DNA from: Microbacterium sp. M28
Lineage (GTDB): Bacteria > Actinomycetota > Actinomycetes > Actinomycetales > Microbacteriaceae
NCBI RefSeq assembly: GCF_025836995.1
Contig: NZ_CP107546.1
Location: 1,798,001-1,862,000, forward strand
Length of the DNA stretch: 64,000 bases
Direction of reading: 5' to 3'
The position numbers were made by a program, and so were the translations under genes. Shown here one piece after another: positions 1 to 64,000 of this stretch. The number at the start of each line of letters is the position of its first letter. The stretch's first letter is position 1. The notes under the pieces are model-generated. The model saw only the letters and a list, made by a program, of their open reading frames with translations. It was not told the origin of the DNA and ran no database searches.

Positions 1-648
1 ACCGAATCCGATCGTCTGACCGGTCACGTCCCTGATGGGCCACACGAGGCGTCCGCGGAAGCGGTCGTAGACACCGCGCTGACCCTGCGACAGCAGGCCG
101 GCCGAGAGCAGCTCCTCGCGGCTGAAGCCCTGCGCCGTCATGGCCTTGAGCAGACCGTCCCATCCGCGCGGCGCGAAACCGACACCGAAATGCGCGGCGG
201 CCCCAGCGTCGAATCCGCGCTCGCCGAGGAAGCGGCGTCCGGCCTCGGCATCCGCGGTGAGCAGTTGCGAACGGAAGAACTCCGCCGCCGCCGTGTTCGC
301 CGCGTACAACCGGCTGCGACCGCTCGTCTCCGGGGCTGCACCGCCGTCCTCGTAATGCAGCGTGTATCCGACGCGGCCCGCCAGACGCTCGACTGCCTCG
401 GTGAAGCTGACGTGGTCCATCTCCCGCAGGAACGAGTACACGTCGCCGGACGCACCGCAGCCGAAGCAGTGGTAGTAGCCGACCTGCGGACGCACGTGGA
501 AGCTCGGGCTCTTCTCATCGTGGAACGGGCACAGCCCCTTCAACGACCCCACGCCTGCGGACTTCAGTGCAACGCGCTCCCCCACGATGTCCGCGATGTT
601 GATCCTGGCTTTGACCTCGTCGACGTCGGCCTGACGGATGCGCGGCAT
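1..648 (-). CDS. dnaG: DNA primase DnaG, N-terminal part (truncated by window edge)
   Basis: Synthesises RNA primers for the replication fork. The N-terminus shows the CHC2 zinc ribbon, with CPFHDEKSPSFHV near residues 40-52 and YYHCFGCGASGD about 20 residues later. The start of the Toprim-linked catalytic core follows (RGWDGLLKAM, YDRFRGRLVWPIRD). The gene starts at an ATG (MPRIRQADVDEVKARI) whose first two bases overlap the upstream dgt stop (TGATG), which suggests translational coupling. About 216 codons are visible; the rest, including most of the polymerase core and the C-terminal helicase-binding domain, lies off the left edge. The dgt-dnaG order is standard in actinobacteria. Confidence 0.97.
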   Translation of the reverse strand, partial: MPRIRQADVDEVKARINIADIVGERVALKSAGVGSLKGLCPFHDEKSPSFHVRPQVGYYHCFGCGASGDVYSFLREMDHVSFTEAVERLAGRVGYTLHYEDGGAAPETSGRSRLYAANTAAAEFFRSQLLTADAEAGRRFLGERGFDAGAAAHFGVGFAPRGWDGLLKAMTAQGFSREELLSAGLLSQGQRGVYDRFRGRLVWPIRDVTGQTIGFG

Positions 649-2045
649 CAGCGCGCCTTTTCGGCGACCATCGGCGTCGCGGTGTGCGCGCGGGCCCGCG
701 CGTGACGCGGCGACCAGATCCCCACCTCGGCGGGGTCGATGTCGCCGACGAGCCGGGAGTGCCAGTCCAGCGCGGTCTGGTCGGTGAGGCTCGCGATCTG
801 ATCGACCACGACCCTGGCACGAGCGGCATCCGTCGGTGCATCCAGGAAGTCGGCGGCGAAAGCCGGCTCGAGGACGTCCGCCCCAGCGGTCCAGAGCGTG
901 TCCGTCGACCACAGCGCATCAGCGAGACGCTTCAGCACCCGGCGCTGCTCTTTGTAGACGCCGCGGCGCGCGTCGATCGTGACGATGGCCTGCCCCATGA
1001 TGCCCTTGAGCACAGCGATCTCGACCTCGATGACGCGCGGCACGACGACGTGCGCGTTGTAGCGCGCCAGCGCAGGTCCGGCGTACGCCTCTCGCGTGGC
1101 GGCGACCGCGGCGCGCGCGAAGCGCCCGATCATGTCGCTCGTGAGGTTCTTCAGGCGGGCGAGATCGCGGCGCGAGCGGTCGAAGGACCGCAGCCACATC
1201 GGCTGCCGGGTCAGGCGGTACAACCCGTCGGCCAGTTCCTCGCGCGTGTAGTCGTATCCGACCCACTGCTGGATCCGCGAGACGAGCGCATGATGCTCGG
1301 CCGGGTCCGAGAGCTGCGCGACGTCGAGGTAGCCGTTGACGATCGCGTCCTCGAAATCGTGCACCGAGTATCCGATGTCATCGGACAGGTCCATGATCTC
1401 GGCTTCGATGCAGCGTAGGCGACCAGGGGCACCGTCGCGCATCCAGCGGAAAACGTCCTCGTCCTCGGGATAGACGCCGAACTTGAGCCGGCCGCCCGGG
1501 TCCGGGAGCGGGCTGTCGACGGTCCACGGGTACTTGCACGTGGCGTCCAGGCTCGCCCTGGTCAGGTTGAGCCCCACCGACCGATCGTCATCGTCGAGGA
1601 CCTTCGCCTCGAGACGGGTGAGGATGCGCAACGACTGCGCGTTGCCCTCGAAGCCGCCGATGGGTTCGGCCCATTCGTTGAGAGCTCTCTCGCCGTTGTG
1701 GCCGAACGGCGGATGGCCGAGGTCGTGGCTGAGGCAGGCGGTGTCGACGACGTCAGCGGAGACGCCGAGCGCGATCGCGAGTTCGCGCCCGACCTGAGCG
1801 ACCTCGAGGGAATGCGTGAGGCGGTTGCGCGCGAAGTCGGCCGTGCTCGCCGGACTCAGGACCTGGGTCTTGGCGGCCAGGCGCCGCAGCGCGGCCGAAT
1901 GCAGCACGCGGGCGCGGTCCCTGGCGAAGTGATCGCGTTCCGAGCGGTGCGTCTCGGCGAAGAAGCGTTCGGTGTCGTGCGCGTCGTAGCCGTCGACGCG
2001 GCCCAGTCGATCCGGTTGCGCGTCGCCCGGCAGGTCACCCGCCAC
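648..2045 (-). CDS. dgt: Deoxyguanosinetriphosphate triphosphohydrolase-like protein
   Basis: HD-superfamily dNTP triphosphohydrolase that releases triphosphate from dGTP or other dNTPs. The metal-binding HD signature is present: RNRLTHSLEVAQVGRELA followed by CLSHDLGHPPFGHNGE. Other family landmarks are the N-terminal RVLHSAALRRLAAKTQV and the later EIMDLSDDIGYSVHDFEDA. It has 465 residues from a GTG start that overlaps the dusB stop by 11 bases; this start gives normal family length and begins just before the conserved YDAHDTERFF region. The stop overlaps the dnaG start. Substrate preference cannot be read from sequence. Confidence 0.95.
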   Translation of the reverse strand: MAGDLPGDAQPDRLGRVDGYDAHDTERFFAETHRSERDHFARDRARVLHSAALRRLAAKTQVLSPASTADFARNRLTHSLEVAQVGRELAIALGVSADVVDTACLSHDLGHPPFGHNGERALNEWAEPIGGFEGNAQSLRILTRLEAKVLDDDDRSVGLNLTRASLDATCKYPWTVDSPLPDPGGRLKFGVYPEDEDVFRWMRDGAPGRLRCIEAEIMDLSDDIGYSVHDFEDAIVNGYLDVAQLSDPAEHHALVSRIQQWVGYDYTREELADGLYRLTRQPMWLRSFDRSRRDLARLKNLTSDMIGRFARAAVAATREAYAGPALARYNAHVVVPRVIEVEIAVLKGIMGQAIVTIDARRGVYKEQRRVLKRLADALWSTDTLWTAGADVLEPAFAADFLDAPTDAARARVVVDQIASLTDQTALDWHSRLVGDIDPAEVGIWSPRHARARAHTATPMVAEKAR

Positions 2046-3189
2046 TGTTCTCGATCTCCGCTCCGCGCAGCATCTGCCGGGTGTCCTCGGCGACGTCGCG
2101 CGAGTCCAGCCACTTGTCCGGAAGCGCCGGACGCTTCGGGTGGCCCGCGCGACCGCGCTGGCCCTCGGCATCCGCACCGGGATACGGGGCATCGCGGTCG
2201 AGCTGACCGAGCAGGTCGTCCATCTGCGCGAGGCTCTCCACCTTGGCCAGAGCCGTCCGAAGCTCCCCGCCGACCGGGTAGCCCTTGAAATACCAGGACA
2301 CGTGCTTGCGGATGTCACGGCATCCGCGGTCCTCGTCCTCGAAGAACTCCACGAGCAGGTCGGCGTGACGACGGAAAGCGTCGGCGACGAAGCCGAGCGT
2401 CGCATCGACGGGGCGCGACTCGGCACCGAACGCGGCCGCCAGATCGCCGAACAGCCAGGGGCGGCCGAGACAGCCGCGGCCGACCACGACGCCGTCGCAG
2501 TCGGTCTCGGCCATCATGCGCACGGCATCATCCGCACTCCAGATGTCGCCGTTGCCGAGGACGGGGATGCTGGTGACGGCCTGCTTCAGCTCGCCGATGG
2601 CATTCCAGTCGGCGTGCCCGGAGTAGAACTCGCTCGCGGTGCGGGCGTGCAGGGCGACGGCGGCGGCTCCGGCATCCTCCGCGGCGCGACCGGCGTCCAG
2701 GAACGTGAGGTGATCGCGGTCGATGCCCTTGCGCATCTTGACCGTCAGCGGGATGGGACCGGCGGCCTTGACCGCCTGGTCGACGATGTCGGAGAAGAGC
2801 CTCGTCTTCCACGGCAGCGCCGCTCCCCCGCCCTTGCGGGTCACCTTGGGAACAGGGCAGCCGAAGTTGAGATCGATGTGATCGGCGTGATCCTCGGCGA
2901 CGATGATGCGCACGGCTTCGGCGATCGTCTTCGGGTCGACGCCGTAGAGCTGGATCGAACGCGGCGTCTCCGACTCGTGGTGTCGGATCAGGCGCATCGT
3001 GACGTCGTTGCGCTCGACCAGTGCGCGCGAGGTGATCATCTCGCTGACGTACAGACCGGCACCGTACTCGCGGCAGAGTCGACGGAACGCGGTGTTCGTG
3101 ATCCCGGCCATGGGGGCGAGGACGACGGGCACGTCGATGTCGATCGGGCCGATGCGCAGGGAACGCGCTGGTGCGGTGGCGAGACTCAT
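2035..3189 (-). CDS. dusB: tRNA-dihydrouridine synthase (DusB-type)
   Basis: FMN-dependent TIM-barrel enzyme that reduces specific uridines in the tRNA D-loop. Hallmarks are LAPMAGITNTAFRRLC at the N-terminus, DLNFGCPVPKVTRKGGG with the catalytic Cys, the phosphate- and FMN-binding stretch TVKMRKG, and GNGDIWSADDA with GVVVGRGCLG towards the C-terminus. It has 384 residues from the ATG at 3189, preceded by a GAGGAGATAT-like ribosome-binding site. It is the first gene of a dusB-dgt-dnaG run with overlapping ends. The actinobacterial single-copy Dus is normally annotated DusB; the exact uridine position modified is inferred only from family membership. Confidence 0.95.
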   Translation of the reverse strand: MSLATAPARSLRIGPIDIDVPVVLAPMAGITNTAFRRLCREYGAGLYVSEMITSRALVERNDVTMRLIRHHESETPRSIQLYGVDPKTIAEAVRIIVAEDHADHIDLNFGCPVPKVTRKGGGAALPWKTRLFSDIVDQAVKAAGPIPLTVKMRKGIDRDHLTFLDAGRAAEDAGAAAVALHARTASEFYSGHADWNAIGELKQAVTSIPVLGNGDIWSADDAVRMMAETDCDGVVVGRGCLGRPWLFGDLAAAFGAESRPVDATLGFVADAFRRHADLLVEFFEDEDRGCRDIRKHVSWYFKGYPVGGELRTALAKVESLAQMDDLLGQLDRDAPYPGADAEGQRGRAGHPKRPALPDKWLDSRDVAEDTRQMLRGAEIENSGG

Positions 3190-3249
3190 ATCTCCTCTAT
3201 TCTCCCATCCTCCGCGGCCGGTGAGGCACAGGCGTCCTAGGCTGTGGAT

Positions 3250-3744
3250 ATGACCGATCAGAGCGTGCGCCAGATCCCCTTCTCGGATGCCGAGGGGGTC
3301 GTCAAGACTCTCGATGACTACGCGGCCGATGTGCTCCTCGTCGTCAATGTCGCCTCGAAGTGCGGTCTGACTCCGCAATACGAGCAGCTGGAGCAGCTCC
3401 AGCGCACGTACGGCGATCGCGGATTCAGCGTGGTCGGCTTCCCGTGCAACCAGTTCATGGGTCAGGAGCCCGGGTCGATCGAGAAGATCCTCGAGTTCTG
3501 CTCCACGACGTACGGCGTCAGCTTCCCGATCAACGACAAGGTGAAGGTCAACGGCCGGAGCGCCGATGACCTGTACCAGCGGCTGAAACAGACGCCGGAC
3601 GCCGGCGGCAAGGCCGGACGCGTCGAGTGGAATTTCGAGAAGTTCCTCGTCCGCCCGGACGGGTCCGTCCAGAGGTTCCGTCCCAAGCAGAAGCCGGACG
3701 ACCCCGAGATCGTCTCCGCGATCGAGGCCGCCCTGACCCGCTGA
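3250..3744 (+). CDS. Glutathione peroxidase-family thiol peroxidase
   Basis: Thioredoxin-fold peroxidase that reduces hydroperoxides. The catalytic Cys lies in NVASKCGLTPQYEQLE, the second conserved motif is GFPCNQFMGQEPGS, and the Trp/Asn pair of the active site is in WNFEKFLV. It has 164 residues from the ATG at 3250; a GTG six bases upstream would add two residues. Cys rather than selenocysteine occupies the active site, and actinobacterial members normally use thioredoxin or mycothiol systems rather than glutathione (family knowledge). It is divergent from dusB and its 3' end lies 12 bases from the convergent dithiol oxidoreductase gene. Confidence 0.93.
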   Translation: MTDQSVRQIPFSDAEGVVKTLDDYAADVLLVVNVASKCGLTPQYEQLEQLQRTYGDRGFSVVGFPCNQFMGQEPGSIEKILEFCSTTYGVSFPINDKVKVNGRSADDLYQRLKQTPDAGGKAGRVEWNFEKFLVRPDGSVQRFRPKQKPDDPEIVSAIEAALTR

Positions 3745-3756
3745 CCGCGTTCGGCC

Positions 3757-4446
3757 TCAGACCGCCGCGGCGGTCTCGGGCTCGCTCTGGCCGCGCTTGG
3801 CCCAGAGGTCGCGCAGCACGCTCTCGAAGGTGCTCGGCGGCTGAGCCCCCGAGATGCCGTATTGGCCGTCGAGCACGAAGAACGGCACGCCCTGGATACC
3901 GTAGGCCTGGGCCTGCGCCTGGTCCTGACGCACAGCGGGGAGGTGGGTCGCCGCTTCCAGTGCCTGGCGGGTCTCGGCGGCGTCCAGCCCGACCTCGACC
4001 GCGAGCTCGACGAGGTCGTCGATGCGACCGACGTGCTTGCCCTCGGTGAAGTACGCGGACATGAGCCGCTCCTCCATCTCGTGCTGCAGGCCGTGAGCCT
4101 TGGCGTGGTGGAGCAGTTCGTGCGCCTTGACCGTATTGGTGTGCTGCAGGAGGTCGAAGCGGTACTCCAGCCCGGCCTTCTGCGCGACGCCCGTGACGTT
4201 CGCGAGCATCTGCTCGACCTGCTCGCGCGGCATCCCCTTGTGACCGGCGAGGAAGTCGATCTCGTCGCCGTCGAAGTCGACCGGGGTATCGGGAGACAGT
4301 TCGAAGGAGTGGAAGGTGACCGTCACCGCGGGGGCGTCGGCGTCTGCGGAGACGGCTTCGAGCCCTTTCTCGAGATTGCGCTTGCCGATGTAGCACCAGG
4401 GGCAGGCGATGTCGGACCAGATGTCGATGGAGATGGGTTCAGTCAC
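3757..4446 (-). CDS. DsbA/FrnE-family dithiol oxidoreductase
   Basis: Cytoplasmic thioredoxin-fold protein with an inserted helical domain. The redox motif CPWC is at the N-terminus in WSDIACPWCYIGKRNLE, and the family signature GIQGVPFFVLDGQYGISGAQ lies near the C-terminus. It has 229 residues from a GTG start at 4446; no signal peptide is seen, so it is probably a cytosolic FrnE-like isomerase or 2-hydroxychromene-2-carboxylate-isomerase-like fold rather than periplasmic DsbA. It is convergent with the peroxidase gene. The electron donor and acceptor are unknown. Confidence 0.9.
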   Translation of the reverse strand: MTEPISIDIWSDIACPWCYIGKRNLEKGLEAVSADADAPAVTVTFHSFELSPDTPVDFDGDEIDFLAGHKGMPREQVEQMLANVTGVAQKAGLEYRFDLLQHTNTVKAHELLHHAKAHGLQHEMEERLMSAYFTEGKHVGRIDDLVELAVEVGLDAAETRQALEAATHLPAVRQDQAQAQAYGIQGVPFFVLDGQYGISGAQPPSTFESVLRDLWAKRGQSEPETAAAV

Positions 4447-4606
4447 ACCAGAGGTCAACCCGCCGCTGGCGGCACGTATTCCACGGGCCGCATGTGACGT
4501 TTCGCGGATCCCATGACGGATCACGGAACGATCGGGCCGAGACGTCCGTGATTCGTCAGTGCATCCGTCATCCGTCCCGAGCGGTCTCCGTTGCTACGAT
4601 CTTCGG

Positions 4607-5170
4607 ATGCTCTCGTTCGACGACCCGGTTCCCGCAGACGTCGATCGGGTGCTGATCGCCGGTGTCACGGGATCGGGGAAGACGACGCTCGCACGGCGTC
4701 TCGCATCGGCATGGGGCCTGCGCCACGTCGAGATCGATGCCCTCTTCCACGGCCCGAACTGGACGCCGCGACCGGAGTTCCTCGACGACGTGCGCGCCTT
4801 CGCGGCAGAGGAGCGGTGGGTCACCGAGTGGCAGTACACGAGCAAGGGGACCGACGAGATCCTCGCCCCGCGGGCCGACCTGCTGATCTGGCTCGACTAC
4901 CCGTGGCGGCTCGTGCGCGGACGGCTGCTTCGCCGCACGGTGAAGCGCCGGATGCTGCGCACCCCGCTGTGGAACGGCAACGTCGAGCCGCCCATGTGGA
5001 AGCTCACCGCCTGGACCGGCGAGAACGACATCCTGCGCTGGCAATCCGAAACGCGGCACAAGTGGGACGAACGGATGCCGGAGATCACGAACCGCTTCCC
5101 GCATCTGAGGATCGTGCGCCTGCGGCATCCTCGCGAGGCGGATGCCTGGCTGGCTCACGTCGGTCCCTGA
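4607..5170 (+). CDS. P-loop NTPase, adenylate-kinase / topology-modulation-like
   Basis: Small cytosolic nucleoside-kinase-fold protein. The Walker A motif GVTGSGKTTLARRLA sits at about residues 16-30, and an acceptor-site-like EIDALFHGPNWTPRPEF follows. A lid region rich in Arg (RGRLLRRTVKRRML) is typical of FlaR/DNA-topology-modulation-like kinases. It has 187 residues from the ATG at 4607, preceded by a short intergenic region. It stands alone between the divergent oxidoreductase and uppS. The phosphoryl acceptor is not predictable from sequence. Confidence 0.85.
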   Translation: MLSFDDPVPADVDRVLIAGVTGSGKTTLARRLASAWGLRHVEIDALFHGPNWTPRPEFLDDVRAFAAEERWVTEWQYTSKGTDEILAPRADLLIWLDYPWRLVRGRLLRRTVKRRMLRTPLWNGNVEPPMWKLTAWTGENDILRWQSETRHKWDERMPEITNRFPHLRIVRLRHPREADAWLAHVGP

Positions 5171-5268
5171 TCCACGACAGGCACTTCGCAGAACCGCACG
5201 GATCTCGCAGGGATCGCGGCGAAACATGCGATATGCGTGCTGTTCTACGAGATGCGTGCGTCAGCGCA

Positions 5269-6072
5269 TCACTGAGACTCGGTCGGCGCGTCCACAGCCC
5301 CGCCGAAGCGCCGATCCCGCGACAGGTAGACCTCGATCGCCCGCCACAGCTCCGCTCGCGAGAAGTCGGGCCAGAGAGTGTCGAGGAACACCATCTCGGC
5401 GTAGGCCGACTGCCAGAGCAGGAAGTTCGAGGTGCGCTGCTCCCCGGAGCTGCGCAGGAACAGGTCGACGTCCGGCATGTCGGGCACGTAGAGGTGCCGC
5501 CGGATCGTCTTCTCGCTGATCGCGCTCGGCTTCACGCGTCCGGCCTTCACGTCCTCGGCCAGTGCCCGCATGGCGTCGACGAGTTCGATCCGTCCGCCGT
5601 AGTTCACGCACATCGTGAGCGTCAGCACGTCATTGCCTCGCGTGAGCTCCTCGGCGTACTGCAGCTCCTTGATGACCGAGCCCCACAGCCGCGGCTTGCG
5701 CCCGGCCCACCGGACGCGCACGCCCCACTCGTTGAGCTGGTCGCGCCGACGGTGCAGCACGTCCCGGTTGTAGCCCATCAGGAAGCGGACCTCTTCGGGC
5801 GAACGCGCCCAGTTCTCCGTCGAGAACGCGTACACCGACAGGTGCTTCACGCCGGCCTGGATCGCGCCGGCGACGACGTCCAGCAGCACCTCCTCGCCCG
5901 CCTTGTGCCCCTCGATGCGGTTGAGGCCACGGCGATTGGCCCAGCGGCCGTTGCCGTCCATCACGATCGCGACGTGCTCGGGCACCTTGGCGAAGGCGGG
6001 CGGGTGGATCCCGGTCCAGTCCAGCGGACGATACGCGACCGCATCCTTGTGCGTGTAGGGCTTCGGGGTCAC
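5269..6072 (-). CDS. uppS: Isoprenyl transferase (undecaprenyl/decaprenyl diphosphate synthase family)
   Basis: cis-Prenyltransferase that makes the lipid carrier for cell-wall synthesis. The signature [16 protein letters not shown] contains the catalytic Asp; [17 protein letters not shown] and the C-terminal [18 protein letters not shown] (Mg and pyrophosphate site) are intact. It has 267 residues from the GTG at 6072, whose GTGA overlaps the recO stop, indicating coupling. The recO-uppS pair is conserved in actinobacteria. These genomes often hold two paralogues (short Z,E-FPP and long-chain synthase), so product chain length is uncertain. Confidence 0.95.
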
Positions 6073-6812
6073 CGTGCTCCTTCTCCTGTCGTGCTGCTCA
6101 CGTGGGCGAGCGAGCGGATCCCGCGCTCGAGGTGCCACTGCGCGTACGCCGCGATCACACCGGATGCCGCGGCACCGTCCGGCGAGGGCGCCGCGTCGAT
6201 CACGTCCCACTCGCCCGCCATCAGCGCTCTGAGCAGACCCAACGTCGACGTGGCGATACGCGGACTTCCGGCCGGTGCGCAGTCCGCGCAGACCACGCCG
6301 CCGAGCTGGCCGACGAACGACGGATGGGGGCCCGGCTTCGAGCATCGGGCGCAGTCCGTCAGCGAGGGCGCCCAGCCGGACAGCGCCATCACGCGCAGCA
6401 GGTACGAGTCCAGAATGCTGCGGGGCGCGTGCTCTCCGCGCGACAGCGCGCGCAGGCCGCCGACCAGCAGCAGGTACTGATCACCTGTCGCCTCGGAGTC
6501 GCTCAGCCGATCGGCCGTCTCGACCATCGCGCTCGCCGAGGTGAACCGGTCGTAGTGCACGGCGATGTCGGTGCCGTAGGAGCCGAGGGATTCGGCCTGC
6601 TGCACGATGTCGAGCGTTCGCCCCTGGTACAGCTGCACATCGGCGACCATGAAGGGTTCCAGCCGTGCGCCGAACTTCGACGAGGTCCGCCGGACGCCCT
6701 TGGCCACCGCACGGATCTTCCCGTGCCGTCGGGACAGCATCGTGACGATGCGATCCGCCTCACCGAGTTTGTGGGTGCGCAGGATCACCGCTTCGTCTCG
6801 ATAGGTGGGCAC
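6069..6812 (-). CDS. recO: DNA repair protein RecO
   Basis: Recombination mediator that helps RecR/RecA displace SSB. An N-terminal OB-fold begins with [20 protein letters not shown] and continues with [11 protein letters not shown] and RLEPF. The C-terminal half has a four-Cys zinc site, CARCSKPG then GVVCADCAP. It has 247 residues, a normal family length. It starts 36 bases from the divergent TRIC-family gene at 6849 and overlaps uppS by four bases at its 3' end. Confidence 0.94.
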
Positions 6813-6848
6813 TGTCCGATTATCCTCCGCTCACGGGAGAATGGACGC

Positions 6849-7535
6849 GTGACCGAACCGCTCTTCACCATTCCGCTCTGGGCCGATCTGCTCGGAGTCG
6901 GCCTCGGCGGCATCCAGGGGGCGATGTTCGCCTCCGGCTTCCAGGGTCAACGACGCCTGGATCTGCTGGGCGTCACCATCATCGGAATACTGATCGGGAT
7001 GGGCGGTGGTCTCATCCGCGACCTGCTGCTGGGGCAGCCCCCGGCGACGCTCCAGAACAACTGGTATCTGGTCACCGCCGCCGGGGCCGCCATCATCGGC
7101 ATGCTCTTGGCAGGCCTGCTGAACCGGGCGAACGCGATCATCGTGGGTCTCGATGCCGTGGTCATCGGCATGTTCGGTGCTTTTGGCACGAGCAAGGCAC
7201 TGGGTCTGGGGGTTCCGCCAGTGCCTGCGGTCTTCATCGGGGTGTGCGCCGCCGTGGGCGGCAGCATCCTGCGCGACGTGATCATGGGGCTGCCCGTGGC
7301 GATCATGCACGTCGGCTCGCTCTACGCGGTCGCCGCCGGCGTCGGATGCACGGCGATCGTGCTCCTGCACGTCGTCGGCGTCGACATCGTCACCGCAGGG
7401 GTGATCGGGATCGTGGTCACGGCGATCATCCGCGTGCTCGCGGTGATCTTCGATCTGTCGCTGCCGGAGCAGCGCCGGATCTACCGCCGCAAGGTCGCAG
7501 CGGAGACCGGCACGATCCCGATCGTGAAGCCCTGA
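6849..7535 (+). CDS. TRIC-family cation channel / YadS-like membrane protein (UPF0126)
   Basis: Integral membrane protein of seven predicted segments with the duplicated glycine-rich repeat of the family: GIQGAMFASGFQG with GGGLIRDLLLG in the first half, and GGSILRDVIMG in the second. It has 228 residues from a GTG at 6849 in the short gap shared with divergent recO. Prokaryotic TRIC homologues form trimeric K+-permeable channels (family knowledge). The 3' end lies seven bases from convergent leuA. The basic tail RRIYRRKVA is probably cytosolic. Confidence 0.88.
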   Translation: MTEPLFTIPLWADLLGVGLGGIQGAMFASGFQGQRRLDLLGVTIIGILIGMGGGLIRDLLLGQPPATLQNNWYLVTAAGAAIIGMLLAGLLNRANAIIVGLDAVVIGMFGAFGTSKALGLGVPPVPAVFIGVCAAVGGSILRDVIMGLPVAIMHVGSLYAVAAGVGCTAIVLLHVVGVDIVTAGVIGIVVTAIIRVLAVIFDLSLPEQRRIYRRKVAAETGTIPIVKP

Positions 7536-7541
7536 GGACGG

Positions 7542-9418
<1,877 letters not shown>

Positions 9419-9495
9419 GTCGTCATGCTAGCAGGATCGTGCGCCGGGTTCTAACGGGACCTGAGACGATCCTCTGCGTGTCGACACTCAGAAGT

Positions 9496-10137
9496 ATGCG
9501 CAGAATGCACAACCGCCCGTGCGCAGCCGGGCTCATCCTGATCGGAATGCTCACTGTCAGCGCGTGCGTCGCCGCACCGGCTTCCCCGGCTCCGACGAGT
9601 TCGGACGCGCCGGCTGGCCATGGCTCGCATCTGCCGGCGCCGCCGGATGCCGCGGTCATCGCCACGGGCACTGTGATGGACGTCGACGGCGCGGTCGAAC
9701 TCTGCCTCGGCCCGATCGCGGAGTCGTATCCGCCGCAGTGCTCCGGCATCCCCATGTCGGGATGGACCTGGGATGGCGTGGACGGCAGTGAGCAGGTCGA
9801 CCGGGTGCGATGGGGAGCCTATGCCGTGACAGGACAGTACGACGGCACGATCTTCGCCGTGACGGAGACGCCCGTCCTGCTCGCGCTCTACGATTCGCTC
9901 CCGCACGACGAGCAACCCGTCGCCGGGTTGAAGACGACGGACGAGCTGACACGGATCCAGGGCGACATCGCGTCGTTGTTCGCGAACGCACCCGGCACGT
10001 TGCTGGGATCCGTCCCGATCGACGGCGTGCTCGTCGTCGACGTCGTCTGGGACGACGGCACGCTGCAGCAGGCGGCCGATGAGCGATACGGAGCGGATGC
10101 CGTGGTCATCCGCCCCGCACTGCGCGAAGTCGAGTGA
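9496..10137 (+). CDS. Putative secreted lipoprotein, unknown function
   Basis: It has 213 residues from the ATG at 9496 (upstream in-frame starts at 9439 and 9478 exist but would put charged sequence before the signal peptide). A type II signal peptide ends in LTVSAC, with Cys24 as the probable lipidated residue, followed by a Ser/Pro/Ala-rich linker. The mature part has a paired-Cys segment (VELCLGPIAESYPPQCSGIP) and VDRVRWGAYAVTGQYDGT, a pattern seen in uncharacterised actinobacterial lipoproteins. It is divergent from leuA and convergent, two bases apart, with the secreted-protein gene at 10140. I do not recognise a function. Confidence 0.75.
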   Translation: MRRMHNRPCAAGLILIGMLTVSACVAAPASPAPTSSDAPAGHGSHLPAPPDAAVIATGTVMDVDGAVELCLGPIAESYPPQCSGIPMSGWTWDGVDGSEQVDRVRWGAYAVTGQYDGTIFAVTETPVLLALYDSLPHDEQPVAGLKTTDELTRIQGDIASLFANAPGTLLGSVPIDGVLVVDVVWDDGTLQQAADERYGADAVVIRPALREVE

Positions 10138-10139
10138 GG

Positions 10140-10640
10140 TCAGGACACGCAGGTGATGCGGCTCACCGAGCCGTACACGTTCGTCCAGCTGCCGGCGTAC
10201 GCGGTCGCCCGCACCGTCGTGCCGTACTTGGCCTGGACGTAACCGGTCGAACGCGCGTCGGCGATCGAGCGGACCGTGAACGTTCCCACCGGGAACGAGG
10301 TGTTGCACGTGCCCCAGCTGAGCTTGGCGCCGTTCGTCCCCGACAGGGAGAAGGCGCAGACCTTCCCCGTGGCGCACGCCCCGACCGAGGCGATCGACGC
10401 CGACGAACGGGTTGCGGCCGCATCTCGCTTCGGCGTCGCGACGCTCATCTCCATGTCCAACTCCGGCCACACCGCGTGGTACGCGTCCACGGCGGTGCCG
10501 CCGGGAATCGACTCGAGCATGGCTGCGATCTGCGGATCGGGTTGCACCGAACCGTCGGCTGCCGCGGCCGCCGGAGCGGCGAATGCGCCGGCGATCAGAA
10601 GGGCCGCGCCGATCATGGCGGTCGTGATCGTTCGCTTCAT
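10140..10640 (-). CDS. Secreted Cys-containing protein, unknown function
   Basis: 166 residues with a clear Sec signal peptide (MKRTITTAMIGAALLIAGAF, cleavage after APAAAAA). The mature C-terminal half carries four cysteines (ACATGKVCAFSL, WGTCNTSF, RITCVS), probably forming two disulfides in a small beta-rich domain. The layout loosely resembles actinobacterial peptidase-inhibitor I36-like proteins, but the match is weak by eye. It is the last gene of a minus-strand group behind an ECF sigma factor and a membrane protein with an anti-sigma-like layout, so it may be a regulon target. Confidence 0.7.
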   Translation of the reverse strand: MKRTITTAMIGAALLIAGAFAAPAAAAADGSVQPDPQIAAMLESIPGGTAVDAYHAVWPELDMEMSVATPKRDAAATRSSASIASVGACATGKVCAFSLSGTNGAKLSWGTCNTSFPVGTFTVRSIADARSTGYVQAKYGTTVRATAYAGSWTNVYGSVSRITCVS

Positions 10641-10658
10641 CGAGAACTCCTCTAATGT

Positions 10659-11633
10659 TCAGACCCACAGCGTGTACATGACCACAGCACCCGCCGGGAT
10701 GATGCCGTCCGACGAGGCCTGCTCGGACTCGACTCCTACGATCCTGCCGGAATCCGAGCTGATCAGCACCGTCTCGTCTGTGCCGTCACCCGCGGCAGGA
10801 ACGCTCAGCGCGTATACCGGCCGGCCGAGGCGGTCGGTGCTGGCACCGAGGACATGGATGCCTTCCTCGGCCTGGAGCATCTCGAGCAGAACAGCGTGCT
10901 GCGCGTCGGTCAGCGTCCACTGGTCGAGCGCGGTCACGACGGCATCGACGAGTTGCGAGGCATCCGGGTCCGCCGGCATTCCGAAGGCCATCAGCATCGC
11001 CTCCACGTCGGCGGCGCTGTCCCCTGGGGGCAGGACGACGGGCGTGTTGAACTGCCCTGGCTCCATCACGAGGTCGACGAGCACGGTGTCGCCGGGCACT
11101 GCCTCGGCCTCGCTCGCACCGGTGGCACCCGGCCAGTAGGACTCGCCCTCCACGGTGACGAGGCGTCCGGAGAGATCCTCGTTCCAGGTCAGCGTCGAGA
11201 ACTGCGGGGTCACGGCCATCTGCTGCTCGTCGACGTCGACCGACAGCGCCCAGATGGCGGACTCGACCATCCGCTGCGGGTCGGCCGGCCCCGATCCTGC
11301 CGCCAGCAGCGCGGTCGATCGCTCCACGATCAACTGCGTGCTCCCCACGTCGGTGAAGGTCAAGGGCTCCGGGGTGACGGCCACGGCCTGGCCGGCCGGT
11401 GCGACCAGACCGAATACGACCGCCCCCACGGCCACAGCCGATGCCAGAGCCGTAGCCCACGCGACGCGGGTCTTCCCTGTGCGCACGCGCTGAGACGAGG
11501 CACGACCGGTCCTGGTGATGCTGTCGCGCAGTCGGAGCGCGGCGGCGTCGGGTTCGGCGTCCCTCGGCGTCCTCGCCGGATTCGCCTCGGTCAGCAGACG
11601 CGCCAACGCATCATCATCCAGAACTGTCACCAC
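10659..11633 (-). CDS. Single-pass membrane protein with anti-sigma-like layout (CU044_5270-like)
   Basis: 324 residues: an N-terminal acidic cytosolic segment (VLDDDALARLLTEANPARTP), basic residues, one transmembrane helix near residues 57-80 (VAWATALASAVAVGAVVFGLV) and a large extracytoplasmic domain ending in VMYTLWV. The gene overlaps the sigma-factor stop by seven bases (GTG at 11633; a second GTG at 11630 would give a GTGA overlap). Sigma-linked single-pass proteins of this shape in actinobacteria are often CU044_5270-family proteins. It has no obvious zinc anti-sigma HxxxCxxC motif. An anti-sigma or sensor role is inferred from the operon only. Confidence 0.65.
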   Translation of the reverse strand: MVTVLDDDALARLLTEANPARTPRDAEPDAAALRLRDSITRTGRASSQRVRTGKTRVAWATALASAVAVGAVVFGLVAPAGQAVAVTPEPLTFTDVGSTQLIVERSTALLAAGSGPADPQRMVESAIWALSVDVDEQQMAVTPQFSTLTWNEDLSGRLVTVEGESYWPGATGASEAEAVPGDTVLVDLVMEPGQFNTPVVLPPGDSAADVEAMLMAFGMPADPDASQLVDAVVTALDQWTLTDAQHAVLLEMLQAEEGIHVLGASTDRLGRPVYALSVPAAGDGTDETVLISSDSGRIVGVESEQASSDGIIPAGAVVMYTLWV

Positions 11634-12181
11634 GATGACTCACCCTCCAGTGCATCACGCAGCTTGTCTCGCGCCCGCCGAAGCGTGGCGCGCACCGCCC
11701 CCGGTCGGCTGCGCATCACTTCCCCGACCTCCCCGACGGAGAGATCGTCCCAATAGGTCAGAACGACGACCCTGCGCTCGCGCTGACTCAACTGCGCCAT
11801 TGCACGGAAGACGTCCCGACGGTCGAGAGTACTCCTCTCGACCGATTCCGTCACGACATTCCTGTGGACAGCCTCCACAACGGTGCCTCGGACGGCGCCG
11901 GAACGGGTGCGACTGCGGAGCACTCCGTCCGCGATACGCAGCAGCCAGGTCAGCCCGCGGGGGTGCGCGACGCGCAGTCCCTCCCAGGCGAGCTGGAACA
12001 CCTCGGCCACGACCTCGTGCACGTCGGCATCAACCTCGAGGTAGCACTCGACGTGGCGTTTCACAGACAGCCAGTGCTCGGCGAAGAGCTGGTCGAAAAC
12101 GCGTCGCTTCTCCGCCTGACGCTGCTCCGACCTGGCGCTCAGAATCCCAGCCGTCCCAACTGCTTCGGGTCGCGCTGCCAC
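11627..12181 (-). CDS. ECF-type RNA polymerase sigma factor
   Basis: Up to 184 residues. A sigma region 2-like helix set (FDQLFAEHWLSVKRHVECYL ... EVFQLAWEGL) is followed by a region 4 helix-turn-helix (LSQRERRVVVLTYWDDLSVG, then RSRPGAVRATLRRARDKLRD). The ATG at 12181 would overlap the end of era by 43 bases; a non-ATG start closer to the era stop, behind an AGGTCGGAG-like site, is equally possible, so the first roughly 15 residues are uncertain. It is followed by an overlapping membrane-protein gene and a secreted-protein gene, a common ECF operon arrangement. Confidence 0.85.
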   Translation of the reverse strand: MAARPEAVGTAGILSARSEQRQAEKRRVFDQLFAEHWLSVKRHVECYLEVDADVHEVVAEVFQLAWEGLRVAHPRGLTWLLRIADGVLRSRTRSGAVRGTVVEAVHRNVVTESVERSTLDRRDVFRAMAQLSQRERRVVVLTYWDDLSVGEVGEVMRSRPGAVRATLRRARDKLRDALEGESSW

Positions 12182-13035
12182 TCCTTCGCGACCTTGACGT
12201 GCAGCCCGAGGAACACCCTCGTGCCCAGCAGGTCCTGGATCCCGGCGCGCGAGCGTGCACCCACATCCTTCAGGCGCGAACCCTTGTGCCCGATGATGAT
12301 GGCCTTCTGGCTGTCGCGCTCGACGACGATCTGCGCATGCACGTCCGTCAGGTCGCTGTTCTCGCGCGGCGCGATGTCCTCCACCACCACGGCGATCGAG
12401 TGCGGCAGCTCGTCGCGGACGCCTTCCAGTGCCGCCTCGCGGATGATCTCCGCGATGCGGTCGGACGTCGACTCGTCGGTCGTGACGCCCTCGGGGTAGA
12501 GCGCCGGGCCTTCCGGCATGAGCTGCAGGATCTCGTCCGACAGCACGTCGAGCTGCTCACGGGTGAAGGCGGAGAGCGGGATGACGGCCGCCCAGTCCTC
12601 GCGCAGCGCGTCCACCTCGATGAGACGTTCCGTGATCTCGTCGCGGCCTGCCGCATCCGTCTTCGTCACGATCGCGATCTTCTTCGCACGCGGATAGCCG
12701 TCGAGCGAGGCAGCGATGCGCCGATCGCCTGGCCCGACCTTCTCGGTCGCCGGCACGCAGAAGCCGATCACATCGACATCGCCGAGCACCTGCTCGACCA
12801 GGTCGTTGAGCCGCTCGCCGAGGAGGGTGCGCGGCTTGTGGATGCCGGGGGTGTCGACGATCACCAGCTGGCCGTCCGGACGATTGAGGATGCCGCGGAT
12901 CGCGCGCCGCGTCGTCTGAGGCTTCTCGCTCGTGATGGCGATCTTCTCTCCGACCAGCGCGTTGGTGAGCGTGGACTTGCCCACGTTCGGGCGCCCGACG
13001 AAGGTCGCGAACCCGCTTCGAGAGTTGTCAGTCAT
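12139..13035 (-). CDS. era: GTPase Era
   Basis: Ribosome-assembly GTPase that binds 16S rRNA. G1 is GRPNVGKSTLTN, switch II is VDTPGIHKPR and G4 is TKTD. A C-terminal KH domain carries IIIGHKGSRLKDVGARSR. It has 298 residues from the ATG at 13035; this start is chosen over the ATG at 13050 because AAGGAG lies at ideal spacing before it. The start overlaps the upstream CBS-domain gene by eight bases. The run phoH-ybeY-CBS-era is classical actinobacterial order. Confidence 0.96.
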   Translation of the reverse strand: MTDNSRSGFATFVGRPNVGKSTLTNALVGEKIAITSEKPQTTRRAIRGILNRPDGQLVIVDTPGIHKPRTLLGERLNDLVEQVLGDVDVIGFCVPATEKVGPGDRRIAASLDGYPRAKKIAIVTKTDAAGRDEITERLIEVDALREDWAAVIPLSAFTREQLDVLSDEILQLMPEGPALYPEGVTTDESTSDRIAEIIREAALEGVRDELPHSIAVVVEDIAPRENSDLTDVHAQIVVERDSQKAIIIGHKGSRLKDVGARSRAGIQDLLGTRVFLGLHVKVAKEWQRDPKQLGRLGF

Positions 13036-14305
13036 CGTTGTCTCCTTCATCGGGTTCTGCAGACCGTTCCACGAACACGGTCGCGATGCCGCGTCCGCGC
13101 CCTCGCGACGCGCCGCCGGTCAGCACGAGGCCGTCGAGGGCGGCCGTCGCTCCCGGCTGCGGGATCTGACCGAGAGCTTTGCCGAGCAGTCCGCCGATCG
13201 AGTCGACATCGTCGTCCTCGAGCTCGATGCCGAACAGATCGCCGACGTCCTCGAGAGGAAGGCGGGCGCTCACACGATACCGCCCATCGCCGAGCGGAAC
13301 GACCTCGGCCGGCCCGTGGTCGTACTCGTCAGCGATCTCGCCGACGAGCTCCTCGATGAGATCCTCGAGGGTCACGAGGCCCGAGATGCCGCCGTGCTCG
13401 TCGATGACGATGCAGACGTGCACGGCTTCGCGCTTCATCTTCTGCAGCAGCGTCTCGGCGCGCATCGACTCGGGGACGAACGTCGCCGGTCTGGCGATCG
13501 GGCGGACAGGGACCCCGCGCCATGCGTTCTCGTCGCGGTAGGCGAACTGGACGAGGTCCTTCAGATACAGCACGCCGACGACATCGTCCGCGTCGTCGTC
13601 GACGACGGGCATCCGCGAGACGCCGCGGCTGAGGAAGAGCTCCATCGCGTCGCTCGTCGTGGCCGCCGCGTCGACCGCGAGCATCTCGGTCCGTGGCACC
13701 ATGACCGCCCGGACGAACTGGTCTGTGAAATCGAACACCGAGTGGATGAGGTCGCGGTCGTCTTCCTCGATGAGATCGTTCGACGCCGCCTCGTCGACCA
13801 TGCTCAGCAGCTGGTCCTCGCTCGTGAACGAGCTGCGCCCCGCTCCCGGAGCGACGCGATTGCCGAGCGCGACGAGCCCCTGGGCGAGCGGTCCGAGGAT
13901 GATCCGCAGCCCGCGGACGATCGGCGCGCACGCGCGCAGCAGCCCCGGAGCCCGGTGCCTCCCGACCGAACGCGGACTCGCGCCGACCAGCACGAACGTG
14001 ATGCCGGTCATGAGGACGGCAGCGGCGAGCATGGCCCACCAGATGCTGCCGATGATGTTCGTGAACGCGACGGTGACGAGCACGGCGGCGGTCGTCTCCG
14101 CCAGGACTCGGATGAACGCGACGGCATTCACGTGGACGTCGGGGTCCTCGGCGATCAGACGCAGCGAAGGCGCGTTGCGGCCCTGTTCACCGAGTTCCTC
14201 GAGATCCGATCGCGAGGTGACGCCGAACGCCGCGTCGATCGCCGACATGAGGCCGCCGAACGCCACCAGGAGAACGGCGGCGATCAGCAGCAGGGTCTCG
14301 GTCAT
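13028..14305 (-). CDS. HlyC/CorC-family membrane protein (DUF21, tandem CBS, CorC_HlyC domain)
   Basis: 425 residues. An N-terminal DUF21 domain has three to four hydrophobic segments ([20 protein letters not shown], then [19 protein letters not shown]). Two CBS motifs follow ([10 protein letters not shown] ... [20 protein letters not shown], then [15 protein letters not shown] ... [12 protein letters not shown]), and a C-terminal CorC_HlyC transporter-associated domain ([18 protein letters not shown]). Homologues are linked to Mg/Co efflux (family knowledge). It overlaps ybeY by four bases and era by eight, so it is co-translated. Confidence 0.92.
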
Positions 14306-14760
14306 CGGCCGCGTTCGGCGCGGGCGAACCCGGCGATCAGCTCCTTCTGAAGCCCGAACATCTCACGCTCCTCGTCCGGCTCCGCGTGGTCGTATCCGAG
14401 CAGGTGCAGCAGCCCGTGGGTGGTGAGCAGGATCAGCTCGTCCATCAGCGTGTGACCTGCCGCCTGCGCCTGGGTCTCGGCGACCTGCGGGCACAGCACG
14501 ATATCGCCCAGGAGACCGGGGGCGGTGGGGCGATCCTCGGTTCCGGGGCGCAGTTCATCCATCGGGAAGCTCAGCACGTCGGTCGGACCCGGTTCGTCCA
14601 TCCACTGCACGTGCAGAGCCTCCATCGCCCCCTCGTCCACGAGCACGATGGCGACCTCGGCGTCCGGGCTCACGTGCAGTTGGGCGAGGTTGAAGTCCGT
14701 GAGGCGCTGCAGCACGGTCTCATCGACCTGAATCGCCGACTCGTTGTTGATCTCGATCAT
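14302..14760 (-). CDS. ybeY: Endoribonuclease YbeY
   Basis: Single-strand endoribonuclease for 16S rRNA 3'-end maturation and ribosome quality control. The metal-binding motif [16 protein letters not shown] holds three histidines; the substrate channel motif VLSFPMDE is present. It has 152 residues from the ATG at 14760. The first 15 bases of the gene (MIEIN) recur as part of two upstream 77-bp repeats, so the native coupling to phoH now passes through two mini-genes. The 3' end overlaps the CBS-domain gene by four bases. Confidence 0.95.
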
Positions 14761-14837
14761 GACAATCCTCGCTTCGGCTCCATTGCGCCCAGTCCCGAAC
14801 GGATCGGGCCCTTTCCGGGCCCGTTGATCTCGATCAT
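14757..14837 (-). CDS. 26-codon mini-ORF, copy 2 (ybeY-proximal)
   Basis: Sequence-identical to the preceding mini-ORF, coupled by ATGA overlap to copy 1 upstream and by ATGA overlap to ybeY downstream. The same ribosome-binding context (AAGCGAGGATTGTC) precedes copy 1, copy 2 and ybeY, so all three starts should be recognised alike. It is an outcome of the 77-bp tandem duplication; translation is plausible and a function for the peptide is not evident. Confidence 0.5.
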
Positions 14838-14914
14838 GACAATCCTCGCTTCGGCTCCATTGCGCCCAGTCCCGAACGGATCGGGCCCTTTCCGGGCCCG
14901 TTGATCTCGATCAT
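14761..14914. repeat. Perfect 77-bp tandem duplication at the phoH-ybeY junction
   Basis: Bases 14761-14837 and 14838-14914 are identical over all 77 positions. The first 18 bases of the unit occur a third time from 14915 as the 3' end of phoH, and its last 14 bases occur again at 14747-14760 as the start of ybeY. Each unit therefore fuses the first five ybeY codons to the last eight phoH codons through a GC-rich filler. The filler contains GGGCCC-GGAAA-GGGCCC and the overlapping CCCGA-TCCGT-TCGGG palindromes, and so can fold as alternative hairpins. Confidence 0.97.
14834..14914 (-). CDS. 26-codon mini-ORF, copy 1 (phoH-proximal)
   Basis: It starts with ATGA overlapping the phoH stop and ends with TGA overlapping the start of the second copy. 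The product would begin [11 protein letters not shown] (the ybeY N-terminus) and end AMEPKRGLS (like the PhoH tail MPKRGLS). Its length of 81 bases minus the 4-base overlap equals the 77-base repeat period, so duplication preserved coupling exactly. It may only serve to hand ribosomes from phoH to ybeY; protein function is doubtful. Confidence 0.5.
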
Positions 14915-16002
14915 GACAATCCTCGCTTCGGCATCCGGTCTCTGGGTCCGGGTCGCAGACCCGTTCGTCGCTCGGCGCGGTTCGCGAACTCGTGCGCCTG
15001 ATCGCGCTCGACCTTCGCGGCGGTGCGCTGCTCGTCGTACTCGCTGTAAGCGTCGACGATGCGGCCCACCAGCGAATGGCGGACGACGTCGGCGCTCGTG
15101 AGCCGCGAGAAGTGGATGTCCTCGATGTCCTTGAGCACGCGCGTCACCAGGCGCAGGCCGGAGGCGCCCTGCGGGAGGTCCACCTGCGTGATGTCGCCAG
15201 TGACCACCATCTTCGTCCCGAACCCGAGACGGGTCAGGAACATCTTCATCTGCTCCGGCGTCGTGTTCTGCGCCTCGTCGAGCACGACGAAGGAGTCGTT
15301 GAGCGTGCGGCCGCGCATGTAGGCGAGAGGTGCGACCTCGATCGTTCCCGTGGCCATCAGCCGGGGGACGATCTCGGGGTCCATCATCTCGTTGAGCGCG
15401 TCGTAGAGCGGACGCAGGTATGGATCGATCTTGTCCGTCAGGGTCCCCGGCAGGAATCCGAGCCGCTCCCCCGCTTCGACGGCCGGGCGGGTCAGGATGA
15501 TGCGCGTGACCTCTTTGCGCTGCAGAGCCTGGACGGCCTTGGCCATCGCGAGATAGGTCTTGCCTGTTCCGGCAGGGCCGATGCCGAAGACGATCGTGCT
15601 CTCCTCGATCGCGTCGACGTACTCCTTCTGACCGAGCGTCTTGGGGCGGATCACCTTGCCGCGAGTGGAGAGGATCGCCTCGCCGAGCACTTCGCTGGGC
15701 CGAGGACCGCCCTCCTGCCTGAGCATGCGGGCGGAGCTGGTGACATCGCTCGGGGCGAGGTCATGCCCTTGCCTGGTCATGGTGAGCAGCTCCTCCACGA
15801 GGGACTTGGCCGCGGCCACGCGGTCCGCGTCGCCGGTCAAGGTGATCTCGTTGCCGCGCACCAGGACCTGCACGTCTGGATGCTCCTTCTCCAGCATCCG
15901 GAGCAGTCGATCCTGCGGGCCGAGCAGCTGCACCATGGCGACGCCGTCGGCGTAGATGCGCTCGATGGCGCCGTTCGAGTCGTCAGAAGCCAACGAGGTC
16001 AC
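14911..16002 (-). CDS. PhoH-like ATPase / RNA-associated protein
   Basis: 363 residues. An N-terminal KH-like region (VQVLVRGNEITLTGDADRV) precedes the PhoH ATPase core: Walker A GIGPAGTGKTYLAMA, then ILTRPAVEAGERLGFLPGTL, Walker B FVVLDEAQNTTPEQMKMFL, and TGDITQVDLP. PhoH proteins act with YbeY in RNA metabolism (family knowledge), matching the location. The GTG start at 16002 overlaps the HIT gene by 20 bases. The C-terminus MPKRGLS is duplicated downstream in the tandem repeat. Confidence 0.94.
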   Translation of the reverse strand: MTSLASDDSNGAIERIYADGVAMVQLLGPQDRLLRMLEKEHPDVQVLVRGNEITLTGDADRVAAAKSLVEELLTMTRQGHDLAPSDVTSSARMLRQEGGPRPSEVLGEAILSTRGKVIRPKTLGQKEYVDAIEESTIVFGIGPAGTGKTYLAMAKAVQALQRKEVTRIILTRPAVEAGERLGFLPGTLTDKIDPYLRPLYDALNEMMDPEIVPRLMATGTIEVAPLAYMRGRTLNDSFVVLDEAQNTTPEQMKMFLTRLGFGTKMVVTGDITQVDLPQGASGLRLVTRVLKDIEDIHFSRLTSADVVRHSLVGRIVDAYSEYDEQRTAAKVERDQAHEFANRAERRTGLRPGPRDRMPKRGLS

Positions 16003-16330
16003 TCTCTTCGAGGTTGCCGAGCACATGGGCGTGCACGTGGAAGACGGATTGCGCGGCACTGGCGCCGTTGTTGAAGATCAGTCGGTACTCGCCGTTCGCG
16101 TGCTCATCGGCGATCGACTTCGCCGCGGCGACGATCTCGGCGAGCAGCGCCGGGTCGCCGGCTGCGAGCTCCGTGACGTCACGGTACTGCTCGGTCTTGG
16201 GGATCACGAGCGCGTGCAGCGGCGCCTGCGGGTTGATGTCCCGGATCGCGAACACCCGCTCGGTGTCGAGCAGGAACTCCCCCGGGATCTCTCGATTGAG
16301 GACGCGCGTGAAGATGGAGGGTTCCGTCAT
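15983..16330 (-). CDS. HIT-family nucleotide-binding hydrolase
   Basis: 115 residues with the histidine triad HVHAHV in AAQSVFHVHAHVLG, plus the family N-terminal IFTRVLNREIPGEFLLDTE and LVIPKTEQYRDV. Members hydrolyse nucleoside phosphoramidates or dinucleotides. It is the first gene of the HIT-phoH-ybeY-CBS-era run. The gap of about 117 bases before the divergent HNH gene at 16448 should hold its promoter. The physiological substrate is unknown. Confidence 0.93.
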   Translation of the reverse strand: MTEPSIFTRVLNREIPGEFLLDTERVFAIRDINPQAPLHALVIPKTEQYRDVTELAAGDPALLAEIVAAAKSIADEHANGEYRLIFNNGASAAQSVFHVHAHVLGNLEESDLVGF

Positions 16331-16447
16331 GCTTTCAGTCTATCCGGCGGGCCGCGACGACGGCCCTGGCGCCGTCGCCTCTGATCACGCACCTCGAACG
16401 AGCAAGAGACTCTTGCTTCTTTCGTAGTTTTGTTCTAATATCGCGTC

Positions 16448-18087
16448 ATGACCATCACCGCAGCTGAAACCCGCGAGACGGAACTCGCGCGGCGTCGTGC
16501 ACTGCTGGACGAATGGGTTGCGCTCGAGGGCGAGATCGCGCGGTTGCAGGCCCGGCAGGCAGTACTGCTGGCTGAGCGGATGGATGCGCTCGCCGACGAT
16601 CCGGACATCGGCCTGCAGGGCGGTGACGTGTGTCTGCGTTCACTGGCAGCCGAGTACGGTGCGGCGGCGCACATCCCGCCGTCGACGGCAGCAGCACGAC
16701 TGACGGATGCCTGGGTTCTGACGCACCGTTTTCCGGCGACTCTCGCGGCGTTCGCCGACGGAAGGATCAGCCGACGCCACGTGGACGTGATCCTGACGGA
16801 GTCGCCCGAGCCGGCGACGGACCAGGACGCGAGCTTGCTGAGACAGGATTATGAGGCCCAGGTAGTGCCGTTCGCCGAGCACGACACCGCTGCACGGACG
16901 CGAGCCCACGCCCGCGGTGTGGCGACCGCGCTGGCACCCGATCGGATCACCGCGTCGCATCGGCGGGGCCGGGCACGCCGAATGGTCTCGGTTACGCCGG
17001 ACGGCGACGGCATGGCACTGTTGACCGCATTGCTGCCGGAAATCGAGGCTTATGCGATCAAGGACCGTCTGGATGCGCTGGCGCGGCGGGTCGCGAAGTC
17101 GGCGCGGGAGGCGGATGCCGCCCCAACGCACGCCTCGAGCACGATCTCCTCGGCCTATGGGCGCGATCCGGCAGCCGAATCAAGTATTCGCTCTGACGAA
17201 GCGCCACCCGGAGTGATCGACATCGTCGATCTCGGACTCTTCTCCGTAGAGGCGGAAGCGTTCGAGAGGCGCCTGTCGGATTCCGAGCCGGCGCCATGGG
17301 ACCCGTGCGCTCGCATCTGTCCGCCCGCAGACGCCGTCTGGATCGGCGGCGACCCGGATATCCCTGCTCTGGACGCAGAGTTCGAAGCGCTCGTCGCTGC
17401 GTTGCAGGATGGAATTCCTGTCGATCCGTTCCCTCCGCCACCAGAGCGCCTGTACACGGGGGATCACTCGCTTCCACAGGCTCCGCTCGGCATCCTCGAA
17501 CACGACGATCGGACCATGGACCAGATCCGCGCCGATGTGTTCGCCGACATGCTTCTCACAGCCGACCCTTCGCTGTGCACACGCAGCGGACTCGAAGCGA
17601 TCCGCGCGACCGTGCAGGTCACCATCAAAGCGACGACCCTGCTCGGGCAGGACGACCGCGCCGCTGAGCTCGACGGCATCGGTCCGATCGACCCGGAATG
17701 GGTGCGTCAGCTGGCCGGCTGCGCCCCGAGCCTGGACCGGCTGTTCCTGGACCACGCCGGCATGTCACCGCGACCGACAGTTACACGCCCACGATGAACA
17801 TGAAGCGATTCCTGCGCGCCCGCGACCAGCACTGCCGGTTCCCCGGCTGCCGCCGCCCCGCACACGTCTGCCAGCATGACCACAATCTCGACCATGCGAA
17901 AGGCGGTCCGACGGACACCGCGAACCTCGCCCTGTTCTGCACCGGACACCATCCGCTCAAGCATCCGGACCTCGACGACGACACCCGATGGACGGCCAGG
18001 CAGCTCGCGGGCGGACTCATCGAGTGGACGAGCCCTCTCGGCCGTTCCTACGTCGACCGCCCGCCCGCGCGGGTCATGTTCGTCTGA
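16448..18087 (+). pseudogene. DUF222 / HNH endonuclease-signature gene, frameshifted
   Basis: The 5' frame (16448-17797) encodes a full DUF222 region: MTITAAETRETELARRRALL, then a helical stretch to SLDRLFLDHAG. Homologues continue with GHVTATDSYTPT before the HNH domain, but here the frame runs into an unrelated tail and stops at 17797. Continuation lies one frame back from about 17755: HVTATDSYTPTMNMKRFLRA, CRFPGCRRPAHVCQHDH, HNLDHAKGGPTDTANLALFC, then HHPLKH, ending at 18087. The geometry fits loss of one (or four) bases near 17755-17765. All HNH residues are intact after the break. It could be a true pseudogene, a recoded gene or an assembly error. Confidence 0.85.
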
Positions 18088-18158
18088 CAACCGGGACCGA
18101 CGACACACGGCTGCTCCGGTGGATGCAGCAGATGCTGCGGTTGCGCCTGGGCAGCGCA

Positions 18159-18230
18159 GCGTCCGAGACGCAGAGCTCAGATCACCAGCGGCGCGGCGAA
18201 GAGCTCAGATCACCAGCGTCCGAGACGCGC
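18159..18230. repeat. Short direct duplication at the 3' end of rsmE
   Basis: AGAGCTCAGATCACCAGCG occurs at 18172-18190 and again at 18200-18218, and AGCGTCCGAGACGC occurs on both sides (about 18159 and 18215). The second copy contains the stop codon and last codons of rsmE; the first copy lies beyond the stop in the convergent intergenic gap after the HNH gene. It looks like a local tandem duplication with divergence. Confidence 0.75.
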
Positions 18231-18938
18231 GGACAGCACTGCGATCGCCGCTGGACCGGCCGTGGACGTCCGCAGCACGGTGTCCCCCAGGCGCACGCGC
18301 TCGGCGCCGGCAGCCGACAGCCGTTCGAGTTCGTCCGGGGCGATGCCGCCCTCCGGCCCGACGACGAGAACGAGGTCCCGTCCGTCCGGGTCGATCGCGG
18401 ACAGACGCAGTTCGGCGGTCGGATCGAGCACGAGCACGCACTCATCGGCGGCGCGCTGCGCGAGCTGTCCGGTCGAGACGACGGTCGTCACCTCCGGGAT
18501 CCATGCTCGGTGCGCCTGCTTGGCCGCCTCGCGGACGATCGTCGCCCAGCGCTCTCGACCCTTCGCAGCCTTGGGTCCCTCCCAACGGGAGATGCTCCGA
18601 GCCGCCTGCCACGGCACGATCTCATCCACGCCGAGCTCGCACGACGCCTGCACGGCGAGTTCGTCCCTGTCGCCCTTCGCGAGCGCCTGCACCAGCACGA
18701 GTCGCGGCGCTGGTGCGTCGATCACGGTACGACGCGTGACCTGGACGTCGACACGCGATGCCGACACATCGACCGCCCTCCCGTCGAGCCAGACGCCGCC
18801 GCCGTCGCCGATGGTGATCGCCTCGCCGACGCGGACGCGACGCACGACAGCGGCATGCTTCGCCTCTGCCCCGGTGAGGGAGACGATGCCGCCCTCAGCG
18901 ACGTCCGATGCCGACTCGACGACGAAATGCAGCGCCAT
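18210..18938 (-). CDS. rsmE: 16S rRNA (uracil1498-N3)-methyltransferase RsmE
   Basis: SPOUT-class methyltransferase acting on the 30S decoding region. It has an N-terminal PUA-like domain (MALHFVVESASDVAEGGIVS, AKHAAVVRRVRVGE), then the knotted SAM-binding C-terminus with LVVGPEGGIAPDELERL and RLGDTVLRTSTAGPAAIAVL. It has 242 residues. It lies three bases after dnaJ, so is likely transcribed with hrcA-dnaJ as in many actinobacteria. The last codons are part of a small downstream duplication. Confidence 0.95.
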   Translation of the reverse strand: MALHFVVESASDVAEGGIVSLTGAEAKHAAVVRRVRVGEAITIGDGGGVWLDGRAVDVSASRVDVQVTRRTVIDAPAPRLVLVQALAKGDRDELAVQASCELGVDEIVPWQAARSISRWEGPKAAKGRERWATIVREAAKQAHRAWIPEVTTVVSTGQLAQRAADECVLVLDPTAELRLSAIDPDGRDLVLVVGPEGGIAPDELERLSAAGAERVRLGDTVLRTSTAGPAAIAVLSARLGRW

Positions 18939-18941
18939 GGC

Positions 18942-20057
18942 TCAGTGTCCGCGGAACCGGTCGCGCAGCTTCGAGAACAGTCCCTGCTGGAACTGCGCGA
19001 GCTGCGGCTCCGGCGCCTTGGCCTTCTTGGCGAAGTCCTCGATCAGCCGCCGCTGAGCGGAGTCCAGCTTGGTGGGCGTCAGCACCTGGACGCCGACGCG
19101 CAGGTCGCCGCGTTGCGTGCCGCGCAGCGGCGTGATGCCGCGGCCCTTGATTGTCAGGACGTCACCGGATTGCACGCCGGGACGGATCTCGAGCTCGACA
19201 GGACCGTCAAGGCCATCGATCGTCGTCTCGGTGCCCAGCACCGCATCCGTCATCGCGACTTCGAGCGTCGCAAGCAGGTCGTCGCCCTCACGGCTGTAGG
19301 TCGGATGCGGGGCCACGGTCACCTCGACGTACAGGTCACCGTTGGGGCCACCCGCCTTGCCGACCTCGCCGGAGCCGGGCAGCTGCAGACGCAGGCCCGT
19401 CTCGACACCGGCCGGGATGTCGAGCGACACCGTGCGGCGCGACCGGACGCGTCCCTGACCGCCGCACGTCGCGCACGGGTACGGGATCGTCGTGCCGTAG
19501 CCCTCGCAGGTCCCGCAGGGCTGAGAGGTGACGACGTTGCCGAGAAGGCTGCGCACCTGACGCTGCACGTGACCGGAGCCGCCGCAGATGTCGCACGTCA
19601 CCGGAGAGGTGCCCTCCTGGCAGCAGGAGCCGTTGCAGGTCTCACACAACACCGCCGTGTCGACCTCGATGTCACGGTGCGCGCCGAAGACCACGTCACC
19701 GAGGTCCAGGTTGACGCGCACCAGCGCGTCCTGACCGCGCTCTCGACGCGATCTCGGACGGGCGCTGCGTCCGCCGCCGGCCGCCCCGAAGAACGTCTCG
19801 AAGATGTCGCCGAACCCGCCGAAGCCGCCGCCGAACCCGCCGTTCTCATCGCCGCCCATGTCGTAGCGACGGCGGGACTCCTCGTCGCTGAGCACGTCGT
19901 AGGCGTGCGTGACGAGTTTGAACCGCTCGGATGCATCCTCACCCGGGTTGACGTCCGGGTGCAGCTGCCGAGCGAGCCGCCGATACGCCTTCTTGATCTC
20001 GTCCTGGGACGCGTCGCGCGCCACCCCGAGGACCTCATAGTGGTCCGCCACAGTCAC
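18942..20057 (-). CDS. dnaJ: Chaperone protein DnaJ (type I, HrcA-linked DnaJ2)
   Basis: Hsp40 co-chaperone of DnaK. The J-domain [20 protein letters not shown] carries HPD in [10 protein letters not shown]; a Gly/Phe-rich linker follows ([19 protein letters not shown]). Four CxxCxGxG-type zinc repeats are visible ([32 protein letters not shown]), the first ending in Cys instead of Gly. It has 371 residues from the GTG at 20057, whose GTGA overlaps the hrcA stop. Coupling to hrcA and the upstream CIRCE indicates heat-shock regulation. A second dnaJ in a dnaK operon is expected elsewhere. Confidence 0.96.
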
Positions 20058-21082
20058 CTCTCGTCTTCGTCGAGCAGCCGGGACAGGTAACGGGCCACGG
20101 CCCGCGCTGCTGCCAGATTGCTCGGATAGTCCATCCGGGTCGGACCCATCACGCCGACGCGCGCCATCCCACCGGGGGTGGCGTAGTTGCTGGCCACGAT
20201 GGATGCCTCACCCAGACCGAACGGCTCGTTCTCGGTGCCGATGCTGGCCGCGAGCCCCTGCTCGTCGGTCACCATCTCGCTCATCAGCCGCAGCAGCGTC
20301 ACCTGCTCCTCGATCGCTTCGAGGAGGGGATGGATGCTGCCGCGGAAGTCCTGTCCGCGCCGCGCCAACGTCGCGGCGCCTGCCATGACGAGCTTCTCCT
20401 GCCGGAACTCGTCCAGCTCTTCCGCGATGACGCCGGCCAGAACGCTCTGGGCGATGTCCGACCGCCCAGGTTTCACGGTCGCGGCAAGGCCGCCGACCAG
20501 TTCGCGTGCTTCGCTCACGGCGCGCCCCGTGATCGAGGCGGACAGCCGGGCGCGGAGCACGGCGACCTCGGCCTCGTCGAGATCGACCGGGAGCCCGGCG
20601 ATGCGCTGCGAGACCCCACCAGCGTCGGTCACCAGCACGACCAGCAGCCGGTTCGGCGCGAGCGCGACGAGTTCGAGATGTGTCAGATGCGCGCGCGCGA
20701 AGGAGGGGTACTGCGCCAGGGCGACCTGGCCGGTGAGCTGGGTCAGCACGCGCACCGTGCGCGCCATCAGATCATCCAGGTCGGCCGGGTCCGCGAGGAA
20801 TGTCTCGATCGCGCTGCGCTGCGCCGTCGAGAGGGGCCGGAGCTGGGCGAGGTGGTTGACGAACACGCGGTAGCCCTTGTCGGTCGGCACGCGGCCGGAC
20901 GACGTGTGCGGAGCGGTGATGAGCTCCTCGTCCTCGAGCAGTGCCATGTCGTTGCGGATCGTCGCCGCCGACACGCCGAACGAGTAGCGATCGACGATGG
21001 ACTTGCTGCCGACCGGCTCGTGGGTGGCGACGTAATCCTGCACGATCGCCCGCAGGACCTGCAGACCGCGCTCACTGACCAT
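20054..21082 (-). CDS. hrcA: Heat-inducible transcription repressor HrcA
   Basis: Repressor that binds CIRCE and is tuned by GroEL. An N-terminal winged helix ([20 protein letters not shown], then [20 protein letters not shown]) precedes the GAF-like dimer domain; the C-terminus includes [20 protein letters not shown], a strong family signature. It has 342 residues from the ATG at 21082, preceded by a GGGAGGGAG ribosome-binding site. A CIRCE palindrome lies 18 bases upstream, so the hrcA-dnaJ unit is self-regulated. Confidence 0.97.
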
Positions 21083-21099
21083 GACCCGTCTCCCTCCCG

Positions 21100-21126
21100 C
21101 TGGCACTCACGGCTTCAGAGTGCCAA
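21100..21126 (-). promoter_or_regulatory. CIRCE operator upstream of hrcA
   Basis: On the minus strand TTGGCACTC, nine spacer bases, then GAGTGCCAG. The arms GGCACTC/GAGTGCC are perfect inverted repeats with the canonical 9-base spacer, matching the consensus TTAGCACTC-N9-GAGTGCTAA except for the A to G / T to C change in the third position of each arm. It sits just upstream of the hrcA start, as expected for HrcA autoregulation. Confidence 0.93.
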
Positions 21127-21165
21127 TTCTATCCCTCGGTGGCGTGACAGCGCGCGCGACGTCGC

Positions 21166-22395
21166 TCACCGACCGGATTCGTCGGTGAGCTCGCGCACCA
21201 CGGCGTCGGCCAGGAGGCGGCCCCTGAGCGTCAGCTGCACCCGGCCGCGCAGAGCGGGCGCCGCCTCGACGAGTCCATCGGCGATGAGGCCGGCGACACG
21301 GGATCGATTGCCCTCCGGCAGTTCGGCGATCGCGATCCCCTCGCGGATCCTACTGAGCAGCAGCACACGCTCCAGCATCCGGGATTCGTCGTCGGGGCGC
21401 TCGGTTCCGGCGGCGGGCGACTCGGATGCCGCGAGCCGCTGCGCATAGGCCGCCGGATGCTTGACGTTCCACCACCGCAGCCCCGCGACGTGGCTGTGCG
21501 CCCCTGGCCCGAAGCCCCACCAGTCGGTGCCGCGCCAGTAGGCGAGGTTGTGGCGGGAGCGCTGGTCAGGGGTCCGAGACCAGTTGCTCACTTCGTACCA
21601 GTCGAATCCGGCGTCCGCCAGGCGTCGATCGGCGAGCTCGTACATGTCGGCCTGCAGGTCGTCGTCCGGCGTCGGCACCTCGCCGCGGCGGATCTGGCGT
21701 GCGAGCTTCGTGCCGTCCTCGATGATGAGGGCGTACGCCGAGATATGGTCAGGGTCCAGCCCGAGGGCGGCGTCCAACGATCGCTCCCAGTCCTCCAGCG
21801 ACTCCCCCGGCGCGCCGTAGATGAGGTCGACGCTCACCGCGAGCCCGGCCCCGCGCGCCGCGTCCACCGCGGTCCGCACGTTCGACGGTTCGTGCGTGCG
21901 GTCGAGCGCCGTGAGCACGTGCGGCACGGCGGACTGCATGCCGATCGACAGGCGCGTCACGCCGGCATCCGCCAGCGTCCGAGCGACCTGCGGGGTGACC
22001 GTGTCCGGATTCGCCTCCACGGTGACCTCGGCTCCGTCACGCAGGCCGAAGGCGTCGGTCGCTGCGGTCAGCATCCGTGCCAGGTCCCCGGGCGGCAGCA
22101 GCGTGGGGGTTCCTCCCCCGAAGAAGACCGTGTCCATGGGGCGCAGCGCACCGGCCTCGGCGAGCACACGGCGCGCGAGATCGATCTCGGCGATCAGCGT
22201 CGAGGCGTAGTCCTCCTGCTTGGCGCCGCGGAGCTCGCTCGAGGTGTACGTGTTGAAATCGCAGTAGCCGCAACGGACCCGGCAGAACGGCACATGCAGA
22301 TACGCGGAGAACGGGGTCTGCGGATCGATCGTCAGATCGGCGGGCAAACGCCCGTCCACCGGCGCGGGGTCGCCGATCGGAAGAGGTCCGGCCAT
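21166..22395 (-). CDS. hemW: Radical SAM heme chaperone HemW (coproporphyrinogen III oxidase-like)
   Basis: 409 residues. The radical SAM cluster motif is VPFCRVRCGYCDFNTY (CxxxCxxC). Next come VFFGGGTPTLLPPGDLARML, EANPDTVTPQV, RLSIGMQSAVPHVL and SVDLIYGAPGESLEDWE, then the HemN C-terminal domain (RMLERVLLLSRIREGI). The Cys-x-Phe after the cluster favours HemW, a heme chaperone, over genuine HemN (family knowledge). The ATG at 22395 overlaps the upstream DUF1990 stop (TGATG). The lepA-hemW-hrcA order is typical. Confidence 0.93.
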   Translation of the reverse strand: MAGPLPIGDPAPVDGRLPADLTIDPQTPFSAYLHVPFCRVRCGYCDFNTYTSSELRGAKQEDYASTLIAEIDLARRVLAEAGALRPMDTVFFGGGTPTLLPPGDLARMLTAATDAFGLRDGAEVTVEANPDTVTPQVARTLADAGVTRLSIGMQSAVPHVLTALDRTHEPSNVRTAVDAARGAGLAVSVDLIYGAPGESLEDWERSLDAALGLDPDHISAYALIIEDGTKLARQIRRGEVPTPDDDLQADMYELADRRLADAGFDWYEVSNWSRTPDQRSRHNLAYWRGTDWWGFGPGAHSHVAGLRWWNVKHPAAYAQRLAASESPAAGTERPDDESRMLERVLLLSRIREGIAIAELPEGNRSRVAGLIADGLVEAAPALRGRVQLTLRGRLLADAVVRELTDESGR

Positions 22396-23048
22396 CAGAG
22401 CGGCGTCGCGTACAGCGGCGAGATCGCCCGCAGGTACCGGGCGAACAGCTCGCGGCGACGGCGCTTCACCAGCGTCGGCAGCGTGCGGTAGAGCAGACCG
22501 TTCGGCGCGTCGAACGCCCGGACCGTGAACCACACCTCGTCGTTGTCCTCGCGCCATTCGACGTCGAACGACTCCTCGCCGCGGACGACGGAGCCGCCCA
22601 CCGTGCCGAGCACGAAGCCCACCCGTCGCGCCTCCTCGGTGACCGAGATCACGCGCAGTTCGGCATCCGCTCGCATGCCGGCGACGCGCCCGCGCAGATG
22701 CACGGTCATGCCCGCGCCGGCGTAGGGCAGGCCCTCCGAGTCGAACCGCTGCTCGACGTCGCGCCGGCTGGGGGCGATGGCGTTGCCCTCGGCATCGAAG
22801 CTGACGCCCGCGTAGGAGGGACCGGATGCCGGTCGCACATCCTCGACGGAGAGCCCGGCCGCGCGCTGCGCCGTCCACGACAGCAGAGCGTCACCGGCGG
22901 TGCGGAACCGCTCGACTCCGCTGCCGATCCGCCAGGATTCCTCGGCCGGGATGCTGTTCTCCGGCGGGTACTGCATGAGGTCGGGGGCATGCGTCGCCCC
23001 CACGGCCGCATAGTCCACCGTGTCGTCTCGGAAGGTACCGCGCCGCAT
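22395..23048 (-). CDS. DUF1990 family protein, copy 2
   Basis: 217 residues from the ATG at 23048 (MRRGTFRDDTVDYAAVGATH). Recognisable DUF1990 features are the N-terminal TVDYAAVGATH, RFRTAGDALLSWTAQRAAGL, and the C-terminal FVLGTVGGSVVRGEESFDVE, WFTVRAFDAPNGLLYRTLP. It is probably a START-like beta-rich fold; biochemical function is unknown. It lies directly behind another DUF1990 gene and overlaps hemW by one base, so it is in the lepA-hemW transcription unit. Confidence 0.82.
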   Translation of the reverse strand: MRRGTFRDDTVDYAAVGATHAPDLMQYPPENSIPAEESWRIGSGVERFRTAGDALLSWTAQRAAGLSVEDVRPASGPSYAGVSFDAEGNAIAPSRRDVEQRFDSEGLPYAGAGMTVHLRGRVAGMRADAELRVISVTEEARRVGFVLGTVGGSVVRGEESFDVEWREDNDEVWFTVRAFDAPNGLLYRTLPTLVKRRRRELFARYLRAISPLYATPL

Positions 23049-23058
23049 GTTCTCCAGC

Positions 23059-23556
23059 CTACCCATCCTGCCTGGGAGCGCCCTGGCGACGCACGGCGTC
23101 CTGCACGATCCGTATGTAGCGACGGTGCGTGGATCGCTGCAGGATCCGCAATGCCGGCGCGACCATCCGCCATCGCAGCGACGACGGGCACGACACCGAA
23201 CGTGCGGTGAACACGCCGTCGGGATCCAGCACGAACGATTCCTCCCCGTGCAGTGGATGCCCGGGTCGCGTCTCATAGCCGAACCCCGATGCGTCGGCCC
23301 AGACCACGCGCACCGGCTCCGCGAAACGGATGCCGAGCACGCGCTTGGCCAGCACGCCCTCTGCATCCGAAGACGGAGGTGCCTCCGGCGTCTCGAATCC
23401 TGCCCGCCGTTTGAGTTCCCAGCCGCCGATCAACTCCGCCACTGCGGCGCGGGCACCGGTCGGCACGATGACCGAGTTCTCCTCGAGACGCAGCCCCTGC
23501 GGAACGTCGACCACCGGATGCCGCGTGATCCCGCGCGGATACGGCGGCAGCGGCAT
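23059..23556 (-). CDS. DUF1990 family protein, copy 1
   Basis: 165 residues. It shares the DUF1990 pattern with its neighbour: GTRxAVAELIGGWELKRRAGF-like N-terminal helix, VLGIRFAEPVRVVWADASGF, then FGYETRPGHPLHGEESFVLD. The carboxy end is basic (RILQRSTHRRYIRIVQDAVR). It starts two bases after the lepA stop. The two tandem DUF1990 proteins share motif order but are clearly diverged, so the pair is an old duplication rather than a recent one. Confidence 0.8.
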   Translation of the reverse strand: MPLPPYPRGITRHPVVDVPQGLRLEENSVIVPTGARAAVAELIGGWELKRRAGFETPEAPPSSDAEGVLAKRVLGIRFAEPVRVVWADASGFGYETRPGHPLHGEESFVLDPDGVFTARSVSCPSSLRWRMVAPALRILQRSTHRRYIRIVQDAVRRQGAPRQDG

Positions 23557-23558
23557 CC

Positions 23559-25412
<1,854 letters not shown>

Positions 25413-25651
25413 GTCTCGACGATTCTACGGTCAGCAGTCCCTAATCCCCGATTCGCCCGAACCAGTGATAGTCTCGCGAAGTTGCCTTGGCTCTCTCAGT
25501 GACACTGAGTTCCACAGGTGATACGACTCCGTAACAGACACCGTGACGGTGTTGCATCGCGCAAGACTGCGGATGGTGCTTGAATATCATCCCGACCCAG
25601 CGTTGCGTCGGCAGATCCCGCGCGCGTCTGTATAGAGAAAGACTCATCACC
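25413..25651. promoter_or_regulatory. Divergent intergenic region with two palindromes
   Basis: The space between lepA (minus) and the peptide ABC operon (plus) contains CTCAGT-GAC-ACTGAG at 25495-25509 and CACCGT-G-ACGGTG at 25539-25551, both perfect inverted repeats and possible operator sites. A short ATG-initiated extension of the permease (from 25580) overlaps this region, but the likely permease start is the TTG at 25652. No promoter boxes are assigned with confidence. Confidence 0.45.
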
Positions 25652-26635
25652 TTGATCAAGTATCTCGTGCGCCGCCTACTCGGGTGGGTGCTGATGATCG
25701 TCATCGCGACGAACATCACCTATTTCCTGGCGTGGAATTACCTGGACCCGGCGAACAACTACGTCGGGCGGCGTCCCCCGCTCTCGCAGGAGCAGATCGA
25801 CGCCCTCCTCCTCCCGCGGAATCTCAGCGATTCCGTGCCGCTGTTCGAGCGGTGGTGGACCTGGCTCTCCGGCATCATCTTCCGCTGGGACTGGGGCATG
25901 GGCCCGACCGGCGAATCCGTCAACGAGCAGGTCGCCTACCGCGTCTGGATCAGTGCGGAGCTCGTCCTCGGTGCGACCATCATCACCACCGTCATCGGCA
26001 TCGCGCTCGGCGTGTACACCGCGTCGCGGCAGTACAAGCTCGCCGACCGCATCGGCCAGGGCACGAGCATCATCACGATGAACATCCCGACCGTCGTGGC
26101 CGGGTTCGCGCTCGTGCTGCTCGCGATCGGCTTCAACAACGCCGTCGGCACGACGGTCTTCTACGTCGTCGGCTCCTCGAGCCCCGGTGTCGAAGGGTTC
26201 TTCCCTGTTCTGGTCGACGTGCTGCAGCATCTGACGCTGCCGACTCTCGCGCTCGTCATCACCGGCTACGCGTCGATCCACTTCCTGCAGCGTTCGCTCC
26301 TGCTGGACAACATCAAGGCGGATTATGTCCGCACCGCCCGCGCGAAGGGTCTGACGAAGCAGCAGGCCATCCGCAAGCACGCGCTGCGCACGTCGCTGAT
26401 CCCCGTCACGACGCAGGTCGCGTTCACCATCCCGGCGGTCTTCACCGGCGCGGTGCTGACCGAGACCATCTTCAACTGGAACGGCATGGGGCGGTACTTC
26501 ATCCAGACCCTGAACGGCAACGACATCCACGGCGTCGTCGCGGTCGCCGCGTTCGGTGCCCTCATGACGGCGATCGGCGCCATCCTTGCCGACATCACCG
26601 TTGTCGTCCTCGATCCGAGAGTGCGGGTGAGCTGA
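25652..26635 (+). CDS. Peptide/nickel-type ABC transporter permease (DppB-like)
   Basis: First permease of the uptake operon, 327 residues from the TTG at 25652 (LIKYLVRRLLGWVLM), chosen because a GAGAAAGA stretch precedes it and the sequence then matches the family N-terminus; an upstream ATG at 25580 would add 24 residues. About six membrane segments are present. The DppB-type core follows (LGATIITTVIGIALGVYTAS), then the EAA loop DYVRTARAKGLTKQQAIRKH, and a C-terminal TETIFNWNGMGRYFIQ. It lacks an N-terminal signal and overlaps the next permease by one base (TGATG). Confidence 0.92.
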   Translation: MIKYLVRRLLGWVLMIVIATNITYFLAWNYLDPANNYVGRRPPLSQEQIDALLLPRNLSDSVPLFERWWTWLSGIIFRWDWGMGPTGESVNEQVAYRVWISAELVLGATIITTVIGIALGVYTASRQYKLADRIGQGTSIITMNIPTVVAGFALVLLAIGFNNAVGTTVFYVVGSSSPGVEGFFPVLVDVLQHLTLPTLALVITGYASIHFLQRSLLLDNIKADYVRTARAKGLTKQQAIRKHALRTSLIPVTTQVAFTIPAVFTGAVLTETIFNWNGMGRYFIQTLNGNDIHGVVAVAAFGALMTAIGAILADITVVVLDPRVRVS

Positions 26636-27552
26636 TGTCTCTGGAAGCAATCGAAGTCTCCACGGAGATCGAGAACAAGCTGAAGTCGCGCAAGCGCACG
26701 TCGCTCATGACGCTGTACACACGCCGCTTCATGCGCAACCGCGGCGCGATGATCGGCATCGTGGTCCTCGCGCTGCTCGTTCTCTTCGCGATCGTCGGTC
26801 CGCTCATCTCGCCGTACAGCCCGTCCGATCTGGACTTCCTGGCGCTCCGCCAGGGACCGTCGGCCGAGCACTGGTTCGGCACCAACGGCTCGGGCAACGA
26901 CAACTTCGCGCAGGTCGCGACCGGCCTGCAGCGATCCATGATGATCGCCGTCGTCGTCGCGTTCGGCACGACGGCCGTCTCGGCCATCGTCGGTGCGACC
27001 GCGGCCTACTTCCGCGGACCGTACGAGCGCATCATGCTCGCCGTCATCCACTTCATGATGGTGGTCCCGAACTTCCTGATCCTCGCGATGATCTCGAACG
27101 ACGCCGGTGGAAACTGGATCGTGATCTCGCTGGTCATGGTCTTCGTCGTCGGCTGGTTCATGCCGGCGCGCATCATCTGGACCCTGTCGCTCTCGCTGCG
27201 CGAGCGCGAGTACATCCACGCGGCCCGCTACGCAGGCCTCCCGGGGCTCAAGATCGTCACGCGGCACATGCTGCCGAACATCGGCTCGCTGCTGGTGATC
27301 AACTTCACGCTCGGCGTCGTCACCGCGGTGCTGACCGAGACGGCGTTGTCGTTCCTCGGCTTCGGCGTGAAGCTGCCTGACGTCTCGCTCGGCGCGCTGA
27401 TCGGCTACGGCTCGAGCACGCTCGTCAGTGCTCCGTGGCTGTTCTACTTCCCCGCGCTCGCCTTGACGCTGCTGACCGTCTCGATGGCGCTCATCGCCGA
27501 TGGTCTGCGCGATGCCCTCGATCCGACTTCGGCGGCTGGAGGTCGCGCATGA
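26635..27552 (+). CDS. Peptide/nickel-type ABC transporter permease (DppC-like)
   Basis: Second permease, 305 residues. The N-terminal cytosolic tail (EIENKLKSRKRTSLMTLYTR) leads into the DppC-type segment RGAMIGIVVLALLVLFAIVG and SPYSPSDLDFLALRQGPSAE, with HWFGTNGSGND typical of the family. The EAA loop is EYIHAARYAGLPGLKIVTRH, followed by LTETALSFLGFGVKLPDVS. It is coupled to the first permease by TGATG and to the ATPase gene by ATGA. Confidence 0.92.
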   Translation: MSLEAIEVSTEIENKLKSRKRTSLMTLYTRRFMRNRGAMIGIVVLALLVLFAIVGPLISPYSPSDLDFLALRQGPSAEHWFGTNGSGNDNFAQVATGLQRSMMIAVVVAFGTTAVSAIVGATAAYFRGPYERIMLAVIHFMMVVPNFLILAMISNDAGGNWIVISLVMVFVVGWFMPARIIWTLSLSLREREYIHAARYAGLPGLKIVTRHMLPNIGSLLVINFTLGVVTAVLTETALSFLGFGVKLPDVSLGALIGYGSSTLVSAPWLFYFPALALTLLTVSMALIADGLRDALDPTSAAGGRA

Positions 27553-29480
27553 GTACAGTTCTGTCCGTCCGCGACCTCAAGGTCAGCTTCCCCTCTGAGG
27601 CCGGACGAGTCGACGCCGTCCGAGGCGTCTCGTTCGACCTCGAATCCGGCAAGACGCTCGGGATCGTCGGCGAGTCCGGCTCGGGCAAGTCCGTCACGTC
27701 GCTCGCGATCATGGGCCTGCTGGATGAGAACGCCAAGGTCACCGGCTCCATCGTCTACGACGGCCAGGAGCTCATCGGCAAGACCGACAAGCAGCTCTCG
27801 GTCATCCGCGGCAACGGCATGGCGATGGTCTTCCAGGACCCGTTGACCTCGCTGACCCCGGTCTTCACGATCGGCGACCAGCTGATCGAGGCGCTCACCG
27901 TCCACCGCAGTCTGTCGAAGAAGGATGCGTGGGAGCGTTCGGTCGAGCTCCTCTCGCTCGTGGGCATCCCCGAGCCGGAACGGCGCATGAAGGCGTTCCC
28001 CCACGAGTTCTCCGGCGGAATGCGTCAGCGCGTCGTCATCGCGATCGCGATGGCGAACAACCCGAAGCTCATCATCGCCGACGAGCCGACCACGGCTCTG
28101 GACGTGACCATCCAGGCGCAGATCCTCGAGCTCATGGGGAAGGCGCAGGAGGAGACCGGCGCCGCGATGATCATGATCACGCACGACATGGGCGTGGTCG
28201 CGAAGACCGCCGATGACGTGCTCGTCATGTACGCGGGCAAGCCCGTCGAGCACGCGGCCGTCCGCGAGCTCTTCTACCGGACCCGGATGCCGTACTCGAT
28301 CGGCCTGCTCGGTGCGATCCCCCGCGTCGACAAGGCGGAGAAGGTTCCGCTGATCCCGATCAAGGGCAACCCTCCCCTGCTGATCGATCTGCCGGATGCC
28401 TGCCCGTTCGCCGACCGCTGCCCGATCGCGATCGACGCGTGCCGCGACGGCGAACCGGCGCTGCGGCCCATCCACACGGGCGGCGGCGACGACCACACGG
28501 TCGCGTGCATCCGTGCCGAGGACATCGACGACGACGGCAACATCGGCGGAATGCCGGTGTTCCCGGTACCGGACATCCCCGAGAGCGCACTCGTGCAGAC
28601 GCCGCGCGAGCAGCGTCCGATCACGCTCGAAGCCGTCAACCTGAGCAAGACGTTCCCACTCATGAAGGGCGCGCTGTTCAAGCGGAAGGTGGGCGAGGTC
28701 CACGCCGTCAAGGGCATCAGCTTCGACGTGCGGCAGGGCGAGACGCTGGCGATCGTCGGCGAGTCCGGCAGCGGCAAGACCACGACACTGCTGCAGATCA
28801 TGGATCTGGTCAAGCAGGAGGACGGCGATATCCGCATCGGCGGGAAGAGCGTCGCGGACATCAAGTCCCGCGCGGAGGAGCGTCAGCTGCGGCGCGACCT
28901 GCAGATCGTCTTCCAGGACCCGATGGGCGCCCTCGACCCTCGCATGACGGTGTGGGACATCATCGCCGAGCCGATGTTCGCGATCGGGATGGGCAAGGAC
29001 GAGGTCTTCGACCGCGTCGAGGAGCTCATGGCGCTCGTGGGGCTCGACCCGGCCCACAGCGACCGCTTCCCACAGGCGTTCTCCGGCGGCCAGCGTCAGC
29101 GCATCGGCATTGCACGCGCTCTCTCGACGAACCCGAAGGTCGTCGTCCTCGACGAGCCGGTTTCGGCGCTGGACGTGTCGATCCAGGCGGGTGTCATCAA
29201 CCTGCTCGATGAGCTCAAGTCGAAGCTCGGACTGTCCTACCTGTTCGTCGCGCACGACCTCGCGGTCATCCGGCACATCGCGGATCGCGTCGCGGTCATG
29301 TATCGCGGTTCGTTCGTCGAGCACGGCGACGTCGACCAGGTCTTCGACAACCCGCAGCATCCGTACACCAAGGCCCTGCTCTCGGCCATCCCGATTCCGG
29401 ACCCGGACATCGAACGGACGCGCGAGCGGATCATCCTTCCGGTCGAAGGATTCGACGCGACGGCGGTCGCCGCCGGCTGA
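27549..29480 (+). CDS. Fused dipeptide/oligopeptide ABC transporter ATP-binding protein (DppD-DppF type)
   Basis: 643 residues containing two complete nucleotide-binding domains. Domain 1 has Walker A GESGSGKSVTSLAIM near residue 39, signature FSGGMRQRVVIAIAMA and Walker B IIADEPTTALDV. Domain 2, from about residue 360, has GESGSGKTTTLLQIM, FSGGQRQRIGIARALS and VVLDEPVSALDV. Between them lies the oligopeptide C-terminal motif with four Cys (DACPFADRCPIAIDACRDGE ... VACI), a probable iron-sulfur site. The single fused gene replaces separate DppD and DppF. ATGA overlap with the permease shows operon coupling. Confidence 0.94.
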   Translation: MSTVLSVRDLKVSFPSEAGRVDAVRGVSFDLESGKTLGIVGESGSGKSVTSLAIMGLLDENAKVTGSIVYDGQELIGKTDKQLSVIRGNGMAMVFQDPLTSLTPVFTIGDQLIEALTVHRSLSKKDAWERSVELLSLVGIPEPERRMKAFPHEFSGGMRQRVVIAIAMANNPKLIIADEPTTALDVTIQAQILELMGKAQEETGAAMIMITHDMGVVAKTADDVLVMYAGKPVEHAAVRELFYRTRMPYSIGLLGAIPRVDKAEKVPLIPIKGNPPLLIDLPDACPFADRCPIAIDACRDGEPALRPIHTGGGDDHTVACIRAEDIDDDGNIGGMPVFPVPDIPESALVQTPREQRPITLEAVNLSKTFPLMKGALFKRKVGEVHAVKGISFDVRQGETLAIVGESGSGKTTTLLQIMDLVKQEDGDIRIGGKSVADIKSRAEERQLRRDLQIVFQDPMGALDPRMTVWDIIAEPMFAIGMGKDEVFDRVEELMALVGLDPAHSDRFPQAFSGGQRQRIGIARALSTNPKVVVLDEPVSALDVSIQAGVINLLDELKSKLGLSYLFVAHDLAVIRHIADRVAVMYRGSFVEHGDVDQVFDNPQHPYTKALLSAIPIPDPDIERTRERIILPVEGFDATAVAAG

Positions 29481-29641
29481 GCTGCGGATGCATCGCACAC
29501 GATCGGATGACGCTTGTGAAACAGTCATGTGACGCTTTCTGCACAGTCCGATAACGAAACGTCGTGCGATGCGATCTGCTCCCCGGGGGCGGAATAGTCT
29601 GCCCCTATCCCAAGTAAGGCCGACAGGCACTAAGGAGTACC
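29481..29641 (+). promoter_or_regulatory. Intercistronic region with long inverted repeat before the binding-protein gene
   Basis: GCATCGCAC at 29490-29498 pairs with GTGCGATGC at 29564-29572; inside it ATCGGA (29502-29507) pairs with TCCGAT (29547-29552), giving an imperfect long hairpin. TGACGCTT is directly repeated inside the loop (about 29508 and 29530). AAGGAG lies just before the next ATG. It may contain a separate promoter or an mRNA-stabilising structure that raises binding-protein output relative to the membrane components. Confidence 0.5.
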
Positions 29642-31360
29642 ATGAAACGGCATCAGAAGCTGATGGGCATCGCCGCTCTCGGCGGCGCCCTTGCACTCGC
29701 CATGAGCGCATGTGCACCAGCGGGCAATGGCGGCGGCAACGAAGGCGAGGGCGAAGGCCCCCAGACCGTCGAAGGCGCAGACTACAACCCCCAGCCCCGC
29801 GAGAACCTCGAGGCCGGCGGTGAACTGCGCATCCCCGTCTCGAACATCGCTGAGCAGCTGAACTACTTCCACGGCGACGGTGACGCACGCGTCACGCAGA
29901 TCGGCACGTGGTTCCGCCCGCAGGTCCTGCTGATGGACCCGGACGGCACGGTCAAGCCGAACCCGGCGTACCTCGACGACTACTCCTTCGGTGTCGAGGA
30001 CGGCAAGACCGTTCTGCACTTCAAGGTCAACGAGAAGGCTGTCTGGAACGACGGCACGCCGATCGACGTCACCGCGTTCAAGGCGACGTGGGAGGCCCAG
30101 AACGGCACGAACGAGGCTTACCTGCCGAACGCGACCGACGGCTGGAAGGAAATCGAGTCCGTCGAGGCCGGCGAGAACGACCGCGACGTCATCGTCACCT
30201 TCAAGGGCGAGTTCGCCTGGCCGGAGATGGTCTACTCGCAGCTGCTGCACCCGGCCGTCAACACGCCGGAGCTTTTCAACACCGCGTTCCTCGGTGACTG
30301 GCACCCGGAGTGGGGCGCAGGTCCCTACACGGTCGAGGACTACGACAAGACCGGTGGCGTCGTCACGCTCACGCCGAACCCGAAGTGGTGGGGCGAGGAG
30401 CCCCTCCTCGACAAGGTCACCTTCATCCAGATGGAGCCGACCGCTGCCGTGAACGCGCTGCGCAACGGCGAGGTCGACATGGCCGAGACCGGCAGCGCCG
30501 AGCTGCTCGCCCAGGTCGAAGACCTCGAGGGCGTCGAGACCTACAAGGGTCAGGCCACCGCGAACGCGATCTTCACGCTGAACGCTGCGAACCCTGTGCT
30601 CGCCGAGCTCGACGTCCGCAAGGCGATCTTCGAGGCGATCAACATCGAGCAGGTCAAGGAGATCGTCTTCAACGGTCTCAACTACACCGAGGAGCCCGCC
30701 GGCTCGCTCACCCTGTTCTCGTTCCAGCCCGACTACAGCAACGCGCTGGAAGAGGCCGGACGCAAGGACGGCGACACGGAGGGTGCCAACAAGCTCCTCG
30801 ACGAGGCCGGCTGGACCCTGGGCGAGGACGGCATCCGCGAGAAGGACGGTCAGAAGCTCTCGATCGTCTTCCCGGTCCACTCCGACACCGAGACCGCTCG
30901 TGCGCGTTCGCTCGCAGTGCAGTCGCAGCTCAAGGCTGTCGGCGTCGACGTGCAGATCGACCAGCGCCCGTCGGCGGAGTTCGCTGAGGACTACAACACC
31001 CAGAACGGTGACCTGTTCTTCCTCAACTTCACCTCGTCCGACCCGTTCGGTGCCGCCTGGTTCTGCCAGCTGTACTGCTCGGACAGCGGTCTGAACCTGT
31101 CGGGCACCGGCACGGAAGAGATCGACAAGATGATCCACGAGGAGCTCGAGACGATCTCGGACCCGGTGGAGCAGACCAAGAAGGCCATGGAGATGGAAGC
31201 AGAGATCTTCTCCAAGACCTGGGGCATCATCCCCGTCCTCAACGGCCCGGAGATCTGGACCGTCAAGGCGGGCCTGGCGAACCTCACGCCTGAGCCCTAC
31301 GTCGGCCTCGACCTCTTCGGCATCACGCCGGTCGAGAACGTCGGCTACGAGAAGGAGTAA
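29642..31360 (+). CDS. ABC transporter family 5 substrate-binding lipoprotein (peptide-type)
   Basis: 572 residues. A type II signal peptide ends LALAMSAC with Cys24 lipidated, followed by a Gly/Glu-rich linker. The SBP_bac_5 pattern is clear: YSFGVEDGKTVLHFKVNEKA, VWNDGTPIDVTAFKATWEAQ, GAGPYTVEDYDKTGGVVTL, NPKWWGEEPLLDKV, and DVRKAIFEAINIEQVKEIVF. It binds the solute outside the membrane and delivers it to the two permeases. Codon use is strongly biased, consistent with high expression. A strong terminator follows at 31398. The ligand is likely peptide but is not proven by sequence. Confidence 0.94.
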   Translation: MKRHQKLMGIAALGGALALAMSACAPAGNGGGNEGEGEGPQTVEGADYNPQPRENLEAGGELRIPVSNIAEQLNYFHGDGDARVTQIGTWFRPQVLLMDPDGTVKPNPAYLDDYSFGVEDGKTVLHFKVNEKAVWNDGTPIDVTAFKATWEAQNGTNEAYLPNATDGWKEIESVEAGENDRDVIVTFKGEFAWPEMVYSQLLHPAVNTPELFNTAFLGDWHPEWGAGPYTVEDYDKTGGVVTLTPNPKWWGEEPLLDKVTFIQMEPTAAVNALRNGEVDMAETGSAELLAQVEDLEGVETYKGQATANAIFTLNAANPVLAELDVRKAIFEAINIEQVKEIVFNGLNYTEEPAGSLTLFSFQPDYSNALEEAGRKDGDTEGANKLLDEAGWTLGEDGIREKDGQKLSIVFPVHSDTETARARSLAVQSQLKAVGVDVQIDQRPSAEFAEDYNTQNGDLFFLNFTSSDPFGAAWFCQLYCSDSGLNLSGTGTEEIDKMIHEELETISDPVEQTKKAMEMEAEIFSKTWGIIPVLNGPEIWTVKAGLANLTPEPYVGLDLFGITPVENVGYEKE

Positions 31361-31397
31361 TCCCTCCAGGACGCCGCGCTCGGTCGAGGCGCCCTGA

Positions 31398-31433
31398 AAC
31401 GGGGCCGGTGGTTTATCCACCGGCCCCGTTTTC
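31398..31433 (+). terminator. Rho-independent terminator of the peptide ABC operon
   Basis: AACGGGGCCGGTGG - TTTAT - CCACCGGCCCCGTT: a perfect 14-bp stem with a 5-base loop followed by TTTCG. It lies 38 bases after the binding-protein stop and before the hydrolase gene. Confidence 0.95.
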
Positions 31434-31463
31434 GTGCGCTCGAGCCGGCGAGTTCCTAAGCTG

Positions 31464-32219
31464 ATGATCGTGAAGCCCCGCGTCGTCTTCGTCCACGGCA
31501 TCCGCACCTCTCGCACGATGTGGCGCAGTCAGCTCGAGCACCTGGCGCAGCGCGAGATCGAGAGCGTCGCGGTCGATCTTCCGGGTCACGGCAGCCGGAT
31601 GGCTGAGCCGTTCACTCTGGCGGAGGCGTTCGCGACGATCGACACGGCGGTGCGGGATGCCGCGGCGCACGGGCCGGTCCTCCTAGTCGGCCATTCGATG
31701 GGCGGCCTGCTCTCGGTCGCGTACAGCGGGCAGGAGGATGCCCCGCCTCTCGCCGGGCTGATCGGGGCGTCCTGCACGGCGCTCCCCCGGGGTGTCGCAC
31801 TGACGACCTATCGCTTCCTCGCCCAGCAGTTCGACGCTCTTCCCGATCGCGGGATGTGGCTGACCAAGCGGGTGCTGTACGCCACGCTGCCCGAGGATAC
31901 GCGCGCCGACTTCGAGGCCGGTGGTTACGCTCTCGACACCCAGGGGGTGGCGCTCGCCAGCCTGGCCGACCTCGACCTCACGACCTCGCTCCCCCGCATC
32001 CGCATCCCGGTGTGGTGGATCAACGGACAGTTCGATCAGCTGCGCATGCACGAGCGGCTCTTCCAGCAGTTGGCCCCGCATTCCGAGCTCATCGTCGTGC
32101 CGCGCACCACGCACCTCGTCACGGCGATGCGACCTGTAGTGTTCAACGCGCTGCTGGATCTGGCCGTCGCGACCCTCGAGCGGGACGCTGCGGACAGCTC
32201 TTCGCGACAAACCTGGTAA
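31464..32219 (+). CDS. Alpha/beta-fold hydrolase
   Basis: 251 residues from the ATG at 31464. The oxyanion-hole strand is VVFVHGIRTSRTMWRSQL, the nucleophile elbow is VGHSMGGLLSVAYS (Ser), the acid is in VWWINGQFDQLR, and the catalytic His in PRTTHLVTAMRP. No signal peptide, so cytosolic. It lies between the ABC terminator and rpsT and is probably independent of both; substrate unknown. A GTG-free upstream in-frame ATG at 31434 falls inside the terminator tail and is unlikely to be used. Confidence 0.88.
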   Translation: MIVKPRVVFVHGIRTSRTMWRSQLEHLAQREIESVAVDLPGHGSRMAEPFTLAEAFATIDTAVRDAAAHGPVLLVGHSMGGLLSVAYSGQEDAPPLAGLIGASCTALPRGVALTTYRFLAQQFDALPDRGMWLTKRVLYATLPEDTRADFEAGGYALDTQGVALASLADLDLTTSLPRIRIPVWWINGQFDQLRMHERLFQQLAPHSELIVVPRTTHLVTAMRPVVFNALLDLAVATLERDAADSSSRQTW

Positions 32220-32327
32220 GCTTGCTTCTTGGCTTGCGTGTGGGTGAACCCCTCACGACCGCTGGACAGCAGCCCCTCTACTGCTCCCGGCATTCCCAAT
32301 CCCATCTCTGAACGAAAGCTTCCACGC

Positions 32328-32588
32328 GTGGCAAACATCAAGTCGCAGATCAAGCGCATCAAGACCAACGAGAAGGCGACGGCCCGCAACAAGGCTGTCA
32401 AGTCCGAGCTCAAGACCGCCGTCCGCCAGACCCGCACGGCCATCGCCGCCGGCGACAAGGCCGCAGCCGAGGCCGCGCTGAAGAAGGCGACCAAGAAGCT
32501 CGACAAGGCCGTCAGCAAGGGCGTCATCCACGAGAACCAGGCCGCGAACCGCAAGTCGTCGATCGCGAAGCAGGTCGCCGCTCTCTGA
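32328..32588 (+). CDS. rpsT: 30S ribosomal protein S20
   Basis: 86 residues from the GTG at 32328: [20 protein letters not shown], then a Lys/Ala-rich helical body ([20 protein letters not shown]) and [20 protein letters not shown], the family C-terminus. It binds the 5' domain of 16S rRNA. It is monocistronic, with about 108 bases of leader after the hydrolase gene and a terminator directly after the stop. Confidence 0.97.
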
Positions 32589-32600
32589 GCCGCATCATCC

Positions 32601-32633
32601 GAAAGCCCGTCCCGTTCGCGGGGCGGGCTTTCG
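32601..32633. terminator. Bidirectional terminator between rpsT and holA
   Basis: GAAAGCCCG and CGGGCTTTC form a 9-bp stem continued by an imperfect TCCCG/CGGGG segment around a TTCG loop; T-rich sequence follows on the plus strand and it is reached from holA on the minus strand as well. Confidence 0.85.
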
Positions 32634-32670
32634 TCGTTCCGCCTGCTTCGCTCGCCCCGGGATCGCTGCG

Positions 32671-33702
32671 CTACTCGGCGAACGGCGCGCGCGTGGCGAT
32701 GACCGTCACCATGCGCTCCAGCGCGAAGATCGGGTCGCGCGCGGCGCCCTTCACCTCGGCATCCGCCCGCGCGGTCGCCTGGATCGCGAGTCCGAGCGAT
32801 CGCTCGTTCCATCCGGCCAGGTCGCGCCGGGCCCGGTCGATCTGCCAGTCCTTCATGCCCAGGCGGGTCGCGATCTCGCGGCTCGAACCGCGGATGCCGG
32901 CGACCTTGGCCATGGTGCGCAGCTTCATAGCGAACGCGGCGACCATCGGCACCGGATCGGCGCCGGAGGCCAGGGCATGCCGGAGCGAGACGAGCGCCTC
33001 GCCGTAGCGTCCGGCGATCGCCGTGTCGGCGACCACGAAGGCGGAGACTTCGACGCGTCCGCCGTAGTACTTCGTGACCACGTCTTCGGAGACATCGCCC
33101 TCGACGTCGTTGATCAGCTGCTGGCACGCGGAGGCGAGCTCGGTGAGATCGTCGGAGAAGGCGGAGACCAGCGCACGCAGCGCCTGCGGGTGGATGCGCT
33201 TGCCAGCGGCCTTGAACTCGCCGGCGGCGAAGTCGAAGCGGTCGCCGTCCCGCTTGACGGCCGGGCACGCGATCTCGATGCCCCCGCCGGTGCCGGCTCT
33301 GAGAGCGTCGAGGAGCTTCTTCCCGCGGACGCTCGCGCCGGTGTGGCGCAGGACGACGGTCGCCCCCTCCTGTGGGTTGTCGAGGTAGGACACGGCCTCC
33401 TGCAGGAAGGCGTCGGAGCACTTCTCGACGCCGGAGACGCGGACCAACCGCGGCTCTCCGAACAGCGACGGCGAGGTGACGGCCAGCAGCGTTCCTGCGG
33501 CGTAGTCGTCGGCACGGATGTCGCTCACCTCGAGTGCCGGATCCTCGGCGCGCAGATACTCGCGGATGCCGGCGATGGCGCGCTCAGCGCATACCTCTTC
33601 GGGTCCGGAGACGAGCACCAGAGGCGCCGGACGCGGCTCTCGCCAGGATACCTGCGGGATCTTCGCCGCCGCTTTGCGTGCGGGGGTGCGAGCGGCTGCC
33701 AT
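32671..33702 (-). CDS. holA: DNA polymerase III subunit delta
   Basis: Clamp-loader subunit that opens the sliding clamp. 343 residues from the ATG at 33702 (MAAARTPARKAAAKI). Family features are the N-terminal LVLVSGPEEVCAERAIAGIR, SPSLFGEPRLVRVSGVEK, YLDNPQEGATVVLRHTG, and the helical C-terminus with LRTMAKVAGIRGSSREIATR and MKDWQIDRARRDL. It follows comEC by ten bases, the standard comEA-comEC-holA order. The C-terminal ATRAPFAE ends at a TAG. Confidence 0.93.
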   Translation of the reverse strand: MAAARTPARKAAAKIPQVSWREPRPAPLVLVSGPEEVCAERAIAGIREYLRAEDPALEVSDIRADDYAAGTLLAVTSPSLFGEPRLVRVSGVEKCSDAFLQEAVSYLDNPQEGATVVLRHTGASVRGKKLLDALRAGTGGGIEIACPAVKRDGDRFDFAAGEFKAAGKRIHPQALRALVSAFSDDLTELASACQQLINDVEGDVSEDVVTKYYGGRVEVSAFVVADTAIAGRYGEALVSLRHALASGADPVPMVAAFAMKLRTMAKVAGIRGSSREIATRLGMKDWQIDRARRDLAGWNERSLGLAIQATARADAEVKGAARDPIFALERMVTVIATRAPFAE

Positions 33703-33712
33703 AGATTCCAGC

Positions 33713-36043
33713 CTACCCGGGGCCACCGACCTCGGCCGGTGCGTCACCGGCATCCGAACGCTCCGACCAGACGACCAGTTCGTCGTCGCGCCTGCCCACC
33801 AGGACGCGCCCCTGCAGGTCGGTGCGCAGCGTGATCGCTCCAGCGGCCGCGACGAGGTCCAGAGTCTCCTCCCGTGGATGCCCGTAGTCGTTGTCGATCC
33901 CGACGTTCACGATCGCGATGGCAGGATCCAGGAGCGCGTACAGTCCGGCATCCTGATCCGCGCTGCCGTGGTGGGCGACCTTGACCACCGGATACGGCGG
34001 GCGGAGCATGCCCGATGCGGCGAGCAGCCGTTGCGGTGTCGCCGAGAGATCGCCGAGGAACAGCGACCGCGGCAGGTCCGCGCCCTCGAACTCCATCACG
34101 ACGCTCGCATCGTTGCCGGACGGGAACGCCGCCTGCTGCGCCCGCGGCCAGAGCACCCGCCACTGAGCCGTACCGAGCTGCCCGCTCTGCCCTACCGATG
34201 CCTCGACCAGGGCTGCACCGCCGGTCATGAGCTCGCTCAGCAGGTGCCTGTCCTCCGGCTCGCCTACGGGTCCGTGCAGCACCGTGTCGACGCGCCCGAT
34301 CAGCGCAGCAGCGCCCCCGGCATGATCGAGATCGAAGTGCGTCAGGACGAGCAGGTCGACGTGGTCGACGCCGAGGGAGCCGAGGCACCGCGACAGCGGT
34401 TCGGGTTCGGGCCCGGTGTCGATCACGGCGATGCGCGCGTCCGAGCGGATGACCAGTGCGTCGCCCTGACCCACATCGCACGCCGCGATGGACCAGTGCT
34501 CAGGAACCGCGACGACCGCGAGCGGTCCGTCCAGCACGACTCGGGCGCCGCCCAGCGCCAGGGCGATGACGAGCACGGCGCTCGCGGAGCGCAGCAGGCT
34601 GCGAGGCGGCACCGAGCCAGATCGACCACGGCACAGCACGATCGCGCAGGCCGCGCTGAGCACGAGGACGATGGCCGACGTCGCCAGGCCAGGGACCACG
34701 AGCAGTTCGGCTCCGGGGATCTGTGCGGTGGTGGTGGCCGTCGTCGCGATCCACGCGGCGGGGAGCCAGGCGGCCGCAGCCAAGGCATCAGCGACAGCAG
34801 GAACCGGTGCGGCCAGGCACGCGAGCAGTCCGACGACCGTGGCGATCGGTGCGGCCGGCGCGGCGAGCATGTTCGCCGCGACGCCGATCAGTGACTGCTG
34901 CTCGGCGAACAGCGCGATGATCGGCCCGCACACCAGTTGTGCCGCGATCGGGACCGCGATGCCGAGCGCCAGGACCTGCGGCAGCCAGCGTCCCAGCCCT
35001 CGCGCGATCGACGGCGCGAGCAGGATGAGCGCTCCTGTCGCCGCCGCCGACAGGGCGAAACCCGGCGTCGCGGCGAGCCATGGATCGGCGACGAGGATGC
35101 CGACGATCGCGAGGCACAGCACGCTCACACCGGCCGTGGGCTTCCCCAGCAGGATGGACAGCATGCCCAGCGCCGCCATCGTTCCCGCCCGGATCACACT
35201 CGGCTCCGGAGTCACGAGGACCACGAAGGACGCCAGCGCGCCCAGTGCCACGAGCACACGCAGGCGGCGCCCACCACCGCACAGCGCGACGAGCCAGAAC
35301 GCCGCCGCCACGACGATCGCGCAGTTCGCGCCGCTGACAGCGGTCAGGTGCGAGAGACCGCTGGTGAGCATGGCATCGTTCAGCTCGGCGGACACCGCGG
35401 TCGTGTCGCCCACGGCGAGCCCCGGCAGCAGGGCGGCGCCGGGCTCTGGGAGCCGTGCAGCGCGTTCCACGAACTCGGCCCGGGTCGTTGCGGCGACGGC
35501 GAAGAGGCCGCGAGCAGGCGCGGGCACCTCGGCCGAGCTCGCGAACACCACGAGAGCGGCGCGCTCGGACGGCTCGCTGGCCATCACCTGCCCGAGCACC
35601 CGTATCCGCGCGCCGAGATCGGCGCCGTCCAGCCCGTCGATGCCGACTCGCACCGGGATCGACAGAGCGCGCTCCGATCCGGTCGGCCCGATCAGCACGG
35701 TCTGCGCGTCGAACCAGCTGCGCCCGTCCGATCCGATCGTGCTCGAAGACGTGACCTCCGCCTCCACACTGACGATCCGGCCGTCGAGCGCGGCCGCATC
35801 CGCGCGCACCGGCGCGGCGAGAGCGCAGGTCAACGCGACCGCCGCGGCGCCGGCACAGGCCAGAGCCGCCAGTGGCGCCCACCCATGCCGATACGACTTC
35901 CACGCCACCACGACGAGTACCGTGCCGACGACAAACGCGCCTGCCACCAACCACCAGCCTGCTGCGGGCAGGAACGCGCACGTGAGCGCGACCGCCCATG
36001 CCGCAGCAGCCACGGGTACGAGGCGCAGGTCGCGCCGGCTCAC
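33713..36043 (-). CDS. comEC: ComEC/Rec2-family competence / DNA channel protein
   Basis: 776 residues from the GTG at 36043. An N-terminal hydrophobic and OB-like part is followed by the competence domain with SGLSHLTAVSGANCAIVVAA, then multiple membrane helices. The C-terminal metallo-beta-lactamase domain has VGQGDALVIRSDARIAVIDT, LLVLTHFDLDHAGGAAAL and VVKVAHHGSADQ. In transformable bacteria ComEC passes single-stranded DNA across the membrane. Its usual operon partner comEA is not adjacent but about 5.5 kb away; a 22-codon comEA remnant overlaps this start by GTGA, so the original coupling signal survives. Whether the gene is expressed from the duplicated comEA promoter region is inference. 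Confidence 0.93.
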   Translation of the reverse strand: MSRRDLRLVPVAAAAWAVALTCAFLPAAGWWLVAGAFVVGTVLVVVAWKSYRHGWAPLAALACAGAAAVALTCALAAPVRADAAALDGRIVSVEAEVTSSSTIGSDGRSWFDAQTVLIGPTGSERALSIPVRVGIDGLDGADLGARIRVLGQVMASEPSERAALVVFASSAEVPAPARGLFAVAATTRAEFVERAARLPEPGAALLPGLAVGDTTAVSAELNDAMLTSGLSHLTAVSGANCAIVVAAAFWLVALCGGGRRLRVLVALGALASFVVLVTPEPSVIRAGTMAALGMLSILLGKPTAGVSVLCLAIVGILVADPWLAATPGFALSAAATGALILLAPSIARGLGRWLPQVLALGIAVPIAAQLVCGPIIALFAEQQSLIGVAANMLAAPAAPIATVVGLLACLAAPVPAVADALAAAAWLPAAWIATTATTTAQIPGAELLVVPGLATSAIVLVLSAACAIVLCRGRSGSVPPRSLLRSASAVLVIALALGGARVVLDGPLAVVAVPEHWSIAACDVGQGDALVIRSDARIAVIDTGPEPEPLSRCLGSLGVDHVDLLVLTHFDLDHAGGAAALIGRVDTVLHGPVGEPEDRHLLSELMTGGAALVEASVGQSGQLGTAQWRVLWPRAQQAAFPSGNDASVVMEFEGADLPRSLFLGDLSATPQRLLAASGMLRPPYPVVKVAHHGSADQDAGLYALLDPAIAIVNVGIDNDYGHPREETLDLVAAAGAITLRTDLQGRVLVGRRDDELVVWSERSDAGDAPAEVGGPG

Positions 36044-36108
36044 ACCCGCACCCGCGACCTCGCCGCTACCCGCGGGCGCGGTTGGGGCGTCTCGGAATCG
36101 GCTGGCAC
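36040..36108 (-). pseudogene. Internally deleted comEA remnant before comEC
   Basis: A 22-codon frame beginning VPADSETPQPRPR, nearly the same as the intact ComEA N-terminus at 42177 (MPAESETPQPRPR), and ending in RVRV with the same GTGCGGGTGTGAG end as intact comEA (KVRV). The roughly 180 codons between are missing. Its TGA overlaps the comEC GTG start. It therefore marks the original comEA position and keeps translational coupling. Confidence 0.8.
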
Positions 36109-36204
36109 TCCGCCACGGTACGCACACGTTCGGGCCAGCGATCCGGCGATTCCGGCATCCGTGGACAGCTCCAGGGATGCCGGGAGCAGTGCAGGACGAG
36201 TGGT
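36071..36204. repeat. Direct repeat, copy A (comEC side of the island)
   Basis: This 134-bp segment aligns without gaps to 42140-42273 (constant offset 6069) at roughly 80% identity counted by eye. It covers the start of the comEA remnant, its upstream region, a hairpin (CCGGCATCC ... GGATGCCGG) and ends at GTGCAGGACGAGTGGT. Both copies have the same orientation and bound the accessory genes between them. Confidence 0.9.
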
Positions 36205-36739
36205 TCGGGTAACGCTGCTCTCCTGATCCGACGGAAACTTCTGCGTCAGCGGTCGCCCGTCTCGACACGTCGATTCAGCATCGGAGCGATGCTGAATCAT
36301 GCCGTGAAGGCGAAGAACTTCGTTCGCTTTCGCTGGCGTCTCCCTCGCCGTGGCCACGCTCGCAGGGCGCACACAACCAGCCCGCCAGTACGCCAGCGCT
36401 TCAAGTGGCAGATCCGACGCCGACGCCCGTACGAGTCCCGCACGGCAGCCGAGCGCGACGCCGACGAACATGACTCCATCGCGTACCTCCCGACCACCAT
36501 CGCCGCAGCAGCCGGCGGATTCGTCGCGAGCATCAGGGCCGAACTGCTGGAGGTGCCGCAGCTCGTCGCCGCCTTCGGGGACGCGATAGGCGCGCACCAG
36601 CGGCGCGGCCGCTTGCCGATCCGCCTCCCGGTGGCATCGATCGCGCTCACCGCGCAGGAGACAACTTCGCCGCAACTGGCGCTCACTGTGGGAATGGCAC
36701 CTGGGCGAGTTTCCTCAGCGGGACTGACGTACCGGCTTC
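36205..36739. other. Gene-poor stretch inside the island
   Basis: No reading frame here is convincing on either strand. Frames on the minus strand are Arg/Cys-rich, and the plus-strand frame through 36270-36750 (with VASIRAELLEVPQLVAAFGD) matches no family I know. It probably holds degenerate sequence and the 5' flank of copy A. Confidence 0.5.
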
Positions 36740-38038
36740 TCACTGCTTCGTGAGGAAGTCCTTATGCACCCAGCCGGTCTTTCCGGCGTAAGTGACCTTG
36801 CGCCAGGAACCGTTCGACGCCAGGATCTGGCCGACGCTCTTGCCCTTGGGGATCGTCAGCAGTGGCTTCTGGCTCGTCGATGCCGTGGGCCTCAGGCTCA
36901 GCGCCGCCGTGGTCTTGTAGGTGGCCGGCTGCTGGGCAGGCGCGGGTTTCGGCGCCGGGGACGTCGCGGTCGACTTCGCGAGATAGTCGCTCTGCACCCA
37001 GCCGGTCTTCCCGGCGTAGGCGACCTTGCGCCACGAACCACTCGACGCGAGGATCTGGCCCACGTCCTTGCCCTTCGGGATCGTCAGCAGTGGCTTCTGG
37101 CTCGTCGATGCCGTGGGCCGCAGGTTCAACGCCGCCGTTGTCTTGTACGTCACCTTGGACGGAACCGGCGCAGGCGCCGGCGCCGGCGCCTGCGCCGGAG
37201 GCTTCGGCGTCGTGACGGCGGGGCGAGTCGGGCTGAGCAGCCAGTTCGCGATCCATCCGCTGCGTGCACCCGCCTTGACCGGCAGGAACGAGGTGGAGAC
37301 TTGGCCCGGTACCGCCGTGACCATGGTGCCGGCGGCGAGCTTCACGACGACGGCCGTTGAAGTCGATGCCCCTGCGCGCAGGTTCACCGCTCCGGTCGTG
37401 TAATACGTGCAGGTGCTGGGTGCCGTCTTGGCCGTGATCCGGGTAGCCTTCCCCGCCACGTCGATGCCGCGGCTCTTCAGCCAAGGGACTGGATCGAGCT
37501 GCTTGTACCCGCCCGACGCAGCGTGCTCCCAGAGCTCCAGGTGCAGATGCGGGCCGTTGGTGTTTCCGCTCATGCCCACCGAGCTGATCCGCTGCCCGGC
37601 CTTGACGATTTGACCGACCTTCACGTGGGTCGTCGCCGACCAGACATGCAGGTACTTCGTCGTGTACGTGGTCTTGCCAACGGTGTGACGGATGTCGATG
37701 TGCCCGGCGACCGAGCTGGTTCCCGATACGGTCGCCGTGACGACGCCTGCGGCGACGGCATAGATCGGCGAACCGTTCTTGGTCGCGAGGTCGACGCCGC
37801 CGTGCGACGTGGTGGCTCCTGGCATCGGCATGCAGCGCGGACCCTGCCACGCGGAAACGTCGTATGACTTCGACGCGAGAGGCAACACGAAGGTCGTCGC
37901 CGCGGGTACGGCAGTCTGTATCCCAGAGACGGGCGCAGCGACAGGCACAGCAGCGGCTGCGGCGGCCGGGGATAGACCTGCGGAGCCCAGCGCGATCGCC
38001 GTCGCAAGAGCCAGTGCATGACGGGATCTGAGTTTCAT
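36740..38038 (-). CDS. Secreted M23-family peptidase with three bacterial SH3 domains
   Basis: 432 residues. A Sec signal peptide (MKLRSRHALALATAIALGSA) is followed by an M23 domain with zinc ligands in TTSHGGVDLAT and NGPHLHLELWEHA, then an SH3-like domain (GAVNLRAGASTSTAVVVKLA). A Pro/Ala-rich linker (PKPPAQAPAPAPAP) and two more SH3 domains of about 60 residues follow; these differ at only about eight positions, e.g. both contain LRPTASTSQKPLLTIPKGK. It is probably a cell-wall endopeptidase anchored by its SH3 domains. The ATG at 38038 avoids an unlikely N-terminal extension. The nearly identical repeats suggest recent internal duplication. Confidence 0.9.
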   Translation of the reverse strand: MKLRSRHALALATAIALGSAGLSPAAAAAAVPVAAPVSGIQTAVPAATTFVLPLASKSYDVSAWQGPRCMPMPGATTSHGGVDLATKNGSPIYAVAAGVVTATVSGTSSVAGHIDIRHTVGKTTYTTKYLHVWSATTHVKVGQIVKAGQRISSVGMSGNTNGPHLHLELWEHAASGGYKQLDPVPWLKSRGIDVAGKATRITAKTAPSTCTYYTTGAVNLRAGASTSTAVVVKLAAGTMVTAVPGQVSTSFLPVKAGARSGWIANWLLSPTRPAVTTPKPPAQAPAPAPAPVPSKVTYKTTAALNLRPTASTSQKPLLTIPKGKDVGQILASSGSWRKVAYAGKTGWVQSDYLAKSTATSPAPKPAPAQQPATYKTTAALSLRPTASTSQKPLLTIPKGKSVGQILASNGSWRKVTYAGKTGWVHKDFLTKQ

Positions 38039-38244
38039 GATTCTCCGGTCAGAGAGGGATCGCGCGGTGGGGTGCGCAGCGTTCACGACATTACTGGTGT
38101 GGCCGCATTCACCGCCAGTGACGAGTGGAAACGGCTCATCCACTCGTTTTCGAGCGCCCGGGTTGTTGAACTCGTGCTCAGCCCCATCTCACTTCAAGGG
38201 GTGTGCTTCTCACCGCCGAAATTCACCATTGTCCGCGCTATCGG
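38039..38244. other. Low-GC spacer upstream of the peptidase gene
   Basis: About 200 bases of visibly lower GC content than the backbone between the M23 gene and the IS3 remnant. No gene is supported; it should contain the M23 promoter. No clear terminal inverted repeat was found for the IS fragment. Confidence 0.4.
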
Positions 38245-38538
38245 AGCCCAGCCCGTTTTTTCCGGCGTTGAGAGCGAATCGGCTCGGTTAGGGCGCTCAG
38301 AACCGCCTGTTTCGCCGAGGCGCAGGGATCTGATCTGCGGCAAGGTCGAGGACCAGCGGGAACATCATTTGGGGAGTGACGCCTGCGACAGATCGGCGGC
38401 CGCTCTCCGCAGACTCTCGTTCTCTTGCTCGAGCAGTCGGATGCGTTTCTTCGCTTCACGCAGCTCGGCCGTGTCGGCCTGGGTCACACCGGGTTTCATG
38501 CCGTCGTCGACGTCCTCGATCTTCGACCACTGTTGCAG
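38245..38538 (-). pseudogene. IS3-family transposase remnant (OrfA C-terminus and frameshifted OrfB start)
   Basis: Minus-strand codons from 38538 to 38365 read LQQWSKIEDVDDGMKPGVTQ, AELREAKKRIRLLEQENESL, RRAAADLSQASLPK: the C-terminal half of an IS3-type OrfA including its leucine-zipper-like helix. OrfB begins in overlap at 38368 or 38365 with MFPLVLDLAADQIP, as in IS3 elements, then loses frame; traces such as SAKQA continue in another frame to about 38245. The OrfA helix-turn-helix half and nearly all of OrfB, with the DDE domain, are gone. It cannot transpose. Confidence 0.85.
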
Positions 38539-38665
38539 GTACCGCTCGGAGACGTCGGGCATGTTGACCATCCTCCGCGAGAACCGGAATCCGCACAGAT
38601 CAAGAATCAACCAAACCGACTGCAGTCCCTAACGTCGCGCGTGGTTCTCCGATCACACCACGAAA

Positions 38666-38861
38666 TCAGATTCGCCAAAGCCATCCGTCCAGGGCGGTCA
38701 ACAGGCCGATCGCGATGAAACCGATGGGAACGACGACCCCAGCGAATCGCTCGCATAAGCGCTCGCCGAAAAACCAAGAGCAGGAGTCCGAAGACCATGG
38801 TTGCCACTCCGACGACAACTTCCGCGTCCTCCAGATCCGCCATCGCCATGTGATCCCGCAC
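38666..38861 (-). pseudogene. Broken small two-helix membrane protein gene
   Basis: The first frame (about 38861-38720) encodes MADLEDAEVVVGVATMVFGL and LLLVFRRALMRAIRW, one transmembrane helix. In that frame the sequence then turns into Arg-rich filler. One frame away it continues as VVVPIGFIAIGLLTALDGWL, a second helix, ending WRI at 38666. The two parts together resemble small actinobacterial two-helix membrane proteins, so a single frameshift near 38720-38725 is likely. The start could be any of three close ATGs (38861, 38849, 38843). Confidence 0.5.
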
Positions 38862-39100
38862 GAAATTGGGGTTCTAAAGTCTGCCTCGAAGGTGAGCTAC
38901 TACCCGACAGCCCCGCTGACTGATCCACGAGCTAGAAGAGCTCGAAAGCGGCGCCGTCGCGTTCTTCGCGCACTCGCGCTGGCCGGTCCGATTCTTCGAG
39001 CATCGAGGGAAGCGCACGATTCATCGGTCCGCATCTGGACCTGGATAGCGACGTCCGATTTCCGCCGGAACTGGAGGCTCGTCACTGATGGACTCGAACC

Positions 39101-40345
39101 ATGAGATCATCCCGCCGTGCGCCGCTCCCGCGCACGTTCACGCGCATCGCATGGTCGAGCGTGACCACCCAGATGGCAGAGCAGATCGCGCTGGTCGCTG
39201 TGCCCCTCGCCGCCGTTCTCCTGCTCGGCGCCGGAGCAACGGAGACGGCACTGCTGCAGGTCGCGCAGACGCTCCCGTTCCTCGTCCTCGCACTCCCATT
39301 CGGGCTCATCATCGATCGCACGTCCCCGCGGCGAGTCCTCCTCGCCTCGGAGCTTCTGCGCATGATCACGCTGGGCAGCATCGTCGTGTTGATCGCATTC
39401 GATGCTCTCTCCCTCGGCGCGCTCCTCGCCCTCGGCCTCATCGGAGCGATCGGCACCGTGGGCGTCAGCGTCGCGGTCCCCTCCGCGGTCCCCCGGCTCG
39501 TGACGTCCGAGCGCCTGATGGACGCCAACCGATGGCTAGAGCTCGGACGAAGCGCCGCCTTCATCTCCGGCCCGATCCTCGCCGGCGCCATCGTCTCAGC
39601 GACCAACGCGAGCACCGCACTCGTTCTCGCCACCATCGCCTGCGCCGCCGCTGCCGCCTTGCTGATCCGACTCGACATCCCCCGAACCACAACGTCGCCC
39701 CACACATCGCCGTGGAGCGACGCCGCCCACGGCATCCGCTACGCGCTGGGACATCAGCTGCTCCGACCGATGATCCTCACCTCGACCGTCTTCAACATCG
39801 GCTGGTTTCTCATCCAATCCGTCTTCGTCGTCTACGCACTCGAACACCTGACGATGACACCCACCACGGTCGGAATCACCCTGGGCGCCTACGGAGCCGG
39901 AATGGTCATCGGCGCCGCCCTCTCCGGCCCCCTGTCACGCCGCCTCCGGTTCGGCCTGCTGACCGTGCTCGGCCCGGCCGGCGGGTTCATCGCTGCCGCC
40001 CTGATGGTCGCCACCCTCTGGATCCCGGCCCCGGCTTTCGCGCTCGCGTCGTTCTTCCTCTTCGGTCTCGGGCCTGTCCTCTGGACGATATCCACCACCT
40101 CACTCCGCCAAGCCGTCACGCCCGCCGCGATGATCGGCCGGGTGTCTTCTCTGGTCGTGGTCTCCACGTATGGCGCCCGTCCGATCGGCGCCGGACTCGG
40201 CGTCGTCATAGCCGCAACGGTCGGAATGGCCTGGTGCATCGCCGCAGCGGTCGTCGTCTTCGCCCTGCAGCTGCTCGTCGTCCTGACATCCGCTCTCCCG
40301 TCGGTCCGAGAGCTCCCCTCCCTCGCGCAGCCTGCAGCTCGATAG
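39101..40345 (+). CDS. Major facilitator superfamily transporter, exporter type
   Basis: 414 residues with about 12 hydrophobic segments. Segment 1 is SSVTTQMAEQIALVAVPLAA. The MFS loop 2-3 motif appears as ALPFGLIIDRTSPRRVLLAS, and motif-like LMDANRWLELGRSAAFISGP lies in the middle, both typical of the MFS_3 / enterobactin-exporter-like and macrolide-efflux-like branch. The ATG at 39101 has no obvious ribosome-binding site. The P-loop gene follows 132 bases downstream on the same strand. Substrate unknown; drug efflux is a possibility only. Confidence 0.88.
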   Translation: MRSSRRAPLPRTFTRIAWSSVTTQMAEQIALVAVPLAAVLLLGAGATETALLQVAQTLPFLVLALPFGLIIDRTSPRRVLLASELLRMITLGSIVVLIAFDALSLGALLALGLIGAIGTVGVSVAVPSAVPRLVTSERLMDANRWLELGRSAAFISGPILAGAIVSATNASTALVLATIACAAAAALLIRLDIPRTTTSPHTSPWSDAAHGIRYALGHQLLRPMILTSTVFNIGWFLIQSVFVVYALEHLTMTPTTVGITLGAYGAGMVIGAALSGPLSRRLRFGLLTVLGPAGGFIAAALMVATLWIPAPAFALASFFLFGLGPVLWTISTTSLRQAVTPAAMIGRVSSLVVVSTYGARPIGAGLGVVIAATVGMAWCIAAAVVVFALQLLVVLTSALPSVRELPSLAQPAAR

Positions 40346-40477
40346 GCGGCCGTTCTGCACGCTCACGGAGGCGGCGGTCAAGAGCGCCGAACGTCTGCGT
40401 TGACCGCGCTCTACGTCTCGGACGCCGGGCCGGTGGCGGAACACTCGCCTGCGGAGATACGAGGTTACGCTCCACCC

Positions 40478-41557
40478 ATGCACCTTTTGCGACTCGCCGG
40501 AGCCCCTGGCGTCGGCAAATCCACAACGGCGTGGGCTGTCGCGAACAGACTCGCCGGCGCCGGCGTCGCCACGGGATACGTCGACATCGATCAGCTCGGC
40601 ATGTGCTATCCCGCACCCGACGACGACCCGGACCGATGGGCCCTCAAAGAACGCGCCCTCGCCGGCGTCGCTCGACAGTTCGCCCTCGCGGGAATCGACC
40701 GCCTGGTCGTCTCCGGAGTCGCGTGGCCCGACGACCCGCCGCCGCAGATCCCGGGGATCACCGTGCAGTCGCTCTGGTTGGACGCCACAGAGCAGACACG
40801 GCGCAGGCGCTTGACGATGCGGGGCGACACGGGTGAGCAGCTTCTTCAGTTCCTCTCCGCCGGCACCGCTGAGGCGGGGCGGGTGAATTCCGCCTGGGGG
40901 CGGATCGCCACGGACGGCCTTTCGGAAGCCGACGCCGTCGAGAAGGTTCTCGAGTTCGGGCAGCCGGCCGACCCGAATGCGGAATCCGACGCGGTGCAGC
41001 CGCATACCGGACCGGCCGCTCCCGCGACGGATCGGATGCTGTGGATCACCGGACCTCGCCTGGCGGGCGCATCGCGAATCGGCTGGGAGATCGTGAGCCG
41101 GGAATGGACGGAAGGCCGGCGTGCCGGCTTCATCGATCTCGCGCAACTGTCGTTCGCCTGGAACGTCGACAGCACGCTCGTGGGGTTGGCGAACCTCGCG
41201 CGACTGCAACGGGCGTTCCGTGAGGTCGGCACCGACCGGTTCGTCGTCGTCGCTCCGTTTGACGTCGAGCCCGCGGCGGTACGCGCCGCACTCCCGGCGT
41301 CGGACCTGTCATTCGTCCGGCTCGCGCCGTCCGCCTCCGATATCCGGAGGCATGCGCGGCTGCGCAGGAGCGGCGATGGTCCATCCCTCGCCGGCGACGA
41401 TGTCGCAGACGCCACCGAATCTGAGCTCGAGCAGATCCTCCTGGCCGCCGACTCGCAGTCGACTTTGCCCGAGCGCGAAGGCGAGCTCAGCGTCGACACG
41501 CGAGATCTCCCCCTCCAGGCCGCGGCAGAGGCTGTCAAACGCGCTGCCGGTTGGTGA
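40478..41557 (+). CDS. Tandem P-loop NTPase-like protein, second domain degenerate
   Basis: 359 residues from the ATG at 40478. Domain 1 (about 1-170) starts LLRLAGAPGVGKSTTAWAVA with an intact Walker A, then GYVDIDQLGMCYPAP and LWLDATEQTRRRRLTMRG, resembling small-molecule kinases. Domain 2 (about 186-359) repeats the layout, MLWITGPRLAGASRIGWEIV, GFIDLAQLSFAW, DRFVVVAPFDVEPAAVRAAL, but its Walker A lacks the Lys. It is thus probably an active kinase-like half fused to a pseudo-kinase half. It ends eight bases from the convergent comEA stop. The acceptor substrate is unknown; pairing with an exporter could suggest resistance or a regulatory role. Confidence 0.75.
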   Translation: MHLLRLAGAPGVGKSTTAWAVANRLAGAGVATGYVDIDQLGMCYPAPDDDPDRWALKERALAGVARQFALAGIDRLVVSGVAWPDDPPPQIPGITVQSLWLDATEQTRRRRLTMRGDTGEQLLQFLSAGTAEAGRVNSAWGRIATDGLSEADAVEKVLEFGQPADPNAESDAVQPHTGPAAPATDRMLWITGPRLAGASRIGWEIVSREWTEGRRAGFIDLAQLSFAWNVDSTLVGLANLARLQRAFREVGTDRFVVVAPFDVEPAAVRAALPASDLSFVRLAPSASDIRRHARLRRSGDGPSLAGDDVADATESELEQILLAADSQSTLPEREGELSVDTRDLPLQAAAEAVKRAAGW

Positions 41558-41565
41558 CCAGCGAC

Positions 41566-42177
41566 TCACACCCGCACCTTGTCCCGCAGACCTTCCAGCA
41601 GCTTCTCACCGATCCCGGGCACCGCGAGCAGATCGTCCACCGAAGCGAACCGGCCGTTCTCGTCCCTCCACTGGATGATCCGCTCCGCCAGAGCGGGTCC
41701 GATCCGCGGCAGCGTCTCCAGTGCGGCCTGATCTGCGGCATTGAGATCGATCACGCCGTCGCCGCTGGGCGCGGCAGCGGATCCGGCCCCCGGCGCCGGC
41801 GCCGCGCCGATCTGCGGCACCACGATCTGCTCACCGTCGGAAATCAGCCGCGCCAGGTTCACGGCCTGCAGATCAGCGTCCTCCAGCGTGCCGCCGGCCG
41901 CGGCCAACGCGTCCGCGACGCGCGTGCCCTGCGCCAGCAGGTACAGGCCAGGACGCGTCACCTGTCCGAGCACATGCACGTACACCTCGGCCGGTGCCAC
42001 GGTCGCGGTCCCGGCATCCGCGATGTCGACGACCTGCGACCCGGACGTCTGACCGCGCAGGATGCCCAGCCCCACGGCGGCGGAGAGCACGACGAGCCCG
42101 AGCACCACGGCGGCGCCGACGCCGAGCTTCAGCCGTGCGCGTGGGCGCGGCTGGGGTGTCTCGGATTCCGCTGGCAC
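41566..42177 (-). CDS. comEA: ComEA-type helix-hairpin-helix DNA-binding protein
   Basis: 203 residues from a GTG. One N-terminal membrane anchor (GVGAAVVLGLVVLSAAVGLG) precedes an SLBB-like domain (VYVHVLGQVTRPGLYLLAQG). The tail has two HhH motifs: LNAADQAALETLPRIGPALA and VDDLLAVPGIGEKLLEGLRD. It would bind incoming DNA outside the membrane and hand it to ComEC. Downstream comEC has been displaced; the convergent P-loop gene ends eight bases from this stop, so comEA is now presumably monocistronic. Confidence 0.92.
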   Translation of the reverse strand: MPAESETPQPRPRARLKLGVGAAVVLGLVVLSAAVGLGILRGQTSGSQVVDIADAGTATVAPAEVYVHVLGQVTRPGLYLLAQGTRVADALAAAGGTLEDADLQAVNLARLISDGEQIVVPQIGAAPAPGAGSAAAPSGDGVIDLNAADQAALETLPRIGPALAERIIQWRDENGRFASVDDLLAVPGIGEKLLEGLRDKVRV

Positions 42178-42273
42178 TCCGCCACGCTATGCACGCGAGC
42201 GCCGCCGGAACGCAGCGATCCCGGCATCCGTGGAGAGTTCGACGGATGCCGGGATCGGTGCAGGACGAGTGGT
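42140..42273. repeat. Direct repeat, copy B (comEA side of the island)
   Basis: The partner of 36071-36204 in the same orientation with no alignment gaps. It covers the first 13 codons of intact comEA, its whole upstream region and the leuS-comEA hairpin, stopping where leuS begins (homology ends at GTGCAGGACGAGTGGT). The mismatches are concentrated in the intergenic part, while the comEA start codons and hairpin arms are conserved. Confidence 0.9.
42216..42257 (-). terminator. Perfect 16-bp hairpin between leuS and comEA
   Basis: CGATCCCGGCATCCGT pairs with ACGGATGCCGGGATCG around a 10-base loop. It lies 18 bases after the leuS stop and 38 bases before the comEA start, so may terminate leuS transcription; it has no T-tract. 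A weaker form is kept in the other copy of the repeat near 36147-36188. Confidence 0.6.
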
Positions 42274-42274
42274 C

Positions 42275-44845
42275 TCAGCCCTTGACGACGATGCTGACGA
42301 TCTTCGGCGCGCGCACGACGACCTTCAGGATCTCCTTGTCGCCGATGGCGCGAATGACCCGCTCGTCGGCGCGAGCGAGCTTCTCGAGCTCCTCCGCGCC
42401 GATCTTGGCCGACACCTCGAGCTGAGCGCGCACCTTGCCGCCGACCTGCACGACTGCGGTGATGGAGTCCTCCACCAGCAGTGCCGGGTCGGGCGAGCGC
42501 CACTGGGCCAGCCCGACGGACGGCTCGTGTCCGAGGACCTCCCACATCTCCTCGGCGGTGTGCGGGGCGATCAGGTCGAGCATGACGGCGACGGTCTCGG
42601 CCGCCTCGCGCACAGCGGGATCGGCAGCGCCGGCACCCGTGTCGATCGTCTTGCGCGTCAGGTTCACCAGCTCCATCAGTCGCGCGACCAGAACGTTGAA
42701 CTTGGTCTGCTCGACCAGCGCCGGCGCATCGGCCAGCAGGCGGTGGGTGGCGCGACGCAGCGCGGCATCGCCACCGGCGAAGATCACGTCGACGGGGCTC
42801 GACACGTCGTGCGCGACCCGCAGGACCCTCGCGAGGAACTTCTGGGCGCCGGTCATCGAGACATCGGCCCAGTCCTTGTCGTCCTCCGCGGGCCCGGCGA
42901 ACGCCATGCCGACGCGCAGCGCGTCGGCGCCGTGGGCGGACAGTTCCTGTTCGAACAGCACCAGGTTGCCCTTGCTCTTGGACATCTTCTGGCCGTTCAG
43001 GATCACCATGCCCTGGTTGATCAGGCTGCTGAACGGCTCGGTGAAGTCGATCAACCCCATGTCGAACAGCACCTTCGTGATGAAGCGCGCGTACAGCAGG
43101 TGCAGGATGGCGTGCTCGACACCGCCGATGTAGTTGTCGACGGGAGCCCAGCGGTCCGCCTGCGCCGGCTCGAACGCCACCTGCTCGTTGCCGGGCGACA
43201 GGAAGCGCAGGAAGTACCACGAGCTGTCCACGAACGTGTCCATCGTGTCGGGGTCGCGCAGCACCGGCTCGCCCGTCTGCGGGTCGGTCGTGCGTACCCA
43301 GCTCTCGGCCGCGCCCAACGGGGAAGCGCCCTTGGGCGCCAGGTCGAGACCTTCGACGCTGGGCAGCTTCACCGGCAGCTGGTCCTCGGACACCGGAATG
43401 ATCCGGCCGTCTTCGGCGTGCAGCATCGGGATCGGTGTACCCCAGAAGCGCTGACGCGAGATCAGCCAGTCGCGCAGGCGGTAGTTCTTCGCCGCACGTC
43501 CGGTGCCTGCGGCCTCGAGCTTCTCGATGGTGCGGGCGATCGCGTGCCGCTTGGACAGGCCGTTCAGCTCGCCCGAGTTGATGAGACGCCCCTCGCCGGT
43601 CAGCGCGGTTCCCGTGACGGAGGGGTGCTGGTCGTCCAAGCCCGGCAGCGTGTCGACGGGGACGCCGTCCTCGTCGACCTCGATCACCGGCATCGCACCT
43701 GTGATCGGTGCCGTCGTGTCGACGACGACCTTGACGGGCAGGTCGAACGCCCGGGCGAAATCGAGGTCGCGCTGATCGTGAGCGGGCACCGCCATGACGG
43801 CGCCGTGGCCGTAGTCGGCCAGCACGTAGTCCGCCGCCCAGATCGGCAGCTTCTCGCCGTTGACCGGATTGATCGCGAAGCGCTCCAGGAACACGCCCGT
43901 CTTCGGGCGGTCGGTCGACTGCCGGTCGATGTCCGTGGTCTTCTGCACGTCGGCGAGGTATGCCGCGAAGCGCTCCCGCACCTGCTCAGGAGCATCGGCG
44001 ACCAGCTCGGACGCCAGGTCGGAGTCGGGGGCGACGACGAAGAACGTCGCACCGTGGAGCGTGTCAGGGCGCGTCGAGAAGACGGTGACGGGCTCGTCCC
44101 GACCCTCGATCACGAAGTCGATGTCGGCACCGACCGAGCGGCCGATCCAGTTGCGCTGCATCTGCAGAACCTTGTGCGGCCAGGAGCCCTCCAGCTGGTT
44201 CAGGTCGTCCAGCAGACGGTCGGCGTACTCGGTGATCTTGAAGTACCACTGCGTGAGCTTCTTCTTCACGACCTCGGCGCCGCACCGCTCGCAGCGCCCG
44301 TCGACGACCTGCTCGTTCGCGAGCACCGTCTGGTCGTTCGGGCACCAGTTCACGGCGCTCTTCTTGCGGTACGCGAGACCGCGCTCGTGCAGCTTCAGGA
44401 ACAGCCACTGGTTCCAGCGGTAGTAGTCCGGGTCAGACGTGTGCAGCACCCGGGACCAGTCGAACGACACCCCGTAGGACTGGAACGCGGCCTTCTGCTG
44501 CGCGATGTTCGCGTACGTCCACTCACGCGGGTCGGCACCGCGACGGATCGCTGCGTTCTCGGCGGGCAGACCGAACGAGTCCCAGCCGATCGGGTTGAGC
44601 ACGTTGTGACCGCGGTGACGCCAGAAGCGCGCCACGATGTCGGAGTAGAGGTAGTTCTCGGCGTGGCCCATGTGCAGGTCGCCGGACGGGTAGGGGAACA
44701 TCGCCAGCACGTACTTGCGCGGGCGCGTGTCGTCGGCACCGCCCGTGAGGAAGGTCTCGTTCTCGGCCCAGTACTTCTGCCACTTCGCCTGCAGGGCGTG
44801 CGGAGAGGGCAGAGCGGATGCTTCTTCAAACGTGGTCTCGGACAA
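42275..44845 (-). CDS. leuS: Leucyl-tRNA synthetase
   Basis: 856 residues. Class I signature HIGH appears as [25 protein letters not shown] as [14 protein letters not shown]. The editing (CP1) domain contains [20 protein letters not shown] and [15 protein letters not shown], and zinc-like Cys pairs occur in [13 protein letters not shown] and CERCGAE. No ATG or GTG is available at the N-terminus; TTG at 44845 ([19 protein letters not shown]) gives normal length, and TTG at 44851 is an alternative. It stands upstream of comEA on the same strand. Confidence 0.96.
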
Positions 44846-44906
44846 GAGCAACGGCCAATCTGGAACGCAGGGGATCGCGGAGATCGCGAAGTTCCAGGTT
44901 ATCGGA

Positions 44907-46229
44907 TCATTCCGCGCTCCAGGCGTCCGGCAGACGGGCTCCGAGCGCCGCCAACGGGGCCCGCGCCTTGATCGCGACCTCGGCGACCTCGGCATCCACC
45001 ATCGACCCCCAGGTGATCCCTCCCCCGGCGCCGACATGCGCACCGTGGTCGTCGATCAGGATGCTGCGGATCACCATCGCGAGATCGATCGATCCGTCGA
45101 CGCCGACGTATCCGAAGCATCCGCTGTAGACGCCGCGTGGGCCGCGCTCGAGCGCGTGCAGGATCGTCATCGCCGACAGCTTCGGCGCACCGGTCATGCT
45201 CCCGGCGGGGAAGGCGGCGGTGAACAGGTCGGCGACGGTCGTCGCGCCCGCGGGCACCCCGCTCACCGTGCTCACCAGCTGGTGCACGGCCGGGTAGCTC
45301 TCCACCTGCCAGAGGCCGTCGACGCGAATGGTCCCCGGCGTGCAGACCTGCGACAGGTCGTTGCGCATGAGGTCGACGATCATGACGTTCTCCGCGCGCT
45401 CCTTGGCACTGGCGAGCAGCTCGGCTGCGAGAGCGGCATCGTGCGCGGGATCGGCGGCGCGCGGTCGGGTGCCCTTGATCGGGCGCGTGACCACCCTTCC
45501 GCGATCGGTGAACAGGAACTGCTCCGGACTCGCGCTGAGCAGTGCGCGGCCGGCGATCCTGATGAACCCGCCGTGATGCGCGGGCGTCTGCTCCCGCAAG
45601 CGCCGGTACGCCGCGACTGGGTCGTGCTCGCCGGGCACGTCGAACCGCGTCGTGAGGCAGAGCTGGTAGGCCTCGCCGGCGCGGATCGCGTCGCGGCAGC
45701 GCTCGATGAGTGCGGCGTACTCCGCCGGCGCGTGCCGCCCGAGAGCGACGGAGTTCGGCAGGTCCGGGGAGGCCTCCTGGCCGGATGCCGCGGCGCACCA
45801 CCGCTCGATCTCCGCGGCCCAGTCGTCCAGCTCCCCGTCGGCGGCCAGGGCCCACAGCACTCCGGTGGCGTGATCGATCGCGACGGCACGACGCACCCGC
45901 AGCCACGCCGCATCCGCCCGTCCGTCGACCGCGATCGGAGCGCCGGCGGCCTCGGCACCGGATTCGTAATCGTGCCAGCCGACCCAGCCGCCGGTGAACG
46001 GCGGACGGGTCGCGTCCCGGTGCGGCACGTCGTCGATCCTGACGGCGTGCGGTGCCTCGGCATCCGATTCCACCTCGCCGGAGCCGATGATGCTCCATCC
46101 GTCACGCGCTCGTGCGCCGGCGTCGAGCCAGAACACGGCCGCCTGCGCAGCCTCCTCGCGCAGGAACAACTGCTCCGGGGCGGCGCTGACCGTCAGCGCT
46201 CTGGCGCAGAGGGCGAAGATGTGCGGCAC
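44907..46229 (-). CDS. pabB: Chorismate-binding enzyme, aminodeoxychorismate synthase component I-like
   Basis: 440 residues. The chorismate-binding core shows [66 protein letters not shown] and [20 protein letters not shown]. The Lys in PIKGT is the PabB-type residue (TrpE has Ala there), so 4-amino-4-deoxychorismate formation for folate is favoured over anthranilate. No glutamine amidotransferase or lyase gene is adjacent. It is divergent from the DedA gene. Confidence 0.88.
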
Positions 46230-46266
46230 GCTCCCAGCGTAGGGCCGACCGGCTCAGCGTATTCTC

Positions 46267-46983
46267 GTGATCGTGGACGACTTCCTGCTCTGGCTGCTGG
46301 ATGCCGTGCAGTCGGTCGATCCGGTCGCGCGCACGCTCATCGCCGGTGTCGCCGTGCTGCTGGAGACCAGCATCCTGATCGGACTCGTCGTGCCGGGCGA
46401 CACCATCGTCATCATCGCCGCGATGGGGGTGACGAGCCTCACCGAGGGCATCGCGCTCGGCGTCGCCGTCGTCATCGGGGCGCTCATCGGCGAGAGTATC
46501 GGATTCGCGCTCGGCCGCTGGCTCGGTCCGCACATCCGCCACTCCTGGCTCGGACGCCGCATCGGCGAGGCTCACTGGGCACGCGCCGAGATCTATCTGC
46601 GGCGCCGTGGCGGACTCGCGATCTTCCTCTCGCGCTTCCTGCCCGTGCTGCACTCGCTGGTGCCGCTCACGGTCGGGATGAGCGGCTACTCCTACCGTCG
46701 GTTCCTGGCCTGGACAGCCCCGGCGTGCATTCTGTGGGCCGCCGCCTACGTGAGCGTGACCTCGCTCGCCGCCGGCAGCTTCCGCGAACTCGTCGACCGC
46801 GTGCACTTCGCCGGGTACATCTTCGTCGGCGTGATCGTGCTCTTCCTCGTGGTGCTGCTCATCGGCAAGAAGGCGCTCTCGGCCTGGGAGAGCCGGCACA
46901 TGCACGAGCACCCGAGCCCCGATGCCACCGACAGGATTCCTTCGAACGGGGGCGAGGGCACCGGCCAGGGCATGAAAGACTGA
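46267..46983 (+). CDS. DedA-family membrane protein
   Basis: 238 residues from a GTG at 46267 (a second GTG at 46273 is equally possible). Motifs are GVAVLLETSILIGLVVPGDT, GALIGESIGFALGRWLG and FLSRFLPVLHSLVPLTVGMS, with the conserved FxRFxPxxR-like element altered at its end (LPVLHSL). Four to five membrane segments. DedA proteins act as proton-dependent lipid-carrier or phospholipid flippases (family knowledge). The Glu/Ser/His-rich tail is disordered. The App1-type gene starts five bases downstream. Confidence 0.9.
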   Translation: MIVDDFLLWLLDAVQSVDPVARTLIAGVAVLLETSILIGLVVPGDTIVIIAAMGVTSLTEGIALGVAVVIGALIGESIGFALGRWLGPHIRHSWLGRRIGEAHWARAEIYLRRRGGLAIFLSRFLPVLHSLVPLTVGMSGYSYRRFLAWTAPACILWAAAYVSVTSLAAGSFRELVDRVHFAGYIFVGVIVLFLVVLLIGKKALSAWESRHMHEHPSPDATDRIPSNGGEGTGQGMKD

Positions 46984-46988
46984 TCAGG

Positions 46989-48017
46989 ATGCCCGATCAG
47001 CCCGCCCATCCGGCCAGGATCCACTGGTTCGCCCGACTGGAGCACCGACTCCATGTCTGGCGCGAGGGCCGTGCCCGTCGGCGCGGCCGGACGGCGACGA
47101 TCCTTCCGTTCCCCGGGTACGGCGGCGCGGGCTGGGTGCGTGTGGTCGGCCGTGTACTGATCGTCCCACCGCAGCGGCAGGACGCCAACGGCCAGTACGC
47201 GAGCATCCGCGGCTGGCGCAGCTTCGTCGGCATCCCTGTCGGATTCGCGAACGTCGAGGTCACCATCGGCGGACGGACCCAGGTCGTCCCCGCCGACCGC
47301 GGCGGGGTCGTCGACACGGTCGTCAAGGCGGATCTCGAGCCCGGCTGGCAGTCGGTCACGATGTCGGTCGACGGACAGCCGCCTGTCGAAGGCACCGTCT
47401 TCATCGTCGATGAGTCCGTTGACTTCGGCGTCGTGTGCGACGTCGACGACACCGTCATGGTCACGGCGCTCCCCCGTCCGTTCATCGCAGCGTGGAACTC
47501 GTTCGTCGTCGACGAGCACGCCAGGCTCCCCGTCCCTGGGATGGCCGTGCTGCTGGAGCAGATCATGCGCCAGAATCCCGGATGCCCGATGATCTACCTC
47601 TCCACCGGCGCGTGGAACATCGCACCGACGCTGAGCCGGTTCCTGAGCCGCCACCTCTTCCCGTCCGGCTCGATGCTGCTGACCGACTGGGGTCCGACGC
47701 ACGATCGGTGGTTCCGCAGCGGACGTGAGCACAAGCTGACGAACCTGCGCCGTCTGGCGGCGGAGTTCCCGCACGTGAAGTGGCTGCTGATCGGGGACGA
47801 CGGTCAACACGACGAGGCGATCTACACCGCGTTCCAGCAGGAGCATCCGCAGTCCGTCGCCGGTGTCGCGATCCGTCAGCTGTCCACGACCGAGGCCATG
47901 CTCGCCGGTGGGCGCGCCCCCTCGGACGACCACTCCGACGACGCGGCGCCGTGGGTGACCGCCTCGGACGGCGCAGGATTGCGCGAGCGCCTCGGCGAAG
48001 TGGGGATCCTGCGCTGA
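46989..48017 (+). CDS. App1-family phosphatase (DUF2183, phosphatidate phosphatase-like)
   Basis: 342 residues from the ATG at 46989. The N-terminal half is a beta-rich region (ATILPFPGYGGAGWVRVVGR). The HAD-like catalytic core has VVCDVDDTVMVTALPRPFIA (DxDxT), then YLSTGAWNIAPTLSRFLSRH and WLLIGDDGQHDEAIY. Family members dephosphorylate phosphatidate-like lipids; the DedA neighbour and tight operon spacing suggest a membrane-lipid theme. It overlaps the next gene by one base (TGATG). Confidence 0.88.
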   Translation: MPDQPAHPARIHWFARLEHRLHVWREGRARRRGRTATILPFPGYGGAGWVRVVGRVLIVPPQRQDANGQYASIRGWRSFVGIPVGFANVEVTIGGRTQVVPADRGGVVDTVVKADLEPGWQSVTMSVDGQPPVEGTVFIVDESVDFGVVCDVDDTVMVTALPRPFIAAWNSFVVDEHARLPVPGMAVLLEQIMRQNPGCPMIYLSTGAWNIAPTLSRFLSRHLFPSGSMLLTDWGPTHDRWFRSGREHKLTNLRRLAAEFPHVKWLLIGDDGQHDEAIYTAFQQEHPQSVAGVAIRQLSTTEAMLAGGRAPSDDHSDDAAPWVTASDGAGLRERLGEVGILR

Positions 48018-48874
48018 TGGCGACCGCGCTCAGCTCGACCGAGTGGCGCGCACGCGAACAGGCGCATCACGACCGCGCGGATGCTCTGACCGCGGCTCAC
48101 CGCGAGCGTGCGCTGCGCGCAGAGAAGCACCCGGTGCAGGACTTCCTGTTCACCTACTACAGCTACAAGCCGGCCCGGCTGCGGCGGTGGCACCCGGGCG
48201 CCGGCGTCGTGCTCGAGGATGCTCCGGAGCGGCTCGAGTGGCGGTGGTACTCCCCCGGCCCGTCCGTCGACTCGGCCGCGCCGGACGCCGAGGCGTTCGC
48301 CGCTGCGAAGCCTGAGCTCGCCGCGCTCGTCGAGCGGATGCTGCGGCGCACGGCGGCGCGTCCAGGGCAGTTCGGATGCTTCGGCCTGCACGAATGGGCG
48401 ATGGTGTACCGCGAGCAGGAGCACCGGCATCCGGCGCCGCTGCGACTCGGCCAGGCCGGAACGGATGCCGTGGTGGAGACGCACGAGCTGCGCTGCACGC
48501 ACTTCGACGCCTTCCGCTTCTTCACTCCGGATGCCGTGCCCCGCAATCGGTCGCCACTGACGCGAGCGGGTCAGCCGGCGATGGAGCAGCCAGGGTGCCT
48601 GCACGCGGGCATGGACGTCTACAAGTGGGCCATGAAGCTCGGGCCGCTCGTACCAGGTGAACTGCTGCTGGACTGCTTCGAACTCGCCCGCGACATCCGC
48701 GAGCTCGACATGCAGGCCGCGCCGTACGACCTGAGCGCATGGGGCGTCGTCCCTGTGCCGATCGAGACGGCGGACGGCAAGGCCGAGTACGTGCGCCGGC
48801 AACGCGGATTCGCCGAGCGGGGCAACGGGCTCCGGGCGCGGATCCTCGAATCGTGGCTGGACGCCGCGGCCTGA
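48017..48874 (+). CDS. Actinobacterial protein annotated as 3-methyladenine DNA glycosylase
   Basis: 285 residues starting MATALSSTEWRAREQAHHDR. Conserved stretches are KHPVQDFLFTYYSYKPARLR, FGCFGLHEWAMVYREQEHRH, LRCTHFDAFRFFTPDAVPRN and QPGCLHAGMDVYKWAMKLGP, a widespread actinobacterial family. Database names call it 3-methyladenine DNA glycosylase, but no classical helix-hairpin-helix or AAG signature is visible to me, so the activity is uncertain. Coupled by TGATG to the App1-type gene; ends four bases from the convergent NAD(P)-binding gene. Confidence 0.7.
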   Translation: MATALSSTEWRAREQAHHDRADALTAAHRERALRAEKHPVQDFLFTYYSYKPARLRRWHPGAGVVLEDAPERLEWRWYSPGPSVDSAAPDAEAFAAAKPELAALVERMLRRTAARPGQFGCFGLHEWAMVYREQEHRHPAPLRLGQAGTDAVVETHELRCTHFDAFRFFTPDAVPRNRSPLTRAGQPAMEQPGCLHAGMDVYKWAMKLGPLVPGELLLDCFELARDIRELDMQAAPYDLSAWGVVPVPIETADGKAEYVRRQRGFAERGNGLRARILESWLDAAA

Positions 48875-48877
48875 CCG

Positions 48878-49534
48878 TCAGTCGCGCAGTGCCGCCTCGA
48901 TCGGCTGCGGTGAGCCGTCCAGACCGTTGCCGAACCGGATCGTGCGACGGATTGTGGCCGGCTCGAGGAGTGCTCGGGCGATGACCGCTGCGACGTCCGC
49001 CCTCGCGACTGCGGCGCGCCCTGGCTCGTCGAGCTGGATCAGTCCGGTCGGTGCGTCGAAGGTGAGTGTGCCCGGGCCGAGGATCGTCCAGTCCAGGTCC
49101 GTGCCCGCGAGGTGCGCGTCCGCCTGCCATTTCGCGTCGGCATAGGCGAAGAAGCTGTTATCGGGGTCGACGCCGTGATCGGCACGGGAGCCGGTCCACG
49201 ACACCATGACGTAGCGACGCACGCCGGCGGTCGCCGCGGCATCCATCGTGCGGATCGCGGCGTCCCGGTCGACCGCGTACGTCCGGTGCGGATCGCCACC
49301 ACCCGCTCCGGCGGACCACACGACGGCATCGTGACCGGAGATGAGATCCGTGAGCTCCTCGGCATCCGCGTTCTCGATATCCGCGACGACGGGGTGCGCT
49401 CCTGTCGCCGCGACCTCGTCCGCGTGCTGCGGATTGCGGATCACCGCCGTGACCTCGTCGCCGCGCTCGACCAGAAGCGGAGCGAGCAGAAGGGCGATGC
49501 GGCCGTGGCCGCCGAACACGATGATGCGCGACAT
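48878..49534 (-). CDS. NAD(P)-binding Rossmann-fold protein (atypical SDR, YwnB-like)
   Basis: 218 residues. N-terminal dinucleotide-binding motif SRIIVFGGHGRIALLLAPLL, then AVVWSAGAGGGDPHRTYAVD and RYVMVSWTGSRADHG, LDWTILGPGTLTFD. It has the short NAD(P)H-dependent flavin/quinone reductase-like layout with no classical YxxxK, so is likely a redox sensor or atypical reductase. Start chosen at the ATG directly before the Rossmann strand. A membrane-protein pair lies upstream on the same strand. Confidence 0.85.
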   Translation of the reverse strand: MSRIIVFGGHGRIALLLAPLLVERGDEVTAVIRNPQHADEVAATGAHPVVADIENADAEELTDLISGHDAVVWSAGAGGGDPHRTYAVDRDAAIRTMDAAATAGVRRYVMVSWTGSRADHGVDPDNSFFAYADAKWQADAHLAGTDLDWTILGPGTLTFDAPTGLIQLDEPGRAAVARADVAAVIARALLEPATIRRTIRFGNGLDGSPQPIEAALRD

Positions 49535-49559
49535 GCTGCCTCCGAGATTCGGTGTGAGT

Positions 49560-50090
49560 TCAGTCTGCCAGCTGCGTCGTGTCGATCACATAGGCCTGCG
49601 GGTGCGAGGGCAGGTACCGCACGGCGATGTCGGCTCCGGTGGACACCCACGCCGTCCGATCGGGGTACATCGACGGGGTGAAGAAATCGTTCGGCAGCGT
49701 GTAGGTCTCGCCCGTCGAGGTGGTGAACGTCACCCAGTCGTCCTCCAGCGTCGCGGCGGCGGATTCACCGTTGGCGAAGATGTACGCGGACGTGACGGGC
49801 ACCCCGATCAGTCCGAGGATGCCGAGAACCAGACTCGCCGCCATCACCGCGGTGAGCACGCGGAAGAAGATCCGCTGCGCATGCGCGAACACGATGCGAC
49901 CCGACCCGGCGGGAGACGGCTCCGGAAGCCCCTCGCGCTGTCGGATCACGGACAGCTGCGAGCTCCTGCCGACCGCGCGGAAGGACTGCGCGAACAGTCC
50001 CATCAGCGAGAAGGCAGCGATGAAGACCATCGCATACCCGTGGGTCACCGGGAAGTTGGCGAGCCAGATGATCGTGTCCATGATGTTCAT
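49560..50090 (-). CDS. Small membrane protein of unknown function
   Basis: 176 residues from the ATG at 50090 (MNIMDTIIWLANFPVTHGYA). Two hydrophobic segments: VFIAAFSLMGLFAQSF and VLTAVMAASLVLGILGLIGV, then an extracytoplasmic C-terminal domain (DDWVTFTTSTGETYTLPNDF). Coupled to the upstream gene by ATGA overlap. I do not recognise the family. Confidence 0.7.
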   Translation of the reverse strand: MNIMDTIIWLANFPVTHGYAMVFIAAFSLMGLFAQSFRAVGRSSQLSVIRQREGLPEPSPAGSGRIVFAHAQRIFFRVLTAVMAASLVLGILGLIGVPVTSAYIFANGESAAATLEDDWVTFTTSTGETYTLPNDFFTPSMYPDRTAWVSTGADIAVRYLPSHPQAYVIDTTQLAD

Positions 50091-50881
50091 CGCCCGAGGT
50101 CCTCCTCGATCGTGAGGGCCACGGTGTGCGGATCCTCGCGCATGTAGTGCGCCCACACGGGCGAGCCGACCTGAACGCGCGAGAGCGCTTCCGGATACAC
50201 GAAGACGGTGGTGTCGGTCTCCCAGCTCGGACGCCCCTCCGGTGTGATGAGCAGTCGCACGGCGAGCTCGCTCTGTCCGTCCCGCCGCGTTCCCGTCGGA
50301 CGGATCGACAGCACGGATGCCGGAGACTGCACACCGTGGCGTCGAGCCCGGACCTGGTGCGGGTCGATGAGTCCACGGGCGATCCGCCAGTCGAGCATCG
50401 CCTCACGGACCTTCGGGTCGGTGATGTCGGCGAGTTCCACGGCGTCGTGATCGGTGGCGCTGTAGCGCACGGGCAGCGGTGCGCCCGGCTGCATGGCCGC
50501 GGCATCCGAATGCGGGACGAGCGTGCGGAGCCTGCTGATGAACTCGCCGCCTCCTACGGGGGCGACGCGCAGGTACAGGTCGTACTGCGGGACGTCGTTC
50601 ACGGTGAGGCCGGTGCGCGAGGTCTCCACGATCCGGCCGACGCCGATCGCCGTCTCGCCGCGTGGCTTGGCTCGGCCGGTCGCAGCGCCCATGAACCCGC
50701 CGAAGGTGAGGATGAGCCCCCAGGCGACGCCGATCATGATGGGTGCGGCCAGACCGTCGGCCGCGGCGGCGAACGGCAGGATCGACGCGCTCTGGTCGAC
50801 GCCGAAGAGCCCTTCCCCGACCCATACGAGAAGCCAGGCGGACAGCAGGAGCCAAACGATGAGAACGATGATCCGAACCAC
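50087..50881 (-). CDS. Two-helix membrane protein of unknown function
   Basis: 264 residues from the GTG at 50881. Two N-terminal transmembrane helices (IIVLIVWLLLSAWLLVWVGE; APIMIGVAWGLILTFGGFMG) lead to a cytosolic or surface region with two similar beta-rich modules, one around TGLTVNDVPQYDLYLRVAPV and one around DGQSELAVRLLITPEGRPSW, each beginning with a short basic stretch. This layout recalls DUF3592-like actinobacterial proteins but I cannot assign it firmly. It overlaps the next gene by ATGA, so the two probably act together. Confidence 0.65.
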   Translation of the reverse strand: MVRIIVLIVWLLLSAWLLVWVGEGLFGVDQSASILPFAAAADGLAAPIMIGVAWGLILTFGGFMGAATGRAKPRGETAIGVGRIVETSRTGLTVNDVPQYDLYLRVAPVGGGEFISRLRTLVPHSDAAAMQPGAPLPVRYSATDHDAVELADITDPKVREAMLDWRIARGLIDPHQVRARRHGVQSPASVLSIRPTGTRRDGQSELAVRLLITPEGRPSWETDTTVFVYPEALSRVQVGSPVWAHYMREDPHTVALTIEEDLGR

Positions 50882-50966
50882 GGTCCCCAGGCTATCGGCA
50901 CGGTGCGCCGACGATCGGGGTCCAGGGTGCCGATCGCTAGAGTGGACGGACGTCAGAGAGGCCGTC

Positions 50967-51977
50967 ATGCAGGAACGAGAGATCCGTCAGCACGTCTCGC
51001 TGACGACCGCGGCCGGTGGACTGAACCCGGCGGCGCTCGGTTTCACCCGCATGCCGATGCACGACACGTCCGGGATCCCCGGACGCGGTCGCTGGGGGCG
51101 CAACAAGCGCTGGGAGTACTGGAACGTCATCACTCCGACGCACATCGTTTCGCTCACAGTCTCCTGCATCGACTACCTGTCGCTGCACTCGCTGTGGGTC
51201 TACGACAGAACGACCGGCGAGTCGATCGACGCCACCGCGCTCTCGCCCGGCGGGAGCGGCACGACACTGCCGGCATCTCTCGGCGACGGGCCGACCCGCG
51301 CCCGCACACGGACGGTCACGCTCGACATCGACGAGATCGACGGCGGCACCCGGCTCGTCGGCTCGGCGCCTCGTGTGGCGATCGACGTCGTGGCAGAACG
51401 TCCGGAGGGTCATGAATCGCTGGGCGTCGTGGTCCCGTGGCGGCGAGCGGGCCGCATCCGGCACTTCCAGTACACGGTCAAGGATGTCGCGCGTCCTGCG
51501 GTGGGGACCGTGACGATCGACGGCGCGCTGCACGCGGTGCCCGAGGGCAGTTGGGCCGTTCTCGATCACGGACGAGGACGGTGGCCCTACCGCGTGCACT
51601 GGAACTGGGCCGCAGGCAGCGGCACCGTCGACGGACGTGCGGTCGGTCTGCAGCTCGGTTCGAAATGGACCGACGGCTCAGGGGCGACAGAGAACGCAGT
51701 CGTCGTCGATGGACATCTGTCGAAGATCAGCGAGGAACTCGTCTGGGATTACACGCCCGCCGACTGGCTGCGGCCGTGGCGCATCCACGGACGCAGCGCC
51801 GACCTCACGTTCACGCCGTTCCACGACAAGAGGTCTCGCACGAACGTGCTGCTCATCGCGACGCGCACGGACCAGCTGTTCGGCACATGGTCGGGATGGG
51901 TGCTGGACGACGGCGGCGGCAGGGTCTCGGTCGACGGCCTCGAGGGTTTCGCCGAGGACGTCCTCAACCGGTGGTGA
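50967..51977 (+). CDS. DUF2804 domain-containing protein
   Basis: 336 residues. Recognisable stretches are LNPAALGFTRMPMHDTSGIP, RGRWGRNKRWEYWNVITPTH, VPWRRAGRIRHFQYTVKDVA, GSWAVLDHGRGRWPYRVHWN and FHDKRSRTNVLLIATRTDQL. The family is beta-rich and resembles lipocalin/hydroxyneurosporene-synthase-like barrels; its role is unknown. ATG at 50967 preceded by a modest GAGAG. Its 3' end overlaps the convergent monooxygenase gene by 14 bases. Confidence 0.82.
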   Translation: MQEREIRQHVSLTTAAGGLNPAALGFTRMPMHDTSGIPGRGRWGRNKRWEYWNVITPTHIVSLTVSCIDYLSLHSLWVYDRTTGESIDATALSPGGSGTTLPASLGDGPTRARTRTVTLDIDEIDGGTRLVGSAPRVAIDVVAERPEGHESLGVVVPWRRAGRIRHFQYTVKDVARPAVGTVTIDGALHAVPEGSWAVLDHGRGRWPYRVHWNWAAGSGTVDGRAVGLQLGSKWTDGSGATENAVVVDGHLSKISEELVWDYTPADWLRPWRIHGRSADLTFTPFHDKRSRTNVLLIATRTDQLFGTWSGWVLDDGGGRVSVDGLEGFAEDVLNRW

Positions 51978-53034
51978 CCGGCGCGGCGAGCGACGCCAGC
52001 GCGCGCTGCACGCCCTTCGCCGCCGTCCGGCCGGCGCGGTTCGCGCCGATCGTGCTCGCCGAGGGCCCGTACCCGACCATCTGAACGCGAGGATCCGCGA
52101 CGGCGGTCGTGCCGCGACCGTTGCGATCCAGCTGGATGCCCCCGGCGGGACCGCGCAGGTGCAGAGGTGCGAGATGGGCGATGGCCGGTCGGAAGCCCGT
52201 GGCCCAGAGGATGACGTCGACGCGTTCGAACGAGCCGTCCGCCCAGCGCACTCCGTCCGGCTCGATGCGCGCGAACATCGGACGGCGGGCAGCGTAGGCG
52301 CCGAGCCGTTCGGCCTCGCGCTCCTGCGGGCGCAGCATGAGGCCGGTGACGCTCACCACGCTCTGCGGCGGCAGACCCTGCGCGACGCGCTGCTCGACGA
52401 GCGCGACCGCCGCGGCTCCGGCCTCGGGGGTGAAGTCGTCGGTGCGCCAGACCGGCTCGCGCCGAGTGACCCAGAGCGTGTCGGTGATCGGTGCGAGCGC
52501 GCCGAGGAACTGCACGGCCGACGCTCCCCCGCCGACCACGAGGACGCGCTTTCCGCGGAAGTGCTCAGGGCCGGGATAGTCAACGGTGTGCAGCTGCTCA
52601 CCCAGGAACGTCTCCATCCCCGGGTAGTGAGGCAGGAACGGGTGCGTCCACGTCCCGGTCGCGTTCACGATCGTGCGTGTGCGCCACTCGCGCTCGCCCG
52701 CATGGACGACGAGGGTTCCCGCATCGTCCGTCACGCGATCGACGCTGACAGGTCGGACGACCGGCAGGCCGTGTTCGCGTTCGTAGACGTCGAAGGATGC
52801 CGGCACGGCCTGATTCGCACGCTTCCCGTCGCGCACCGGAGGCGTCGATCCTGGGAGCTCGGCGACCCCGTGCACGTCACGCATCGTCAGCGCGTCCCAC
52901 CGGTGCTGCCACGCTCCGCCCGGGGCACTGTCGGCGTCGAGGACGATGTGACGGATGCCGAGCCGCTGAAGGTGGTACGAGGTCGACAGCCCGGCCTGGC
53001 CGGCGCCGATCACGATGCTGTCGAGGATGTCCAC
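51964..53034 (-). CDS. Flavin-containing monooxygenase-like / pyridine nucleotide-disulfide oxidoreductase
   Basis: 356 residues from a GTG at 53034. The FAD-binding GxGxxG is in DSIVIGAGQAGLSTSYHLQR, the second, NADPH-binding motif in KRVLVVGGGASAVQFLGALA, and an ATG motif in VILWATGFRPAIAHLAPLHL. It lacks the full FxGxxxHxxxF of classical Baeyer-Villiger enzymes, so is best called an FAD-dependent NADPH oxidoreductase or monooxygenase. A TTG at 53046 would add four residues. The tRNA gene lies divergently upstream. Confidence 0.88.
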   Translation of the reverse strand: MDILDSIVIGAGQAGLSTSYHLQRLGIRHIVLDADSAPGGAWQHRWDALTMRDVHGVAELPGSTPPVRDGKRANQAVPASFDVYEREHGLPVVRPVSVDRVTDDAGTLVVHAGEREWRTRTIVNATGTWTHPFLPHYPGMETFLGEQLHTVDYPGPEHFRGKRVLVVGGGASAVQFLGALAPITDTLWVTRREPVWRTDDFTPEAGAAAVALVEQRVAQGLPPQSVVSVTGLMLRPQEREAERLGAYAARRPMFARIEPDGVRWADGSFERVDVILWATGFRPAIAHLAPLHLRGPAGGIQLDRNGRGTTAVADPRVQMVGYGPSASTIGANRAGRTAAKGVQRALASLAAPVTTG

Positions 53035-53173
53035 GTCGAGATCCAACGCCGCTGACGACCCGGCTGTTCCCGGCGTCCTCGGCGAAACACCCGGGATCCG
53101 GCTCGGATTCGCGCCGAGCGCCGATCCTGTTGTATTCTTTTCGAGTTGCCCCGGCTGGTACGGGACAGCATCT

Positions 53174-53246
53174 GGGCCTGTGGCGCAGCTGGTAGCGCAC
53201 CTGCATGGCATGCAGGGGGTCAGGGGTTCGAGTCCCCTCAGGTCCA
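53174..53246 (+). tRNA. tRNA-Ala (anticodon GGC)
   Basis: 73 nt. Acceptor arm GGGCCTG pairs with CAGGTCC (one G-T); D-arm GCGCAGCTGGTAGCGC; anticodon stem CCTGC/GCAGG with loop ATGGCAT giving anticodon GGC; T-arm AGGGG TTCGAGT CCCCT. Discriminator A at 53246; the 3' CCA is not encoded. Decodes GCC and GCT. A terminator follows four bases later. Confidence 0.96.
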
Positions 53247-53250
53247 CGTG

Positions 53251-53277
53251 AAAACCCTTGGGTGACCAAGGGTTTTT
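53251..53277. terminator. Terminator shared by tRNA-Ala and the convergent phosphotransferase gene
   Basis: AAAACCCTTGG - GTGA - CCAAGGGTTTT, an 11-bp stem with flanking A and T runs on both strands, so it can act in both directions. Confidence 0.93.
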
Positions 53278-53283
53278 CGTGCT

Positions 53284-54306
53284 TCATGATCCAGCTGACG
53301 GGCCTGACTCGAACAGCTCGGTCAGGTGGTTTCGACCGTCGAGCACACGAAGGATGCGCTCACGTGCAGCTGAGCGTCCGTCAGGCAGAGGAAGCTGAGC
53401 GTACAGCGCCAGTTCCCGATTCATGTCGTAGAAGTTCAGGCGTTCTCGCAGGTGCCCGCTCGCGAACAGATCAGGGTACGCACCGCGCAACCACTCGGGG
53501 ACCTGTGCGAGGGAGGACGGGCTCAGACCCTGCCCGGCGGGAGTGGGCGGGTACGCAGATGCCAAGGCGCACCAACGCAGGATCGTGTCGAGTTCGGCGT
53601 CTGCGGCCTGGGCCAACGCTTCGGCGAAGTCGATCAGCCCGGTGACCCGGCCCTGGTCGACCATCACATTCGAGCCGTGTACATCACCGTGTACGAGCAC
53701 GGGTTCATCCCTGGCGAACAGCACGAGCCTGTCATGTATCCAGTCGGAAACGATCGCAAGCAGTTGTTCGTCCCGATCAGGTCGTTGCTGCGCCGCGTCG
53801 AGGTGGTGCAGCGCGGCATCCACCGTCGGCGGATGAAACGCGGGCCACGGATCTCCGGCGAGCGCGTCGATCATCCACGGCGGACGAAGGCCCTCCGGCG
53901 CTGGAACGCGATGCAGCGCGTGCAGAGCGGCGCCAAGGCTCTCGATGGTCGATCGACGTGTCCCCGAGTCCATCGAGGGCCATGCTTCGTGCAGGGTCCG
54001 TCCTGGCAGTCGCTCGGAGACGTACCAGGTCCCGTCCGGACCATCGCCGTCAGCGATGTGCCGTGCGTGGGGCACCTCGGTTCCGTCGAGCAGGTCGACC
54101 ACCCTGGCCTCGTGGCGATAGGCATCACGGAACTGTTCACGGTTGTTGACCCGGACGATGATGTCGTCGCCGATCCAGGCACGACTGACCCAGCCGGCCT
54201 TGGGCGTGAAGCTCCCGTTCGTCGGCAGCCCGGCCGCTTCGAGCGTGCGCAACAGCACCGGCTCCGCGGGTTGCTCATGGGAGAACCGTGGCGTCTGGTC
54301 GCGCAT
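53284..54306 (-). CDS. Aminoglycoside phosphotransferase / choline-kinase-fold protein
   Basis: 340 residues from the ATG at 54306. Kinase-like features are IGDDIIVRVNNREQFRDAYR (nucleotide-binding Lys replaced by an Arg/Asn-rich strand), HEARVVDLLDGTEVPH, the catalytic loop VLVHGDVHGSNVMVD and the metal site VTGLIDFAEALAQ. APH-fold enzymes phosphorylate antibiotics or small metabolites; the substrate here cannot be told. It ends seven bases from the tRNA terminator. About 100 bases separate it from the GH127 gene stop upstream. Confidence 0.83.
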   Translation of the reverse strand: MRDQTPRFSHEQPAEPVLLRTLEAAGLPTNGSFTPKAGWVSRAWIGDDIIVRVNNREQFRDAYRHEARVVDLLDGTEVPHARHIADGDGPDGTWYVSERLPGRTLHEAWPSMDSGTRRSTIESLGAALHALHRVPAPEGLRPPWMIDALAGDPWPAFHPPTVDAALHHLDAAQQRPDRDEQLLAIVSDWIHDRLVLFARDEPVLVHGDVHGSNVMVDQGRVTGLIDFAEALAQAADAELDTILRWCALASAYPPTPAGQGLSPSSLAQVPEWLRGAYPDLFASGHLRERLNFYDMNRELALYAQLPLPDGRSAARERILRVLDGRNHLTELFESGPSAGS

Positions 54307-54407
54307 CTTGCACACCTTATCGATTTCGGAGCGGGTGAGGCCGCCCACGTCGGAACGACTTCGGGCCGGCGACGCGAGAACTCCGCGCCACCGGCCCTGC
54401 TTGCACG

Positions 54408-56330
54408 TCAGCCGCGCCGCGGCTCGTCCTGATCGTCGACGTCGAACCAGGTGCCGATCACGGGGAACTCCGTTACACGCAGGCGGGCACTTCCGTACGG
54501 CACAAGGCGGAGATCCTCGTCCGGGCCGTAGTCGAGCACGGGGCTCGGCGGTGGAACGTCGGCCTGGGCACCCGCCATGCGCCACTGCGTGGCACGTGCT
54601 CCCGGCGCGTGCAGCGTCGTCGGCGCGCCCCGGTAGCCCTGCAGCGACCACGGCACCGCGTCGACGGGCGACCGGGTGACGTCCCAGGTGGATGCCGTTC
54701 GCACGCTGTCGAGCGCCCAGTTCCACGATCCGCGGGGGTGGATCTCCCACTGACCGAGCCCAGGATTCCCCTCCTGTTCGATCCAGCGTTCACCGGGCGA
54801 GTAGACCATCGAAAGCGGCCCCAGGAACACGCTGGCAGCCTGGCGCTCACGACGCACGACCCGCGCCTTCATCGGCAGCACGAGCACGACGTCACCCGCC
54901 GTGGACCAGTCGCGCACGAGTGTGATGTAGCCGTCGACGATCTCTGCGTCCTCCACCGTCACGCCTCCCACACTGAGTTGCGCCGATCCGAACGCCCACT
55001 CCGGGATGCGCAAGCGCAGCGCGAAAGGCGCCGTGCGCCCGGTCGCCACCCGCATCGTGATCGTCTCATCGAAGGGGTAGGCGGTCTCCACAATGATCCT
55101 CACAGGGTCACCAGAGACCTCCGTCTCCAATTCGACCGGCGCGTAGGCGACGACCCTCAGGCCGTCATCGTCTCGGAGCCAGGAATGCATCACGAATTTC
55201 GGCCAGCCCTGATGCAGGTTCGCCGTGCAGCAGCCGAAGTGCGGCTCGAGTCCGAAGACGCCGGCATCGTCCGAGGAGAAGGACCACTCGCGCCGCGCGA
55301 CCGACACTTCGACCTGATTCGCCTGCTGGTGGTACTGGTGCCCGAGCATCCGAGGGTCGCTCGAGGCAGGCAGCAGATTGTAGGCGAGGGACTCGAGCCG
55401 GTCGCCGTCGACACCACGCCCGTACACCTGCGCGTGCACTGCCTCGGTGAACATCATCTCGACGACCTGACAGGTCTCGATGCCCGCCGTCGCCTCGCGT
55501 CCGCCGAGCCATTCGTCGCCGGAGAACCAGCCGTGGGCCTGCCCGTGCCAGCGAAGCAGGTTCGCGAACGACCGCTCGGTGCGCGCCCGATGTCCGGCGA
55601 CGTCGCCGTCCCGCAGCGCTTGGACAGCACCGGCCTTCAGCCCCATCGCGACGTTCGGACCGTGTGTACGGTGTGAGAACGTTCGGGCCGGCCCGGTGAT
55701 GAGGTCCCCTTCGAGGTAGTCATCCCATCTCGTGGTCTGCGCGGCGAGCAGGTCGATCAGCTCCAGCAGCCAGGCTTCCGCGGTCCGCTCGTACAACCAC
55801 CAGACCGAGAGAGCGTTGTCGGCCCCACGAGCACGCCCCCAGGATGACAGCGGTCGTGCGGGAAGGGCGTCGAGCTGGTGTCGGAAGTACCTCTGAAGGA
55901 ACGGCTCCACGCGTTCGTCGCGCGTCGCGTCCGCGTGCTGGGTCAGGACCTTGAGCGCGACCATGCGCGGCCACCAATCGTCGTTGCCTGCGGGACCGAA
56001 GAATCCGTCGTCGCGCTGAGATCCGAGGATCCACTCGATCCATTTGGATGCGAGGCCGAGCAGACGCTCATCGTGGAGCACGTGAGCGAGCGGAACGAGT
56101 CCATCGAGGTAGTACGGACCCCGCTCCCAGTTCTCGCCAGCACCACCCAGCCATCCGCTGTCGAGCCCGACGTCCGCCCAGATCTCCTCGAGCTTTCCGG
56201 TGATCCCGTCCGCCTGCAGCCGGAGCTGGTCGAGCAGCCAGCCGCGAGGGGTGATCTCGCCGAGGCGGATGGGCCGGTGGCGACGCCCGAGCGAAGACGC
56301 GGCGGTGGTGCGAGCAGTAGTTTCGATCAT
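54408..56330 (-). CDS. GH127-like beta-L-arabinofuranosidase (DUF1680)
   Basis: 640 residues. Matching features are the N-terminal PIRLGEITPRGWLLDQLRLQ, GGAGENWERGPYYLDGLVPL, GTRTFSHRTHGPNVAMG-like middle, ETCQVVEMMFTEAV, and FGCCTANLHQGWPKFVMHSW, in which the CC pair corresponds to the catalytic/zinc cysteines of GH127 enzymes. The beta-sandwich tail includes VSVARREWSF and LLRIPEWAFG-like elements. No signal peptide, so it acts on imported oligosaccharide. Coupled by ATGA to the permease gene; part of a four-gene uptake operon. Confidence 0.88.
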   Translation of the reverse strand: MIETTARTTAASSLGRRHRPIRLGEITPRGWLLDQLRLQADGITGKLEEIWADVGLDSGWLGGAGENWERGPYYLDGLVPLAHVLHDERLLGLASKWIEWILGSQRDDGFFGPAGNDDWWPRMVALKVLTQHADATRDERVEPFLQRYFRHQLDALPARPLSSWGRARGADNALSVWWLYERTAEAWLLELIDLLAAQTTRWDDYLEGDLITGPARTFSHRTHGPNVAMGLKAGAVQALRDGDVAGHRARTERSFANLLRWHGQAHGWFSGDEWLGGREATAGIETCQVVEMMFTEAVHAQVYGRGVDGDRLESLAYNLLPASSDPRMLGHQYHQQANQVEVSVARREWSFSSDDAGVFGLEPHFGCCTANLHQGWPKFVMHSWLRDDDGLRVVAYAPVELETEVSGDPVRIIVETAYPFDETITMRVATGRTAPFALRLRIPEWAFGSAQLSVGGVTVEDAEIVDGYITLVRDWSTAGDVVLVLPMKARVVRRERQAASVFLGPLSMVYSPGERWIEQEGNPGLGQWEIHPRGSWNWALDSVRTASTWDVTRSPVDAVPWSLQGYRGAPTTLHAPGARATQWRMAGAQADVPPPSPVLDYGPDEDLRLVPYGSARLRVTEFPVIGTWFDVDDQDEPRRG

Positions 56331-57244
56331 TTGATTGATCCTCCGATCAAGCCTTTGGTGTAATAGCGCTGCAGCGCCAGGAACAGTACGACGACGGGCA
56401 CGGTCGCGACGCACGCGACAGCGGTCAGGAGTCCGGGATCGATCACCGGCACGCCGGGGATCTTGAGAGAGGTGCTGATGCTCGCCAGAGCGAGCGGGAG
56501 CGTGTACTTGCTGTCGGTCGACAGGAACGTGACCGAACTGAGCAGATCGTTCCAGCCGGCCATGAAACCGAACAGAGCGGTGGTGACGAGCCCTGGCCAG
56601 GACAACGGCAGCATGACTGAGCGCAGGATGCGCCAGATACCGGCTCCATCGATCGCGGCGGCATCCTCCAACTCGGGCGGAATCGCGTCGAGCGTGTTGC
56701 GCATGACGAACACCGAGAACGGCAACTGCAGCGTGACCAGAACGAGCACGACGCCGACCAAGGAATCGAGCAGACCCGTCTTGCCGAGCACGATCGACAG
56801 CGGCGTCAGGAGTCCCTGGAACGGAACGACGAGCGGCGCAAGCAGAAGCACGAAGACGACGCTCGAACCGCGGAACCGGATCTTGGAGAGCGCATACGCG
56901 GCGAGCGTCGAGACGATCGCCACCATGACCGCCACCGAAACTGCGACGATGAGCGAATTGACGATGTTCTGCCGCAGATCCACCGAAGGATCGAAGACCT
57001 TGTCGTAATTGCTGAGCGTCAGCGTCGCGAGCGAGTTCCAGCCGATGCCGTCCGCATCCGCTGCGGCAGGCAGAAACGACCGCAGCACGATGTAGAGCAC
57101 CGGAGCGACGAACAGCATGGCGAGAACAGTGCCGACTGCGACATAGATCACGCCGGAGACGCCGGTCCGCCGTGGCCGCGTCGTGATGGCACGGATCGCC
57201 GTTCTCGTGTCGGTCTCGTGTCGGGATGCGGTCATGGCACTCAT
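56327..57244 (-). CDS. Carbohydrate ABC transporter permease (MalG-type)
   Basis: 305 residues from the ATG at 57244, coupled by ATGA to the first permease; a second ATG at 57235 is possible. Six membrane segments; the EAA loop is PPELEDAAAIDGAGIWRIL, followed by VMLPLSWPGLVTTALFGFMA. LSIVLGKTGLLDSLVGVVLV is typical MalG. It overlaps the GH127 gene by four bases. Confidence 0.94.
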   Translation of the reverse strand: MSAMTASRHETDTRTAIRAITTRPRRTGVSGVIYVAVGTVLAMLFVAPVLYIVLRSFLPAAADADGIGWNSLATLTLSNYDKVFDPSVDLRQNIVNSLIVAVSVAVMVAIVSTLAAYALSKIRFRGSSVVFVLLLAPLVVPFQGLLTPLSIVLGKTGLLDSLVGVVLVLVTLQLPFSVFVMRNTLDAIPPELEDAAAIDGAGIWRILRSVMLPLSWPGLVTTALFGFMAGWNDLLSSVTFLSTDSKYTLPLALASISTSLKIPGVPVIDPGLLTAVACVATVPVVVLFLALQRYYTKGLIGGSIK

Positions 57245-58191
57245 CTCTGATCCTCCGCGCCGGTCGATCTCAAAGCCCTCAGCTGCACGACGGCGACGGC
57301 CAGGATGATCACGGTCAGCACCATCGAAAGCGCGGCACCGTACCCGAGGTCGTACCGCACGAACGATTGCTGATATGTGTACATGACGGCGGTCGTCGTG
57401 GAGCCACTCGGTCCGCCCTTCGTGAGGACGTAGAACTGATCGAACACGAGGATCGCACCGGATACGGCGAGCAGCATGCACAGCGCGAACTGGCGGCGCA
57501 CGAGAGGGAAGACCACGGACCCCTCGCGACGCCACCACCCCGCGCCATCGATCTTCGCCGCCTCGATCACCTCGGTGGGTACGGCCTGCATACCGGCCAT
57601 GAGCAGAATCATCGCGACTCCCATCGACTTCCACACCGTGAGGACGATCACGGCCCAGAACGCCGTCCCTGGTGCGGTGAACCATGCGGTCTGTCCGTCG
57701 CTCATCCCCACCGCGCGGAGCAGCGTGTTGATGACGCCGGTGTCGGGCACGAGCATGACGTTCGCCATGTAGGCGGCAGCGGTGAACCCGATCACCACCG
57801 GCATGAACAAGCAGGTCCGGACGAACGAGACGAAACGCCCCTCCCCGCGGACCATGACGGCGGCGGCATAGCTGACCGCTATCCCGAGGGGAACGGAGAC
57901 GATGGTGAACAGCAGCGAGAACCCGAGGGATTGCCAGAAAGCCGCATCGCGGAAGACCCGAGCGTAGTTCGCGACACCCGCCGCCGACACGTCGCCGAGC
58001 AACGGCCAGTTCGCGAACGACATGCCCACGAGCAGGACCATCGGTACGACGAAGAACATGAGCGCGAGCACGAGCGCTGGCGCGATGAGAGACCAGGCGA
58101 GGATCTGGCGGCGGCTCGACCCGCGTCGGGGGCGCAGGCGTGCTCCCTCGCTCGCGCCACGAAGAGTTGCCGGCGAGGTGACGGTTGTCAC
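57241..58191 (-). CDS. Carbohydrate ABC transporter permease (MalF-type)
   Basis: 316 residues from the GTG at 58191. N-terminal basic tail, then AWSLIAPALVLALMFFVVPM, ANWPLLGDVSAAGVANYARV, and an EAA loop PTEVIEAAKIDGAGWWRREG. Six membrane segments. GTGA overlap with the binding-protein stop and ATGA overlap with the next permease show tight operon structure. No ATPase gene is present, as is usual for systems using a shared MsmK-like ATPase. Confidence 0.94.
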   Translation of the reverse strand: MTTVTSPATLRGASEGARLRPRRGSSRRQILAWSLIAPALVLALMFFVVPMVLLVGMSFANWPLLGDVSAAGVANYARVFRDAAFWQSLGFSLLFTIVSVPLGIAVSYAAAVMVRGEGRFVSFVRTCLFMPVVIGFTAAAYMANVMLVPDTGVINTLLRAVGMSDGQTAWFTAPGTAFWAVIVLTVWKSMGVAMILLMAGMQAVPTEVIEAAKIDGAGWWRREGSVVFPLVRRQFALCMLLAVSGAILVFDQFYVLTKGGPSGSTTTAVMYTYQQSFVRYDLGYGAALSMVLTVIILAVAVVQLRALRSTGAEDQR

Positions 58192-59480
58192 TGTCCGACC
58201 TGACTGTATGCCTGCTCGATGAGACCGTTCGCCTGCTCCTGCGCATCGGCGAGGGCGATCGACGCGTCAGCACCCTCGAAGATCACCTTCTGCGACTGCT
58301 GCGCCCACGGCCCGTTCGGGTCGTTGATGACCGCGTTGTAGGCGATGCTCTTCGGGAGCTGCCCGATGCCCAGAGAAGCGACGATGTCCTGCGACCACTT
58401 GTCGGTGGCCAGGCTCTCGGCGATCACGAGGTCCGGCGCGATCCAGCCCTGCGACAGCGTGATCTCCGCCGCTTCCTCGGAACTGAGCAGCCATTCCATG
58501 AGATCCCAAGCCTCGTCGGGGTTCTTCGCGCCTGCAGTGATTCCGATCTCATCTCCGCCGAGGAACGATCCGGAGCCGCCCTCGACGCCCGGGATGCCGA
58601 TGCCGCTGCCGAACTGGTCCTTCTTCGCCGTCAGCGTGTTCGCCCCGGTGAAGATGATGCCGACGTTGCCGTTCAGCGCATTCTCCTGCCCCACGTTGCC
58701 GGGATCCTGGTTCGGCTGGTCGGTCTTCTGCATCAGGCCGGACTCCCACATGTCCTGGTACCACGTGACCATGCCTTCGAGTTCAGGCGACGTGAACGCG
58801 GCCTTCTGATCAGGGCCGGGCTCGGTGAGGACGCTGCCACCGTTCGCCCACGCACTCGGGAACCCCGTCCAGGCCTGCCCTACGCCTGCGAGGGTGGAGA
58901 AGCCGGTGATCTCATCGCCGAGGGCTGAGATCTTCTCCGCCGCGACCTTCACCTCGGCGAGCGACGTCGGCGGCGCCTCGGGGTCGAGCCCGGCTCGGGT
59001 GAACAGATCCTTGTTCCAGAACATCTGCGAGCCGGTCAACGCGACAGGCAAGCCGTAGTTCTTGCCGTCCAGGGTTCCGATTTCCACACCGGCCGGTGCA
59101 AGGTCGCCCTTGTTGGAGAGGGCGTCGACATTGTCGCTGATATCGGCGAGCAGGCCCTGGGTCGACAGCAGTGGCGTGTTGACGATGTCGAAACTCACAA
59201 GGTCGGGCACCGAACCTGCGCGCGCGGAGTTCGCAAGCTTCGTCAGGTACTGGTCGGCCTGGATCGTCGAGACCTTGACCTCGACTCCAGGGTTCGCGTC
59301 CTCGTACGCCGCGACCTGCTCTGTGAGGTCCACACCGCCGTCGCGCTGCCAGAGCGTGAGTGTGCCGTCCGCGGACCCGCTGTCCGCCGCACCGTCCGAT
59401 GAGCACCCGGTGAGCGCCAACGCGGCGATGGTCAGACCTGCTGCCGCGACGGATGCCCGGCGCGTCGTCCATATCTTCAT
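58188..59480 (-). CDS. Carbohydrate ABC transporter substrate-binding lipoprotein
   Basis: 430 residues. Type II signal peptide ends in ALALTGC (Cys26). The SBP_bac_1 pattern is present: LTLWQRDGGVDLTEQVAAYE, NPGVEVKVSTIQADQYLTKL, and the ligand region with MFWNKDLFTRAGLDPEAPPT, PDEAWDLMEWLLSSEEAAEI. First gene of the binding protein-permease-permease-GH127 operon, divergent from lacI. Sugar is probably an arabinose-containing oligosaccharide, inferred from the GH127 neighbour. Confidence 0.94.
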   Translation of the reverse strand: MKIWTTRRASVAAAGLTIAALALTGCSSDGAADSGSADGTLTLWQRDGGVDLTEQVAAYEDANPGVEVKVSTIQADQYLTKLANSARAGSVPDLVSFDIVNTPLLSTQGLLADISDNVDALSNKGDLAPAGVEIGTLDGKNYGLPVALTGSQMFWNKDLFTRAGLDPEAPPTSLAEVKVAAEKISALGDEITGFSTLAGVGQAWTGFPSAWANGGSVLTEPGPDQKAAFTSPELEGMVTWYQDMWESGLMQKTDQPNQDPGNVGQENALNGNVGIIFTGANTLTAKKDQFGSGIGIPGVEGGSGSFLGGDEIGITAGAKNPDEAWDLMEWLLSSEEAAEITLSQGWIAPDLVIAESLATDKWSQDIVASLGIGQLPKSIAYNAVINDPNGPWAQQSQKVIFEGADASIALADAQEQANGLIEQAYSQVGQ

Positions 59481-59503
59481 TGCTGTCTCCCTTGACGCTT
59501 CTT

Positions 59504-59534
59504 TTGCCGCATCCTTGCGGCAATCTTTGCTGCA
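59504..59534. promoter_or_regulatory. Palindromic operator candidates upstream of the binding-protein gene
   Basis: TTGCCGCA (59504-59511), four bases, TGCGGCAA (59516-59523) is a perfect inverted repeat; the right arm is also the start of TGCGGCAATCTTTGCTGC (59516-59533), which closely matches the site at 59592 near lacI. The cluster lies 24-54 bases before the binding-protein start. Recognised presumably by the adjacent LacI protein. Confidence 0.6.
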
Positions 59535-59591
59535 GTTGCCGACGATATCCGCTGGTAATCAGCGTGTCAAGACTCGACAAACCGGAATGAG

Positions 59592-59608
59592 TGCGGCAAA
59601 GTTTGCTT
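59592..59608. promoter_or_regulatory. LacI-type operator candidate near the lacI promoter
   Basis: TGCGGCAAAGTTTGCTT: arms GCAAA/TTTGC around a central G. Compare TGCGGCAATCTTTGCTG at 59516; the two sites share TGCGGCAA, two variable bases, then TTTGCT. It lies 45-62 bases before the lacI ATG, allowing autoregulation. Confidence 0.6.
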
Positions 59609-59653
59609 TATGGAAGACGTGTTGAACGTCGCATTACCACGAGGGGGAAACCC

Positions 59654-60652
59654 ATGGTGATGCGACGAGAGGTGACCTTGGCGGATGTCGCTGAACGGAC
59701 CGGTGTGTCCGTCGGCACCGTGTCGAAAGTGCTCAACGGGCGCGGACAGATCGCGGAGGGCACCCGCCAACGCGTGGCTGCAGCCGCAGCCGAGCTGGGG
59801 TTGAACGCGCGCATCAAGGCGCCCGCCTCACATCCCGGCCGTTCGTATCTGATCGGTGTGCTCTCGACGGATGAATATGGAAGATTCACGATCCCGATCC
59901 TCACGGGCGCGGAGGACACGTTCGGACCGGGCGAGATGTCGATGCTCCTGGCCGAGAGTCGCGGCGACGCGATCCGCGAGCAGCACTACATCACCACATT
60001 CCTCAATCAGCGGGTCGACGGCATCGTCGTCACCGGCCGATCGAGCGATCCGCGAGGGTCGATCTCAGACCTGCTGAGAGTTCCCGCAGTGTATGCGCTC
60101 TCCCCCTCGAACGACACGCGCGATGTGTCCGTCGTCCCTGACGACGAGGGCGGCGCCGTCCGCGCGATCGACCATCTCATCGGCACCGGCCGTCGCTCCA
60201 TCGCGGTCATCGCCGGCGCGCGTCGCCACACCGCGGCCGCGCACCGCGTCGATGCCGCACGGCGAGCAATCGTCGCTGCGGGAGCGACCCTGTCCGGCGG
60301 CGATGCGCTCTACGGAGAGTGGAGCGAGCGGTGGGGTTACGAGGCCGCGACGCGACTGCTGGGCACCGGCGTCGACGGCGTGTTCTGCGCGAGCGACCAG
60401 ATCGCTCGTGGCGTCATCGACTGCTTCCGCGACAACGGCGTCGGCGTACCGAGCGAAGTGGGCGTCGTCGGCGTCGACAACTGGAGAGTGATCACGGATG
60501 CAGCGCGCCCGAGCATCACGTCGGTCGACCTGAATCTGCGAGAGGTCGGCCGAAAGGCGGCCGACCTGCTCACCCGGATGATCCAGGGCGAAAGCCTCTC
60601 CGGCGGCATCCGCACCGTCGACTGCTTTCTTGTTCCCAGGCAATCCACCTGA
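59654..60652 (+). CDS. LacI-family transcriptional regulator
   Basis: 332 residues from the ATG at 59654 (or 59660), behind GAGGGGG. N-terminal HTH is VTLADVAERTGVSVGTVSKV, followed by the hinge LNGRGQIAEGTRQRV. The periplasmic-binding-like effector domain has SYLIGVLSTDEYGRFTIPIL, NQRVDGIVVTGRSSD, and VDGVFCASDQIARGVIDCFR, GVVGVDNWRVITDAARPSIT. Divergent from the sugar transporter/GH127 operon, with matching palindromes in the shared promoter region. Effector probably a released sugar (inference). Confidence 0.94.
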   Translation: MVMRREVTLADVAERTGVSVGTVSKVLNGRGQIAEGTRQRVAAAAAELGLNARIKAPASHPGRSYLIGVLSTDEYGRFTIPILTGAEDTFGPGEMSMLLAESRGDAIREQHYITTFLNQRVDGIVVTGRSSDPRGSISDLLRVPAVYALSPSNDTRDVSVVPDDEGGAVRAIDHLIGTGRRSIAVIAGARRHTAAAHRVDAARRAIVAAGATLSGGDALYGEWSERWGYEAATRLLGTGVDGVFCASDQIARGVIDCFRDNGVGVPSEVGVVGVDNWRVITDAARPSITSVDLNLREVGRKAADLLTRMIQGESLSGGIRTVDCFLVPRQST

Positions 60653-60783
60653 GCACGGATCAGGCCTCGAGCCGCCGGAGGGCCCGCCGACGGCGGCCGC
60701 GATCTCCATGGTGGGGTTTTCCGCACCCGTGAGGAGGGCTTCCCGCAGTGACGTGCCGCGCATCGGTTCCTAGCGTGGTGAGC

Positions 60784-61422
60784 ATGGACGAATCCGAGAA
60801 CCTCAACCTGTTCGCGCAGTGGGCGATCTCCCTCATGGAGGCGCTGGGCAGCGTCGGCGCAGGCGTCGCCGTCGCGATCGAGAACCTCTTCCCGCCGATC
60901 CCGAGCGAGATCATTCTGCCTCTGGCCGGCTTCACCGCCAGCCGCGGCACCTTCGCGCTCTGGGAAGTGCTGGTGTGGACGACGCTCGGCTCGCTCGTCG
61001 GCGCACTCGCTCTCTACGGTCTCGGCGCTTGGCTGGGAGCGGATCGTCTGCGCCGCATCGTGGCGCGGGTGCCGCTCATGAAGGTGTCGGATGTCGACCG
61101 TGCCGAGGCGTGGTTCGCCCGGCACGGCGAGAAGGCCGTGTTCTTCGGTCGCATGATCCCGATCGTGCGCAGTCTCATCTCGATCCCGGCCGGGATCGAG
61201 CGGATGCCGCTGCTCCGATTCGCCGTGCTGACCACAGCGGGCAGCGGGATCTGGAACTGTGTGTTCGTGTTCGCCGGGTACTTCCTGGGCGAGAACTGGT
61301 CGAGCGTCGAGCGCTACGCGGACGTGTTTCAACTCGTCGTCGTGGTCGCCGTCGTCGCCGCACTGGCGGCCTTCGTCGTACTCCGGCTGCGACAGCGCGC
61401 GCGAGGCACAATGGTGTCATGA
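60784..61422 (+). CDS. DedA-family membrane protein (second in window)
   Basis: 212 residues from the ATG at 60784. Motifs: GAGVAVAIENLFPPIPSEII, LPLAGFTASRGTF, VWTTLGSLVGALALYGLGAW and VFFGRMIPIVRSLISIPAGI, with the full FxRxxPxxRSxISxPAG element that the first DedA lacks. Four or five helices. Its TGA overlaps the sensor kinase ATG (ATGA), so it is co-translated with a two-component system. Confidence 0.9.
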   Translation: MDESENLNLFAQWAISLMEALGSVGAGVAVAIENLFPPIPSEIILPLAGFTASRGTFALWEVLVWTTLGSLVGALALYGLGAWLGADRLRRIVARVPLMKVSDVDRAEAWFARHGEKAVFFGRMIPIVRSLISIPAGIERMPLLRFAVLTTAGSGIWNCVFVFAGYFLGENWSSVERYADVFQLVVVVAVVAALAAFVVLRLRQRARGTMVS

Positions 61423-62561
61423 CGTCCCCCTCGGCTGCCGCGACCGGCCTTCGCGAGCGGGCGCCGGTGGCTCGGGTCGCTCGCACCGCGGTCGGCACGG
61501 TCGCCGGCATCGTGTTCGTGCCGGTGCTCCTCGTGGCGCTGGCCGTGCTGCCGATCGAGCCCGCGGGAACTGTGACCGGCTGGATCGGGCGGCGCCTCAC
61601 CTGGATCGACGGCGAAGCGCGCACCGAGCTGCCCCGGGGAGGACGCCGGTTCGGGTTGCTCGCCATCTCGGCGCTCCTCGGAATCCTCACGGCCTGCATC
61701 GTCGCGCTCATCGTGCTCGGTGTCGTGGTCACGACGCAGATCACGATCGCGGCGATCACGGGCGGCCCCGTCGACGCGTTCGACGCGGAGCCTGGACGGG
61801 TGACCTGGTCGACCGTCGCGATCTTCGCGCTCCCCGGCCTCGTCCTGCTCTTCCTCGCCGTGTCCGGGATCGCCGGCATCGCCTGGCTCGAACGGCAGAC
61901 GTGGAAGACCTTCACCCGCCCCGGTGCCGACGAGCTCGCGCAGGAGGTGACCCGACTGAGCGCGACGCTCGACGAGGTCGTCGCCGCCGTCGACGCCGAA
62001 CGACGGCGCATCGAGCGAGACATCCACGACGGCGTCCAGCAGCGCGTGGTGGCGCTGTCCATCCTGCTGGCGCGGGCCGAGCGCGCTCCCGATCCGGACG
62101 AGCGGATCGAGCTCCAGTGCCGGGCCCGAGAAGAGGTGCAGCACGTCCTCGACGATCTCCGGGACGTCGCCTGGCGCACCTACCCCGCCATGCTCACCCG
62201 GGACGGACTCGCCGCCGCGCTCGAAGCCCTCCGCGACCGCACCTCCATCCCGGTGCTGCTCGAGGTGGACCACGACCGCATCCCGGATCGTGCGGCGGAG
62301 ACCGCTGCGTACTTCGTGGCCAGCGAGTCCGTGACGAACGTGGTGAAGCATGCCGGTGCATCCCGGGTCGACATCCGCTCCGGAATCGACGACCGGCGGC
62401 TCGTCATCACCATCATCGACGACGGCGTCGGCGGGGCGGACCCGAGCGGCCCTGGATTGTCGGGCATCTCCTCGCGCGTCGCAGCACAGGGAGGTCGACT
62501 GCTCGTCGACAGTCCCGTGGGAGGCCCGACGAGGATCGAGGCGGTGATCCCGTGCGGATAG
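61419..62561 (+). CDS. Sensor histidine kinase (HisKA_3/NarL-associated type)
   Basis: 380 residues. Membrane helices near residues 26-47 (AGIVFVPVLLVALAVLPIEP), 79-105 and 133-155. The dimerisation/phosphoacceptor segment has ERRRIERDIHDGVQQRVVAL with the His, and the HATPase part has AAYFVASESVTNVVKHAGAS (N-box), VITIIDDGVGGADPSGPGLS (G1/G2). Coupled on both sides: ATGA with DedA, and its stop overlaps the response-regulator GTG start region by ten bases. Confidence 0.93.
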   Translation: MTSPSAAATGLRERAPVARVARTAVGTVAGIVFVPVLLVALAVLPIEPAGTVTGWIGRRLTWIDGEARTELPRGGRRFGLLAISALLGILTACIVALIVLGVVVTTQITIAAITGGPVDAFDAEPGRVTWSTVAIFALPGLVLLFLAVSGIAGIAWLERQTWKTFTRPGADELAQEVTRLSATLDEVVAAVDAERRRIERDIHDGVQQRVVALSILLARAERAPDPDERIELQCRAREEVQHVLDDLRDVAWRTYPAMLTRDGLAAALEALRDRTSIPVLLEVDHDRIPDRAAETAAYFVASESVTNVVKHAGASRVDIRSGIDDRRLVITIIDDGVGGADPSGPGLSGISSRVAAQGGRLLVDSPVGGPTRIEAVIPCG

Positions 62562-63211
62562 CGCTGGCCGAGGACTCCACGTTGCTGCGCGAGGGCATCG
62601 CCCAGCTCGTCGGCGCCGAGGGCCACACGATCACCGCTGCGGTCGGAACGGCCGAAGACCTTCTGGCCGCGCTCGCCGTCACTGTGCCGGATCTCGTGAT
62701 CGTCGACGTCCGGATGCCGCCGGACTACATCGACGAAGGCATCCGCGCCGCCCTCGAGATACGCGAGACCTACCCGAGCATCGCCGTCCTGGTGCTCTCC
62801 CAGCACGTGGAGCGGCGACATGCGCGCGAACTGCTCGACGGACGCGGCGGGGTCGGATACCTGCTCAAGGATCGCGTCTCCGACATCTCGGGCTTCCTCG
62901 ACGCGATCCAACGCGTCGCCGACGGCGGTACCGCCTTCGATCCCGAAGTGATCCGGCAGCTCATCGCCGCACGCTCCGCACCCGACGCGCGCCTCTCGAC
63001 ACTCACGGACCGCGAACGATCCGTGCTCGAACTCATCGCCCAGGGCCAGAGCAACGCCAGGATCGCCGAACGGCTCTTCATCAGCCTCAGCGGCATAGAG
63101 AAGCACATCAACACCATCTTCACGAAGCTCGAGATCGCCCCGGGCAACGGCTACAACCGACGTGTTCTCGCCGCCCTCGCCTACCTGGACGACACGGGCG
63201 GGGGCTCCTGA
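62552..63211 (+). CDS. NarL/LuxR-type response regulator
   Basis: 219 residues from the GTG at 62552. Receiver: RIALAEDSTLLREGIAQLVG (acidic pocket) and DLVIVDVRMPP with the phospho-Asp, then a Lys in VGYLLKDRVSDISGFLDAI. C-terminal LuxR HTH: LSTLTDRERSVLELIAQGQS, ARIAERLFISLSGIEKHINT. Partner of the adjacent histidine kinase; targets unknown, though the overlapping DedA gene may be one. Confidence 0.95.
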   Translation: MRIALAEDSTLLREGIAQLVGAEGHTITAAVGTAEDLLAALAVTVPDLVIVDVRMPPDYIDEGIRAALEIRETYPSIAVLVLSQHVERRHARELLDGRGGVGYLLKDRVSDISGFLDAIQRVADGGTAFDPEVIRQLIAARSAPDARLSTLTDRERSVLELIAQGQSNARIAERLFISLSGIEKHINTIFTKLEIAPGNGYNRRVLAALAYLDDTGGGS

Positions 63212-63283
63212 GCACGCGCATCTCTCGAGACGTCGTCCGCTTCCCCCTGCCGCCCTTCGCCCTCACCGGCTAACGTGAGCCGC

Positions 63284-64000
63284 ATGCCGCCCTTCGACGA
63301 CTTCTCCGGCCGCCGCGCAGTCATCACCGGCGCTGCATCGGGTATCGGACGAGCGCTGATGCTCGAACTGGTGCGCAGGGGCGTCCACGTCGCCGCGGTC
63401 GATGTGAACGCCACGGCGCTGGATGCCGCGGTGCACGAGGCCCAGCAGTTCGATCCCGCCGTCGTCGTCAGCAGCCACGTCTGCGACGTCGCCGATCGTG
63501 ACGCGGTACGGCGGCTGCGGCGCGAGGTCGCCCGTACTCACGACACGGACGTCCTGCACCTCCTGTTCAACAACGCCGGCGCCGTCGGCGGGATGTCGTT
63601 CGTGACCTCGCCGGAGGAGGAGTGGGAGCGCGCGTTCGCGGTGTCCTGGAACGGCACATACAACTGCACCAGGGAGTTCCTGCCGATGCTGATGTCGGCC
63701 GATCAGGGCGCCGTCATCAACACGGCATCCGTGAATGCGCTCTGGGCCGCCCTCGGGACGAAGACCCCGCACTCGGCATACTCGACCGCGAAGTTCGCCG
63801 TACGAGGCTTTACGGAGTCGCTCCTGGTCGACTTCCAGCGCAACGCCCGGCATCTCTCCGCCGTCCTCGTGCTCCCCGGTCACGTGCGCACAGCGATGCC
63901 CGCTCCCCCGCGCAGCTGGCGCCGCGCGCTCGGCTCGCTGTTCGCGGACTACGAGCCGGCCTCGAGCACATCGGCCGCCGAAGTCATCCTGGGCGCGATC
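63284..64000 (+). CDS. Short-chain dehydrogenase/reductase, truncated by window edge
   Basis: 239 codons visible from the ATG at 63284. NAD(P) motif GRRAVITGAASGIGRALMLE (TGxxxGxG), NAG motif in HLLFNNAGAVGGMSF, and catalytic HSAYSTAKFAVRGFTESL (Ser is supplied by INTASVNALW, Tyr and Lys by YSTAK). Classical SDR; substrate unknown. The last roughly 20-40 residues lie off the right edge. Confidence 0.93.
   Translation, partial: MPPFDDFSGRRAVITGAASGIGRALMLELVRRGVHVAAVDVNATALDAAVHEAQQFDPAVVVSSHVCDVADRDAVRRLRREVARTHDTDVLHLLFNNAGAVGGMSFVTSPEEEWERAFAVSWNGTYNCTREFLPMLMSADQGAVINTASVNALWAALGTKTPHSAYSTAKFAVRGFTESLLVDFQRNARHLSAVLVLPGHVRTAMPAPPRSWRRALGSLFADYEPASSTSAAEVILGAI

What the first reader, a model, noticed from the sequence alone, without database searches (positions are those of the whole stretch)
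36040..42273. The comEA-comEC operon is split by a 6-kb island bounded by direct repeats of the comEA 5' region
In actinobacteria comEA, comEC and holA are normally contiguous. Here comEA (41566-42177) and comEC (33713-36043) are separated by an M23 peptidase, an IS3 fragment, a broken membrane gene, an MFS exporter and a P-loop protein. Segments 36071-36204 and 42140-42273 align without a gap at roughly 80% identity and in the same orientation. The comEC-side copy carries a comEA start (VPADSETPQPRPR) joined to the comEA C-terminus (RVRV) and overlaps the comEC start by GTGA. The simplest reading is Campbell-type integration of a circle carrying a diverged comEA 5' end, or duplication followed by deletion of the second comEA body. 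Either way the promoter-proximal comEA sequence survives in front of comEC and may now drive it.
Basis: partly seen in the sequence, partly recalled or inferred. Interest (0 to 1): 0.75.

Follow-up and report, generated by a model that had tools for sequence, protein, structure and literature searches.

The report
Duplicated competence promoter rescues split operon
In this Microbacterium a 5.5-kb insert separates two DNA-uptake genes that are adjacent in most relatives; a second copy of the region in front of the first gene sits in front of the second, and it carries a predicted promoter that likely keeps the second gene switched on with the cell's other DNA-uptake genes, which share the same promoter signature.

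Summary
In detail: 36071-36204 and 42140-42273 match without gaps at 108/134 (80.6%), same orientation. comEA-comEC is contiguous in 69 of 93 taxa (one doubtful taxon dropped), so the split is derived; about ten independent splits are inferred. The copy at comEC is closer to the local comEA copy than to the comEA region of 121 relatives' loci, duplicates included, so a lineage-specific duplication followed by internal deletion fits better than a diverged foreign circle. Its content is the main result: a predicted leaderless promoter, CTGCAC-N19/20-TTSTSCAC-N40/41-TAnnnT-N6-RTG. A model built only from other species' comEA promoters finds it directly in front of the detached comEC in 23 of 23 other split loci, and in front of comEC in 0 of 36 contiguous loci searched. 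On the whole genome the model picks comEA, this copy, the Tad pilus ATPase, recA, comF and ssb among 15 sites with E<0.01. So the duplication likely keeps comEC inside a competence regulon whose cis-element I did not find described in the papers searched. Transcription, binding and the regulator are untested.

The parts
33713..36043 (-). comEC (DNA-uptake channel), detached from comEA
   Evidence: Pfam Competence and Lactamase_B
36040..36108 (-). 22-codon mini-ORF: comEA N-terminus joined to comEA C-terminal codons, stop overlaps comEC start (GTGA)
   Evidence: in the 12 shared codons 4 of 5 differing codons are synonymous
36071..36204 (-). copy A: duplicate of the comEA upstream region and first 12 codons
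   Evidence: 108/134 identical to 42140-42273; model R1 hit 36104-36199, E 3.5e-10
36189..36194 (-). copy A box 1, CTGCAC
36161..36168 (-). copy A box 2, CTGTCCAC, 20 nt from box 1
36115..36120 (-). copy A -10-like hexamer TACCGT, 6 nt before the mini-ORF GTG
36205..41565 (.). island cargo between comEA and copy A
   Evidence: its three main proteins have no tblastn match above 35% identity in the 61 of 80 named loci for which one search reported them
36740..38143 (-). island: M23 peptidase with SH3 repeats
   Evidence: Pfam
39101..40345 (+). island: MFS transporter
   Evidence: Pfam
40400..41557 (+). island: P-loop protein (start codon uncertain), ends 8 nt before the comEA stop
   Evidence: AAA hits below the curated cut-off
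41566..42177 (-). intact comEA
   Evidence: Pfam SLBB, HHH_3
42140..42273 (-). copy B: native comEA upstream region and first codons
   Evidence: model R1 hit 42173-42268, E 1.2e-11
42258..42263 (-). copy B box 1, CTGCAC
42230..42237 (-). copy B box 2, CTCTCCAC
42184..42189 (-). copy B -10-like hexamer TAGCGT, 6 nt before comEA GTG

Best explanation
The repeat in front of comEC is a second copy of the region upstream of comEA with its first codons; it carries a predicted leaderless competence promoter and likely drives comEC together with the cell's other DNA-uptake genes. Likely history: comEA with its upstream region was duplicated in this lineage, one copy lost its middle, and cargo genes came to lie between the copies. 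What was kept in front of comEC is the two-box promoter and a 22-codon leader whose stop overlaps the comEC start, so translation of comEC would still be coupled as it was behind comEA. Shown by calls: the repeat and its closeness to the local comEA copy, the shared architecture, its presence at other DNA-uptake genes of this genome, and its presence at detached comEC in the 23 other split loci examined. Inferred: transcription from copy A, a shared activator, competence control, and the order of events.
For: Copy A keeps box 1, the N20 spacing, the -10 position and the start codon position of copy B; 4 of 5 differing codons are synonymous. It is closest to the local copy B: 108/134 against at most 93/134 in 121 relatives' loci, duplicates included, and rank 1 of 83 distinct regions in a 125-nt comparison. 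Model R1, from 60 comEA promoters of other species with the window left out, finds in the whole genome comEA 1.2e-11, copy A 3.5e-10, tadA 2.1e-7, recA 7.4e-7, M23 3.9e-6, comF 6.7e-6 and ssb 8e-3; 15 of 59 listed sites have E<0.01. Exact two-box pattern with N20: 9 hits against 0 for the reversed pattern. R1 hits lie directly upstream of the detached comEC in 23 of 23 other split loci (20 with default filters; 3 only with filters off), and in front of comEC in 0 of 36 contiguous loci. 12 label changes on a 94-taxon tree with a contiguous root.
Against: No expression or binding data. A visible comEA-duplication origin holds only for the window and one other genome (PS02344, L088); in the other split genomes the detached promoter is too diverged to trace. 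In 9 of the 23 other split loci the R1 match stops short of the start codon, in 7 before the end of the -10, and L043 and L093 have about 10 nt more between box 2 and the -10. The 60 sequences behind R1 were chosen because they fit the two-box pattern. The whole-genome search scored 150 of 5448 first-look candidates, so its list is incomplete: two exact-pattern sites (L174, L177) are not in it. The yraN-comM-dprA-xerC operon here has only a weak site (5 bits), and several of the 15 sites precede genes with no known role in transformation. R1 E-values are roughly calibrated.
Confidence: 0.8

Rival explanations
1. Campbell-type integration: a circle carrying a diverged comEA 5' region from another species recombined into comEA and left the repeat at both ends of the island.
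For: Direct repeats at both ends, same orientation; a short comEA 3' end also at both ends; similar split loci elsewhere in the genus.
Against: Copy A is closer to local copy B than to the same region in 121 relatives' loci; no integrase or replicon domain in the eight island ORFs or pieces tested; the repeat stops at the leuS stop codon. No close relative was held (best full-length comEC identity about 64%), so an unsampled donor is not excluded.
Confidence: 0.12
2. Copy A is decaying debris with no function; comEC is read from a promoter in the island or not at all.
For: The comEA body is gone; two ORFs overlapping the stretch next to copy A have no Pfam hit; no expression data.
Against: Box 1, spacing, -10 position and start are kept while the spacer diverged; the same architecture lies in front of detached comEC in 23 of 23 other split loci over about ten inferred events, which debris would not repeat.
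Confidence: 0.07
3. The motif marks a general DNA-damage or replication regulon (for example DnaA or PafBC type), not competence.
For: recA, ssb and an O6-methylguanine methyltransferase are among the sites; box 2 resembles part of a DnaA box (recalled).
Against: [quoted passage not shown] the recalled PafBC motif lies about 8 nt from the -10, these boxes 40-41 nt away.
Confidence: 0.15

Closest known systems
ComK / sigma-X / CRP-S type competence regulons of Bacillus, Streptococcus and Haemophilus (recalled)
   Same: One cis-element in front of the DNA-uptake channel, pilus, comF, ssb and recA genes
   Different: Different sequence and spacing (two boxes about 26 nt apart start to start, 40-41 nt upstream of a leaderless -10); no regulator known; no ComK-cascade homologues were found in Micrococcus luteus (PMC4322843, passages read)
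comEA/EC promoter of Micrococcus luteus (PMC12849477 and PMC8467076, passages read)
   Same: Regulated promoter of the same operon in an actinobacterium; Flp (Tad) pili take part in uptake (PMC4322843)
   Different: No shared promoter motif or regulon appears in the passages read; the 2026 paper says that the upstream signals and regulatory nodes remain to be identified
Mobile-element disruption of competence genes (comK prophages and similar; recalled; PMC12637031 seen as a search listing only)
   Same: DNA inserted in a competence operon
   Different: Here both genes stay intact and the downstream gene has its own promoter copy; no integrase domain in the island ORFs tested

Membership tests
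competence regulon (shared cis-element) | the same promoter element precedes several known transformation genes of one genome | tested here: met
   comEA, comEC, tadA, comF, recA and ssb among 15 sites with E<0.01
competence regulon (shared cis-element) | element conserved at the same genes in relatives | tested here: met
   three relatives, 30 of 44 listed hits examined: comEA in 3 of 3, tadA in 2, M23 in 2, comF in 1, ssb in 1, yraN-comM-dprA in 1; not every gene in every genome, and recA was not among those assigned
competence regulon (shared cis-element) | genes induced together in the competent state | not testable with these tools
   needs RNA-seq
competence regulon (shared cis-element) | a dedicated regulator binds the element | not testable with these tools
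   regulator not identified
site-specific integrative element | integrase or recombinase gene in the island | tested here: not met
   no such domain in the seven island ORFs or the 65-aa piece; smaller ORFs were not tested
site-specific integrative element | short identical att direct repeat at both ends | tested here: inconclusive
   13 nt of the comEA 3' end at 36040 and 41566, but explained as well by a second comEA copy with an internal deletion
Campbell integration of a circle from another species | repeat copy closer to another species than to the local copy | tested here: not met
   108/134 local against at most 93/134 in 121 loci; no close species was held
PafBC-type DNA-damage promoter (recalled) | motif directly adjacent (about 8 nt) to the -10 | tested here: not met
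   boxes lie 40-41 nt upstream of the -10

The most novel reading that the evidence does not exclude
A previously undescribed competence regulon runs through actinobacteria of this order: one two-box leaderless promoter commands the Tad uptake pilus, comEA, comEC, comF, ssb, recA and the dprA operon, plus new candidates for the transformation machinery (DUF559 nuclease-like proteins, some with an AbiEi-type domain, an M23 cell-wall hydrolase, small unknown proteins). Selection to keep comEC inside it is so strong that each time an island splits the operon, comEC gets its own copy of the promoter.
Probability: 0.6. Interest if true: 0.9.

Novelty: new variant of a known kind. Interest (0 to 1): 0.78.

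Why it matters
How competence is controlled in actinobacteria is open (said so in passages of PMC12849477 and PMC4322843). A defined cis-element with nearly fixed spacing, found through a natural promoter duplication, gives bait for the unknown regulator, a gene list for the regulon and a simple reporter test. The repeated operon splits act as natural experiments: comEC carries this promoter in the 24 split genomes examined, the window included, and in none of the 36 contiguous loci searched.

Tried and rejected
Exact pattern with a wrong register: three hits, not followed. With one mismatch the N19 two-box pattern is noise (93 hits against 82 for the reversed pattern); of its 6 exact hits 4 were assigned and 2 look like chance. 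Foreign-circle origin: set aside on identity. A single origin of all splits: rejected on the tree (12 changes), though several nodes have low support and some changes may be reversals. L132 was labelled split by an automatic gap of about 290 nt that rests on an unaligned comEC N-terminus; I count it as doubtful. In one search the L024 row is invalid (comEA start mis-extracted) and was dropped, and L049 and L056 had no comEA in the locus. In one search five split genomes (L042, L052, L106, L032, L036) fell outside my -10 expression; their TAGGTT/TACGTT hexamers were read by eye. In one search, 30 of 44 hits had loci and were examined; 22 were assigned (two WXG100-like ones by eye) and 8 not, of which one was later placed at yraN-comM-dprA. 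In one search two proteins lacked their last 22 and 29 residues; given whole one still has no Pfam hit and the other a hit to REase_MTES_1575 below its cut-off. The control used 36 of the contiguous loci held, and many of its comEA sites trained the model. DnaA-box and PafBC readings were set aside on spacing (recalled motifs). Literature: seven searches and passages of three papers showed no such motif; only open-licence PMC papers were searched.
Full report
What was checked. The comEA-side copy begins right after the leuS stop and ends inside comEA codon 13. On the comEC side the comEA start runs, after a short new stretch, into the last codons of comEA, giving a 22-codon ORF whose stop overlaps the comEC start as GTGA. 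comEA, comEC, an M23 peptidase with SH3 repeats and an MFS transporter are confirmed by Pfam, a P-loop protein only weakly. The 'IS3 fragment' has no Pfam hit.

Is the split derived? Relatives were taken from 295 genomes of the same genus, ordered by comEC (best full-length identity about 64%, so no close relative is held), and 80 named loci were fetched, nearly all Microbacterium. A contig length shared between the two sets (392,560 bases, Microbacterium sp. Bi121) places the genus. In most relatives leuS, comEA and comEC are contiguous, with a comEA-comEC gap of -35 to 51 nt, often a GTGA or ATGA overlap. Inserts of 0.36 kb to more than 14 kb sit between comEA and comEC in 23 other distinct loci. 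In the 20 inserts compared with one another, window included, shared cargo genes occur only within single clades. On a tree of 94 deduplicated taxa (25 labelled split, one of them doubtful) parsimony needs 12 changes with a contiguous root, against a mean of 22.3 and a minimum of 17 in 300 label shuffles. Several nodes are weakly supported and some changes may be reversals, so I say about ten origins. The window stands alone among contiguous lineages.

Which copy is native, and where did the other come from? Copy A (comEC side) is 108/134 identical to copy B (comEA side), and at most 93/134 to the same region in 121 relatives' loci (some of them two records of one species); copy B is at most 97/134 to them. 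A second comparison over 125 nt gives 100 for the local pair, rank 1 of 83 distinct regions, next best 87. So copy A is a duplicate made in this lineage, as far as sampling goes. Microbacteriaceae bacterium PS02344 (L088) shows a second visible case: 94/125, rank 1, next best 84, and a comEA-like N-terminus (MPQPD..DV) fused in frame to comEC. In the other split genomes the promoter is too diverged to trace to comEA.

What the repeat contains. Aligned comEA upstream regions show a nearly rigid architecture: CTGCAC or CTCCAC, 19 or 20 nt, TTSTSCAC, 40-41 nt, a TAnnnT hexamer, 6 nt, then the start codon, as expected for a leaderless transcript. More distant members of the genus show looser forms. 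Copy A keeps box 1, the N20 spacing, the -10 position and the start; box 2 and the -10 each carry one change within the consensus. Of 12 shared codons 5 differ, 4 of them synonymously.

Model. R1 was built from 60 comEA promoters of other species that fit this pattern, with no sequence of this window. On the whole genome it lists 59 sites with E up to 10, after scoring 150 of 5448 first-look candidates; 15 have E<0.01. In order they precede comEA, copy A/comEC, tadA, recA, an M23 peptidase gene next to rpsB, comF, a 101-aa and a 148-aa unknown, two DUF559 proteins, a 329-aa protein, an O6-methylguanine methyltransferase, a 322-aa protein, an 85-aa protein and ssb. Within the 64-kb window only the two copies are listed. 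The exact two-box pattern with N20 gives 9 hits (comEA, copy A, tadA, ssb, a DUF559 gene, the M23 gene, a ThiF-like gene named by eye, a WXG100 gene, the 101-aa unknown) and none for the reversed pattern; with N19 it gives 6, among them comF and recA. The yraN-comM-dprA-xerC operon (Pfam) has a weak site here (box 1 intact, box 2 degenerate, 5 bits) and a better one directly upstream of yraN in relative G246 (17.9 bits). In three relatives 44 sites with E up to 0.05 were listed and 30 examined: comEA in 3 of 3, tadA in 2, M23 in 2, comF in 1, ssb in 1, DUF559-type or related proteins 8 times, and others; 8 were unassigned at that step, and recA was not among those assigned.

Split genomes. R1 hits lie directly upstream of the detached comEC in 20 of 23 loci with default filters, best 3e-14, weakest 0.0044, and in the remaining three only with filters off, 2e-5 to 7e-4. 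Nine of the 23 matches stop before the start codon and seven before the end of the -10. In 36 contiguous loci (457 kb) there are 36 comEA sites, two weak others and none in front of comEC; many of those comEA sites trained the model, so only the absence at comEC is informative. In 13 of 24 split genomes (window included) the promoter opens a mini-ORF of 8-28 codons that ends in an overlap with comEC; in 6 the new start is fused to comEC; 5 were outside the automatic rule.

Breadth. R1 finds a site upstream of comEA in 7 of 29 loci from other genera of the family and in 22 none. A relaxed score, loosened after seeing those, finds a related form (GTCCAC ... CCGTCCAC ... TAGCGT ... RTG and the like) in 8 of 29 loci drawn from the order, against 0 of 29 reversed controls.

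Reading. The simplest account is duplication of the comEA promoter region, internal deletion of the second comEA and cargo between the copies, with retention of what comEC needs: the promoter and a coupled leader. That the same layout recurs over about ten inferred splits argues for selection to keep comEC in a common regulon. That the regulon is competence is inferred from its members; [quoted passage not shown] PMC12849477 (passages) states that the upstream signals and regulatory nodes remain to be identified; PMC8467076 (passages) shows no such motif in the passages seen. Transcription, binding and the regulator are untested.

Noticed in passing
L105, L111, L126 (comEC match starts at residue 236-237) and L099 (residue 220), near locus position 10001; also L041: In several Microbacterium the comEC gene itself is interrupted near the conserved SGLSHLTAVSG/ANCAIV motif, with no comEA in the 10 kb upstream. 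Serine recombinase genes (Pfam Resolvase and Recombinase) lie upstream in L111 and L126; none was tested in L099 and L105. G002 (L041) has a broken first comEC with the same breakpoint and a second, full comEC with its own competence-type promoter.
   Followed up: partly
L144, L148, L174 (own genome) and eight sites in G095, G098, G246: Genes for DUF559 proteins, some with an AbiEi-type N-terminal domain, and proteins related to them repeatedly follow the competence-type promoter; a possible unrecognised part of DNA processing during uptake.
   Followed up: partly
L178 / L213:6878-7396: A 172-aa M23 peptidase gene, divergent from rpsB (named by eye) and convergent with xerC, carries the promoter in this genome and in two relatives; it may open the cell wall for the uptake pilus.
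   Followed up: partly
L044:9149-9242, 12484-12576 and 13776-13867: G087 (M. oxydans BEL4b) has three competence-type promoters in a row: at comEA, at a 54-codon comEC fragment and at the full comEC.
   Followed up: no
L055 and named loci L071, L087, L101, L121: The leuS-comEA gap also holds inserts in some relatives (about 0.9 to 10 kb).
   Followed up: no
36746-37201: Two tandem 228-nt repeats (80%) in the island M23 peptidase gene, in its SH3-repeat part.
   Followed up: no
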